Part shown: one piece after another, positions 1-64,000 of the stretch | Numbering within the stretch: position 1 is the first letter of the stretch | How the letters are laid out: each line of letters opens with the position of its first letter | NCBI RefSeq assembly: GCF_037975245.1 | Contig: NC_092563.1 | Span: forward strand, 13,318,001 to 13,382,000 | DNA length: 64,000 nt | Origin: Apostichopus japonicus | Lineage: Eukaryota; Echinodermata; Holothuroidea; Aspidochirotida; Stichopodidae | Reading direction: 5' to 3' | The notes under the pieces: model-generated | The model's database searches: none | What the model was told of the DNA's origin: nothing | The model's input: the letters and a program-made list of their open reading frames with translations, nothing else | Position numbers and translations under genes: made by a program

Positions 1-3000
1 TGTAAACTTATTTGATTCTTTTATGCAAAATAAAAGAAAATAGATATTTGTCGGTTTAATAGCCAATCTAACAAACTGCATATAAACAAGTATTGACATT
101 ATTACCAAACAACGGAAGTTCCAGTAAGAAGATCTTGAAATGTTCTCTCTTTTTAATGTCTGTCTGGAATTTTCTGTTCTTATTAATGTCTTTCTGGAAT
201 TGTCTCTTTTTTTACGTCTTTTCAGATTCCTTTTATACTGTTAGGTAATACTACATTAGTTCATCAATCCACACCTTTTTATTAATTTTGAATATCTTCT
301 ATTAATTTTTTATTTTTTTTATGGTGGAACTTTGAAGCTCTGAAAAACGTTTTCAAGAAGTATTTGAACATGGTGGCATTCACAGTGTGGAATTCCACTG
401 ATGACTCAAAATAATAAGAATAAAAAAGCATGATTTAGAATTGAGGAACTCTCCCAATCTTCCTCTTTTATTGCCATAACATGTGTAAAAGCATCCTCCA
501 AAATGATTGTGATAAAAGACCCAAGATCTCTTTCAATTTGCTTGAGGACAAGTTTACATAAATAAAAGGATATCTTTTCCACTACATTATCATCCACAAC
601 ATAATGTGAGATGTTATCAAAATTTTATGGCAATTTAAAGTTTTAATGCGATTTCTACCTCTTACATCTACTAGCAGGCCTCTTCCCTTACTGGAAAAGG
701 GCCTCTCTCTCTTGGAACTGACAAAAGAAACAAGTATTTATAACATAAAAAAAAATATAAAATTTTTTTAAAAAAAGAGTATGAACAGTGACTATTGGAA
801 GGAGCATACGAAATTGACCACCACTGTTGTCTGGATGACTTCAGTTTTCGAGTTGTGAAAGAGGGGGAAATACCCATCATGCATTGCATTGAAAGAAATA
901 TTTAACACGAAAGCTGTACAATCAAGAAAGAATTAAGTCTAGATAGAAAACATTGATGAGAAAGGTATGAATGACAACATGAAAATAAAAACACAAATTA
1001 TCAAATTTATGAAGCAGTCAAATACACCTAAATACTGCATTATATTGGCACAAGGACTGTTCAATTAGAATGCGCTGGGATTCACAATATATTTTAATGT
1101 TATCTACAAATTGATTATAAAAACTAGTCAAAATGTTGCATAAACTTCCATAAATTATAGTGTAAACAAAGACGCCAATAGTTACGACATGTATACAAAA
1201 ATTTGTTTATTTTGGCAGAGGTCTGTATCTCCTGTGTAGATCCATGAGTCAAAACCATTCTGAACTTTTTGCTTTAATTGAATGTGCAGATTTATCTCAC
1301 TGTGCTAATTTAGTCGACAGCATTACGCCGGTCTCAAAATGTAATTTGAAAATGTAAATTGATTCAACGCAATTGTATTCACCTTTCCCCGAGTTCACAG
1401 TTACAAAATATTCTAATTTTGACAGTATGGCTCAAACCCATTATATCACATATTTCATATTTTTGGTGATCATTGAAATGAGGATAGTGTGTTAGTCTTG
1501 TAGTACCCTGTTTATAACCAAAGCTTTATTTAGAATAAAAGAGGTCTTTCTGGAAGTTGCTTTTAACTTTCGGTCTTTTTTAATGAAAATTTATGACTGA
1601 TACAGTTTGATTGGTCACAGCTAAAGCTGCCATAAAGGCAAATATGAGGGTGGCCATGATACCAACAGAAGTATACAAAGTGTGACAAACACTGTCACAA
1701 GAGTGTGACCAGCTCAACCGATCAAAATATGGAAAAATATCTTGATTTAAGCAGCATCAGTTTGTTCTCTATGTAATCTTGCCTCTGAAATACTATGTAC
1801 TTCAAAAAGAAAAGAAGAAAAGGTTGTATTTAAAATGAAATTCCACAGCACTGCTTTTAATCCAATAAAAATAATGCAATTACTGATCCATGGGGGAAAA
1901 GTCTTAGTAAATTCCAACATATATATATGTGAGCTGACATATATGGTATTCTTTTGCATCATGTCATAACCCCATAGGGACTGCTTTTTGCCTCCAAAAC
2001 TATCCCAAAAGAAATTTCAGAAAAATGAAACTAGAAGCTGGAGGGGAAGGTAGAAGAAGATGAATCATTCATCAACGATGGATGAAGTGTTCAGAATTTT
2101 TGTATTTTATTTGTCTCAAAGACGACCATATTTTGCAGACAGTTTCACAAGAGTGCATGCACAATGATAGCTGAATGTCAGTGCATGAATAGAATATAGG
2201 CCTACTGTACCAATGGGGAATTATCATACAGGCTTTGACTTACAAAGTGCAAATGCCGGTAGTCTTTCAGTGCATGTATTTCAAAATTCACTTTCATTTT
2301 GATAATCATTTTGATATTCTTTACATGGTTATTCAAGCAGAGCTACTTTCATTCTCTGTACGTAATGGAGAATAACAAGCTTTTCTTTCCCTTAATTGTG
2401 GCAGACAGATATTATACATGTCTATAACCTTTGGTACCAGTGGTTAATTCAGGTCAAGTCACATGAGCACTTTATAGTTTATTATGCTCAATATTTTATT
2501 CCATTTGTTTTGGAATCTTAATTAACATTTCTATGCTCAACTCGTTCCCTTTAATAGAAGAAGCTTAATTGTCACTCGAAATGGATTGAACTTATGTTTC
2601 CCTCATTTGTATTTCACTTCCAACTCCTTTCTTTCATTGTTCTCCCCCCCCCCCTTCACCCCCTCCCCCTTTATAAGTTGTTCTCTTGTAACCTCCCCCT
2701 TAAAACAACCTACTTTTAACCATCTCGGTTTTGTTTCTTCCCACTCAGAGATAAATTGCAAATTCATAAGATTTAAGACATCCCTGAGTTTTCATCATCA
2801 CAAGAGTTTGTGTCTTGTTCCAAAGCTACTGTACAAAAACACACTCTTGCAATGTATGTAATATGTATGATGTTTCAAAGAATCCATGCTGTACTGTAGC
2901 ACGTGGCATCTGGAAAATTGTTCACTTGAAATAGGGAGTGGCTAATGGAAATCTGAGGGCGCTACTTAATATTCAAACTTGGCAGGGGCCCTGCTCTTTG

Positions 3001-3711
3001 TCTAATCCACATGTGCTGACAGGCACTTCTAGGTGTGGCAAATTACCATAAATGGTGGCGCTCTATCAGATTGTGGGTTGTCCTTCTTGGCAAAGAGTGC
3101 TCAAGTTGAAGAAAGTGAAGCAGTTCACAATGTTCAAGGATAATCCTTAATTTGACAAGACTTGAGGGTTAAAATTTGATTGGGATTCCACCGAAACATC
3201 ACACTGAGAGACGGATTACATGAATATCATGCACTGAAGCAATCAATTGTGCAATCTCATGGAAGCCCGTTGTGAATTGTGATGTAGAATAAGAGGCTAT
3301 ATGTACTAATAAAAAAAATAAAACAGACAAAACTAAATGTAACATACCACCAATATTTATGGTTTCATCTGATTTATAAGGCAAAAATATGTACCTTTGT
3401 TTTTAAAATTTGATTCTTTTCATTAAAATACCATATATATGTAAATATTTTCTATGAATATAGGATCCACCTCTAGTGTCATCAAAAAGTGTGAACAAGG
3501 CAGCAGTAGATGGGGGAGGGACGGTGAGCTGTAGCTATAATTTAAGGCAATATGTGAAACTTTAGCTCCTTTGGAATATGCTAAGCTTCTTCTTTGCTGT
3601 TTTTTTCAGACTATTTTTCCTCCTCCTCCTCCTCCTCATCATCTCCTCCTCTTCCCTAAATTGGATGAATGTATATTTTGCAAGAAGATATAAAGCCCCC
3701 AGAATGAATTT
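1..3711. other. No recognised gene
   Basis: AT-rich sequence with C homopolymers near 2646-2660. Short minus ORFs at 406-597 and 671-889 have protein-like stretches but no recognisable domain or clear splice sites. A minus exon-like piece near 3340-3375 has a GTATGT donor only. Confidence 0.6.
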
Positions 3712-4186
3712 GTGCACCAATAGAGTAGTGTTGCACCCATAGAGTAGTGTTGCACCCATAGAGTATTGTTGTGCCCATAGAGTAGTATTGCACCCATAGA
3801 GTAGTGTGGCACCCATAAAGTAGTGATGCACCCATAGAGTAGTGATGTGCCCATAGAGTAGTGTTGCACCCATAGAGTAGTCTTGTGCCCATAGAGTAGT
3901 ATTGCACCCATAGAGTAGTGTGGCACCCATAAAGTAGTCTTGTGCCCATAGAGTAGTGTTGCACCCATAGAGTAGTGTTGTGCCCATAGAGTAGTGTTGC
4001 ACCCATAGAGTAGTGTTGTGCCCATAGAGTAGTGATGCATGCACCCATAGAGTAGCCATAGAGTAGTGTTGTGCCCATGGTGTAGTATTGCACCCATAGA
4101 GTAGTGTTGCACCCATTGAGTAGTGATGTGCCCATAGAGTAGTGTTGCACCCATCGACTAGTGTTGTGCCCATAGAGTGGTGTTGC
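3712..4186. repeat. Minisatellite of about 19-bp units
   Basis: About 24 units of CCCATAGAGTAGTGTTGCA, alternating with versions ending GTTGTG, run head to tail with scattered substitutions. Because the unit is 19 bp, long ORFs appear in all three minus frames. None is a gene. Confidence 0.9.
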
Positions 4187-4367
4187 ACAAATTATCGCCA
4201 TGCGTTATTGATATCAACTGACATCACTCATAACGGTCTGATATCTGTACCTTTTTTTACTAATTTTTATTATTGTAATCGGTATCAGATCGGTATTGGC
4301 AGATATTGGGATTTAAAAATATCGGTCATTGGCCAAATACTGATATTAACAATATCGTTGCAACACC
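4180..4367. mobile_element. Probable small hAT-like MITE next to the minisatellite
   Basis: The left end GTGTTGCACAAATTATCG and the inverted right end GGTGTTGCAACGATATTG share GTGTTGCA. The inside is rich in ATCGGTAT and GATATT motifs. No target duplication is visible, perhaps because the left flank is now minisatellite. Confidence 0.4.
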
Positions 4368-5721
4368 ACAATAAATAGTTTATAGAATGTCAGCAATCTT
4401 GAATTAATGACTCTACAAGGATTTTGTAATTTTCAACTCAAATGTCATTAGCATACGCATTGATGGAGAGAAAAGTATTTAGAGGCAAAGGTAGAAATCT
4501 ATCAAATCTGATAAAAAACTAGGATGGTTACTAAGTAATTTAGTTTGAGCAACAATAAAAAGATCTTAGCTTATATGTGGGTCATATCAAATACATGTGT
4601 CACTTTAAGTAGCTACAGTATAGTTAAGTCAACTATTTGAAACATTTTTACGTAGATGCCCCACTAGAATACCAAGCATCCATTGCAACGTACATACATG
4701 TGATTCTCATTTTGTACCCTGCTTTCAGGTCATTGAGCCAACCTGATTTCCCTCGTGTATGCTTCTGCCGTACCTATTGCGAGTTATCAACAGCAATAAT
4801 TCAGTCAAATTCTCACTTTGAATGTTTGATGCTCTCTTTAGACCTCTGCACTAATTGTCTGATACATCGTGAAAGACCATGATACATATTGAAGGAATTT
4901 CCTGCAAAGGCTTCCTACAGTAAAGTCTTATGTTCAGGATAGGATTATCCCAAATATCTAAAAGGTTACTGTTACAGAGAGGTTGCTCAACTCAGAGAGA
5001 GTCAACCCTGTCCTGCTTTTACTCTAACGGAGGCAAAATCGATCGTATCTTTGACGTTGTGATTGCAAAACAACCTTTTATGTCATTTTTTTCAAGAAAG
5101 TCCACACAATCGTCTCTAGTTTAGACAGCAATATTCAAATTTAATGTATTTTTTTAATACACACGATCATAATTTATGCACCCGAATAATTCTGTTTGCA
5201 GGTAATCAGATTGATCGAAGGTATTTCAGTCAAAGCGATGAAACTTAAGAAATGGACAGGGATTGCAAAACTCTGGTACAAACAAGAAACTGCTCTTCCT
5301 TGTTTGACCCTGACAAAGTTGACATCGGCATGAATGGACGACAATGAAGAAGATGACCAGTGCTATGCTCCCAATTTTGCCCTCTGGTAAAGATACACAT
5401 GTAATATCTCTTCTGTATCAACTTTACCGATTCCAATATATCAAGAGTACACAGGTCTGTATTGGGTTTATTCTGTAGCCACAGTTATGATTTACATGCA
5501 TATTCATGAATATACTGTCAGAATGGTCACATACTGTCAGAACAGTCAAATACTTTCACAATAATATAGCAGTGTACCTTTACGATAGAGTGAGGGTGAA
5601 GTGTCGTGAGGATCAAGGGAAGTGAAGAATTCAGTCAAATTATTGGTTTTGATGATAATGGTAACCTTTGCATTCATAATGGCATATGTGCGTGTGTGTG
5701 TATGTATGTGTGTGTGGGTAC
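4368..5721. other. No recognised gene
   Basis: Single-copy-looking AT-rich DNA. ORFs of 60-80 codons have no recognisable motif. Confidence 0.6.
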
Positions 5722-6057
5722 AAGCCTATTGTTTTTGGTGGAGGTCATTTAGGGTCACCAGGGGTCAAAACCTCGTAAACACGATATGGGCAGACCTCAT
5801 ATTAGGTGTGTAGGAGTACCACATTGTGTAAAAGAAGCCTATTGTTTTTGGTGGAGGGTAATGGTCATTTGGGGTCACCAGGGGTCAAATTGTGAAAACC
5901 TTGTAATCACGATATCTCAATACTAGAAGCTTGGCTGACCTCTAATTTAGTGTGTAGAAGTACCACATTGAGTTAAAGAAGCCTATTGTTTTTGGTGGAG
6001 GTCAAAAGCCATTTGGGGTCATCAGAGATCAAATCGTGAAACCCTTGTAAACATGTA
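5722..6057 (+). repeat. Three tandem copies of a 110-140 bp unit
   Basis: Each unit begins AAGCCTATTGTTTTTGGTGG (5722, about 5836 and about 5979) and continues with GGGGTCACCAGGGGTCAAA, then AACACGATAT in the first two, and GTACCACATTG. The copies differ by small indels. Confidence 0.8.
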
Positions 6058-9000
6058 CACCCTCACTATATATTACGTCAGATTCATGAAGAAAACTGCT
6101 CATGTTACATCATCGAAACCACAATGCATTTTTGCATTGTGGTTACTCTTATATCTACAGTTAACACATTCTCTGGGAAAGCATGAGTGCAGTTACTGAG
6201 AGGTGAAAGGGAAAGCAAGAATCCAATAAAGTTTTATCAAATTATCACTGTATACCTATTGCTTGTGCACACTCTCAAGTTTGTAGTGAAGCAAGTAAAC
6301 AAGTTCAGTCCACAATTGGGTTTAGGTCTTCATGGTGCTTCGACTGTTATGTCACGTTGTGTAATATTGTCATGGGACAGACAGTATGTGACACACTGTA
6401 TTTGGTTTAACCTATTCCAAGTTGGGACCACTGTCCAAATGTAAACTACATATCACGCGTGTGTTTGTTTAAGTGTGTGCAATTGATAACTTGCTGACAT
6501 CCACACAAAACACTGACAATTATTTCTCTGTTCCCTCTCTATGCAATTGCAGTCCACAACCATTTTCTGCTGCAAATAAAGCATAGATCCGAGTGTATAT
6601 GTGTCTGGAGACGGGTAAGAGAGGGTTGAAGTGAATTTATGTGTATCTGAAATGTTGTTAACACTGCTGTTGTACAAAATAAATAGTTCAAACATATCAG
6701 TCAGTACATCACCTTGGCTGTGGCAATTTCCTCCTTAAAAAAAAGGCTAAAGTTACAAGTGTGGGGTACTTACTGGTAAGGAACTTGAAAATATCAGAAA
6801 TAACACGGTTTGGAATGATTTATGCTTTGACTACTTGAGAGGACAAACAAGTTACAACCATTTCACTTTGATTTACCTCTTACATATATGGTTGATGTCT
6901 ATCAGACAAATTGGAGGCCTGTGAAATCCCTTCATCCCCCTTTAAGGTTTCACTTAGCTTTAAGAAGCAACCCAAGGTGGTTTCTTACGTCAATTGGCAT
7001 TATTGACTAAAAAACAAAAAATAGAGGGCGCTGTTCAATATTATTTCTGTCACTTAGTTTTCAGGTGATGTAAGAAAACAAAAACCAACAATCTATCAAT
7101 GGAAAATGAAAACCAAGCTTTCACTTTTAGGACGCTCCCCCTTGACAAACATCTTCACTAGCACTACGTACCTCCCCGTAAGATTCATGCCAACATTGCC
7201 AGGGAACAAAATCTTCAAATCTCAGGGATCTTCTCCCAAAAAACTAAAAATAAAACAGGAATCTAATCAGCATCAAGAAGTATCCCACCATATTATGATT
7301 ATATGTATATTAAAATTATTGGAACAATTTCTTAACTTACCAATAACTTTCCCACAATTCACCAATGGGGGGCAGGGCTTACTCCATCCACCATTTCAAG
7401 AAACAGTTCCTTTTACAATTTAAAGACTCATTTACACTCTGAAACAGGAATGGCATAACATCTTGTCCAGTTCGCAGGAATAAACAGTCATTGTCATAGT
7501 TTTATCAATATCCAAAATCTCTCGAAACAGATACAAAATGTTACGTCTTAGTTCTTGCGAAAGATTTTAAAATCAATCAAATCAACCTCAGTTAAAACTT
7601 TCACTACTACCTTTCTTGTAGAATTTATGACATTAAGACACCTGAAACACTCTTCACTTCACTTCTTCCTCTTATCTTTTCTCTTTTGCTCTCTCGTCTT
7701 TCCAGAGATGAACAATCCAAAATTATCTGCAGACACATCGCCTCTCTCTCACCAGACGACTTTCACGCAAGTAGTTCAGCACAAAGACAAATTATTCAAA
7801 GTACGTCTATAAATATCATTCATTTGCTTTCTCCTGTCCTGTTGAAGCGATACTAAAGCTCAGTCAAATTGTGCAAAAGCTTGTGCAGAAATCTCAAGAA
7901 AGCATCATATTTTAAACAAAATGTCCTGCAGTGAAAAGCCAAAATCCTACATAAGTTGCAGCCTTTCTTGATCTTTTCCCCTGTGTTCATGAATTGATGA
8001 CAAAATCAATTGTACATCTCCCCCCCCCCCCCCACCACCTTCCTCCTCCCACATACCCCAAAAAGTATCACATTCGTCAAGAAAATGTTCTTCCAAAACT
8101 ATAATAGTAGAGATCCTTAAAATCCTACAAAAAGTTGAGACTTTTTGGCTCCTTTTGTTTTGGTTTTTAAATGTAGTCTTCTTACATATATGCAGAATTT
8201 AACACAAATACTCAAACCCAACAAAATAGCAAAACAAGGAAAAAGGGAAGACCTCTCTCCACTTTGCAGCTTTAAAACCAGTCGAATTAGTCTCCCTCGT
8301 AAGAAGCAAATAAATCCTTGTTCTCCCCACCTAAATGTCAAGATAACATCAACAGCAGAGGATTGGTCCTCATTGTAAATATCGTTAAACGTGAGAGGTC
8401 TAAAACTATCAGAGCAGATTCCGGAGATGCTGAGGACAACTAGAGCAAACAACTACCAGATTGAAATCCCTAGCGACAGAAATCTACAGATCATCTTTGA
8501 TGGCATGTGCGTATATAATATTTATTCTGGAGAGAAGGGAGGGGGGAATGGGGGGGGTTCGGACTGCAGACCGATGGCAATAAAATTTAGAGCCTTCTTG
8601 ACAGTTGTGTAATATATGCCGGGGATATCAAAACAAACTGAAGACGAAGGTTGATATATATGTTCGTGTGAAACACTCAACCTGAAGTACACAGTTGACG
8701 ATAACAACGTCCAAAGGAAGAACACATATAACACAAGAAGGCATTATGATTGATGGCAGGCACAAAAGGGAAATCATACAGTGCCCTTCCAGCATGTTAC
8801 AATGACCCTAAACTAATTCATTCTTTGGACCTTTCTTGACCTCAAATGACCTTAAACCCTGATCCTCATGTAAAAATTAATGAGGGCCATGACATGCATC
8901 TAAACTGAATAACTGAATATTCATAAATTATGAAATATGCAATGCCCCTCAAAAGACTGTGTAGCCAACAGAATTAGATAGCCAACTATATATGACAGAA

Positions 9001-9599
9001 TGGTAGAATAACACAATGCAACCATATAAATTTCATGTTTTCATAAAATAGCATTCAAGGTGTCTGGATTGCCTGTTCTTTAATTTTCATTTCTTAGCTG
9101 CACCAGTTATGATTTTTCTTACAGTAGTATGTCACAAAAATTTATGCCAAAAAAATGTAAGCTTAGAAAACTGTTTTTTTTAGTAATAATAAGTAACCTA
9201 CAAACACAAAATCACAGAGAGATCAAGTTTCCCTAATATGCAGACCTTTTTTATAAAGAATGGACAAAACATAGCATTGAAGAACAAATAATTCAACCAA
9301 TACAGCTTGTTTACAAACAACTACCAAACTAATTGGATTTAGAAGATATAACTCCAACGTATATTATGTACAGTATATATGTCTACAGCTTAAAGGAATT
9401 TTTTAGTGAAAAATGGGATCCAATCCTTCCGGTCATATCATTTTTGGTCTTTATACTGCCCTAAGCCTTGTCCTGTGATGATTTTTAGTTTCTGTGATAG
9501 AGTGCTTAATATGTTGGCCCATCCTGCCAGAAAATTTGAATCTAACACTGACTTACATCAAGACGTGACATCAGTGCAGCGCACTGGTCAGAAGTAATC
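6058..9599. other. No recognised gene; one weak exon-like ORF
   Basis: A minus ORF at 8117-8452 has an acceptor-like CTCAG (8430) and a donor-like TAT|GTAAGA (8183), but the composition and lack of a known family leave it unsupported. The sequence also holds C homopolymers near 8021 and 8541. Confidence 0.5.
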
Positions 9600-9745
9600 A
9601 GATCTCACTCTAAGCTTGGCCTTGATTCGCTCACAGGAATGTGTACAGACTTCGCTTATGGATGTGAATACAAAAGATCTCACCATAAGCTTGGCCTTGA
9701 TACAATACACAGGAATGTGTTCAGACTTTGCGTATGGCAAAAAAT
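9600..9745 (+). repeat. Two tandem 75-bp units
   Basis: AGATCTCAC, AAGCTTGGCCTTGAT, CACAGGAATGTGT and CAGACTT follow in the same order from 9600 and from 9675. Confidence 0.8.
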
Positions 9746-10020
9746 CTCTCAAATAACAAATATCGAACAACATACTATGAAGAAAACCTAGTTAGGGAAT
9801 TCTGGAACATTTTAACTCTCCAACAGCTAACTTGCAACTAACCAGGAAATTTTCATCTTAATCATTATTTTACTTTCAGAAATGTTAACTTTCCTCGCTA
9901 CACTGTAGATTGCTAATGATAACGTCACTGTAGGCCCCGAAACGATGTGCCAGGATGACGTCACAGTCAGGCCAGGAAAAAAGAGGTAACACGGGAACCT
10001 GGTTCCCGGGAAATTTTAGT

Positions 10021-10098
10021 CACTCGCGGGAAATTTTGGAGCAGAGATAAAAATATAAATATTCGTCACTCGCGGGAAATTTTGGAGCGGAGATAAAA
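10021..10098 (+). repeat. Direct duplication of a 30-bp unit
   Basis: CACTCGCGGGAAATTTTGGA followed by GC(A/G)GAGATAAA occurs at 10021 and again near 10067. Confidence 0.75.
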
Positions 10099-10361
10099 AA
10101 AAAAATTAAAAAAAACAAGACAGCAAAAACAGAGAACTATAAAAAAAATCGCCCTCGTTATATCAGGTGTCTGTGTAAAATTAATAGTGACATGCGTTTG
10201 CTTTAGCAGCGCGATAAGTTCTCACAATCCCGCATCAAATTTTAAGTAGTGCGGGTCGAGCACAATCACCGGGAACTTCCCGCAAAGTCACTGGCAAATT
10301 ACGGCTTCCACGAAGCAATTTCAGTACCAGCGACAATAACTTAACATCCACACAAATCTCC

Positions 10362-10815
10362 GACCACATGGTAGCCTTACTTCACACTAAGTCAATGTGG
10401 AAATCTAACCTAGCCATCTGTTTATTCGCTCTAGTTGTGTCGCAAATACAAAAATTTTTAATATATAATAATATACATGGAAACTGCAATCTTCGACCAC
10501 ATGTTAGCCTAACAACCACACTAAGTCAATGGGAAATGTAGCCCAACGATCGTTTCGCCAAAAAAAACAAAAAAACAATACTTTGCGTAGCTTTTTTACA
10601 TACTTTCCAGGCTGCTATCGTCGTGCATGGTACCCGAACACCACACGTAGTCAACGGGAAAATCTAGCCTTAGCATCTCTTTATTCGCTGAAATTGTGAC
10701 GCAGTTAGCTAAAACTAAAATATCCATGAAATACTGCAACAACAAGCATGTTAGCCTAACAACCACACTAAGTCAATGGGAAATGTAGCCTAACCATTGG
10801 TTTGCCAAAAAAAAA
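10362..10815 (+). repeat. Two copies of a ~250-bp composite unit
   Basis: A block with CACACTAAGTCAATGTGGAAA and TTTATTCGCT (10362 and, diverged, 10622) alternates with a block with CATGTTAGCCTAACAACCAC (10496 and 10744). The order A-B-A-B indicates a tandem duplication of the pair. Confidence 0.7.
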
Positions 10816-13800
10816 AAAAAATGCGTAGCTTAGTTTACAACTTTCAATTTGCTGGAAATCGGCATTTGTTTGGAAGGTATGTGCTATATCTTAAATAGGG
10901 AAAATTGTATTTTATATTGGAGTAGTTTCTAGTTGTTATTATTTCTTTACATCAATCTGGTAACATTCTAGAGTAATTTTAAACAAGTTACGATGGTACA
11001 ATTTGCTTTTCAGTTTGATTGGCCTGAGCATACATTTTCTAATTGAACTCGAATGGAGTTAAATAGGTATGTTTAACTTCAAGTTTGTAACATTTCTATT
11101 TCTTCATAAACGGTATAATACTGAAAATAAGTACAAAATAAAGTCGGAATGTAGCCAATATGTAAATAAAATTTACACTTTGGTAAAGATTGAAGATGGA
11201 TGGTTTGTCTGAGATACTTTTTGAGATGGATATTTTGAGTAACTATTCTTAGCCCATTTCAAGCCATTAACAGGTGACATACACGTCGAGGTAGTTAGGC
11301 CATTCGCTGAGCACAGTGCTGACTAGGTAGGATGTCATATTTTCATATTTTGGAAATTTGTAAAAAAAAAAAAAAATCCCGAGAAACTCCAGAGGTAGTT
11401 TGATACAAACAAAAGGATACCTAAGAGCCTTTGTATTACAACGAAAGCAAAAGGAAACAGGAAAATCACAACAATAATTTTTTCTATCACAAATTTTATT
11501 GCTGGTTTCGTATAAACGGGATATTTTCTCTTTTTGAAATAATCGGAATCGGTACGATTATGAAAAAAATAATCGGTATTTTCTGTTATGCCTAATCGTT
11601 TGATCCCTAGAACGGATTACTAGTTTAATCCATGTGCGAACGTGATAATCTAATATCGTACGTCGAGTATGAATGAAGGATGGTGTCGGTTGTTTTTTTC
11701 CAAGGTTTGTGCTTTTCTTTTGGAAGTGTATGATAAAAAACAAAGGCCCTAATATAGCGTGTTATTTTTTATATTTTTTTTTATAACCGTGCGTGTAAGA
11801 GTATGTACATGTATACTGTAGCCTAGGCTATGCATATTGAATGTATGGCATTGACAGTCTCGGAACTAAGTGCTTTGAACCATAGATGAAAGTTGAGGAA
11901 AATACCGGTTGTAGTTACGATACCGGGATTCATGTTGCAACAAAACGACTCATGTGCTACCGTAACATGGTTTAACACATTTGTAGTACACTGGCAATCA
12001 CTGTAAAAATGGTCCACCAAATCGCGTCAATTGGGTCTTAAATTTTCAAAAAGCTTCAGTTCCCCCCTCAGACACCCCCTACACTGCGTTCCGCGGCGGG
12101 AAATCCGACTTCGTCAAATTTATGTTCCAGGGAAAAAAACATTTTTTCTGACCGTGGTCACAGTCGCTCATCGTTCTCCACTGTTCAAAATATATTACAT
12201 TATTAAGTTGGTGCGGATTCAAAAATTCACTTCTCCTGAATCATAGGATGAAAAATCCCTGAACTAGGACTGTGGCAATGAAAAAATTATGAAGGTTTAT
12301 TAATATACCCAATAGACTGCCACTAAAGAATTCCTTTAATCCTAGCATGATATTTGTTACAAGTGCTGCACATTTCATTAACAAGGCAAGACTTTAAAAG
12401 GGATATGTTTGCAAATACTTAACTGCCATTGGTTAAGATGCGACACTAAGAGATGTATCCACACCTAAAGATGTCTTGCTGAGAGTTCATGTCATGAATA
12501 ATAAAATGACTTCATCACTTCAAATTTTAATGTCATAATTAAGAGCCACTTCTGAGAGTGAACATTAAACTAGTTCCTATCATAAATATTAAAAGTGAAA
12601 CTTGTGTCAAAATATATGAAAGTAGGCAGCTCCCTATATCAGTCATGAAGGGAAGGCTATACCCCATCACTATAGTTTCAAGTTATAATTAGTGTTATAA
12701 ATAAAATATGAATGAAGTTTTCTCTTCTGTTAATACAAGAGGTGAACAAAGGTGACGGTAGGGATCCAGTGACCCACCAACAATCTGAAAGCTTGGTACC
12801 GACCTCTACAGACTTTTCTTGTCCCAATTTGATAATTTATTTGATTTAGAAATTGAATTGTTTAGTCATTTCCTTGAGTAGTGACAATGGCTTATTGCAC
12901 TGATTGTAAGTCGACAGATATCACCATGGCAACCATGTCATTGACACCAATGAGAGGTTATCAAACTCAGGTCCATTATGCTTTGATAATTCAGTAATTT
13001 GCAATAGTTTTTAAGAACACTTATTAATTTGTATTCAAAACTAAAAGAGATAAAACCAAACATAAATTACAAAGTTCTCTGTAACAGCTATAATTTAACT
13101 TTTTCAGTCTCATTCACACCATCATATTTTGCAACTGTGCAATTAAAAATTCTGTTGATTTTCTTTCCAAATATGTACACTGCAAAGATCATTACTGGGC
13201 GTACAAAAACTGACTGTAATCGCTGTACGTATAGTAGATTAATCCATTCTGAGTCAGCCTTAAAATAATCACGGTACTTATTAAACCATTACCAACCTCC
13301 CAGATAATCTTATAGTACTACGTCGATTATACTGAGGGTCTCGGGGGACACGGTTGTCTCTTACTCACACAATCATAACGACACACGCGAATTAATTCCC
13401 TCCATTATTCATCAGCCATTCCTAAGATGCTATCGTCACCTCTAGTAGCTGTAGCCAGTCAGCAGCAGCAGAATTGTAAGTCACATCTTATCTAACAGCC
13501 TCAATCGGCTCTTCCATTGCTGACAGGTACCCTACAATGATGACATCATTACCACGAAGGGTGAGGTACTTTTGCCAAAAGGAGCTAGAATACCTCATCA
13601 TGATCATATGATTCTTTGCTGGGATAAGTAAAGGCTACTTAATCTTCATGCTGAAATGCAGATAGGGACATTAACGGGGAGGGGGGGTGGGGGGGGAATT
13701 GTCCTCAAATATGCTGTGAGCATCAAATATTGGACAATATCAATGCTGAAAATTGACTAAAATGGGATTCTTCTTGAGCTAACATTTTTTGAGTTAATTA

Positions 13801-14934
13801 ACGTTCTAGAATGTCTGTGAACTATTTGGACGGTTGAAAACTTCTGGAAATTGATAATCTTTTCAGTTTACACAATTTTAAAGCACTGTTGAATTTTGGC
13901 TCCAATACATGTGACCTTTCATCTAGCTATCTAAGAATCCCATTCAAATAGTAGTAAAGCAACTTGTGTGCAGATTTTGGTCAATCTTATGTCCTATTGT
14001 ATCTTAAAAGTCCCATAGCAATGCAGAGCTCACAAGTTTGAACAGAAAATTTTTCCATTCTATCAATCAAATCCTTTTCAAAGTAACCAAATGTTTTAAA
14101 ACAATGCAGTAAGAAATTGAACTGAACAACTGTTTCTACACTTGGCGCTAAGGCCTTGCGCTATTAAAGCGAACTGTAAACCGTTACAAACCATGTGATG
14201 GAACGCATCACAAACTTCTTAAGAGAATGTCAAAAAACAGTCCCTTTATTCTAGTATGAAAGTGATTTCACCTAAAAACCACTAAGTAGCATGTCCATTC
14301 CCAATACCTTTGTTTACCCCTTGTGTTTACTTCAGTTACAACTTACAACAGTAACACTTTCGTCATTCTTGTCATTTATCACAACAAAAAATATCCAACT
14401 TTTAAACCACCTTGGAATGTCAACTAAACCTATAGTAACCATATTTACAACTTCCTCTCATTTGAAATAATTGTTAACAAACAAGGTAAACTTGTTTTCC
14501 AAGTTCCCAAGAAGTACTGTGCAAGTCTTCCCAAAGAAGGACATTTTTTAAGTTCCACAATGAAGGGTGATGGGGGAGGGGGGAGGATTGGATAGGGGCC
14601 ATAGGGGTTTGTCTAAAGGTGTGAATATGTGATGTTTACAATTTTGTTACTAGAATATAGGCATACTAATATAGTTTGCACATGAGGTATGTATAAGTTT
14701 GTTGATTTCACATGTTTTGTGCTGTGCCTTTACCCAGTCAAGGCTTGTACAATCTGTGACCCTAAATATATGACTTACTATTTTCCATTTTTTCATTGAA
14801 CTCAATAAATTTGAAATGGAACAAAAAAGAAACCCATGAAGGGATGAATGACGGAGAGATTTCAGGAAAGGTGTGTAGGCCTTTCACTCAGTGTCCATTT
14901 GTGCCTACTGTTATAAGGACATGCTAAGAATACC
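10816..14934. other. No recognised gene
   Basis: AT-rich intergenic sequence. A plus-strand ATG at about 13430 opens MLSSPLVAVASQQQQN and runs into a GTAAGT donor at about 13477. It could be a first exon, but no second exon was found. Confidence 0.5.
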
Positions 14935-14942
14935 ATGCACAC

Positions 14943-16146
14943 TAGGGTTGGGCGATATATCAAAAATTATTATTATCGTGATAATTTTTTTTCAAGACGA
15001 TATTTTTTGAGGATTGAACATATGACGAAAATTTCTTGTCAAAGAAATTTAAAATAAATGTGGAAAAAAATGCGATTATCCTTTCTCCGTTTTATGTGTA
15101 AATGTTATTCTAGCATTCCATGGTTAAGAAAAGAGAAAAAGAAATAAAGTTTATCAACTTCATTTACTGACTTTTGAACTTCGTAACAAACCCATCCTTT
15201 ACAACATGTTCACTACGTTCACATATACACAAAGAGAATGGTGTTAGTGACCCACCCTGTATAAACCACATAGTACTACGAGATAATGTGTTTGTACGTT
15301 CAATACACAGAGCTGTATTATTACTATGTTCTGACAACTTTCAACCAGACTGCGGAGCGTGTTTGACCTGGTGTTTGGTCCGTATTAAAAGTGTTTACTT
15401 CACTATTGAATTCTAATGTGAACTACCTGCAGGGAGTTGTTGTGGAACAACTCCCTGGTATATACAATACGCACTGAACAGCTGTACTGTATCGAGGGGG
15501 AAGTCAATATGGGTCTCACCGTTACGAGTCACATGTGCAGTACCTGGAAAAGTTTTAAGCATTCATTCGTGCCCAGATAGTGCGCTTATAACTGCAACTT
15601 TGCAAGTGCCCATTCTAATGGAAGTATAACGTGTTTTCAGGTTAGTGCGCCATATTATCAAGAACGAAAGTGACACAAGCTAGCCTACCTAGGCCTATAA
15701 TGTCAACGTTTAAGTGTCAATTTTTTTTAGTTGAGTTGTAGGCAAGAAGCATTGAAGAACTTATTATTTGTGTTATTTTAATTCTAATGTCATACGACTG
15801 GGACTTCTTCAAGTGAGCATGTACTGGAATCAGTATATGTATTTAAGAAAGTTGCTTTGTTCCAGAGTTGGGAATGTCAATATTACAAATTTGTTGGCGC
15901 AAATGATACAATTAATTTCCCCCCCAAAAAATTCTATGGTTATTTATTTATTTCAAGGGAACAGTTCATAACAAACTCAGATATTCTCTTTGAATGTCCC
16001 CTCCATATATCATTCTTTCTCCATCCACTCTAAGCTCAACATTTAGGTTAATTCTGTTAGAGGAAAATTATCGTAATTATCGAAATATCGTGATAATTTT
16101 TTAACTATTTATCGTGACGGTAAGAAGCAAATATCCCCCATCCCTA
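14943..16146. mobile_element. Non-autonomous hAT element, 1.2 kb
   Basis: It is bounded by ATGCACAC at 14935-14942 and 16147-16154, a perfect 8-bp target duplication. The ends are TAGGGTTGGGCGATAT and, inverted, TAGGGATGGGGGATAT. Sub-terminal ATTATCGTGATAATTTTTT occurs at both ends. The inside shows only short ORFs and no transposase motifs. The 8-bp duplication and structure fit the hAT superfamily. Confidence 0.8.
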
Positions 16147-16154
16147 ATGCACAC

Positions 16155-17826
16155 TTAAGAAACAGTCACCACAGCAACTCTTGCAATGGTGTCAATGTTT
16201 TTCATAATGTGCTTTTTCTCAAAACTGTTTACTAAGTGGTACAGAGAGTATTCAAATTTGTATTGCAGTTTTAAAGGCTGTGAATGTTCCTTTACAAAAT
16301 ACTATGGTTCTTGTGTACAATAACTGTTACAAACATCTTTGCATTTCAAAAGAAACAACTTCTCCAAAGGTTGATGCTTTGCATTATAATGTGTCATTCT
16401 CAGGAATATTTATAAGTAGTACATCTAGAAAGAAACATCTACAGTACTTCCCTGTGACCCGTCACTCTGCTAGAAAGGATAAACATTAGTTTGTGCCATC
16501 TAGAAAAAATGGGTTTTCTGCCGAAACTACACAAACACTTTCCCCATGGCGGGAAAGTACCTAAAAGTATCGAAATTGCTTTTCATCCCGCTTGAAAAAG
16601 AAAATGGTGAACGTGCGCCCCTGCATCCAAGGGAAGCATAATATTTTAATGAAACCATTTGTCAATCCTGACGAGGAGGCTGCCAACCAGCATGCACGGG
16701 CGTATAGCGGTGGATTCTTGTCGAGCCCTAGTCCAGGAATCACGAAAAATTGTAGTTTGCAATAGCAAGCATTCGAATTGATGATAATTAATTATTAGTA
16801 TTACGGAAGCTGCGACGAATGTATTCAAGAGTAGATTGATAATTATGGTATGTAAAACACTGTATGTTCGTTGGAACGAACATAGAAACTGTTTAAAGAA
16901 GAAGTTCAACTTTTTTTCTAAATAATAGAAGCTGTTACTAGTCATAAGGTAAACAGTTGTCAACAAACATGTTGAATTAACCGGTCCTGGCAGTGAGAAA
17001 GGAGAAAGTAAAATTGCAGAGAAGCTGTTCCAAGACTCACAGGTAAATGGTTGCGACATTAATACTGCATGTCATATCTTAACAACAACATGCTGGTTCA
17101 TATAAAGCTGCTATGACTTGACACATCAAGGATACCCAAACCATTATTGATTAAAGCAAACATCTTGAAAGATAAGTATAACACATTTATACCGATGAAT
17201 TACAGTTACTTTTGGTACAAGGACATTAGAGAATGTTGGTTTGGAATATATTATTACCTAGCCTTGGTAGTTTCTCTAACGTGTCTTCACTAGAAGAGTG
17301 TAGCCCTAGTATAGCCCTAGTAGTGTAGCCCTAGTATATTACAATTCCTCCATATTGGCTCAGGCTTCTAAACTTTACACAGCTAGTGTTACAAAATATC
17401 AGTGGTTGTAGGCCTAGCCTATGCAATATGACTAGGAGTACTAGGAGTAGGACTGAGGGGGCAGACAGTTTTAAAACTGTGGTCAAATTTATATTCTACA
17501 TGGGCTGTGAAATACGACAGATAAACAGTTTACATAAACTTTTGAGTATTGTGGATACATCAAATTAACTCTTGAGTCATCCTTTGGGCGGAAGGTTTGC
17601 CTACCGATTATCATTCCCATTACACCGTCTACAAAGTTAGGCTATGCCTATTACATGTTATTAGTACGCAAGCCTATAGCCAAACATAGGGCTATTAACA
17701 CGTACAATTTGTAGCTTAGGCCAGTAGTCAACTACGTTATTCAGTCTACCACTACTACACTACTACTAGTACTACTTCATTTGTACGGTAAATAGTGGAT
17801 AAAGTATCGAAGACTGAGATACTCAC
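16155..17826. other. No recognised gene; possible intron of the 17.8-kb minus-strand gene
   Basis: Repeated TAGCCCTAGTA motifs (17295-17340) and several short ORFs are present. No exon with matching phase was found. Confidence 0.5.
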
Positions 17827-17989
17827 AGTCATTCCCATTTTCATTCATACTATTATCGGCGATCAAGTTCGCGTCTGAAACAAAAAACAACAGAGAAAAG
17901 CATGTGAAAATAATAATCACTGTCTTGTACCCTTAAAGACCGTATTAGTACTCAAGAGTAAGAACTGAGAAAGACTGCTCACCCGCCAT
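17827..17989 (-). CDS. First two coding exons of an unidentified minus-strand gene
   Basis: On the minus strand, ATGGCGG at 17989-17983 is followed by GTGAGC. After a 108-bp intron ending tttgtttcag, exon 17874-17827 continues in phase and ends at ACT|GTGAGT. The product begins MADANLIADNSMNENGND, an acidic, Asn-rich start. Clean consensus sites at both junctions support it. The rest must lie further left, but I could not follow it: no later exon with matching phase was recognised down to position 1. Confidence 0.5.
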
Positions 17990-18423
17990 GATGCATTTCC
18001 TGAAATGATGGGGAAAGGTCACCAAGTTCTTGGGATGTGTAACGTTAACTAAGTAAGAGGTGATACAAAGGTATAGGCTTCCACATTGAGCCTTAGGCTA
18101 TTCTTATGGCTATCAAAGTACGATAAAGACGGAAAGCAATCTCTTTTACTTCACGTCTTACTTTCTTGAATTATCCAGCAATCAAAGTTTAAAATTATAA
18201 CATTAGAGGGATAATCATGTGGGATTAGGTCTAAAACACGCGTGCAAATGTGTCTTATAGTATAGTTGAAGAACATGTGCCGTAGGCTCATAACGAAGAC
18301 AACTTGAGTGAATGAGTCCCTTTTATATACCATGCATATATGGATCATGGCATATACAAGTTGGATACGACTGTGATTTAGGATCTGGGACCATGTCCCC
18401 AGGCGTGTAGCCAGCCATCGTGG
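17990..18423. promoter_or_regulatory. Upstream region of the 17.8-kb minus-strand gene
   Basis: It lies directly 5' of the MADANLI start codon. No TATA box or other element could be assigned. The 118-codon ORF overlapping it runs into the transposon. Confidence 0.3.
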
Positions 18424-18816
18424 TGTAGGGTCAGTGGCGTAGCCAAGGGGGCGTGGGTGCGACAGCCCCCCATGAAAGCTTGTTGCCCCCCGTCCCCTGC
18501 CCCCCACACTGGGATTTTGGGTGTCGATAAAAAATTACATTTGCGAAGACTATATCATTGGTCTGAATGGTCTCGAATCTCCACGATGACCACTCATGAA
18601 CGACCCTTCGACCGCGGACCGGCGGTAAGCTATGCCGAAAAACCGGACGTGACATAGTGCATATAGGCCGGGTTTTCACTTCTGGGACGTACCCTGTGCT
18701 CTTAAAAGCGCCGACCAAATTTTCAAGAAAGGAGACAATACTATCGCTGAGAATCAGTCTATCACCCTAATAATGTTACAGAGGGATGTTGAGGAAACTT
18801 CAGAGCAGCTTACAAA

Positions 18817-20371
18817 CATGGGCGTCAATCCTGGGGGGGGGGGGGGGGGACACGTCCCCCAATTTCGATGCGTTGGGGACACACTATCAAATGTCCTCCC
18901 CCTCCCCCCCCCCCCCACACACACATTTTATTAGTGTCGTGGCTCTATTTGGTTAGGGCTTACACATCTCGGGCTTCATATCATCGAATATTAGAAGTTC
19001 AGTTCTATGAAAAGTGAACGAGAGTTTTCACATCGGTATGACCTGCAACTTTGTCTGTGTGTCGCGTCGAGCGAAATTTCAGATTTAAACCACAAGCTGT
19101 GTGCGGATAATGGTGCGGCCGAATGGAAAGCCGTTTTAACATTTAATAAAGAATTTCAGATATCTCGAAATAATTTCAGATATCTCAAATTAAATTACAG
19201 ATATCTCAAATTTATTTAAGATATCTACAAATAATTGCAGATATCTGAAATTGAATTGCAGATATCTCGAAATACCAGAGAATTTTAGATATCTGAAATT
19301 GAATTCGAGATATCTGAAATTGAATTCGAGATATCTGAAATTGAATTCGAGATATCTGATATTGAATTCGAGATATCTGCAATTCAATTTCAGATATCTG
19401 AAATAGAATTTCCGATATCTCGAATTCAATTTCAGATATCTGAAATAGAATTGCAGATATCTGAAATATAATTTCAGATATCTCGAATTCAATTTCAGAT
19501 ATCTGAAATAGAATTTTAGATATCTCGAACTCAATTTTAGATATCTGAAATAGAATTTCAGATATCTCGAATTCAATTACAGATATCTCGAATTCAATTT
19601 CAGATATCTGAAAATTCCCGATTAAATGTTAAAATGGCTTTCCATACGTAGGCCTACGCCATTTTAACATTTAATCGGGAATTTCTGCATATGCTTTTCA
19701 GATATCTGGAATTCAATTGCAGATATCTCGAATTCATTTTCAGATATCTCAAATTAGAATTGCAGATATCTGTAATTCAATTTCAGATATCTCGAATTCA
19801 TTTTCAGATATCTGGAATTCAATTTCAGATATCTCGAATTAAATTTCAGATATCTCGAATTTAATTTAGATATCTGAAATATAATTTTAGATATCTAAAA
19901 TAAGGAACAATTTCAGATATCTAAAATTCCCGATTAAATGTTAAAATGGCTTTCCATACGGCCGGAGCCTACAACTAGTTCAAGAAGTCATGGCACTTCA
20001 TAGCTATAGAGTAAAAGCCTGTACATATTTGTTGTTTAGTTGTAGATGGTGTTTCAAAGACGGTGCCTGTTCCCTAAAATTGGGGAAATAGGAGCATATT
20101 CCGTAAAAATTAAGGCCGCATGAACTTTATTGCAGATTTCCTGAGTGACGAATTTGTAATTTTCTCCCGATATCACGCAACTAGATGGCTGCTATCCAGC
20201 CTGGCAAGTGCCATCTCCAGCGATCTGGCAGGTGTTGAAATCTGATATTTTCTTGCTACGCTGCGCGCCAACCAATGGTGGCGCTCCGCTTAGATAGTAC
20301 TTGCGGCCGGAATTATCGGAAAACTCGAATCGATTAAGTCGATTAAGTTTCAAATCGGATTGACGCCCCTG
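18817..20371. mobile_element. Nested inner element of the composite
   Basis: The left end CATGGGCGTCAATCC and the inverted right end CAGGGGCGTCAATCC match at 14 of 15 positions. The flanking octamers (CTTACAAA and CTAACATG) agree at only 5 of 8, so the target duplication is imperfect or the edges are slightly off. It sits inside a stretch that in other MITE copies is continuous (cttacaaggcctggg). Confidence 0.5.
19113..19970. repeat. Twin GATATC palindrome arrays between inverted repeats
   Basis: Dozens of ~20-bp units built on AGATATCT joined by AATTGAATTC-like spacers, in both orientations, fill two blocks (19160-19610 and 19690-19925). Each block is bracketed by GGAAAGCCATTTTAACATTT and its inverse. 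The blocks meet at a perfect 12-bp palindrome, CGTAGGCCTACG, at 19647-19658. The 128-codon minus-strand ORF over the first block is a by-product of the repeat. Confidence 0.85.
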
Positions 20372-20562
20372 CTAACATGGCCTGGGAAGTGTCATTTCCG
20401 ACGATCAAGGAGGCCTTGTTAGCTAAAAAATTCCGGTACGCTGCGCGCTAACCCATGGTGGCGCTCCGCTTAGATAGTAACAAGTTGCCCTCCCAGGAAA
20501 TGGTCAAGCCCCCCCCCCAGCGCCCCCACTGAAAGATTCCTGGCTACGCCACTGTGTAGGGT

Positions 20563-21054
20563 AAAGCAAAATTTTAGGGGGGGAGGGGGTGCACGTCCCT
20601 CGTGGGCATTAGATGTTAAATGGTAGTATACCATATTCAACAACAACTTGTGGTATAAGAATTTGCGTGCGTGATGTCCCCATGCCCGATCCAAACAGCT
20701 ACAGAACCCAAGAAGACAAATGATATCAATCATTTACATGTGAATACCAGTAATAGTACGTGCCATGTAGGATCATATCTCTGTGAAGGTGTGCGTTTTT
20801 AATTAACAAACGACAATTCATTAAAGGACAGTGTAACCACAAAAGTAATTTAATGTGGTTAAACTTTCGAAAAAACTTGCAGCCGATAATAATCCATGTT
20901 GTCTTTCCACACCACTTTTATTTTTTTAGAAATAATACTTTTCAATACAGATTATATACCGATTAAAAATCTGAGGTTCATCAATAAAATGGCTGGACTG
21001 CTTAGTCTAACACAGAGATCAGAGGTGAGTTCCTCAAATGCAACATAATACTCA
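20563..21054. other. Intergenic, nothing recognised
   Basis: A G-rich tract at 20577-20590, otherwise unique AT-rich sequence. Confidence 0.6.
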
Positions 21055-21062
21055 ATGGGAAA

Positions 21063-21381
21063 CAGGCGCGTAGCCAAGGGGGGGGGAAGGGGGAGCCGCC
21101 CCCCCCCCCCTGAGCATATTTTTTTTAAATGTTTTTATGATATCGCTGGTATTTTCAAAAGAGAACATGCTAAGAAGCAACTTACAAGGCCTGGGAAGTG
21201 CCATTTCCAGCGATCTGGGAGGCATTTTCAGCCAAAATTTTCTTGTACGCTTCGCGCACTGATCGTTAGTGTACAGATCAGTGGCTTCGCGCCAACTCAT
21301 GGTGGCGCTACGCTTAGATAGTTTGCAATGCCGAATCTACAGTTTCGCCCCTCCTTTGGCAAATTCCTGGCTACGCGCCGG
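21063..21381. mobile_element. hAT MITE, CAGGCGCGTAGCC family, copy A
   Basis: The ends CAGGCGCGTAGCC and the inverse of CCGGCGCGTAGCC are flanked by ATGGGAAA at 21055-21062 and 21382-21389, a perfect 8-bp duplication. The inside carries the family landmarks: a G/C homopolymer, TTTTTATGATATCGCT, GGGAAGTGCCATTTCC and GGTGGCGCTACGCTTAGATAG. Confidence 0.85.
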
Positions 21382-21624
21382 ATGGGAAACAAGACTTTTC
21401 TGACCACAAACAACATAAGTTTAGAGTGTATTACAAATAGGTCAAGGCCAAACGATATACCATCTTATTGGGCTCAGTTGTTCATATGAAGTGAAAGGAA
21501 CAATTTTGGATGAGTTATGTTATAATTTATAAACCCATGGCTTAACATTAGCACGCCTGCACTGAGGAGCTAGCATCCTAACCAAGGGCGGCGAAACCCG
21601 GGGGGGGGGGGGACATGGGGCACG

Positions 21625-22520
<896 letters not shown>

Positions 22521-22814
22521 CAGGCTCGTAGCCAGGAATTTGCCAAGGGAGGGCGAACCTGTAGGCAACTATTAGAGCCGTAGATTAGGCACTGGAAACT
22601 ATCTAAGCGTAGCGCCACCATAAGTTGGCGCGAAGCGTACAAGAAAATTTTGGCCGAAAATGCCTCTCAGGTCGCTGGAAATGGCACTTCCCAGGCCTTG
22701 TAAGCATTTTCTAGTTTGAAACTACTAGCGATATCATAAAAAAAACATACAAACAAAATATGCTCAAGGGGGGGGGGGTAGCCCCATCGCCCCACCCCCT
22801 TGGCTACGCGCCTG
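22521..22814. mobile_element. hAT MITE, CAGGCGCGTAGCC family, copy B (inverted)
   Basis: This is the same family as copy A in the opposite direction, from CAGGCTCGTAGCC to GGCTACGCGCCTG, with CTATCTAAGCGTAGCGCCACC and GGAAATGGCACTTCCC inside. No convincing flanking duplication is seen, so it is an older copy. Confidence 0.75.
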
Positions 22815-23541
22815 GGAGAAAGTGTATTCAGATTAATTCGTCATATGTCTAGACCTAATTACCGAACGCATAATACTATAATGCCGATCTATCCATCAGT
22901 ATCTGTGCTATACATAGCCTCTGTTTCCTTATCAAGCTAGAACAGAACTTTGCAGGGACACTACCGACTTTATCCGTAAGCTGGTTTTTGTGTTGAATTT
23001 ATATCACATTTGCGGTAGTATAGTATAGTCCTCGACTGTTGAAGGAAAGATCAGGTAACCATGGTACTGATATAATTGTCGATTTAGTGTGACTAGAGGA
23101 CGCGACCCCAAAGTGGGTTGTGAAAAATTGTCGGTGGGTCTCGAGCGTTTCGGAGCTTGTCTACATCACCTAGATCGATATAAAATCATATTCCTAGCTA
23201 CCATTCATACATTCTGAGCATTCCATTATGGGTGGAGTCTGGTGGGTCGTGACTCAGAAGTACATGCGCTTATCGGAGATATTGGCTTGCAGTTGTACAG
23301 TAATTCCATACAATTTGTGGATCACAAACATTTGTGCATCAGATTAAGTTATATGCTATAGACTATATATAGCGTTGGTGAAGCCTCAGCCAAAACTAGA
23401 ATGAGGGCTACACAATTAGTGCAGGCTTCATATCATATGCCTCGTTCAGAATGATATATATATAGGCTAATTAGAACCCTAAAGACAATTACAGATGTAT
23501 AAGGTATGTGATTATTCATGTCATCTCAGAGCAGCAGAGAT
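22815..23541. other. Intergenic, nothing recognised
   Basis: No repeat or ORF worth naming was seen. Confidence 0.5.
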
Positions 23542-24618
23542 TCAGCGAAAATGATAAGCAACTTCGCAGTCACAGCGAGAACATATAGGCAGGCAGCATG
23601 GTTCATCAACGGGCACCTAAAACAATCAGAAAAGACTATATATTAGTAAGATTGTTATATTTCAAGTGGTATCTTTATCAAAAAGCGTCTCGTTCTAGAA
23701 GCATGATCATATAGATGAACCCAAAACTAATGTCTATTACCCGGCATTTATATCCTTCAATATAAAAGTAAATAAATTACTTTCTCGGTTGTCGTGATCA
23801 AATTTTAAATATCGAATAACGTCACGAGCTTCTGTGAATAGAAATTCATGACGCGATCTCGAGTTTTTATTCTCCTATCCCCAACAGAAACATTATCTTT
23901 TATCATATTGTACACAAGTAATAGACCGCGAATCTGAATGTCTATTGCTATATGTCATGCATGCCCCCCCCCCGCCCACCCCCCCCCCCCCGTTGATACC
24001 TACTTTCATAAGCAAAGACGTTATCTTCATTTTGGTTTGGGGTCTAAAAGGTTAAAGAGATTATTCTGAACAAATATAATAATTGACATATTCTTATCTT
24101 TCAAGTTATCATTGATAAGTGTTGCTATAATAGCTACTTCTATATAAGTATAGTGGCATATAGCCTCCTTAAAAGGTTAATGTCCGCTCATACAGATCTT
24201 AAGTAATGTTCTGCTCAATATATGCTAATTAACTACACCATTAACGCATTAACGGGGCCGTACAATGTATACATCCCGGTAGGAAGAACTACTCCCACAA
24301 ACAGCTAAGGAAAATCTTGCTCCGTTTGGAAGATATCCTATATTTTGAAGTCCTGTCTCGGAGCTGTCATTTGTATATATGCCATGTCATAGAGCGAATA
24401 TGATTTGGGAACCTTTTAATTTCTCATCCTGTTCCTTTTCTGATTTTGTTAGCTGATTCGAGAAGTTGTTCAAGACAATTATCTCTATAACACAGCACAA
24501 CCACGATGGCTGGATTTGTGTTCCCTTTAAAAAAATATTCTTACCAACGGTGTATAGAGATACTGATCTTCTACATCATATCTGATTCTTTTCGCTGTTG
24601 ATTCTGATTTGTAGAGAG
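23542..24618 (-). CDS. Candidate minus-strand 3' exons with Cys-rich C-terminus
   Basis: An exon ending at 24545 (donor TTG|GTAAGA; start 24603 or 24618) reads TAKRIRYDVEDQYLYTPL. The next acceptor (gattgttttag, 23617-23618) opens VPVDEPCCLPICSRCDC and closes with a TGA at 23542-23544 in the same phase. The C-terminus holds five cysteines in eleven residues. Upstream, a hydrophobic exon-like ORF at 25084-24980 (MLLIFDLIVVF, donor GAA|GTGAGT) could belong to the same gene, but its phase does not join directly, so an exon would be missing. Not recognised. Confidence 0.3.
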
Positions 24619-25084
24619 CTGATCGCCTTTGTCAAGCCTCAATCCGCCCTATAAAACACAAGCATATAATAATTGGCTTACACAATGTATTGTATTCACA
24701 CTCCCAGCTCGCACACCGTTTTCTTGCGGAGCGGTGAGTGTGGTTGGATATATGAGAATCCGTGCGCAGCGCATACAGACGGTATTACTCATTACACGGT
24801 ATAGGCGTTGCAACGATTATTCATGGCGCAATATGGAAGAGTATGGAAAGTTGACCAAACTTACGCCAAACGACTATAGTCGTATAGAGAGACACCCTTT
24901 GAACGTAAACTTGGCTATGTAAAGCTTAACTAAGTTCTATAGAACTTTTCTTAACTATGATATAACGATTGATACTCACTTCACGAACTCCGAATCTCCA
25001 TTCTCGAATAATGACAATAACGGCGTCAAAGAGCAGGTAAAGCACGGGGGAAAATACCACTATCAGATCAAAAATTAATAACAT

Positions 25085-26182
25085 GGTTAATATTCGACTT
25101 AAAGCACAACCAGAGATCGCTATATGCAACGTTTCGGTCTGAAGTGATATTTACATTGCATGATGCAGATTAATTATTTGTTTATAAAGGGCTGCAATAG
25201 CCTAATGGTCCAGTTGTGCTTACAAGTTACATAGACTTTAATGATGCGGTATAAAAGATTGTTATGTTTTCAATAATGTTGAGGAAGATTACCGCGTTCT
25301 CGATGCTTTTTATCATAGCGTGTTACATTGCAGCTGGTTAAGTGAATATATACTGTTTACAACAAAAACGTAAAGCCAGTACACGCGCGCGTCTGATCAC
25401 GTACGTTTTTGACAATATAAATTTCTTGCAGCGCATTCTGTTCATGAGACTGATTTGCCGTGTTTACAAGATGGCGATCGAACCATTTTTGTCGTTCGTT
25501 GTACAGATATATTAGGAACCATAGCAGTATATTCTAAAACAAGTAGCCTAGACTCAGGCACTATTTAGAAGGTAAGTTTGGACTTAAAGTCAGGGAACTA
25601 GTGTTTCTAAGGAGATGAAGGGAAGGAAAGATAAAGAATCATACCGGTAATATCCCGATTTATTTGTAGTTACGATGTATTTTATCTGTTTTGCGTCAAA
25701 GGCAGATATTCCTAACACGACAACAAATTAACAGTATGGCTTCTCTTTCTGTAAAAAGTCGATTGTCTAGCGACTCGGTGCTGTAAACATATCTCTGGTT
25801 ATGTTTAAACGAAAGGGGTTGGTTGATCTGTGACCCAATAAAAGGTGCAGCTTTTCTTGCATTTTTTAAAATATAAAATGCTTGTATGGCTTTGTCAGAG
25901 TTTTAGCGCAGCTATTATTATCATTACTATGTATTTAATAGAGCGCTCTATTAGCGCTATACAAAAACTATATGTAACACAAAGACACTAGGTGCGCGCA
26001 GACACTATAGCTTCCACATATGACGTAATAAAGCGTGTGTTTCCTCACATGTGACTACAATAACAAACACAGTATATAGTACTAGCATAGTATTATTATA
26101 TGCGTTTTGTTATATGAGTGTTACATGCACACGTACTTTCTAAAGCTTATTTATATCTTCGTAATTTAATCGAAACATCAGA
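25085..26182. other. Intergenic, nothing recognised
   Basis: Contains alternating-purine patches such as ACACGCGCGCGTC (25381). It may carry the promoter of the candidate peptide gene that starts at 26183. Confidence 0.4.
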
Positions 26183-27048
26183 ATGAATAGCAAAATAATT
26201 TTGATTTGCTGCGCTTGGCTGGTGAGTATAACTTTTGTAATTATAGTAACTCACATTGTTTACAATGGGCTCCTTAAAAAATGTTTTGCTTTGACTGATT
26301 TTCCCATAATCCACCAGCGAAGTGTACTAGTACCAACTCTATAGGAAATATATCTGGTCTTTCCAAAACGGGAAGGTGTCCGGGAATTAGGGATAACGAA
26401 CAGCTTATTTTGATTTTCATCATAATTGAGGAAAAATGAAAACTGTAACAGGAGGACCAGGTGACATAATTTGCCCGGTACCCGACCAGTCTCTGGACGT
26501 CTCTGTGTGGCACTTATTAGAATACGCGGGGGGTTTCGATTGAGTCAAATAAGGTCCGATGACCATAAGAAAGTTTCGCTTGAGTGGGTGTGTATACTGC
26601 GTGTTCATCGAAGGAGCGTTTAAATTAAACATCGAACTTCACTTATATATAGCAAGGAAAATAGCACAGCAGTGTGTAAATTTGCCAGAATGACTAGGCC
26701 TATATGTTCCGTATTGGTACAATAAAATATTACTTGTTCACACGAATGGACACATTAACCGTCGAGAAGAGATAATATTGAAATTGTGTATACTTTGGAA
26801 GATGTAAAAGTTTATGTCATTTGCGATGAGGGCGAGGGGTCCTATATATAACAATGAATAGAAAGGTGGAGGTTAGCGTTATTTGTATATGCCAGTACGA
26901 AAAGAGGGCAGCAGAGTAGCAGACTACAACATGATATACGCGAATGGCTTTATTTGATTGGATCATTCGAAAATACTTTTTTTTTCAGGACTGCTTGGCT
27001 TTTGCAAAGAAATCGCCAGGCTCGACGAGAGATAGATTAAGTGTTTGA
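26183..27048 (+). CDS. Candidate two-exon small secreted peptide
   Basis: Exon 26183-26221 encodes MNSKIILICCAWL and ends at CTG|GTGAGT. The next strong acceptor (ttttttttcag, 26988) opens DCLAFAKKSPGSTRDRLSV and a TGA at 27046-27048, in matching phase. The joined 32-residue product has a hydrophobic N-terminus with an AFA site, like a signal peptide, followed by a short basic tail. A donor-like site (GTAAGT, about 27080) after the stop means exon 2 could also be a non-terminal exon of a different transcript. No homolog is recognised. Confidence 0.3.
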
Positions 27049-27560
27049 TACACTGGTCTTAGATGTTTGCTCTTTGTCAAAGTAAGTATTTTGCGACATT
27101 AAGGGTATTAACCTGGATCAGTTTTTTTTAACGTCTCGGAATCGGTTAGACAATTAAGACTCGAGGACTCGGACTCGAAAGGGAGCCAACACAAGTCCAC
27201 TATAAAGTTGTACCTACAATCATGGATATTTTAGCACCCCCTCTCCCCTCCTCCTCTCTTTCATCGGCCCGGTGTTAGTTTATTGTTACCACGGAAATGT
27301 GATTCTGCTTGAGACCGCCTGAGACTACGTAGCCCTATATCTGAAGGAAAACAAAGTGACATTCAATGTTAACCACTGTATAGTTCCGATAGTTCATAGA
27401 TGCTTCTTTGTCACTTTTATAGAAGATTCATCGGAAAATGCATCCTTAATTTATTTCCTTGTTGAATCGACTCTATATGATTCAATTAAGTGTAGTTTAA
27501 GAAAACAACTTCATTTTGATGATATTTTATCTTTCACCACATGCATTTCACCACTATCAG

Positions 27561-27662
27561 GAGATTGAAGATCAAAATCTCAAACTGAAACAAGAACTTC
27601 GTTCCTGTCGTTGCAGAGGAGCAATGTCCGCCAAAAATGGACCAGATGCTAAGAAAAGAAAG
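27561..27662 (+). CDS. Candidate internal exon, coiled-coil then basic
   Basis: An acceptor (ctatcag) at 27560 and a donor-like AAG|GTGTCA at 27663 bound 34 open codons. The first half (EIEDQNLKLKQEL) has heptad-like spacing and the end (GPDAKKRK) is basic, like a nuclear signal. An internal ATG lies at the MSAKNG segment. I do not recognise it. It could be a 5' exon of the PIM-like locus, but the phase does not join cleanly to 29857. Confidence 0.3.
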
Positions 27663-28148
27663 GTGTCAATTTTTTAAATATTTCTTGTGGATTAATAGAA
27701 ATTAATTGTAGTATCCATATATCATAGCTCCCAGTTATACGGTAGTTATCTCTGTTTGAGGATATTAGGTATAAGTAAGCATTTGCTGAATGGAACCTGA
27801 CAAACACCGTAGTGAAATTAATGGCTTGTTTTACCTGGATTTGTTTTTAAATGTGAGTTACATTCGGTAACATGCATAATGGGAATCAGCGAGCCTATTA
27901 TAATGAAAAAATATGTCGTTATTCCCCATCATTATAACGTCGCAGACTAGTATCACCTAAGTTCAATCTTTTAGATGTACGTCTAAATTCTTAAAATCTA
28001 CAACTATGTTCCATATACAAAACCTCATGAAAGAAAATGCAGGAAAGGGTTTTCCAAAAGAAAACGACAATTTTTAATTATTTAAAGACTTCTAAAGCGG
28101 TCACAATGTTATGGGTATGATTAGCTGTAGTAGTAAGTTGAGTCTCGT
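27663..28148. other. Intergenic or intronic, nothing recognised
   Basis: AT-rich, running into the 3' end of the LINE fragment. Confidence 0.5.
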
Positions 28149-28496
28149 CTATCCGACATGCTCAGTGATTAACCTCCGCCACGTATCACGATCTTGCGCA
28201 AGGTTTATTGCTTCTTCGAAATTGTTAATATTAATGTCCTTGAATTGCGATTTTATTTTTCCAAGCAATGTAGTCACGGGCTTTCCAACTGGTTTAGCAG
28301 TATGTCTCAGTGCTTCTCTTAAAGCAACCTTTGCTGGAGCGTCCTCTTGGAGTCTTGCTACATGACCGAAAAATCTCAATCTTCTATGTGCGACTATCGA
28401 TGACCAAGGTGTTTGGTTGGTTTCGTTGTAGAGCTCATCATTTGATAACCAATTATTATTGGTCCATCGACCAATGATTAGCTGTGCCCTACCCAA
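28149..28496 (-). mobile_element. LINE ORF2 C-terminal fragment
   Basis: A minus-strand open frame of 115 codons carries RRLRFFGHVARL, then KPVGKPVTTLLGKIK and DRDTWRRLI, ending at a stop. This is the typical tail downstream of the reverse transcriptase domain in non-LTR retrotransposons. The 5' side is cut at about 28500, so it is a 5'-truncated, dead copy. The exact clade (RTE/CR1/Jockey type) cannot be fixed from this part. Confidence 0.75.
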
Positions 28497-28550
28497 AATT
28501 TTGTTGTTTGTTTGTTTTGGCGTTCAATAGCGCGTATGGTGGGCGGAGCC

Positions 28551-29100
28551 TCAGCAATTGATTAACATGTGCCTTAACTCGTTACAACAGGTAGCATACG
28601 CCCATTAAAAGCCCCATTGACTTACACACTAAATCACAAAAGTAATGTGGTCTCTAAGTCTAGATAGAAGTTTTCACTAGCTTAACGCTACCCATCACCG
28701 GATAGCTGACAAGTTGGCCTTTCATGGCACCATCAATTTTCCGTACCATGACCGTGAAAATTTTTTGCTATCCGAGCCGGAAGTTTTCGTCACTTGTAAA
28801 CAAACCTCTTCACTCAGTGGTAAACAAATTTCCTACGCTGCTCCTGGGAAGCCTAAAGGGGTCTAAAATTGCCTCAATTGACCCAATTTTCTCACCACAT
28901 GTACTTCCATTCATGCTCTTCAACATGAAAGCCACAAAAAAACTAGATTATGATTGATAACAGGTCACAAAAGATGTTCTCCTGTTGCTTTTTGGCACTT
29001 TTCCTGAAGGAGAACAATCGAGCGGATTGATATAGACTCTAATAGGAGTATGCCACCAACAACTAAAACTGAACTGGTTTTTCCTCTTTCCGTCTCACAG
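28551..29100 (+). repeat. Duplicated host segment, copy 1 (interrupted by the MITE)
   Basis: The sequence 28551-28588 joined to 29064-29100 matches 29783-29856 almost base for base, with a few substitutions and one deletion. Both copies end in a pyrimidine tract and CACAG. Copy 1 continues with GTAAGA, copy 2 with TGGGATC. Confidence 0.85.
28589..29058. mobile_element. 470-bp MITE with TIRs and 5-bp target duplication
   Basis: The left end AGGTAGCATACGCCCATTAA and the inverted right end TGGTGGCATACTCCTATTAG pair as terminal inverted repeats. The element is flanked by ACAAC at 28584-28588 and 29059-29063. A second, uninterrupted copy of the host sequence at 29783-29856 has ACAAC once and no insert, which acts as an empty site and fixes the borders. 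No transposase is encoded. The superfamily is not assigned. Confidence 0.8.
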
Positions 29101-29108
29101 GTAAGATG
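29064..29108 (+). promoter_or_regulatory. Recursive-splice-like site (CACAG|GTAAGA)
   Basis: A pyrimidine-rich stretch (ttttcctctttccgtct) leads to CACAG at 29096-29100, followed at once by GTAAGATG. This is the juxtaposed acceptor-donor layout of a zero-length exon (ratchet point). The duplicate at 29856 kept the acceptor and lost the donor. Function is inferred. Confidence 0.3.
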
Positions 29109-29782
29109 ATGCTTGATTCCCTTTCATGTGAATATGAAAGTATTACTAGGTTGTTGATTAAATATTTGTCGTTATTAAAAGTGTTTCATTATGACGGATG
29201 GTCTAGATTTGCCATCGATACATAAGAGTTATAAACGAGACCGTCAGGTTTGCATGTAGGACATGTCTGTGTTATCATGGGCCTACGTATATTCGTATAA
29301 CAATTGTTTGTCGTTGAAGTTCGATTAGTGGTACAAAATCATAATTTACACGAGTCATATCAGTACAAAAGTGATTTATTTCATGATGTTGTTAATAATA
29401 GAATATTATATGTATCAGGATGCCGCGGGTGTGACATTTTAGGTAATTTCTTTGTATGTAATGTTGCTCGGTGACCTAGCGTTATGAATAGGCTACAACG
29501 TGTACATTTGGTCGTTAGAACTGTCATGAGGGGTAACGTCATTGCGTAGCAACAAGAGTAGGGGATTCCCCGAAATGATCCAGATAGAAATAAGTATTTA
29601 CGGCCCGCCAGATTGATTGTATTGTTATGTATTGAATTATTAGAATGATTGAGCAGGTTCAGTTTATTATTTTAAGAACTAGAAGTAGCCTTTTGTTTAT
29701 GCTAGGATGAAAATCCATTCAGATGCCTTATCCAAATATGCAGTTAAGTTTAAATGTGAGACTGCATAGTTATTGTATTATA
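29109..29782. other. Intergenic or intronic, nothing recognised
   Basis: It lies between the two copies of the duplicated segment. No ORF or repeat was seen. Confidence 0.5.
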
Positions 29783-30155
29783 TCAGTAATTGATTAACAT
29801 GTGCCTTAACTCGTTACAACTAAAACTAAACTGGTTTTCCTCTCTCCGTCTCACAGTGGGATCTAGAGATCCTGGTCTTAACAACAAGATCAAGACGAAA
29901 GATGCCTGTATAGACAACTCATTCTTACTGAATGTAAGCGTGGGTACGTTACTATATAGATCAAACAAATTAAAAGCATCACACGACCCGACACTGGTGG
30001 CAACGGTGGTACTGCGGTTGCGGCGGTGGTGCTTATGATCGCGGCGGCGTTCCTCGCAACAATGGCAGCAACAACCACAGAAATGGTATAGCAGCAGAAG
30101 TAATGGCTCCAATCCTGGTTCCAGCCGACAGATAACAGTGCTGCCACGTGACGTC
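29783..30155 (+). other. Upstream exon-like region of the PIM-like locus
   Basis: An acceptor with a long pyrimidine tract ends in CACAG at 29856. The following stretch is open in one frame (starting GSRDPGLNNKIK) up to an AAT|GTAAGC donor-like site at about 29933. Further on, low-complexity coding-like sequence appears piecewise in different frames (GGNGGT, then RNNGSNNHRNG, then SNGSNPGSS). I read this as a broken N-terminal linker of the kinase. The exon structure is uncertain. Confidence 0.3.
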
Positions 30156-31527
30156 ATGGCCACGGCACAGGCGGAAATGAGACAAGCCGGTTACGAGCTT
30201 CTTGATCAGCTTAGACACGGCGGCTTTGACTTGGTCTACAGTGGAAAACCACTAAACAATACTACAGGAGACCCAAATAAGGTAAAAAAAAAAAAATGAT
30301 TAAAAGATGGTCATCAGTGATATTCCACTGGTATGTGTGAAAGTTCAAATAAGGTCAGTGGTGCTTCAATCTCAGTATGCATTTTACTGCCACCCTGTTA
30401 AGACGAGTTTCCCTTTACTAGAAATTTTATTCTTTCATTATAACTGTCTTCAATGGCTGGAAAATACATGGAAGGTCAGAAACACCCGAGGAAATTAAAA
30501 AGTACTTTTGAAAAGTTAATCAAGCCTGTTCAATTTTGAAACTAACGATGATAACATATCTGCTTATAATTTCTTAATTGTTTGAGATGTAAATTAATTA
30601 TTCTGCAGCGTCCTGGGTATAAAGTATAACAAAAAACAAGCTATTAATATTATGTTGGTGTTATTTGTTAGGCTGTAACTTTCATGTGTGTCGTACTGAT
30701 CTCAAGATCGTTTAAATACCCTCACAATTAGAACAATCCCGTGGCTTACTAATGGTTTAGTTCGTAAGGAAAATGTAGCCTACAGACTTTGACGTGTTGT
30801 GTTTCTGGTATACCTTTCTGTAACACTGTTAATGTTTCTGTATTCGTTCTTTTACAAGGGGTTGCCATCAAATTCACCAAATGCAGTGATATTAATTCAT
30901 GGACCACTCTTCCCAAAATGCCACTGTACGGATACCTTAGAGGCAGCAGCTCTGTTAGCGTTGGAATCGGTGACCAGTGTTGTGGATCTTCTCGGCTACG
31001 GTAAAATGTCTTTAGGCAATGATGACGTGTTCTGCCTAGTGATGGAAAAACCCACCGGCTGCATTTCCTTTGCATCATATTTAAGACGACAAACACCGCT
31101 GTCTGATACTTTGGCCTTCTTCTTCCTCGAACAACTCGTGTCCATGGTGGTAGCTATCCATCGAAGTGGCTGGGTACATGGAGACTTGAAACCCAGTAAC
31201 TTGTTGATTTGTGCTCAAGATCAACTTAAAGCCATCGATTGCGACCTAGCCATGGAGGTCGTCAATGATAAATGTATCGTACCTACAGCTGGCGGCACGT
31301 TGTTATGGAACATACTTCCCGAGCGACTAAACGGAGCGTGCGACTTGGTCAAGTCTACAGTCTGGTCTGTGGGTGTCATCTATTAATACATGATCTTTGG
31401 AAAACGACCATTTGCGTCTCAAAGCCGTCTGCTGAGATGGCATCGTAATATATCTTGTGGAGCTAAATTTATGTTCCAGCGTTTATTGGATCCCGATCCA
31501 AACAGTCGAGTAGTTATTCAGGATCTA
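30156..31527 (+). pseudogene. PIM-like serine/threonine kinase, frameshifted and interrupted
   Basis: The first part, 30156-30281, reads MATAQAEMRQAGYELL and the loop GGFDLVYSG, matching the PIM pattern GGFGSVYSG, and ends at a GT donor. The second part starts at about 30859 after an AG. The VAIK block (GVAIKFTKC, then INSWTTLPKM) is open in one frame, while everything from about 30940 on (TLEAAALLALESV to STVWSVGVIY) is open in another. Later motifs: VHGDLKPSN instead of HRDLKxxN, IDCD instead of DFG, LPER instead of PPEW, and a VWSVGVIY close to the PIM VWSLGILLY. A TAA at 31384-31386 interrupts the frame. The kinase continues past it (YMIFGKRPF, LLDPDPNSR) to a TAG at about 31527. Upstream, an Asn/Gly/Ser-rich linker (29990-30155) is split over three frames. 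The catalytic Asp (HGD) and Lys are kept, so the decay may be recent. Assembly error at the frameshifts is possible but would have to occur several times. Confidence 0.75.
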
Positions 31528-32150
31528 TAGCACTTGATCCTGACACTCGCTCCTCTATGAAGCGTCCCGTAATTTCCCGAAAGTTTTACAAGTCTCGGTT
31601 CGATCAAGAAGAGAGACTTTGAGATAATTGACTAAATCTTCTGATATTATGAAACAATTGCATGATTGGAAGAAATCTTGTTTTTCGTTAGGCTGCGAAA
31701 GACAAATAAAACTATCGGGGAGAGTTGATTGGATCCTAGTCCGAGAAAAACATTAAATTTGGGATCGATAAAACCTGATCCAGACTCTTGCAGTGTTGCA
31801 ACTCAGCTGATAATTGAGCGCAGAGGTTGGATCTATCAAGGAGAGAGACTTGAAGACTAAATCTTGGTATCATCTAATAGTTGAGTACAATGCATGATGG
31901 AAAAAATATTTGTTCCCTCTGTGAATAAAACTATTGTGGATAGCATATTGGTAGCTGATCCGACGTAGAGTGGGTTATTCAGGATCTTTAACCAACTTCG
32001 ACTCACACTGGCAATGCTGCAAACATAACTGCCATGGTAACTGAGCGCAATAACGGTTTGGCCGCCATGGATCGAACAAGGAAACTTGAGATGATGAACT
32101 AAATTTTCTCATCATGTAATACTTGTACAATGCATGATGGCAAGTAATAA
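31487..32150 (+). repeat. Degenerate tandem triplication of the PIM-like 3' end
   Basis: Three diverged units begin near 31487, 31729 and 31954. Each shows in the same order a TGATCC/TTGGATCC start, a GGATC-rich stretch, the motif GAGAGACTT or GAAACTTGAG, a GACTAAATCTT-like box, and a closing CAATGCATGATGG-like box. Units 1 and 2 are followed by AATAAAACTAT (31705 and 31924), a possible poly(A) signal. The first unit contains the end of the kinase homology (LLDPDPNSR). Confidence 0.6.
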
Positions 32151-32480
32151 TTAGATTATAGTAGAATTGTTGGATATCTATGACGTACTTATTATACGTA
32201 CACACCCAAATACACACTGTGCGTCTTCCGCCTTTCACATACTGACTTGAGAGCCGTGTTTTGAAGTTGAACGCACCCCTCCCCACCCAGGCTGTCCCTC
32301 AAAGAAGGAGAATGATTTCAGCCTCAAGAATGCTATTCTCAACCTCCCTCATAAAGGGAGGGAAAGGGGGAATGAGGCCCTGCATATCCAATATTAACTG
32401 AAGTCAATTTGTACTTTGCAAAGTATTTTCAAGATAGAAAATATAGAAAAAAATAGACTGCATGTTTTAGATGAAAACCA

Positions 32481-33269
32481 TTTATTTACATTGCTGTACA
32501 TGCATTAAATCGCACAATTGGTATATATGCAATGATTAGATAACATTACATGATAAGCTACCTGATTAGATAACATTACTATAAGGTACCAGTAGCCAGG
32601 CAGCTGAGGCCCATTCCTAAATAATCACAAATGAATTTTCTCATATCCACAATGAGCAACGGTTTACATACATATCACCATGTATTGGCACGTGACACAA
32701 AACACTCCCCCCCCCTCCCTCCCTGATATGATGCAAGGTCTCACAACGTCCCTTGAGGCTCCTTTGAGGTCCCTTGAAGGGGGAGGGCAGGGGGGTGGCT
32801 AAAGCTCCTTTAGAAGTAAACACATGGTTGCACCTCTGCTTGTAGCTTTCCCTTGCTTTAAAATATGAAGCTGAAAGAACATGTTTCGGTGGAATTATAA
32901 GAACTTAAGAAAAGAATGGATAAACATTAACAATTAGGTCCTTACTGATCGATTAAAGAAATTGAACATGATTTAAATGGTGAATTTCTTCATAACTAAA
33001 ACCTTTAAAGCAACATCACCTCCAATCCAGGTGTCTTTGATTTGTTATGAGACTAATACCATATAAACACAAAAACTCTGCCTAGAGATCAACCTTTATG
33101 ACATTGCAAACTGTGAGTTGATTTGACAAAATATCTCCATCCTTATTTGGATATTTAGCTGCACATCCTATAGAGGTGAAAGGTATGTTTACCACTGGTA
33201 CAATCACCACTACCATGCTACTGGTGTCGAATGGGCTTACAAAGATTGGTCCATTTTATGGATACCAAA
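32481..33269 (-). other. MED24 3' UTR with candidate poly(A) signal
   Basis: Downstream of the MED24 stop, the first AATAAA I see on the minus strand is at 32486-32481. That gives a 3' UTR of about 0.8 kb. Nothing else coding is seen here. The 5' part (32700-32820) is G/C-homopolymer rich on the plus strand. The end point is inferred only from the hexamer. Confidence 0.4.
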
Positions 33270-36200
33270 TCACCTTCCCATAATGCAGAGTGCCCTCGCG
33301 GCCTGCCTTCGAGCCACGACGCTGTCCAACTGTCCGATGGCTAATGCCAAGTCTTGGATGAAGTTCTTGTTGATAGTGCTGAAGAGATGGTTAGCCTACA
33401 GCAAAGGAGATAAAGGGGCAATGGTCATTGTATGAGACAATGTTGAAAGACAAATAAAAAACATGAAATGTAGGCTATCACATAAAAGGTTAGCTGTGAT
33501 TGGCCCGCATCTAACATAACAACAATTTCTTTTAAATATTTCATCATAATTGAAAGAACAAATCTACGATGTGTTCAAATTACACATTGAAAATATCTTC
33601 AATAATGATCAAATGCAATACCGAAAAATTTGCCAAACTTTTCCAAAAGTAGTTTTTCTTAAATCTTTTCTATAAGTAGTTTTTTTCTAAATCTTTAAAC
33701 CAACCCAATGAGTCCTAGACATTGAGGATGGTTAAGTCTGATACGTGATTTATTCACTTCTTTGAAAATATGACCAATATTTGGACTATAAAGCATATAG
33801 TGGAATATTAATGATTTTGTTTAACTTCCAGCATTTACGACTCAATCTTGGTCTTGTGTCAACATTCCCCCTGTAGCACATATACATTTCTGAGCCTGTC
33901 TGGTTTGAAGCCGTTTAGATTCTATTGCAGATTGTTGAATTCGAAGATGATTATGCAGATATTTTTATATTTCTGTCATAGAGGGCAGCATTACTGATTA
34001 AACTTGACGTATGCAGGTATTCACTTTCATTTAGTTTCCCTCCAGAAGCAAAGAGCAATCAGTCATAACCATTTTCAATTCTTTTACAGGTTGTATCTTT
34101 TCACAGTGTTTTTGCAGGTACTATTTTTGCAGCAACTGACACATTTTAAACATCATCGGGATGCACCACTCAAAGATATTTAAGTAATTTTAGACTCACA
34201 CTCAGACCATTGAGCTAAGAAAAGTGAAGGAATCATCTAAAATGGTTTAAATAAACACAAAGAAACTATGCAAAATTTATTGATGGGAAATCTAAGATTC
34301 AAGCATTTTTCTTTTGCCTTATGATAATTTGAGAGCATTGATCATAATTGGAGTAAAGTTTCAGAGTTATTATCTTCCATTAACATTCAAGATGTGGAAA
34401 GGTTAAGCCTCCTTAACCAATTTCATCTCCAAAGCTTGAAAAAGCAAATAAAAAAGCCTTTTAGTAATGCCTTGTTTAACAGGTACTAAAACTTAAAAGC
34501 AGCTTTTCTGAGTTGCAGCATTTTCAGTGAATACATTTCTTTGATGGTACTTAAGAATTGGAGTGAAAATTCCATCACACTGTAGTACATCTAGCTTGAA
34601 TACTAAAGGTTCAGTTCAAATACTGAAGTTGAAAATGGAACGTTTTGAAGTTTTGCACCTTCTTTTCTCTGCACGTAATTTGATATGACTAGTATCCCAA
34701 CAATGCATTATCAAATCTAATTCCTTCATTTACTTGCTCATTTAGCCTTAGAAATCTTGCTGCAAAAAGTCTTGGTTGGATCAATTATGGTCTTACTGTG
34801 GGTACTTCTCTGGTAGTTGCGATAAAACTTTAAAACTATAAAAGGCTATTTTTGCCCGTTTAATTTGGGGCTCCTGGTTCTGTCAAAATAATGGCATTAC
34901 AGCAATGCTATACTGTCAGTTATTTTTTTTAGTTTTATATCAAACATCAGTTCATTTCTCATCAAAGTTAGCAGAGACTCAATAAGACAACTTCTCATTC
35001 TTCTCCATGTTCCAGATCTACCAACCACCATAGAAATGATTAAATTCATGGAGCACACCATCTGGTCGCATCATATATTATTTAGCTGCTTTATTGATAG
35101 ATTTGGAAGCCATCTTGTTTGCTGTTAGAATACGCAGCTCACCATCGAGACCGGCATAAACTGTAACACGGTCGACGAGACAGCATCGCCGCAGGTAAGA
35201 ATCTCTTGGAGGAAGGAGTAGATAAACTCTGTTCTGCTGCTGAGAGCATTCTCAGATAAGACCGAGGCAAACAACTGCATCATGGATGCTGGAAAAATAA
35301 AAAACCAAACAAACAAATTAACAGAAGATTACATCAAACCTTTGAGCATAATAAATTGGGGAAAGGATGTGTTTGGTAGATTACCTTTGCACTATCCTCT
35401 CTGTTTTGCACAACTTTTGAAAATGTGACATAAAGCAGTCTTTTTCTTTTAATTTGCAAAGTTCACCACTTATACTATTTTGTATGAGATGGATACTGAT
35501 ATAAAAAAGTGAATCTGGGATGGTTTTCTTTCTTTTAGAATCATGACTGGGTAATTCGTTAACTGATATTCATCTAAGCTGAGGATGCCTTTGGTTTGGC
35601 CATTTTTCAATTTTATTGTGACCAACAATCGATAAGTCTTAATAGTAAACTTACTGGCAATTGTCGACCAATTGCAAAACATATTCTTTCACTGGATTCC
35701 TCTCAGGTTTGCCAAGCAATAGATATGAATAACTGATAGGTCCACCCTGGGATATGACACTGTGTTTAGGTTTGTGATACAGTTACTAAAAGTAAAACTC
35801 GATTTTAAAAAACATAGGTAGTTGTTAGGAAAGATAGAACATATCATGAATATATTACCTATTGCCTTGTACAGGGGTTCTCCCAGCTGTGTGGAGGTTT
35901 GAGGTACCAGGAGGGGGTTGGACGTGGTGCTTAGGGTGGTGCTGTTCAGACCAGAAGCAGCGTTCTCATCCTCTGGAATGCTCAGGAGACGGCGAAGCTT
36001 TGACGGTCGATTATCTTCCCGTAAAGTGCTGGTGCTCTGAATTTCACAAGAGTGGAAATAAAATATCAATGTGAGTGATAAAGGGTACCCAGGAGCAGAG
36101 CCCACAAATATGCTAGAAAATACCAAAAATAACACTATGTATTTTGTACTGCAATTCAGGGGAGCTGTTTTCTTTGCAAATACAAACTAAAAGGTCTCAT

Positions 36201-39200
36201 TTGACCATCTGTAAATGCTTCATTAGATTCTTGAGCATCAGAACCCTCAAGAAGCCTTCGAGTGGAACGCTCTTTATAGAGTCTATATCAGTGACACTTG
36301 TGTGTTCAGCAAAATTGATGTCAACTGGCAAAGGGAACATAATTTCAGATATATTATACCTACGTTTGGCTGTTGTGTGGCTTGGATTTTACAGAGCATG
36401 AAGGAAAATAAATGTTGTGTAAAACTTAGTCAATCAAGGCATTTTAGACCACTTTACACCTGCAAAGAGCAGATTGGCAAGTTTTCTCACCAGTGAGTAA
36501 AGAGGGGTTTGTTTACAAGTGACCAAAACATTGAGCGCTCGATGCAAGAAATCTAAAGCTATCTAGTGAGGGGTGGAATTGACATCTAGATATGTGGACT
36601 TGGGAATCACATTAGTTTCACAATTCGATATATGAAAGTCAATGCGGATATGACATGGAGTATGCTATTCCTTTAGTATGTGAGTTCTAACCTTGGGTCA
36701 GAACAGATAACATTTGTACACTAATGCAACAGGATGACAAATATAAAGAAATATTCAACTAGAGAACATTGTTTTCTCTACACATACATTTGCACTGATG
36801 ACACCACAGATAACCTACTTATAGTACTAAAATTCCCTCTCTGGGAGAAAGGAGAAAGCATTTACCTGGCAAAGGCAAGTATTTTCAAAGATCTATATCT
36901 GGAATTTTTAACTAGCAGTGTGAAAACCTCAGTAAAAGTGTGGCAGTAAACGTTCATCGTAATGTAACCCTCTTACTTTAAAACAAACAAAATGTTTTCC
37001 ATCATAAAAGTACAAGTTGCAGTTCTTTCTTTACTTACGTCTCTATCTGGTTCTCCTCTTGTCCGTTTTCGTTTTCGGATTCTCATTGGATTCTCTTTGG
37101 CTTTTGGATCGGCTGGTAAAATAAAAACCATAATATGATGATGATGATGATGAAAAACACACACTGCATCAATGAGCATTGGTGTAAACGTAATCTGGCC
37201 CTAGAAAGCATAAACAAATATAGCTGATTTATACGAAAAGTGTAGTTTTCATTCCTCAACAAAAATTCTGCAGCTCAAATTTGTGTAGATATCCCATAAA
37301 TGAGTCTGTTAATAACATTTCTCAATTGTTTGATAATACAATACCATGAGATTTCTGTACCCACCCTTCCTACTTCATTAACTATTTCTCTGAGGTTGGG
37401 AAGAAGATACAGCAATACTTAGATAGTGGAGTGTTAGCTCAGTGGTTAACGCCGGTGCCTTTCAATCATAAGGTCCCAAGTTCGAGTCACTCCAAGATTA
37501 ATGTATGTCGTCTAGTCACAGAGTTTTTGACATATGACAATTCATAATCATGGACGTTAAATACGAATGTAAGAGACTGACTTCAGTCAGCTTGCGGCTT
37601 TGATAAGCCAATGATGGCTTCTTCGCGAGTTCCTGCTTGCAGGAGGATCTAAAATACATACAATATCCATATATAAAAGCCCTCCCTACCTTGATAGCTC
37701 TTTTCTGTCATTAAAGTAGAAGATACATCAAATATTAGATATCCATACACAAACACGCCCCTCCCTAACAACCCCCTCCCTACCTCTGTAACTATTCTGT
37801 GTGGTTAGAGTAGATGCAATGCACCAAACAGTCAGCTTGGCCAAGGCACGCCCTCTCGGGTCTGTGATGCTGTTGTTGTGGCTGGGATCGGAGAGTAGAC
37901 GGGGCAGGACTCTTCTCAGGAGAGCGATGGTGAGTTGCTCGTTGTCCACCTGGAATATTCCATAGGCTGCCTCGGCTGTTAATATTCAATGGATTAAACA
38001 TATCTTTGTAAAACCTAGAGGTACAAATGCATGACTGTGCACCTAATTCTTAGAGGTTTAATAAGAGAATAAGATTTTTGTTGCCTACTTCAGTAAAACT
38101 GAAACTCACTAAGATTCACTGACCAATCTACATTAGCAAAACATTGATATGCCAAGGGGATAGGGGTGGGTGGGGGTGTTGGCATGGAGATAGGGGTCTG
38201 AATATGATTGGGAAGGGTAGAATGTAGAGGTGTGTGGGATAGGATGTTTTGTGAATGAATTTTTAATGCCTAGTGTTGAAAATCTGATTTTAAAGACAAT
38301 TAACATACAGAGTGACTGACATACAGACACCAGGCAGTTAAATAAGCTGTCAAGCTTTGCTGGTTCGATGCCTTCTCTCTCAGGGACATTTACACCCACT
38401 CCAATAGGAACAGCTTTCTTCATAACGTTGTTAATATCTTATAAATTCTTGATAGAGTCATCTTACAATGTTTCGGTCGCGGACTGTCCACACTTACCAG
38501 CCAATGCCAAATCATCTCTTCGGTTTAGTTTCAGGACTTCACTGATCACACTCCAACAGATCCAGGTCACTCCTGACATATTAAACATCATCTCTAACTG
38601 CGGCTGCAACCTCTTAAAGAGCACCTTCCTCACCATGATCTCCTGGAATGCACTGGAGAATAAAAACGTGCTGGGGTCCTTTGAAGCCAGGGAGGGGTTG
38701 CTACCATATTCCTGGGCCTTCTCGGAGGTCCCCGATGAATGGCTCTTCATTTTCTCGATGACTGATGTCATCATGGCAATTCTAGCAGAGAAAGAAAGAT
38801 AGTATAAAAAAAAGAAGAAAAATAGTCAGCAGAAAATACGTACCAAGCATCATTTAGTAAAGTCTAAAAGAGACAAATCGTGCAAGTCAAATGAAATTCT
38901 TGGACCTTTGTGATGATGCATTCCAATCTTAAGTTAACATAAAACAGCCCACCTATGTAGGCAATGTTTTTGTGAAAAATTGTTTTCCATCACTAATTAT
39001 TCACATTTAATTCTCAAAATTTTGTCATCCTACTCTTATTATACACATTTAAAAATGAAATTGGAAATTTCTAACTTTTTGTTAAAAATCTTTAATTCAC
39101 TATTTGAAATGAAATATAACTAGTCACGTTATTGAGCCATATTGTTATGGGATGAGTGAAAAAGAGGGGAGATCCCAACTATTACCCCCCCCCCTCCGTT

Positions 39201-42200
39201 CCCCATAATGGGTTACCACTATGTCTATTCTGAAATCTTGTCTTACCTATACCTCTCGGCATAATTAAAGTGAAAGTTAACTTTTTGGCTGGGTTTGGGC
39301 TCTAGAAACATATCAAGTGGTCACCAAGCTCTCCCTATCCCCCCTCCACCCCTTGTGGTTTTGCCACTATGATCCATTCTGAAATATCATCTTACCTCTC
39401 TGTATTATTAAAGTGAAAGTCAACTTTCTGGCTGGGTTTGGGCCCTAGAATTATACCAAGTGTTCACCAAGCTCTCCCCCACTCCCCCCCACTCCTCCAA
39501 CCTCTTGTGGCTATTCACTATGTTCCATTCTGAAATATTATCTTACCTCTCTGTATTATTAAAGTGGAAGTCAACTTTCTGGCTTGGTTTGGGCTCTAGA
39601 AACATCTCAAAGAAGGCCCAGACCTTGCTGTCTCCTGAAGCATCCACTCCTACAGCATTACTACTGAGCCATGCAGCTGCACAGACTCCCAGGCTAAACA
39701 TCTCACTACAGATCCCCTCTGCAACTTTCTGCATAAAAGAATATGATAACAGAGTGATACCCTGACAATGTAAACATTGTTTCATTGAAATCAAAATTAT
39801 CATAGACAACTTCAAATGATCTTATCAGAGATTTTAATGACCATGAAAAATTATGTCAAAGAAAAAACTATTCAAATTGTTTTCACAGTGGTAAAGTTGT
39901 CAAATTTTGACCTCTGGTGACCTCAAATGATCTCTGCTTCACTCTATGACACACTATAGCATTCCTATAGTCAACCTGAGACAACAACATATAAAACTTA
40001 TATTCCTCTCAGGTGTCGTTCAGATAATGTGTTTAAAAGACCCTCCAATTTCCCCCTCTAGTGCTCTCTTATAACAACCATAGTCCAGGCTTTACAGTAA
40101 TTCTATACAAACCATTTTCTTTTTATTGAGAAATGAACCTTTAAACATCAGATACTCATCAATCAAAGTGACTGAACTACTAAGTCTAACTCACATGCCA
40201 TCAGGACAGGATCATCAGATGCACTGGTCAGTAGAAAAACATGAAGTTTCAATGGCTTCAAAGAAACATGTTTATAAACACATTTCAAATATATAGGAAC
40301 CTGGTAATGGATGTCATGCTTAGGTCCTCTGTTATTTAAAGAACATATTTTTGGTTGAGTTTATTACACATTACATAACAATTAATTAACCTTAATATTT
40401 AGACCTCAAACTGTGAAGCCAAAGTCATCATCGACCTAACTTTAAAGCAGCAGTTCAGACATTTCAGCATATGTTAAAAGTAAACATCTTGAAAATTATA
40501 ATAGCCATAGCAACCATAGCTGCTCAAATTTTCCACCTAGGAGACATAGGCACCGAAATTCTGCATACGTCGTTCTTGAGAACGGCCTGAAGGTTTGTTT
40601 CTAGCTGGCTCTGTCTTGGAAACATGTGGCTAGGAGTGAAACATTTATGTCTCATAGATGTTATATGTACTATTACCTGGACCTGTTCCTTGCCAATATA
40701 ATCATGCTCCCAGGCAGCCAGTGTCTGTTCAACAACACTGGGAATGTAATGACAAAGCTCTTCACAGCCCATTTGTCTGCAAGAGAGGAAACAAATATTC
40801 ATAATACAAATAATACATATTCATATATAAATATACAAATAATGTATCATAATATAATATATATATACAATAATATATACAATAATATATATATACAAAT
40901 AACATATAAATATAAAAAATACATATGCAAATAATACATATTCATAATACATATTCATAACACAAATAATGGGAAATAAAATGATAAATAAAAGGAAGTT
41001 TTGCAAAATCCAATCATGCTGTGATAGTAGTGATTGCCTTGTTTCCTGTTTCCTATTAAGGTGACCTATTTGACACAACCTTTCACCGACGGTAAATCTA
41101 AATAAATGTTGAACAACTTCCATGAAGTTTAATATGACACATGGCAGAGTGTAATATTACTCTCAGCTCAATGTTATATATATGTTACTATAAAATTTAC
41201 AAAGCAGATCATCAACTACACAATGCTGAGCACTTCTGCCCTTAATTATTTACTTAAAGCTATTTTTCAATCTGCTATAGTCAAGTTTTTATAAACATTA
41301 AAACATATCACTGAAGACATGTGACAAAAAGATCAACATAAATCATTTGTAAGTAATTTTTCAGTAGCCAATGAGAGTATGTAATGTATCTTACATGGCC
41401 TTAATGTCCCCTGAGGTATAGAACAGTTGCACCAATTGGTCAATCTTCATCTGTTCTGTCTGGGCAAGGGGGAGATACATGGGTTTTGCACCTAACTCAT
41501 CAGGGAGACACTGCTGAGCCCAGCGCTCAAAGAACGATTCTTCGTCGTTATTTAAAACCATCTGATCAAAGAAAGCAAAAAGAGTAAAAGAAGAAGAAAA
41601 AGGCAGGTTAAGTGCTGGACAGGAGAAGATACAAAGAGGTCTAGAATAGTATGTGATATCTGTGGTCTGTATTGGAGTTGTCACTCTCTTGTGGTATCAT
41701 ACTCCACTGATAATGTAAGATACAAAGAGGTCTAGAATAGTATGTGATATCTGTGGGTCTGTATTGGAGTTGTCACTCTCTTGTGGTATCATACTCCACT
41801 GATAATGTAAGATACAAAGAGGTCTAGAATAGTATGTGATATATGTGGTCTGTGTCACTCTCTTGTGGTATCATACTCCACTGCTAATGTAATATACAAA
41901 GAGGTCTAGAATAGTATGTGATATCTGTGGTCTGTATTAGAGTTGTCACTCTCTTGTGGTATCATACTCCACTGATAATGTAAGATACAAAGAGGTCTAG
42001 AATAGTATGTGATATCTGTGGTCTGTATTTGAGTTGTCACTCTCTTGTGGTATCTGATACCACTGATAATGTAATATACAAAGAGGTCTAGAATAGTATG
42101 TGATATCTGTGGTCTGTATTTGAGTTGTCACTCTCTTGTGGTATCTGATACCACTGATAATGTAAGATACAAAGAGGTCTAGAATAGTATGTGATATCTG

Positions 42201-45200
42201 TGGTCTGTATTGGAGTTGTTCTCTCTTGTGGTATCATACTCCACTGATAATATTATACTTTGTAACTGAAGTCTGTCACTGAAGTCCATGAAAAATGCAC
42301 CAGAAATTATGAAAATTTAAGCAAACGCTTAAAGACATTTTTGGAAAACCAAAATATAACATAAATATGTTACATTTAAATATGAAGAACACAAAGAGTT
42401 GTTTGCATTGTATTAAACAATGAATACCTCACGAATTAGCAATGGCAAAACGGCGATAACCAGATACATTTGTGGAGCATTATAAATATGATTGCAACCC
42501 AAGTAGCGAAATGTTAAAATAGACAGACTGGAATGTGAGCATTTATTGTCTATGATTTCAGATTCTGATTCCAATGTTACCAGTGGAATATCATTCATCA
42601 AGGTTACACATGGGGTTTAGATAATCTATTTTACCTGAAGATTTTCATAGTTCAAGGTGCAAAGGACAAACAGATGATACTTATTCCTCAGTACTACTTT
42701 AAGGATAATGGTAAATGCAACATTTGGTTCTGGGTTACTTTGCAACCTGAAAACATGTAGATTTTATGAGAGTGCGCCTTCATGTTCAAGCTTTTGTTAA
42801 GTGATAAATGAAGTGTCACACAAGAACATGGAGTAACAAGTGTGTCACATACAGATCCAGAAAGGGGGGGGGGGTGTATGACCCTTCCCCCTAACATTTC
42901 AACTACAGACAAAATCTTAAAACTTGTTTTTTTGTTATAGATTAAATGGCTAATAACTCATCGATAAACAGCAGTCATAAAGTTGTCTCCACTTGGAACT
43001 TTATTAGTATGATTGATGGGCACCAATTGTGTGCAATTATTACCAGCTTCGTTACAAGGAAAGAAAGTTACAAGCCGACAGGAAAATGCATCATATCATA
43101 ATCATGGCACGCAAATAGTAAAAGATATTTTGCCAAGCGTTTCCTGCTGTTGCTGTAATGTTCATTGCTTGCAAGAGCTCTTGGCAAAATTGAAAGATGA
43201 TGGTTTGCTTAAATTTTTGCAACTATTTGTTCAAAACATTATTTATGTAAAAATAACATGGTTGTAAGAATGAAGCATTGTTAAAAGCTGGTGTAAAGAT
43301 GAAGGCACCAAACATAAAATAATATTGTCATTTGATACTACTGTTAATGCAACTTTTACCTTTACTTTGAAACTCTGGGTTAGAACTCTCATAACATTTC
43401 AATTGACAATTTCATTACTGAATAAAAAATAAAAAAAGCTGCAGAAAGAGCTATGGCTGATGAAATCCACATTATTATTCTTTGTGTTAGTTATATCCCA
43501 ACAATACTGGGAATATTTAATTAGCTGTCTGGGTTTGCAAAGCAGTTTTACTATCCTCCCCCTCTTCCCAACCTTCCCCACCCTCAACCCACCCACTCAA
43601 ACACCATGCATATTGTAAGAGTCTGCTATATTACATTTGTCAACACATTTTAACTGTTTGGAAGGACCTATGTTACATTTATGTTACATTTACATGTCAA
43701 GGCTTACAGCACTTATCACTGTAGACGTACCAAGAGACCTAGTCTATGATAGGCAGACATGGGAGCAGACAATACTCAGTAATTTAGGTAATGTTAAATG
43801 CTAACAGAAATGACCGTACCGTCCCAATTTCCATTTACTGTCCCCAGATTGAAACTGTCCTAGAGCTCCACACTGTCCCTAAATTCCATCTACTATCCCT
43901 GGAGCAAGTGTCACAAGAACTTTTCCTGATTTCTTAAAAGGCACCTGAATGATCTAACTTTTGCCAGTTTGGTCTTCCATACACAGAAACAACACGTTGA
44001 GGGTAAGCTCTTTAAGAGTAAAACCAAAGAGTTCACTCACAGATAAAGGCAACCGAATTATTGAATAATTTCCCAGCTGGTAAATGTAGGTATTGCAGGA
44101 TCTAGAGCATTTGACCTTCGGCCTTCAAACAAAGCACCATCAAACACTCAGATGTTTTCTCAAAGTTCAACCCATCCCTGTTAACATACAGTGTACAGTA
44201 TATCTATAACTATTCCTAGGTGTCAAAATGATGAGTTACTCAACATCAATACCATGTCCTGGATGTTTTGAAATAAGATATGTTCACCTTACATGATAAG
44301 GCAAGTGGGATAAGCAGAAGATGGCGAATGATAAGGAGATTAGGTATTGTTAAAGGCTAACAACACTCTCACAGCAGATGTACCATTGAAGAGGCCTAGC
44401 CTATGATAAGCAAATGGAAGCATTAGATGGTAAAATGATTAGGAATCGTTAAAGGTTAAGTTACAGGCTATCTTCAACTCATTGAAAGAGAAGTACTAAT
44501 ATGGACAATGCAAATTATTTTGAGTGAATCTGATTCTGAATTTTTAAGAATATAAACTATTTTCAAAACTTATGATGAGAACTCTTTTGAACAGAATTTG
44601 TTTCAGGTTTATGATGCAACTTGTAAACTAACATATCTCACCCTAATAAATATATCCTACATATTTAAAGTCCATAAGTTGATGAAGCTGTTTCACTAAA
44701 ATCTTAAGTTCTATTAGGAGAAAGAAGCAAGTACTAATATTTTTTAGTTGCAATAAATGAATTCAACCCTGTCCCCCACCCCCCCCCCCCCATATTCCCT
44801 TCAATATCTCAACTCATGAAGTTTCCATTTCAAAAAATTAAGGAAAAGTTCACAACTGTCCCTTAAGTTACTCACTGACCAAAACGTATTGACTTGAAAG
44901 TGCTAGAAAGGACCAGGTGAGAAAACAAAGCAATGAATGAGGTGTTGGCAAACATTGATGCAAGCATTGCTCCAAAAATGATTTACTTGAGGTTGAAATC
45001 TAACAATACTCAACAGAATGATGGGCATGATATGTAAGTATGAACATGAAAATGAGTGAGAGATGGGTTATAGCAGCAAGGAGGGGGGTTTATAGGGGCA
45101 GGGAGGGGGACTGGGTTAGGGAAAGAAGGAAACGTAGGAAATATGCACGGGTGGTGAAGGCGTGATGGAAATGAGGGTAAGGCAAAATGGTTTGAAAGTT

Positions 45201-48200
45201 GTTGATCTGTATGAAAGCAATCTTTATGAGTTGAAATCTTATTTTGCAAAGTGGTTACTAAGTAACTGTAACACCTTTAACAAACACAATCAATATTTCA
45301 TTCTAAAGCATTCATGGTCAAAGAATTTTAACCATCTTTTTTTCAACTAAAAATATTTTGTGGCCCATTTTTGGTTCTTGTCATACATTTTGCAGACCAC
45401 TGTTGTGAAGTATCTTTCTGCTTTGATCACAGGCTACCATCATATTTTGAGCAATACACAAAGACTCCTAATTCCTCTGCAGCCCAAAAGTTTCTTGTTA
45501 ATTTCGTGAGCAATACTGAGAGGTTTGGCACATTATCGTCAGTTATCAATAAACCCCTACAGTTGCAATAAAAGCAGTCTTTTGGGCATTGGATGGCAAT
45601 TTAACCAAATTTACCCAAGTACTATATGACTCAAATAAAGATTGTAATGGATCAAAACTATAAATACACCTTGCTTTGATTGCTTGACCAATTCAAGCTT
45701 AATGAGCAAATGCTTGTTACATGAATTTGATTAGATTTCTCAACATTTTGTCACCCACTCACACTTTTCAAAGTGGTATGAAGCATATAAAACAAAATGG
45801 CAACTTTTGAATGAAACTGGACTAATCAAGCAAATAACCTACACTGATATTTGACTAAAAGCATTAAATGGCATCAAAAATTGATCAAAAACAACTCTAA
45901 AGTAAAAGGAAGGGAGGCATGAAATATGAGAGGCATGAAATAGTGTATGTACAACAGCATTTAGTCATTCTTTCACTGCAAACAAATTACAAGAAAATGT
46001 CATCTCCATCATCAAAATTTTGCTTCTGCTGTGTAATGCTCTTGATTAAAAAAAAAAAAAGAAGAAAAATTAACAGCAACTCGTGTGTTTCCTTGTTATT
46101 TTTGCTAGTGTATGATGCACCTAAAAAGCAACTTCTTTGGCAAGTTTATTTATTTATTTTATCTCGCTTTGGTCAAAACCGGCAGGCAAAAATTGGTAAA
46201 TGTTACGAAACCTGCTGAGTGAAGTGACACTGATACCCTAATGATGATCTCCCCAAAGAATCAGCTTGGAACTGGCCTGTGTTTACCAACTGATGGAATA
46301 AAAAGAGGCAAAACAAACAGAGAAACAGGCAAGAAATTACAGTCAGCCCTGATGAGCGGTCAACAAAGTCTCACACTTTATATCAACCAGCCTTAGAGAG
46401 TAAGAAATATGAGAGTGATGGTATTGAAACGTTTCCACTGTTTCACTCAAAATTTGTGCACCATTTCCCTGATATTGTACTATTCCTTTTGACGTTGCAA
46501 GTTAAGTTTGCAAAAGTCTGTCAGAGTTTAATTCTTCTCTTCATGAGCAAAACATTGAGCAAACTGGTTGAATTGTCACTGTAGGCAAAAGTATGGTGCT
46601 GAGGGGGCTGTAGCATCCTGCCGCCAGGCTGTATGGGACACAAAATACGTTGTGCTGTGCAGTTACACACCATAGGAACGGTACTACTTGTCTATCATGA
46701 TAACCTCTATGATTTGATATATTGATTACCATAGGCACGGTACTACTGGTCTCTCAAGATAATCTCTATAGTTTGATATATTGATTACCATAGGCACGGT
46801 ACTACTGGTCTATCATGCTAACCTCTATAGTTTGATATACTGATTCAGCCTTGCTGCAGGGCATCTTGCAGCTGCTGCAGCTTTGCTATTTGACACAGTG
46901 TCTAAAATATGTTGAGCACTTTTTACCTACTAAAGACATCTGTATCATTCTCAATGTTTTTTTACATGCTAAAACTGCTAAATGTAAACATTCAAATATG
47001 ATTTTCCTCCAGGTTCTTACCCTCACAACATTATTCCCAGCCACTAAGGTTATGCTTAAAATGAGTCAATACTGGGCTATGTGAGAAGAAATACTCCAAA
47101 GAAGAAGTGAAAGGAGCTGATGTAGTTTGTTTGGGTCATCTTTGCCACTGTGGAAGTTTTTTACAAATAAAACTTCTCCGAATATAAATTCATTTAAATG
47201 TCAACTTAGGACCCCATCTTTGCAGCTATTACTTTGATTCTTCAGGACCATGGACAGTCATTTTGGTGGTTTTTCTGTGCTCTTAGGAATGTATTTATTA
47301 TTTTTACTTTTACATTTTTGACAAATCCTCCAACTAAACCCACACAGAATCTAATGTTTGTCTTATCAAACTCCTTTGCAGAAAACCTTTGCTACTAAAT
47401 ATTGATTAATACATCGATTGCATTTACTTGTGCATTCCTCAGATTAGATCCAAATGTCATTTCAGAGGGTAATTAAAGAAATTAACACCAGATGATTAGG
47501 CAAAATGTAGATGGGATAACACAACCTTGTGTAAGGTAGGGAAGGCAGTGGTGTTGATGTATCTTACCTCAATGCCGTACTGCTGCGATATCAGACACAG
47601 CATCAAAAATGAGATATCATAGAGGGCAGCCTGCACATGCGATCCTTTGCTGCCATCAATCACCGTCGCTTTGGTTAATTCATTGAAGCTGTCAAAGTTG
47701 TGACATTAAAAGAAAGTAAGAAAAGATAAAGAGTAGCTTTCATATACAAGGGATATTTTGTTGTCAAAAGTTGATGTGTCTTTGGTTAAATTCACTAGAA
47801 ATGTAGACGTTGTAAACAAACTGATATAGATATATCAGATAGAGAGAGGGAGAGGAGGGGAGGAAGGGGGGAGGGTGGGTGGTTAGAATGTAAAGGGCTA
47901 ACTATAAGCAAGCTTGTTGCTGTCATATTTTATTGTTACATTGGCTATTTCACATTCACATGTTATCCAAGGAGTGCAATGGAATGTTCATTTATTAAAC
48001 CAATAGGTACATCAATGTCATTTTAAGCTGACCACAACAGTAAAAAGGAAAGAAATCTTTATGTAAAACATTTCATGAAACTTCCAGAGGGATAATATTT
48101 AGAACAGTGTTGTTGGTGCCTGAAGCAAAACTCTGCAAATTATAACTGTATCATCAGCATGAGCCATTCCTGACTGTGACTTTGTAACGATGTTTACTTT

Positions 48201-51200
48201 TCTGATACATTGCCACAACATTAATGAATCAGAACTAAGCCTTTATTTCACCAAAGCTGGATTAACAATACAGCATATTAACAAACACAAACAGTGTTTT
48301 CTTTCGCCATATATTGACATCTCCCATTTTTAAACTTTCAAGTAGCCTTTTATCCATCAAAGAACACTAGTATCAAAGCTAAGCCTCCTGAAATGATCTC
48401 CTCCATCGTACGAAAGCAAGACGAAAGATGATCTGTTCAAATACCTGATGAGCTTGCTGGAGAAAGTCTTGAGTTTATTGGTGGCGGCCGAGGTTGCCGC
48501 TACGAGTTGGAAACTGTTCATGAGAGGATGAAAAACATTTGGCATCTCATCAAGGACAGATTTGTCAGGAACTTCAAGGGACTGAAAGAGGAAGGAATAA
48601 AAGGTATATGATTGAAAAACAGTTCTGAAAGCAACAGTGTTGTAAGATCAAAACTTGTTTCCTTTCACATTCACAATTGTAGACGCTGTCGACGAACATG
48701 AAAGCCGGATTTGTAGTGAGTCTGTACTTGTATTCTAACATAACTCAAGGCTGTTTGGAAATCTAGCATAGAGACTGGTGCAATATTTCATAGTCTCGTG
48801 TTTGTGCTTAGAGACTGGTACTCTTACTGATATAAAGGGGAATTTTACTTGGACTCATGCTGTTGTACCTGTACTACATGTTGCCATGGAAAGATTAGAA
48901 ACCTGCATTAACAGGCCATATCACCAAAACAAACTCCAAGTTAAAGGTAACCAGTATTTGGCAGCTAAATATTTTCCTAAAATTGAACACTTAGTCACTT
49001 ACATCTAATATTGTTGGCAAGGTAGAGTTTGCTTGGATCACATATTCTGATATTTTGTGTATGACACGTGTAGTACATTTACAGCTTGACTACAGGGAGT
49101 TAAACACTTAGTGACTTACATCTAATATTGTTGGCAAGGTAGAGTTTGCTTGGATCACATATTCTGATATTTTGTGTATGAGACATGTATTACATTTACA
49201 GCTTGACTACAAGGAGTTAAACACTTAGTCACTTACATCTAATATTGTTGGCAAGGTAGAGTTTGCTTGGATCACATATTCTGATATTTTGTGTATGAGA
49301 CATGTATTACATTTACAGCTTGACTACAAGGAGTTGAACACTTAGTGACTTACATCTAATATTGTTGGCAAGGTAGAATTTGCTTGGATCACATATTCTG
49401 ATATTTTGTGTATGAGACATGTACTACATTTACAGCTTGACTACAAGGAGTTGAACACTTAGTGACTTACATCTAATATTGTTGGCAAGGTAGAGTTTGC
49501 TTGGATCACAAGGTGCTGCTGAGGAGTGGTGTCAGCTGGAGAATGACGACTCGCTTGCCTAAAAGCAAAAGACAGAGCAAGAAAAGATTATATCATTTTT
49601 GTCTTTACTCTTCACCTCATGAAAAATGGAAAGAAAAACAGAAGAAAAATCAACAGCAAAGAAAATATAAAACAAAATGATAAAGCTGTACTTGGAATCA
49701 AGTCAAGACTTTCCTTGTGATCACACATATGTTAACAGTGTTTCTTAACATGTTATCAATTTGTTATTGTTTGATCAAGTTTGGCATTTTAGTTCCTTCT
49801 CCATTTCCCATTATTTAAAGGAGCAATCCCAACCAAATCCTTTATCCTATTTTTTTATTTATCTGGTTTGATAAACAACTCCACCAAACAACTAACAAAT
49901 AATTTCGTTCCATTTGGGAGATTTTGTTCAAAAGTCATGGCAGTAGCCATTTTATGAACATATGATGCCATTTTAGGGCCACTCAAAGGTGAAATCTCCT
50001 AGTTTCCTTTTTTTTTATTTTTCCAAATTTTCACTTTGAACATAAGAAAATTTATCACTGATATCAGGTAATGTTAGTAACTTCATCATTGTAGCAACAA
50101 CATTAGCAAATACTTGACTCGGGCTTTGTAGACTATGTGACTTAACCGATCTTGAAGAAAGAAGGCCAACTAATGTACGCCTACCTCTTAGCCATCAATT
50201 CTGTAGCTTGTGTCTCATTCAGAAGTTCAAGTTTGACAAGCTGGCTGAGGAATTGTTGGAAGCAGTCGCATCTGTGAAAGGATTCAAAGAATTATCAATA
50301 GGTATTACTCAAAACAAGGAGAGGAGATAAATTCACCTCATTTATGGGCCTCATGTTGATTGAAATCGACATGAGCATGCAAAGATGCAAGTCCACAGGA
50401 CTCTTACTAGGAATAGAAATGACAAAAGAGGGGAATGAATGGAGAGGAGATGGGAGTCGAGGGAAGGACTGGCTGGTTTTTCATTGGTTGTCATTGGCCA
50501 GCATTTATGTCCATTTTCAACAGTGTCCTATGCCATATCCCTATCCACATTACAGAACTTCACCTTAAACCATTTAACTTCTTAGGTCAATAATCTGTGT
50601 TATTTGGGCTTGTTTTGGGTTAATACTAATGTAACTGCAGCATCTTGAAGAAATTTGCCAGAATTGAATTAAAACGTTAACCATTCCTCATGTAGCTTTC
50701 AGTGAATGAAAACAAGCTGCCTGTGTCTTTATGCATTCAGATGTTATCGCATTTGATCAATACTTTGGTACATTTCTCAAAACTGCCCTGTGGACCAAAT
50801 CCAGAGACTTGGAAGAATATATGCACTGTCATTTAACTATGTGTAAAAGTAAGTTGGCCTGAAGTTTCGATCCTAGCAGGATCTTCTACAGAGGCTAAAT
50901 GACAAGTAACAGTAACAGAAGGGACAAAAACATACACAGAATACAGACAGGTTAATGAGCAGGGTGAACACAAAGAGATAGATGTAAGGGGATTAGTAGA
51001 CAAGGGATGGAGAAAAGAAAGAGAGAATAAACATTGTCATTTAACTATGTTCACAAAATGATTTTGGCCTCTCGACCACTTCAGAATAGTATTTAAACAT
51101 TTTTTATAATTTAAAAAGTGAATGGAAACAGCTTTTCTATAATGAAAAAGGAAGAAAGAAGAAAACGAGTAGTCGTGGATGATTTCTTACTTGTGTTTTG

Positions 51201-54200
51201 TATCTGCTGAGTCGATCAGGGAGACGTACTGCAACAGATTGTCTAATCCGTGATACAGAGCAGAACTGTTAGGATCAATGGATGACACATTATGATGGAG
51301 GTAGCTCAGAATCTTGGGCAGCTAGAGAAAGAGACAGATGAGTCAAAGAAACTTTATGAGTGACGCAGAAAATATGAACTTTATCCTGAGTGGCAATTTA
51401 TTAAGCAATGTATATCTGTCGAACAGATGAAAGATATTTATCATGAGGCTACTTGTCAAATTATCCAACAGCAGAATTGAATTTGGTTGTGAGACAATCT
51501 GCACTCGTAGATGAAACCAACAGAAGATACACGTAAGAAAGCATGTACAGAAGAAGAGGTTGCCTTTTATGTGTCTAGGAAATTAGGATCCTAAAAGTAC
51601 GAGGTTTGAATTCAGAGAGGCCAAGGTTTTCTGCTGTACGATGATATGAGACATAAATTTGAATTGAAGGTATAATGTGCCACAAACAATAAATTTCTAA
51701 ATCACATACCTAAGTAAACAGGTTAATAACATTTGACTAAAAACTGCCACCAAGATCCAACATCCCACTCTATGAATGCTCCATCCCTTAAAATAGAAGG
51801 GCCTATTTTAGCATGTATAATAAGGCTACATACTGCATAAATGGCACTCACAGAATATGTTCACCATATAATTTGATAAATGATCACATATCCTACTCCT
51901 TTCTCCGCAACACACATGCCTACATGTTAAAACAAGAAACAACTGTGGCCATGTGGATAAAGGCGGTGGCATTTGAAACAATGACGCTAGCAATCGGGAG
52001 GTTCGGGGGTTCGATCCCCGGCCGGGTCATAGAAGGTGGGGTTTTCATCCATGAGCAATCTACGATATTCCCATCTGAAACGACTTTCTAAATTAAAATT
52101 TTTCCAAATTTGAGTTAAAATGTTGAATTGGAAGCCACCCGACGTGAAAAGTATACTCCAAATGCCCTTTTGGGCTTCTCCCACATTCTTGGTCGCTTAA
52201 GCATCGTAAAAATAACTACCTGATTATTATTATTATTTTTATAGCCTAAAACAACAACCACTGTGTAATGTTTCCATGAGATGATACCACTAACCTTGAG
52301 AAACAGAAACGCAAACGATCGAATCTGGTCAGTATCATCTGAGGAGTCTACAAGACCCAGAAGTGCCCCTTGGCATAAACTGGTGTACAACTGCTTCCTG
52401 GATAAATTCTATGCGGTGAGAACAAAATTTAAAGAATTAAAAAGCTACCATTTCATCTTTGAAGGCATTGTTCCTTTTTTCTGTACTAATAAACGTTTGG
52501 TAAACTCCTAATATTTTCTACGTTGAGCAAGAAGGATCTTAAGCATACATTGAACTAAGGGGTTAAATTTCATTTACTAAGCTTTTTCTGTAACCCCTGC
52601 TCACTTGCCCAGAGATCTCCTTTTGTCCATAAATACAAAACACGTTTTAAGAAACACTAAGAAATACTTCTTATCCAATGTATGTTCCTAAAATGATTTG
52701 GCTAATATAGGTGCTACAGCTAAAATGTAAAGAGGTTCTCACATTTCTGTTGAGAATAAACATTTTCTAGTTTAATATTGGATGCAATGAATTCAAACGA
52801 TGAGGAAAAAAAATATGATATAAGCACCTCCTCTACCAATAATGTATTTTTTTTAAATAAATAAAATAACTCAAATAAATAAAAACATATATAGGATATC
52901 AATCTCACCTGCAACTTCTCATAAAGAAGTATCTGATCAACAAACAGCTGAGGATCATGGGTAATGGTCAGATGTGTTTCGATAAAGGTCATGATGTTAA
53001 CATAACAGTTGACATAGCCAGTGTAGTACTCCATGCTGTGAGTAGTTGGTAGGTATTTACCACTGTAACTGCAATTTGGAACCCTGAAAATTAATTTATC
53101 ATCATAAGAAGTTAATCATCAGAAGAAAATCCCACATATCTACATTATAAAGCAAAACTTTTCAGTAGTGAAGATATTTCTCCATTATTCGAAACTATAC
53201 AAGGCTAGTTAATCTAAATGAACTTCACTGTGATGTGAATTTAGTATACACATGTATATTATTCCAGATTTATGAACTAAATGTTGACTGTCATAGGTAT
53301 CTTTTTGGGACTCGACAAGGATGTATTGCTGTAGGCATCTAGAACAATGAATCAACCATTCAAAAGTTAGCCAACATTTCCTTTTTTTTCTTTTCTAAAA
53401 ATGTCCCAAATGGCTAACTGTGAAAGTATAATCGATCACAATATGCACCGTCTCAAATCGAGTGACATATGGGCTTTCTTCCAATCCCTTCAAATTGCAA
53501 ATCAATTACAAAAGAGACAGGAAAACAGAGAGAAGCATAGAAACAAAGCTACTCAAAATCTGAGTCAACAAATCACAGATGAAGTAGCAACTTACTTAAG
53601 GGCACTATCTAATGCTCTCTCTAATTTAAACTTTAACGTTTCGTTGACAGTTCTCTCCTTTCCGTCTTTCCTCTGTGGGCTGGGCTGTTGTCTGTTACTG
53701 TTTAAGGCTTGCTCAAGATGGTTACCTATGAAGGAAATATATAGAAGGTAAGAGTGGCTGACATGGTTACCTATGAAGGAAATACATAAAGGTAGGAAGG
53801 GCTGACATGGTTACCTATGAAGAAAATACATAAAAGGTGAGAAGGGCTGACATGGTTACCTATGTAGGAAATGTATAATAGGTAGAAGGGACTGAGATGG
53901 TTACCTACGTAGGAAATACATAATAGGTAAGAGGGGCTGAGATGATTACCTATGGAGGAAATTTATAAAAGGTGAAAGGGGGTGAGATGATTACCTATGA
54001 AGGAAATATATAAAAGGTGAAAGGGGCTGAGATGATTACCTATGAAGGAAATATATAAAAGGTGAGAGGGGCTGAGATGATTACCTATGAAGGAAATATA
54101 TAAAAGGTGATAGGGGCTGATGTTTTCATCCTTGCAGGATCATACTCAAAGTCCCACTAGACAAGAAACAAAGAGTAGGGACACATTTAAAAATAGACCG

Positions 54201-57044
54201 ATGGATGCACAACTTAAAAATGAATAAAGAATATGCAATAGAGTAAAGCAACACAACATGACTCATGCCACCTACAGGCCTGTAATGAGAAAACAGAAAG
54301 ATGTAAATTCAACTTTGCCGACATTGTTAGTTGCCTGGCAGTTCTTGTAAACAGACATTTAACAGTATTTCACCACTGATCGAATAAACAAATTTAATCG
54401 GCCTGGAAACTGGTATGAAAATTCTAACTACCATTAAAATCATGCCCAGTACAATTCTTATGAACTAAAACAAAGTATGGCAGAATTGTAATGTTCTTTC
54501 TTTCTTTTTTTGCTGAAGTCAATATAAAGACTTTCTTAAAAATGATTAATTACAATGCCTGATGGCATGTACAGGTACAGTTTCACCCTTTTATGAGAAG
54601 CACATGTATAATAGCTTACCTCTGTTTGTCCCTGATGCATGTGCATTTATTATTGTTGATACCGAGGCTATTTCACCTTCCAGTTGGCTCCATAATGCTG
54701 TTAATGAAGAATGTTGGACACATGTGTCAAGGACTATTCACATATCTACAGTAATTGATGGTCTTTATAGCTTCATGGGTAAATTGTAGTCTCTGGTAGA
54801 GTACAACAAATGTACAAAATTTAAAATAAAATACTGAATGGACAAAACCTGTCATTACATCCTTTTCTGTGTGAGCAGGATATGAAAGTTTGTCACTTTA
54901 GGCACACCTGATAGAGAGAACTTGCATCATAATAATAACATCACCATACCAACCAACTCTTGCCATAGCAAGACATGAGAAAGTGAGAGATCTCGAATTA
55001 CCGTCACCTAGGCTACTACGTTCTTGGTTAAATGATTCATTGCTTCTGACCATCTTTGCTGAGGCAGATGCTTATCAATTTGCTTTCCTTTTTAAGACTA
55101 ATTAATGATGAGTGGATGGCCTTTCATAACATTTTCCATGTACCCCAGTGGAGTTTTTTGTCATGCACAGATCCCCTCCATCTGTACAGCAGTCACCCAT
55201 AGACTTCATGATCTGTTTATTTTATTTATCCTTTAGCAATGGTAACACACAATACCAGTGATGCACTAAGGCTTTTGTGCAAAAGCTAACCCTCTCCCCC
55301 TCCCCTTGATGACCTTGCCCACCCCTTCCCCTTCCCCCTCCACCACCAGTTATATCCAAAATTCATTGTTTGATATATGGTTGAAGAACAGTCATAAAGT
55401 AGCAAAGCTTTTCAAACTTGAAAGAAGCAATGTCATTCCAGAGATTTGAAGGGACACTGGATTCTCCTGTAAGAAATAGGGTAACCTACAACAGAATAAA
55501 AAAAAGGTATTTATACCTCTCTTTTGGGTAATTTAAGAGTGTTAGCTCAGTGGTTAATGCCGGTGCCTTCCAATCATAAGGTCCCGAGTTTGAGTCACTC
55601 CAAGATTAATGTATGTTGTCCAGTTACAGAGTTGTTGACAATGGACAATACATAATCAAGGACATTAAATATGAATCTAAGAGACTGACTTCGGTCAGCT
55701 TGCGGCTTTGATAAGCCTGAGAGGCTTCTTTGCTAGTTCCTACTTGCAGGAGGATCTAAAATACATACATACATACCTTCATCCTCTAATCTGGCTATGT
55801 AGAGTAGCATCCTGGTCTGGTCTTGAGCACAAATACCGTAGAGAAGTTCACACATCTGCATTAGGTTGGTTACGATTTGAATGCTGGAGCCATTCTCTGC
55901 TATTTTTTCCAGTGACAGGCAAATCGATTTGACTAACCACAGAATCACCTGAAGCAGAGCTACAGCAATTTGGAGGCACTCGTCTGGAGGGCCGAGACAA
56001 CTGTCAAAAAGAGATCACTGATACGTCAGTTATTCCTCAACTTTGACCGGATAGCAAATGAAGTAAATAAATTAACTTGCAAACAGTTCTAAAAAATGAT
56101 AGCATTAAATGTGATCATATCCAAAAGTGATATGCAAGAAAAACGACCGGTTCACCTGATTTTTACCACGCACAACTTGAGAATTTCGAGAAGACTTTTC
56201 ATACAGAATGGCCTAGTGACGCAGGTATTTTCGTACTTGGCCAGACTTCTAAGAACGGCAACATGAGAGACCATCTGAAAGATAATTGAACAGAGTTAGC
56301 CGTTAATGTAAAAGAATCGATACAGCAGATGGCGTCATGAGTAACTTGAACAAAAACAATATGGTAGAGTTCTATAGTTACAAATATCACACTGAATTAA
56401 ACCATTCCTTACCTGCGTGCATATGGAGTGCTTCAAGTAAGAGATAAGTAGAGAGGAAGGGTTTGGACCAATAAACATCTGACTGAGGATCATATCTGTT
56501 AAAATATGACAAGGAGCAAAAAAGAGAAAAGTTTAAAGAGGTAAATTAAAAAGATAAAGTATTAAAAGCTGTTGCATATCACTATTGTCACTTTTACATC
56601 AAAAATTCAAATTTCTACCAGATACACATTAGTATATTTAGTGACAATGTTCCAAAATCATGATGAAGCATTTCTCCTCAACCAGAAGGGTGCAATCAAA
56701 TGATGGTTATAAACTGTTCATCTGCAACAGGGCTGCCTAATATGTGTCAACTAGTCAGCCCTAGGAAGAATTACTATAGTATTATATTCCTTAATGATAT
56801 TTGTAATAGTGTATGTATGTATGTATGTATGTATGTATGTATGTATGTATGTATGTATGTATGTATGTATGTATGTATGTATGTATGTATGTATGTATGT
56901 ATGTATGTATGTATGTATGTATGTATGTATGTATGTATGTATGTATGTATGTATGTATGTATGTATGTATGTATGTATGTATGTATGTATGTATGTATGT
57001 ATGTATGTATGTATGTATGTATGTATGTATGTATGTATGTATGC

Positions 57045-57078
<34 letters not shown>

Positions 57079-57616
57079 ATGTATGTATGTATATTAGATC
57101 CTCCTGCAAGCAGGAACTCGCGAAGAAGCCTCATTGGCTTATCAAAGCCGCAAGCTGACCGAAGTCAGTCTCTTCCATTCATATTTAACGTCCATATTTA
57201 ACGTCCATAATTATGCTTTGTTGTATGAATTGTATGAAACATGAATTGTATGAATTGTATGAGTTGTATGCATTGTATGAAACAGAATTCACTCAGGTTT
57301 TATAGCAACCGATTATATTTGGTCCGCAAATCTCTGGTAATTTTGTTCCTTGCAACGACAAGTATTACTCCAAATTATAAAAAAAGTGAAAAAAAAAAAA
57401 ACTTCAGGTGATCTATAACGAAAGCTCCTATCATTTGTACTAGTTTCTCTGCACTGAGCAGGTATCCTTACCACAGAGTGTATATCCATCGATGGTGGCA
57501 CCTTTCAACACTCTCTTCATCTGAATACTCCACTGAATGTCGGGCAGCCTCTCTTTCCATGCTCTCAGCAAGAGCTCCTGCACTGCTGTGTATGTTTGCT
57601 GGGCATCCATCATCAT
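33270..57616 (-). CDS. MED24: MED24 Mediator tail subunit, complete, 21 coding exons
   Basis: Coding exons 5' to 3' on the minus strand: 57616-57472, 56495-56413, 56274-56156, 56000-55777, 53725-53596, 53083-52909, 52408-52295, 51321-51191, 50271-50185, 49558-49471, 48581-48445, 47688-47568, 41561-41395, 40776-40677, 39728-39547, 38781-38498, 37975-37784, 37112-37039, 36036-35859, 35288-35143, 33395-33270. All borders are GT-AG, phases chain without a break, and the sum is 3003 nt (1000 codons plus TGA; human is 989). Recognised blocks include LRAWKER and GATIDGY (exon 1), YDISFLMLC (exon 12), VCAAAWL (exon 15), ALAKLTVWC (exon 17), a KRKRTR basic stretch (exon 18), KLRRLLSIPEDE (exon 19) and SVLQFMP-like TVLQFMP (exon 20). 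LXXLL motifs LDNLL, LPRLL and LRRLL are present. MED24 (TRAP100) is a helical scaffold of the Mediator tail that links activators to RNA polymerase II. Intron 12 is about 6 kb. The first of three consecutive ATGs is used as start. Confidence 0.96.
37431..37661 (+). mobile_element. tRNA-derived SINE, family 1, copy 1
   Basis: The head GTGTTAGCTCAGTGGTTAAC holds a box A (TAGCTCAGTGG), and AGTTCGAGTCACTCC holds a box B. The body has GACTGACTTCAGTCAGCTTG and a hairpin CTGCTTGCAGG, followed by a short TACATA tail. It lies in MED24 intron 17, antisense to the gene. Confidence 0.85.
39236..39612 (-). repeat. ~150-bp tandem copies of the 3' part of MED24 exon 15 with donor
   Basis: Three units carry CTTACCT donors (minus GTAAG) at about 39242, 39391 and 39542. 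The partial exons still read PKPSQKVDFHFNNTER in the middle copy, PKPSQKVNFHFNYAER in the outer one and PKPSQKVDFHFNNTER in the true exon. Only the true exon has its acceptor. Confidence 0.88.
41625..42255. repeat. Seven tandem units of about 85-92 bp in MED24 intron 12
   Basis: ATACAAAGAGGTCTAGAATA starts units near 41629, 41720, 41812, 41894, 41986, 42075 and 42168. Each continues with GTATGTGATATCTGTGG and CACTCTCTTGTGGTATC. It lies about 60 bp from the exon 13 acceptor but copies no exon sequence. Confidence 0.9.
46668..46850. repeat. Three tandem ~64-bp units in MED24 intron 12
   Basis: ACCATAGG(A/C)ACGGTACTAC, then CTCTAT(A/G)(A/G)TTTGATAT, repeats three times. Confidence 0.85.
48984..49510 (-). 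repeat. 117-bp tandem array copying the 3' part of MED24 exon 10 and its donor
   Basis: ACATCTAATATTGTTGGC recurs at 49001, 49118, 49235, 49352 and 49469, exactly 117 bp apart. In each unit the minus strand holds the last ~40 bp of exon 10 (ending ATATTAGAT) followed by GTAAGT. Only the rightmost copy has the full exon with an acceptor. The others are decoy donors in intron 10. Confidence 0.93.
51944..52247 (+). mobile_element. tRNA-derived SINE, family 2, in MED24 intron 7
   Basis: The tRNA-like head has a box A-like TGTGGATAAAGGC, a long variable region and a box B, GGTTCGATCCCCGG. The 3' end is a (TTA)n tail. AAACAAC at 51937-51943 and 52248-52254 flanks it as a target duplication. It is antisense to MED24. 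Confidence 0.8.
53715..54125 (-). repeat. 45-bp tandem array copying the MED24 exon 5 acceptor
   Basis: GGTTACCTATGAAGGAAAT or GATTACCTATGAAGGAAAT recurs nine times at 45-bp spacing from 53720 to 54079. On the minus strand each unit ends in TTCATAG followed by GTAA, the acceptor of exon 5. The leftmost copy is the real acceptor and eight lie upstream in intron 4. Confidence 0.9.
55539..55776 (+). mobile_element. tRNA-derived SINE, family 1, copy 2, abutting MED24 exon 4
   Basis: It has the same head, body and CTACTTGCAGG end as copy 1. Its TACATACATACATAC tail ends exactly at the exon border, 55776/55777. On the minus strand that tail reads GTATGTATGT, which is the splice donor used by MED24 exon 4. 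Confidence 0.85.
56811..57093. repeat. (GTAT)n microsatellite in MED24 intron 1
   Basis: About 280 bp of GTAT repeats contain a short GT run (57043-57062). It runs directly into the tail of an inverted SINE copy, so it probably grew from the SINE's TACA tail. The Cys-Met-Tyr-Val ORFs here are not genes. Confidence 0.95.
57094..57210 (-). mobile_element. tRNA-derived SINE, family 1, copy 3, truncated
   Basis: Only the 3' half is present, in inverted orientation: GATCCTCCTGCAAGCAGG, then CAAGCTGACCGAAGTCAGTC and the TTTAACGTCCAT stretch, which is duplicated. The tRNA-like head is missing. It joins the GTAT microsatellite. Confidence 0.8.
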
Positions 57617-58989
57617 CCCTAAACATAGCAGATCAAGGAAGATCCTTGATTCTACACATTGGAATATAATGTGATATTTAAGTGTTACACAATTCCTAAT
57701 AGTGCATCTATTTGAAACTATTTTACGGTAAACATTTTGCCCCCTGACAGTACCTAAACCTCCATTAAACCCCGCTGTCCATACTATGCAAATACACAAA
57801 TTTATACTGATTTGAGAAAGTCTGTTAAAGAGGAAAATTGTATTTTGTGTCAGCAAAAAATCATGTCACTGTCCCTCCACATTCGGTGACAATTTTATCA
57901 ACACTTTTCAAGATACATTGATGCACAAGTTTCCAAGTCATCACTTTCATAACATTCTGAATGATAGTAATCTTTAAATATCCTTAATATCTGTACAAAA
58001 AGATCAACCCTGCTGACAATCCAACTATAAGCTGATAATGTGTATATAGCCTACATAGACAATTAACAGTTAGTTAGAATCCTCCTCCTAAAGGGTGCTT
58101 TCTTTCAGTCGTCAAATAAATGAGTTCTGAACTTCACGCAGGGGAAAGAAGGTGAGGGGGTTGGGGGGAATAGTGGTAGTTAGTTGAATCAGTTGGAATA
58201 TTGGCATTTTAAGTAGACACAGGACATGCGGCTATCAACATAGATTTCCATCTTCATGTAGCTGCAAGGAGAATAAGGAGGGAAGTATACCTTATTGGTC
58301 TGGCTGCCGAGTAACAAGTGATACATTTTTTTATTCGACGGCAGCCAGATGAATCGTGTGGCCACTACACCTTATTCGTCTATCTGTCGGACAAAACCCA
58401 GCTTGTTCCTAGGCCTACAGTATAGTAATATACAGACTGCATGCGTTCTCGTCAAACTACTACCAACGTAGTTCCTACAGCTGCTAATATTGTTAGGGTC
58501 AACACGATCATCACGGTAAGCAACGAAGTAGCCATACAACGACATTACTGGTACATAATGTAAACGAATGTGCAAAAAAGAGGAAATATAAAAAGGAGCT
58601 GTTTACTTATGGTCTGAAGTTGAACAAAGAAACCTTCGGTGTTCGAGAAATTGGAGTGTGCCTTCGTTTCTTCCGCCGTTTTCCTCTTTCAACAGATTTT
58701 TGTCTACACGTTGACTGACCATAAACAAGCAATCTATTTTGCTAAGTTCACCAGGCCAGCCAGCATTGCACTTGTCTTGTAAGCCAGAACAAACCAGAAC
58801 TCACGAAAATTTAAGCGAATCAAATGTTCTGTGGAAGGGCGAACTCTAAATTGTGAAAGAAAGTTTCATGATATAATACCGAAAAGATCTTAATAATCAT
58901 TCGGAGGGCTGTGTAAATTGTTATTTGTTATAGGTCTGTCTTTAGCTTAGGGTAGGCGAGGCTTAACTTTAGTGTTGTTATGCAATATT
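57617..58989. promoter_or_regulatory. Divergent MED24/STK16 intergenic region, probable bidirectional promoter
   Basis: The MED24 and STK16 start codons face away from each other across this 1.4-kb stretch. MED24's first coding exon has an acceptor (tttag) at 57619-57620, so it must have an upstream non-coding exon here. A possible donor for it on the minus strand is CATAA|GTAAAC near 58611. No TATA box can be assigned. An imperfect inverted repeat with arms near 58292-58315 and 58330-58355 (shared core CTGGCTGCCG / CGGCAGCCAG) sits in the middle. Promoter function is inferred from geometry. Confidence 0.5.
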
Positions 58990-61900
58990 ATGGGGGCTAG
59001 TTGCACGAGAGAGAAAATAACAATCGATGGTAGAAGATTTTATGTCATAAAACGCCTTGGTGAAGGGTAAGATATAAAACAGATCAAGTTCCATCTTTCC
59101 CTGGTCGGAGTCTTTCATTTACTTGTCAAAGATTTTGAAATCAACAAATTTACTTGTCATTCTCAATTTATGAACGACACGTTACAATATCATTTACTTA
59201 GTTAATATAGGCTAGTCTACTTATTTTATATAATGAATTAATGTTAGGCCTAGTAAGAGCATTTAACCCAATTACAGAAGTCAGGTGTTCGTCATTCTCA
59301 TATTAGATTGAGAACGACACTTTAATGGCAGTTAAAAATTTATGGAAGAATCCAATTGGGAAAGAAGGGATTTGATCTATAAAAAACATTGGAAGTCATT
59401 ATAACTCCAAAGTTTCCTTTTTATTTGTAATTAATTTCAAAGAATTATATATTAAAAATTAATAAGTTTTTTGGTATTGATACTTATTCATCCCCCATTC
59501 ATCTACTTACTAAATTTGTACACCCATCTGCAGAGTTCATCTCCAAAGCTATTTCATCTCCTAAGTCCTAGTCGTTTCACCTCCTTTGTTCTGTCTATTT
59601 TACTCCACTCATTGTTCATTTAGTTGTCTATCATGTGTCAAGTTTAAATGTGTCCTTGGTCTGTTTTTGATTCAGTTATCCTGCAAAAGCTGTGTACGCA
59701 CAGCTTGATCAGGAGATTTTCTCCTGTCACACCTCGTTTAAAGTTTGATTTTGAAGAAGATCCTGCTAAGATCAAAACTTCAGGCCTCCTAACTTATAAA
59801 TTTACCTACACAGGCTTTTGCAGTAGACATGTAGTTTGTTACCAGTTTTTTTTCTCTCTTTTCTCTCTTCCCATAGAGGATTTAGCTATGTTGATCAGGT
59901 GGAAGAGAGCAGTACAGGAAAAAAGTTTGCTTTAAAAAGAATTCAGTGTCATTCAATTCCAGAAGAAAAGGCTGCTGAGGAAGAAGCTAAATTTCATCAG
60001 TTATTTAATAGCCCAAACCTAATTTCATTAGAAGCTTGGTGCAAACAGACAGCTTCAGGGGAAGATTCAGAAGTGTTGCTGATTTTGCCATATTTAAAGG
60101 TATTGGGTTTGAGGGCTTGATGTTTCTAATAATATGAGTTAACCTACTGTAACAAGTCCTAGATAATGTTAGCGGTGGACGATGATCTACAGAGGCAACA
60201 ATATAGAGCCTTAATTTGATAACAATTTAAAGTGGCCTTCCTGTTGCAGACAATGTGACATGTATAGGTCTAGAAAATAAAATATTCCATAGTCAGCTGA
60301 AAACCTCATCTCAATAGCTTGTTTTTAACTCAATGTTGGTAGAATGTAAACCTATTTTGACTGGCTAAACCCTTGATTCTTCCAAGGATTGGATCCAGGC
60401 GCGTAGCGAAAGGGGGGGGGGCAAAGGGGCGACCACCCCCCCCTTGAGCAAATTTTTTTGTGTATGTTTTTATGATATCGCTAGTAATTTCAAAATAGAA
60501 AATGCTTAGATGCACTTACACTGTTCGGCCACCATTTTCTTGTACGCTTCGCGCCAACCATGGTGGTGCTACGCTTAGATAGTTTCCAGTGCGGAATCTA
60601 CGGCTCTAATAGTTTGCCTACAGGTTCGCCCCTCCCTACACGCCTGATTGGATCACAGTACAGTAGGTGGTCTGTGATAGATTAGGGATAGACTAGGGTT
60701 AACCCTATGGTAGATGTTTTCAAAGGTTGTACTTCCCTACTATAATCATGGGAAGTGTGATATTTTTGGTTTGTTTGCTTAGCTGTCGATGTTCTCTGTA
60801 TTTAGAATTTCACAAAATTCAACTTTTTTGTAGAAACAATATTTCCTCTGTGAATGTGAGTTCTAAAGGAATATTATTAAGAAAACAAAAAGCTTTTTTC
60901 CCTGCTGAATCACCATGATGAAAGCATTCTCACTGTTGTTTCCAGATGCATTCACAAAATACTACCAGATTTGAAAACAACATATCTGTGTCATTACAAA
61001 TGCTATGAGCATGTTGCTATGATCTAAAGATGAAGAAATATTCCAGCACTTTTATTAAGCAATCTATTTCAGCCACTGGGATTTCCATTTACATCCAGGA
61101 TAGATAATCCCATTCATTCCGCAGGAGCTTAATATTAAATATCCATAAATTTGTCTCAATAAAATAAAAATGCCAATTTGTTTTAAATTTCTTTAATAAT
61201 GCTTGATTGCTGCCAAGATGCTGTCTGGAACTCTGAGGCCATGACTTAAAACTTTCACATTCCTTCCTCAGAGAGGAACCTTGCAAGATGAGTTAGACAA
61301 ACTCTCAGCGAGGAGTGAGCATCTTTCAGAAGAGAGATTATGGAAATTAATTAGAGGTATATGTGAAGGAGTACACGCCCTACACCATACAGACCCACCG
61401 GTTGCTCACAGGTAAAGTTCAGTTGTGTCTTGTACTGTTATTGAACACCGATGAATGTTGTCCTCTCCATGTTCAAAGTTCACCTTGAACAGTACAAGTA
61501 AGAATAGAAGATGTTGCCAAATAATGCTTTAATGGTTTTGTAATGTGAAGTCACAAACTCAGGACATCCTCAGATATTGATCACAGATGAAGAAGCATCG
61601 CTTTTAAAAAACCTTGATTTGTGATCAGTAGTCGACTTTCTCTCCTCAGCATGCAATATTCGGTGGAAGCATGGAGTGTAACTCTTTAAAATGAAACATA
61701 CCATGTCAAAATATCAAACAAACTCTTGTGAAAAGTGCACTGGTAGCGTTTTACTGGATCTTCTCTCTTCATGTCAGATTTGATATTATTTGGTCTATGT
61801 TTGTATTCATTCACAGTCTTTCATCAGTGGTTTTAGGATAAAGTTTTGGTGTAGTTAAAGTATAACTTGTTAGAAGCATGAGCTCTTGGTTGGATCGTTA

Positions 61901-63893
61901 TCATAAAGAAGTGTTTATAATTCCAATTTTTATGACTAGAAACCAATTAAGATCACAAAATATTGCCAGTTTCAGATCTATAATAAAATGTAAAATACGG
62001 TACCAATGTACCTATCTACTCTTCATAGGGATCTAAAGCCTGGTAATGTGATGCTAGCTGATGACGACAACCCCATCATCATGGACTTTGGATCGATGTC
62101 ACAAGGCCCCGAAGAGATTAAGGGACGCTCTCAAGCAGTCGCTCTTCAGGTAAAGTTCACTTCACGAATAATTCATTGTAATGTAAATAATTCAGTGAAT
62201 TAATGTTTAAGTTAAAACACAAATTTTTGTTTGAATGAATCAAATGGAATCCATCACTTAACTGATTCAATACTTAGGATTTCATGTGCTTGTCATAGTC
62301 ACCATGAATCTTGCCCTTCACCAGTTTGCAAAGTTTTTGAAGACAACATTAAAAGTTAATTTCAAATGACCTTTATGGTCTGGTATTACTGTAGTGAGAA
62401 TTTTTCCATTGTATGATATTCCCTTGTACAGTAAAAACTGAATTAATGGTTGCGAAAGGAGGTTATATAAATACGGAAAAACCTCGCAAGTAAATTTTCC
62501 TATACTCGTATTTAGTCTCGTTTCTACATTGCAATTTGAAATATAGAGTGGAGAAACTTTCCAAAATGTGCTTTTTAGTTTTGGTGGCAAAAGATGTTGT
62601 ATTTTGTTAAATGTAATTTTGAAGTACTGGACTGTAGGGAAAGATCTTTTTGAGAGGTGTGGTTGAATTTGGGATCCAAAGACAGGTCTGGATAATACAG
62701 GTTTTTACTATTCTAATCATACATGTCTCTTTAATTCGTATGGTAGGATGTAGCAGCAGAGAAATGCAGCATGCTCTTCCGTGCTCCTGAACTCTTCCAC
62801 GTCGACAGTCACTGTACTATAGATGAGAAAGTTGATATATGGGTAAGTGATTTATGTACTGTTTATTGTAGAACAAATCCTTAAAGTTATAAGGATAGAC
62901 TCGGTTTCATATTTTGGATGTTCGTTTTAGCTCAATGTCAGTTTTTAACCCCATAAGAGGGTATAGCAGAGTTTAATGTGCAAGGTTAACTACAAGGTCA
63001 GAATTAATAGTTCACCCCTGTGGGACCTCTTGCACCTCCCTCACACACACACACACACACACAAATTATGTTTATGCAACTGGTCCAGAATAACTGAATC
63101 ATGCAGGTCTTAGATGGGCAGTTGAAAGTCTAAGTTGATGAGATGATTTATTATTTTATGACATTGATTTGATTTTGTTAGTTTTTTCATCCCAACATTT
63201 ACACTGTTACGTATTCTGTTAACTCTCACAGTTGAATGACAGTGGAGTTCCTTTCACATTTGGAGATGTGCAATGATATGATCTTGTTCAATATCGCCTG
63301 TTTGTATCTTTCAGTCTTTAGGATGTGTCTTCTATAACATGGCATTCCTACAATCACCTTTTGAACCAGTCTATCAAAGAGGAGACAGCCTACATCTTGC
63401 CGTTTTAGGACGAAATTACAAATTCCCGGAAAATTCTAGGTTTGTATATTATATGACATGTCCAAAATGACACACATTTGTTTATTTGTTCAGCTTTATT
63501 TGTAAATTTGAATTTTCTCCTTGCTTAATGTATGGAATTACACTTGTTTGCATGTTAATGATAGAAAAAAAAAACTGTTAAACAAATTTCTTATCTACAG
63601 TACTGCAAAAAGCCTGTGTAGGACCTGTAGGTAAATACATTAAAGTTGGGTGTGGTGGGGGGGGGGGGGAGATGTAGGTGGATGAGTTGGTAAGTTGGTG
63701 GCTAATTCTGAATATTGTGCCCCATGGCTGTGACACTTACTGTCATTGCTTTATCTATCTTTTTAGGTATTCTGCAGGTCTCAAGGAATTGGTGGACTCT
63801 ATGCTAACAGTGGAAGCATTAGAAAGGCCCAACATAGACTGGGTAATGGACAAGCTATCTACAATAGACAGGGATCTTCAAAACCAGGTCTAG
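58990..63893 (+). CDS. STK16: STK16 serine/threonine kinase, complete, 7 exons
   Basis: Exons 58990-59066, 59877-60099, 61272-61411, 62029-62149, 62747-62842, 63315-63439 and 63767-63893 all have GT-AG borders and consistent phases, giving 302 codons plus TAG (human STK16 is 305). Seen in the sequence: N-terminus MGASC, glycine loop GEGGFSYVD (exons 1-2), the ALK lysine in FALKRI (exon 2), catalytic HRDLKPGN across exons 3-4, DFGS in place of DFGx, RAPELF (exon 5) and VDIWSLGC across exons 5-6. From the family: STK16/MPSK1 is a NAK-family kinase anchored to Golgi and plasma membrane by N-terminal myristoyl and palmitoyl groups and linked to secretion and TGN dynamics. Gly2 and Cys5 here fit that anchoring. 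The chosen ATG is the one directly before the MGASC motif. A hAT MITE lies in intron 2, and the stop codon lies inside a minisatellite. It is divergent from MED24. The family call is near certain. Confidence 0.95.
60396..60646. mobile_element. hAT MITE, CAGGCGCGTAGCC family, copy C in STK16 intron 2
   Basis: It runs from CAGGCGCGTAGC to CACGCCTG and is flanked by ATTGGATC at 60388-60395 and 60647-60654, a perfect 8-bp duplication. It is shorter than copy A, with the GGGAAGTGCC block deleted. It is intronic and does not touch an STK16 splice site. Confidence 0.8.
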
Positions 63894-64000
63894 TGGAGTA
63901 CCATAGCTAGGTCTAGTGGAGTACCATTACCAGGTCTTGTGGAGTACCATAACCAGGTCTAGTGGAGTACCATAACCAGGTCTCATGGAGTACCATAACC
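63883..64000 (+). repeat. 23-bp minisatellite starting at the STK16 stop codon
   Basis: Five units of CCAGGTCTAGTGGAGTACCA begin at 63886, 63909, 63932, 63955 and 63978 (AGGTCT position) and run off the window. The first unit contains the last codons and the TAG of STK16. Confidence 0.92.

Follow-up and report, generated by a model that had tools for sequence, protein, structure and literature searches.

The intron that follows an 88-nt exon of the MED24 gene contains a tandem array whose repeat unit straddles the exon-intron boundary, the end of the exon and its splice donor occurring five times in a row. It is likely that this array is a minisatellite of the type described in amphioxus under the name of 'mirages', that only the first donor is used, and that the remainder is removed as intron at little or no cost to the gene. 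The window, i.e. the whole stretch of DNA that was analysed, is 64,000 nucleotides long.

Tandem Repeats Finder placed the array at 48986-49510 on the minus strand, with a period of 117 bp, 4.5 copies, 97% matches and 0% indels. Each unit consists of 40 bp of exon and 77 bp of intron; it starts with the exon tail, the donor GTAAGT follows, and the units are arranged head-to-tail. GTAAGT is present in all five exon-tail copies, its first G lying at 49470, 49353, 49236, 49119 and 49002. Copy 1 is the last 40 bp of the 88-nt exon itself. Copies 2 to 5, on the same strand, occupy 49354-49393, with one synonymous difference (AAC to AAT), 49237-49276, 49120-49159 and 49003-49042. The unit of copy 5 stops after 57 bp, which reflects either trimming or an origin of the array with a 60-bp filler. 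When the exon tail with its donor was taken as a 39-base pattern, the window gave five matches and 100 dinucleotide shuffles gave none. The four full units are identical to one another at 111-115 of 117 positions (differences at 2-6), and across all five copies seven columns vary, some of them through a change in a single copy. The original prediction of half an exon, with its donor, tandemly copied into a MED24 intron as five near-identical copies of exact period was thus borne out.

When the 671.6-Mb assembly was searched with the 117-bp unit (by a search that skips very common words), five matches were obtained, all of them within the MED24 array. The exact exon-tail pattern had no match in the prokaryote and viral collections, from which records of the genome itself were possibly excluded, and an Rfam search also returned nothing. 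Variation in the copy number of the array is plausible.

The 88-nt exon lies at 49471-49558 on the minus strand. Its acceptor, TTTGCTTTTAG followed by G, has its AG at 49559-49560 and is the sole strong acceptor among the copies. The next exon, of 137 nt, lies at 48445-48581 (minus strand) behind the strong acceptor TTCCTCTTTCAG followed by T, and the intron between the two is 889 nt long. The joined peptide of these exons matched the Pfam family Med24_N with an E value of 6.6e-8; its match with human MED24 was weak (16 bits, E about 0.1). MED24 was matched in three of six whole-frame PDB searches, the other three frames giving no match. A Med24_N search of the genome itself, in which the best candidates were scored, gave 11 exon matches, all in the window, and no second MED24 locus. 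The number 10 given earlier to the 88-nt exon is not fixed, as part of the upstream MED24 exons is unmapped. MED24 is flanked by plus-strand open frames of protein-kinase type, at 30793-31383 and 59827-60117. Simple repeats are also present in the window: TGTA x 70 in a MED24 intron at 56810-57092, (TA)70 at 21626-21765 and, at 19151-19901, a long array with a 21-bp self-complementary unit (GAATTTCAGATATCTGAAATT).

Splice sites were scored in bits with a position weight matrix. The five donors of the array score equally, at 7.8 bits each, and the acceptor of the 88-nt exon scores 11.2 bits. Only donor 1 gives a short exon; with donors 2-5 the exon would be 205, 322, 439 and 556 nt long. In each of these longer forms the reading frame continues as D-V-S-(H/D)-stop. 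The earlier argument from the divisibility of 117 by three therefore has no protein meaning, because TAA is met within four codons after every one of donors 2-5. The claim that only one copy has an acceptor holds for strong acceptors; each of the four intronic units does contain a weaker candidate AG, of 5.0 bits.

These features suggest the following course of events. The array would have arisen by a tandem duplication with its unit lying across the exon-intron boundary, and would have grown by slippage or unequal exchange. With a unit that starts within the exon and runs into the intron, the copy beside the real acceptor would retain the full 88-nt exon with its donor, and the other tail and donor copies would land in the enlarged intron. 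Exon definition would then pair the strong acceptor with the first donor, and everything after that donor would leave as one intron of 889 nt. With that intron removed whole, MED24 mRNA would be unchanged and the array, we infer, close to neutral. In favour of this reading, tandem arrays are common in the genome, and the published amphioxus mirages share the anatomy and come, for Adh3 and globin, with data that point to regular splicing. Counting against it are the equal scores of the five donors (in minigene work, duplicated donors of equal strength often favour the one closer to the intron's 3' end, a choice that would be harmful for MED24) and the fact that the published cases found come from lancelets whereas the present host looks like an echinoderm.

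The equality of the donors is also a reason to consider a harmful array, in which the extra donors would compete with the first, divert transcripts into stop-containing forms or a retained intron, and lower MED24 output as copy number rises. The TAA within four codons in each retained form fits this possibility. In the human CBS gene, enzyme activity is lower with more repeats of a boundary-spanning 31-bp VNTR, according to a review (PMC5188458), and decoy exons are handled jointly with intron retention in the portions of the literature consulted. Against this, amphioxus mirages are reported without disturbance of splicing (PMC3087553, PMC3902484), and no mark of conservation was seen on the MED24 array. 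On balance an array that acts as a decoy is unlikely.

The weaker AGs raise another possibility, exon birth: the units would be latent cassette exons, each with a weak acceptor, 87 nt in frame and a real donor, and each spliced in at some level to add 29 residues. Candidate cassette 1 runs on the minus strand from the acceptor CTCCTTGTAG, followed by TCAAGC, to donor 2 (49354-49440), and cassettes 2-4 lie at 49237-49323, 49120-49206 and 49003-49089, also on the minus strand. In each of the four intronic units the 87-nt stretch keeps the frame and has no stop. When the intronic part was shuffled, an acceptor of equal or higher score with an open in-frame stretch arose in 2.5% of cases, but this figure concerns a frame that was selected after inspection. 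The globin paper itself proposes that a mirage unit could be recruited as an exon (PMC3087553). However, the candidate acceptor, at the 90th percentile of AGs on the minus strand, stands at 5.0 bits against the 7.5-11.4 bits of five real MED24 acceptors, and four other AGs of the 889-nt intron score higher (5.9-6.6 bits, leaving aside the genuine acceptor of the downstream exon). Neighbouring copies could hardly both be used, as a donor is separated from the next candidate acceptor by 30 nt only. The first half of the cassette, moreover, resembles that of the real exon only weakly. To see whether the entire exon had been duplicated and its first half had then diverged, the two halves were aligned; the alignment of 48 with 47 nt gave a global P of 0.02 (shuffles) or 0.055 (random 47-mers from the window), local alignment gave P 0.39/0.51 and the peptide P 0.30; an earlier variant with the acceptor included had given P 0.0075. 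Duplication of the whole exon was not accepted, and it is very unlikely that the units are spliced in as exons.

The preferred reading, a near-neutral mirage, gains from the finding that the array is not alone in MED24. A second donor-side array lies at 39250-39605 on the minus strand, with a period of 151/143 bp, about 2.4 copies and about 82% identity, and at that identity it is older than the 117-bp array. Its unit consists of the last ~56 bp of another MED24 exon and a GTAAGA donor, with donors at 39546 and 39395 and an altered third near 39252/39246. The exon in question (182 nt, 39547-39728, minus strand) is a weak match that is collinear with the rest: alone it scores 10.8 bits (Pfam cut-off 25) and 3.7 bits against human MED24, and its order fits its neighbours.

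A probable acceptor-side array of the gene lies at 53716-54120 on the minus strand, with nine copies of 45 bp. Its unit is the end of an intron (TTTCCTTCATAG) with the first ~10 bp of an exon, and in each unit AG is followed directly by GTAA, giving an overlapping AG/GT. After the last acceptor of this array comes a probable 130-nt MED24 exon (53596-53725, minus strand), and the assignment to MED24 is based on phase, which fits the previous exon, and on order. Alone this exon matched no Pfam family and no PDB entry, and joined with the previous exon it gave no PDB match at E 0.01; the joining raised the Med24_N score from 38.0 to 38.7 bits only. Two further arrays look intronic, one of 91/182 bp at 41626-42251, which ends ~65 bp before a MED24 acceptor, and one of long period in MED24 at 46669-46845.

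Nor is the array unique in the genome. The last ~30 bp of a dynein heavy chain exon, with the donor, are repeated in an array of 66 bp x 15 (L028:4176-5160, G000:C23). Here the frame is open through donor 2, which would add 22 residues, and shifts afterwards; among the 14 intronic copies, four have T as the last exon base. The idea that the copies derived from exon are under purifying selection was considered and rejected (3/69 vs 11/114 variable columns, P 0.26, with the dynein indel copy removed); three of the 15 dynein copies were excluded from this comparison, namely the exon copy, the indel copy and the degenerate last copy.

The frequency of such arrays was estimated from the dynein genes. 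The sample comprised 48 of 85 exon matches at nine loci, and copies were sought for each match with 40 bp on either side. A donor-side array was found at one of the 48 (the locus above) and an acceptor-side array at none. In MED24, 15 exons had a profile or PDB match, in several cases a weak one, and two of them have a donor-side array; this figure is biased, as the gene was chosen for its array, and the dynein 1/48 is the unbiased one. For the base rate, 20 stretches of 10 kb (200,000 bases, two of the stretches flanking the window) were scanned; arrays with a period of at least 40 bp numbered 20 and covered 4.3% of the bases. From this coverage about two of the 48 dynein matches would be expected to have an array, so that the one observed is roughly what array coverage alone would give and there is no sign that splice sites are targeted; enrichment at splice sites was accordingly rejected. 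Some dynein arrays were not counted as boundary arrays. That at L032:1632-2533 (G000:C10; 40 bp x 22) starts ~14 bp past the donor; it contains many donor-like GAGGTAT words and was read as intronic. The L031 array and that at 1121-1236 of L028 are also intronic.

That the MED24 copies come from misassembly or the stacking of haplotypes is extremely unlikely: short arrays can be miscounted, and one aberrantly assembled mirage is remarked on in the amphioxus globin work (PMC3087553), but the copies differ at seven columns, some changed in one copy only, the array is just 525 bp long, no second MED24 locus was found, and there are other arrays of this type (39250-39605 and the dynein array at L028).

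The identity of the host was examined through mitochondrial DNA. COX1 on the mitochondrial contig C35 (16,099 bp) scored 923 bits with code 9 and 882 bits with code 5, the two codes compared, and COX1 is followed by nad4L and then cox2. Echinoderms, and flatworms too, translate their mitochondrial genes with code 9; the order COX1-nad4L-cox2 is typical of echinoderms. The host thus looks like an echinoderm, outside the cephalochordate range of the published mirages, and a lancelet origin, at first suspected from the work on mirages, was rejected on the fit of code 9 and the gene order. A search for the GFP family gave no matches, and its controls likewise gave none. Several pieces of COX1 with TGA codons occur on another contig, at G000:C29:14745-31219; they belong either to mitochondrial DNA inserted in the nuclear genome or to a further mitochondrial contig.

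The mirage class is already known, and as far as could be seen within the literature searched, echinoderms are a new phylum for it. No echinoderm mirage was found there, and among the matches listed the term belongs to two lancelet papers; an ascidian paper (PMC7710358) has one word beginning 'mirages'. In amphioxus, mirages came to light one gene at a time and were put forward as material from which new introns and exons could arise. Their presence in two conserved genes of a host that looks like an echinoderm suggests that they are no lancelet oddity, and with a chromosome-scale assembly one can measure across the genome how frequent and how unstable they are and what they cost in splicing. 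A bolder view, which we hold to be unlikely, is that boundary-straddling minisatellites are widespread in echinoderm and lancelet genomes, at ~2% of exon 3' ends (from the dynein 1/48), and form a reservoir of latent exons and splice sites. If this were true, the 87-nt cassettes of MED24 and the 22-residue extension of dynein would be early stages of new exons or splice sites.

The closest known counterparts are the amphioxus mirages, in which exon-intron boundaries are tandemly duplicated in the manner of a minisatellite (PMC3087553). They are described in Adh3 (units of 10-72 bp) and the globins BflGb6/BflGb9 (150-160 bp) (PMC3087553), and also in troponin C and PGBD5 (PMC3902484). Either the donor or the acceptor side may be involved, and many of the copies carry splice signals. 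Adh3 data and globin RT-PCR suggest that regular splicing is unaffected (PMC3087553), and troponin C splicing is also stated to be intact (PMC3902484). They show length and somatic instability and were proposed as a source of new introns (PMC3087553). The MED24 array is like them in its boundary-spanning tandem copies with splice signals: its repeats are head-to-tail and of minisatellite size (117 bp x 4.5), its unit spans the boundary and GTAAGT is in every copy. It differs in its host, which looks like an echinoderm and not a lancelet, and in its gene.

Human CBS offers two further parallels. Its 31-bp VNTR, c.1444_1467+7(16_21), lies at the boundary of exon 13 and intron 13 (PMC2630376), and the unit, the exon end with the first 7 intron bases, is again an exon tail with its donor. 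The VNTR, however, is polymorphic, has 16-21 copies and is associated with activity, whereas the 117 bp x 4.5 array of MED24 is seen in one assembly. In CBS 844ins68 a splice junction is duplicated, as in MED24, and there one site is strongly preferred and the mRNA is normal (PMC2630376). Finally, in intron gain by tandem duplication (the Rogers model; in potato, and in the near intron pairs of Drosophila), sequence with splice signals is likewise duplicated, and in the potato case the duplication crosses an intron-exon boundary. There a new intron arose between the duplicated segments; in MED24, with 30 nt between a donor and the next candidate acceptor, the old intron would only have become longer.
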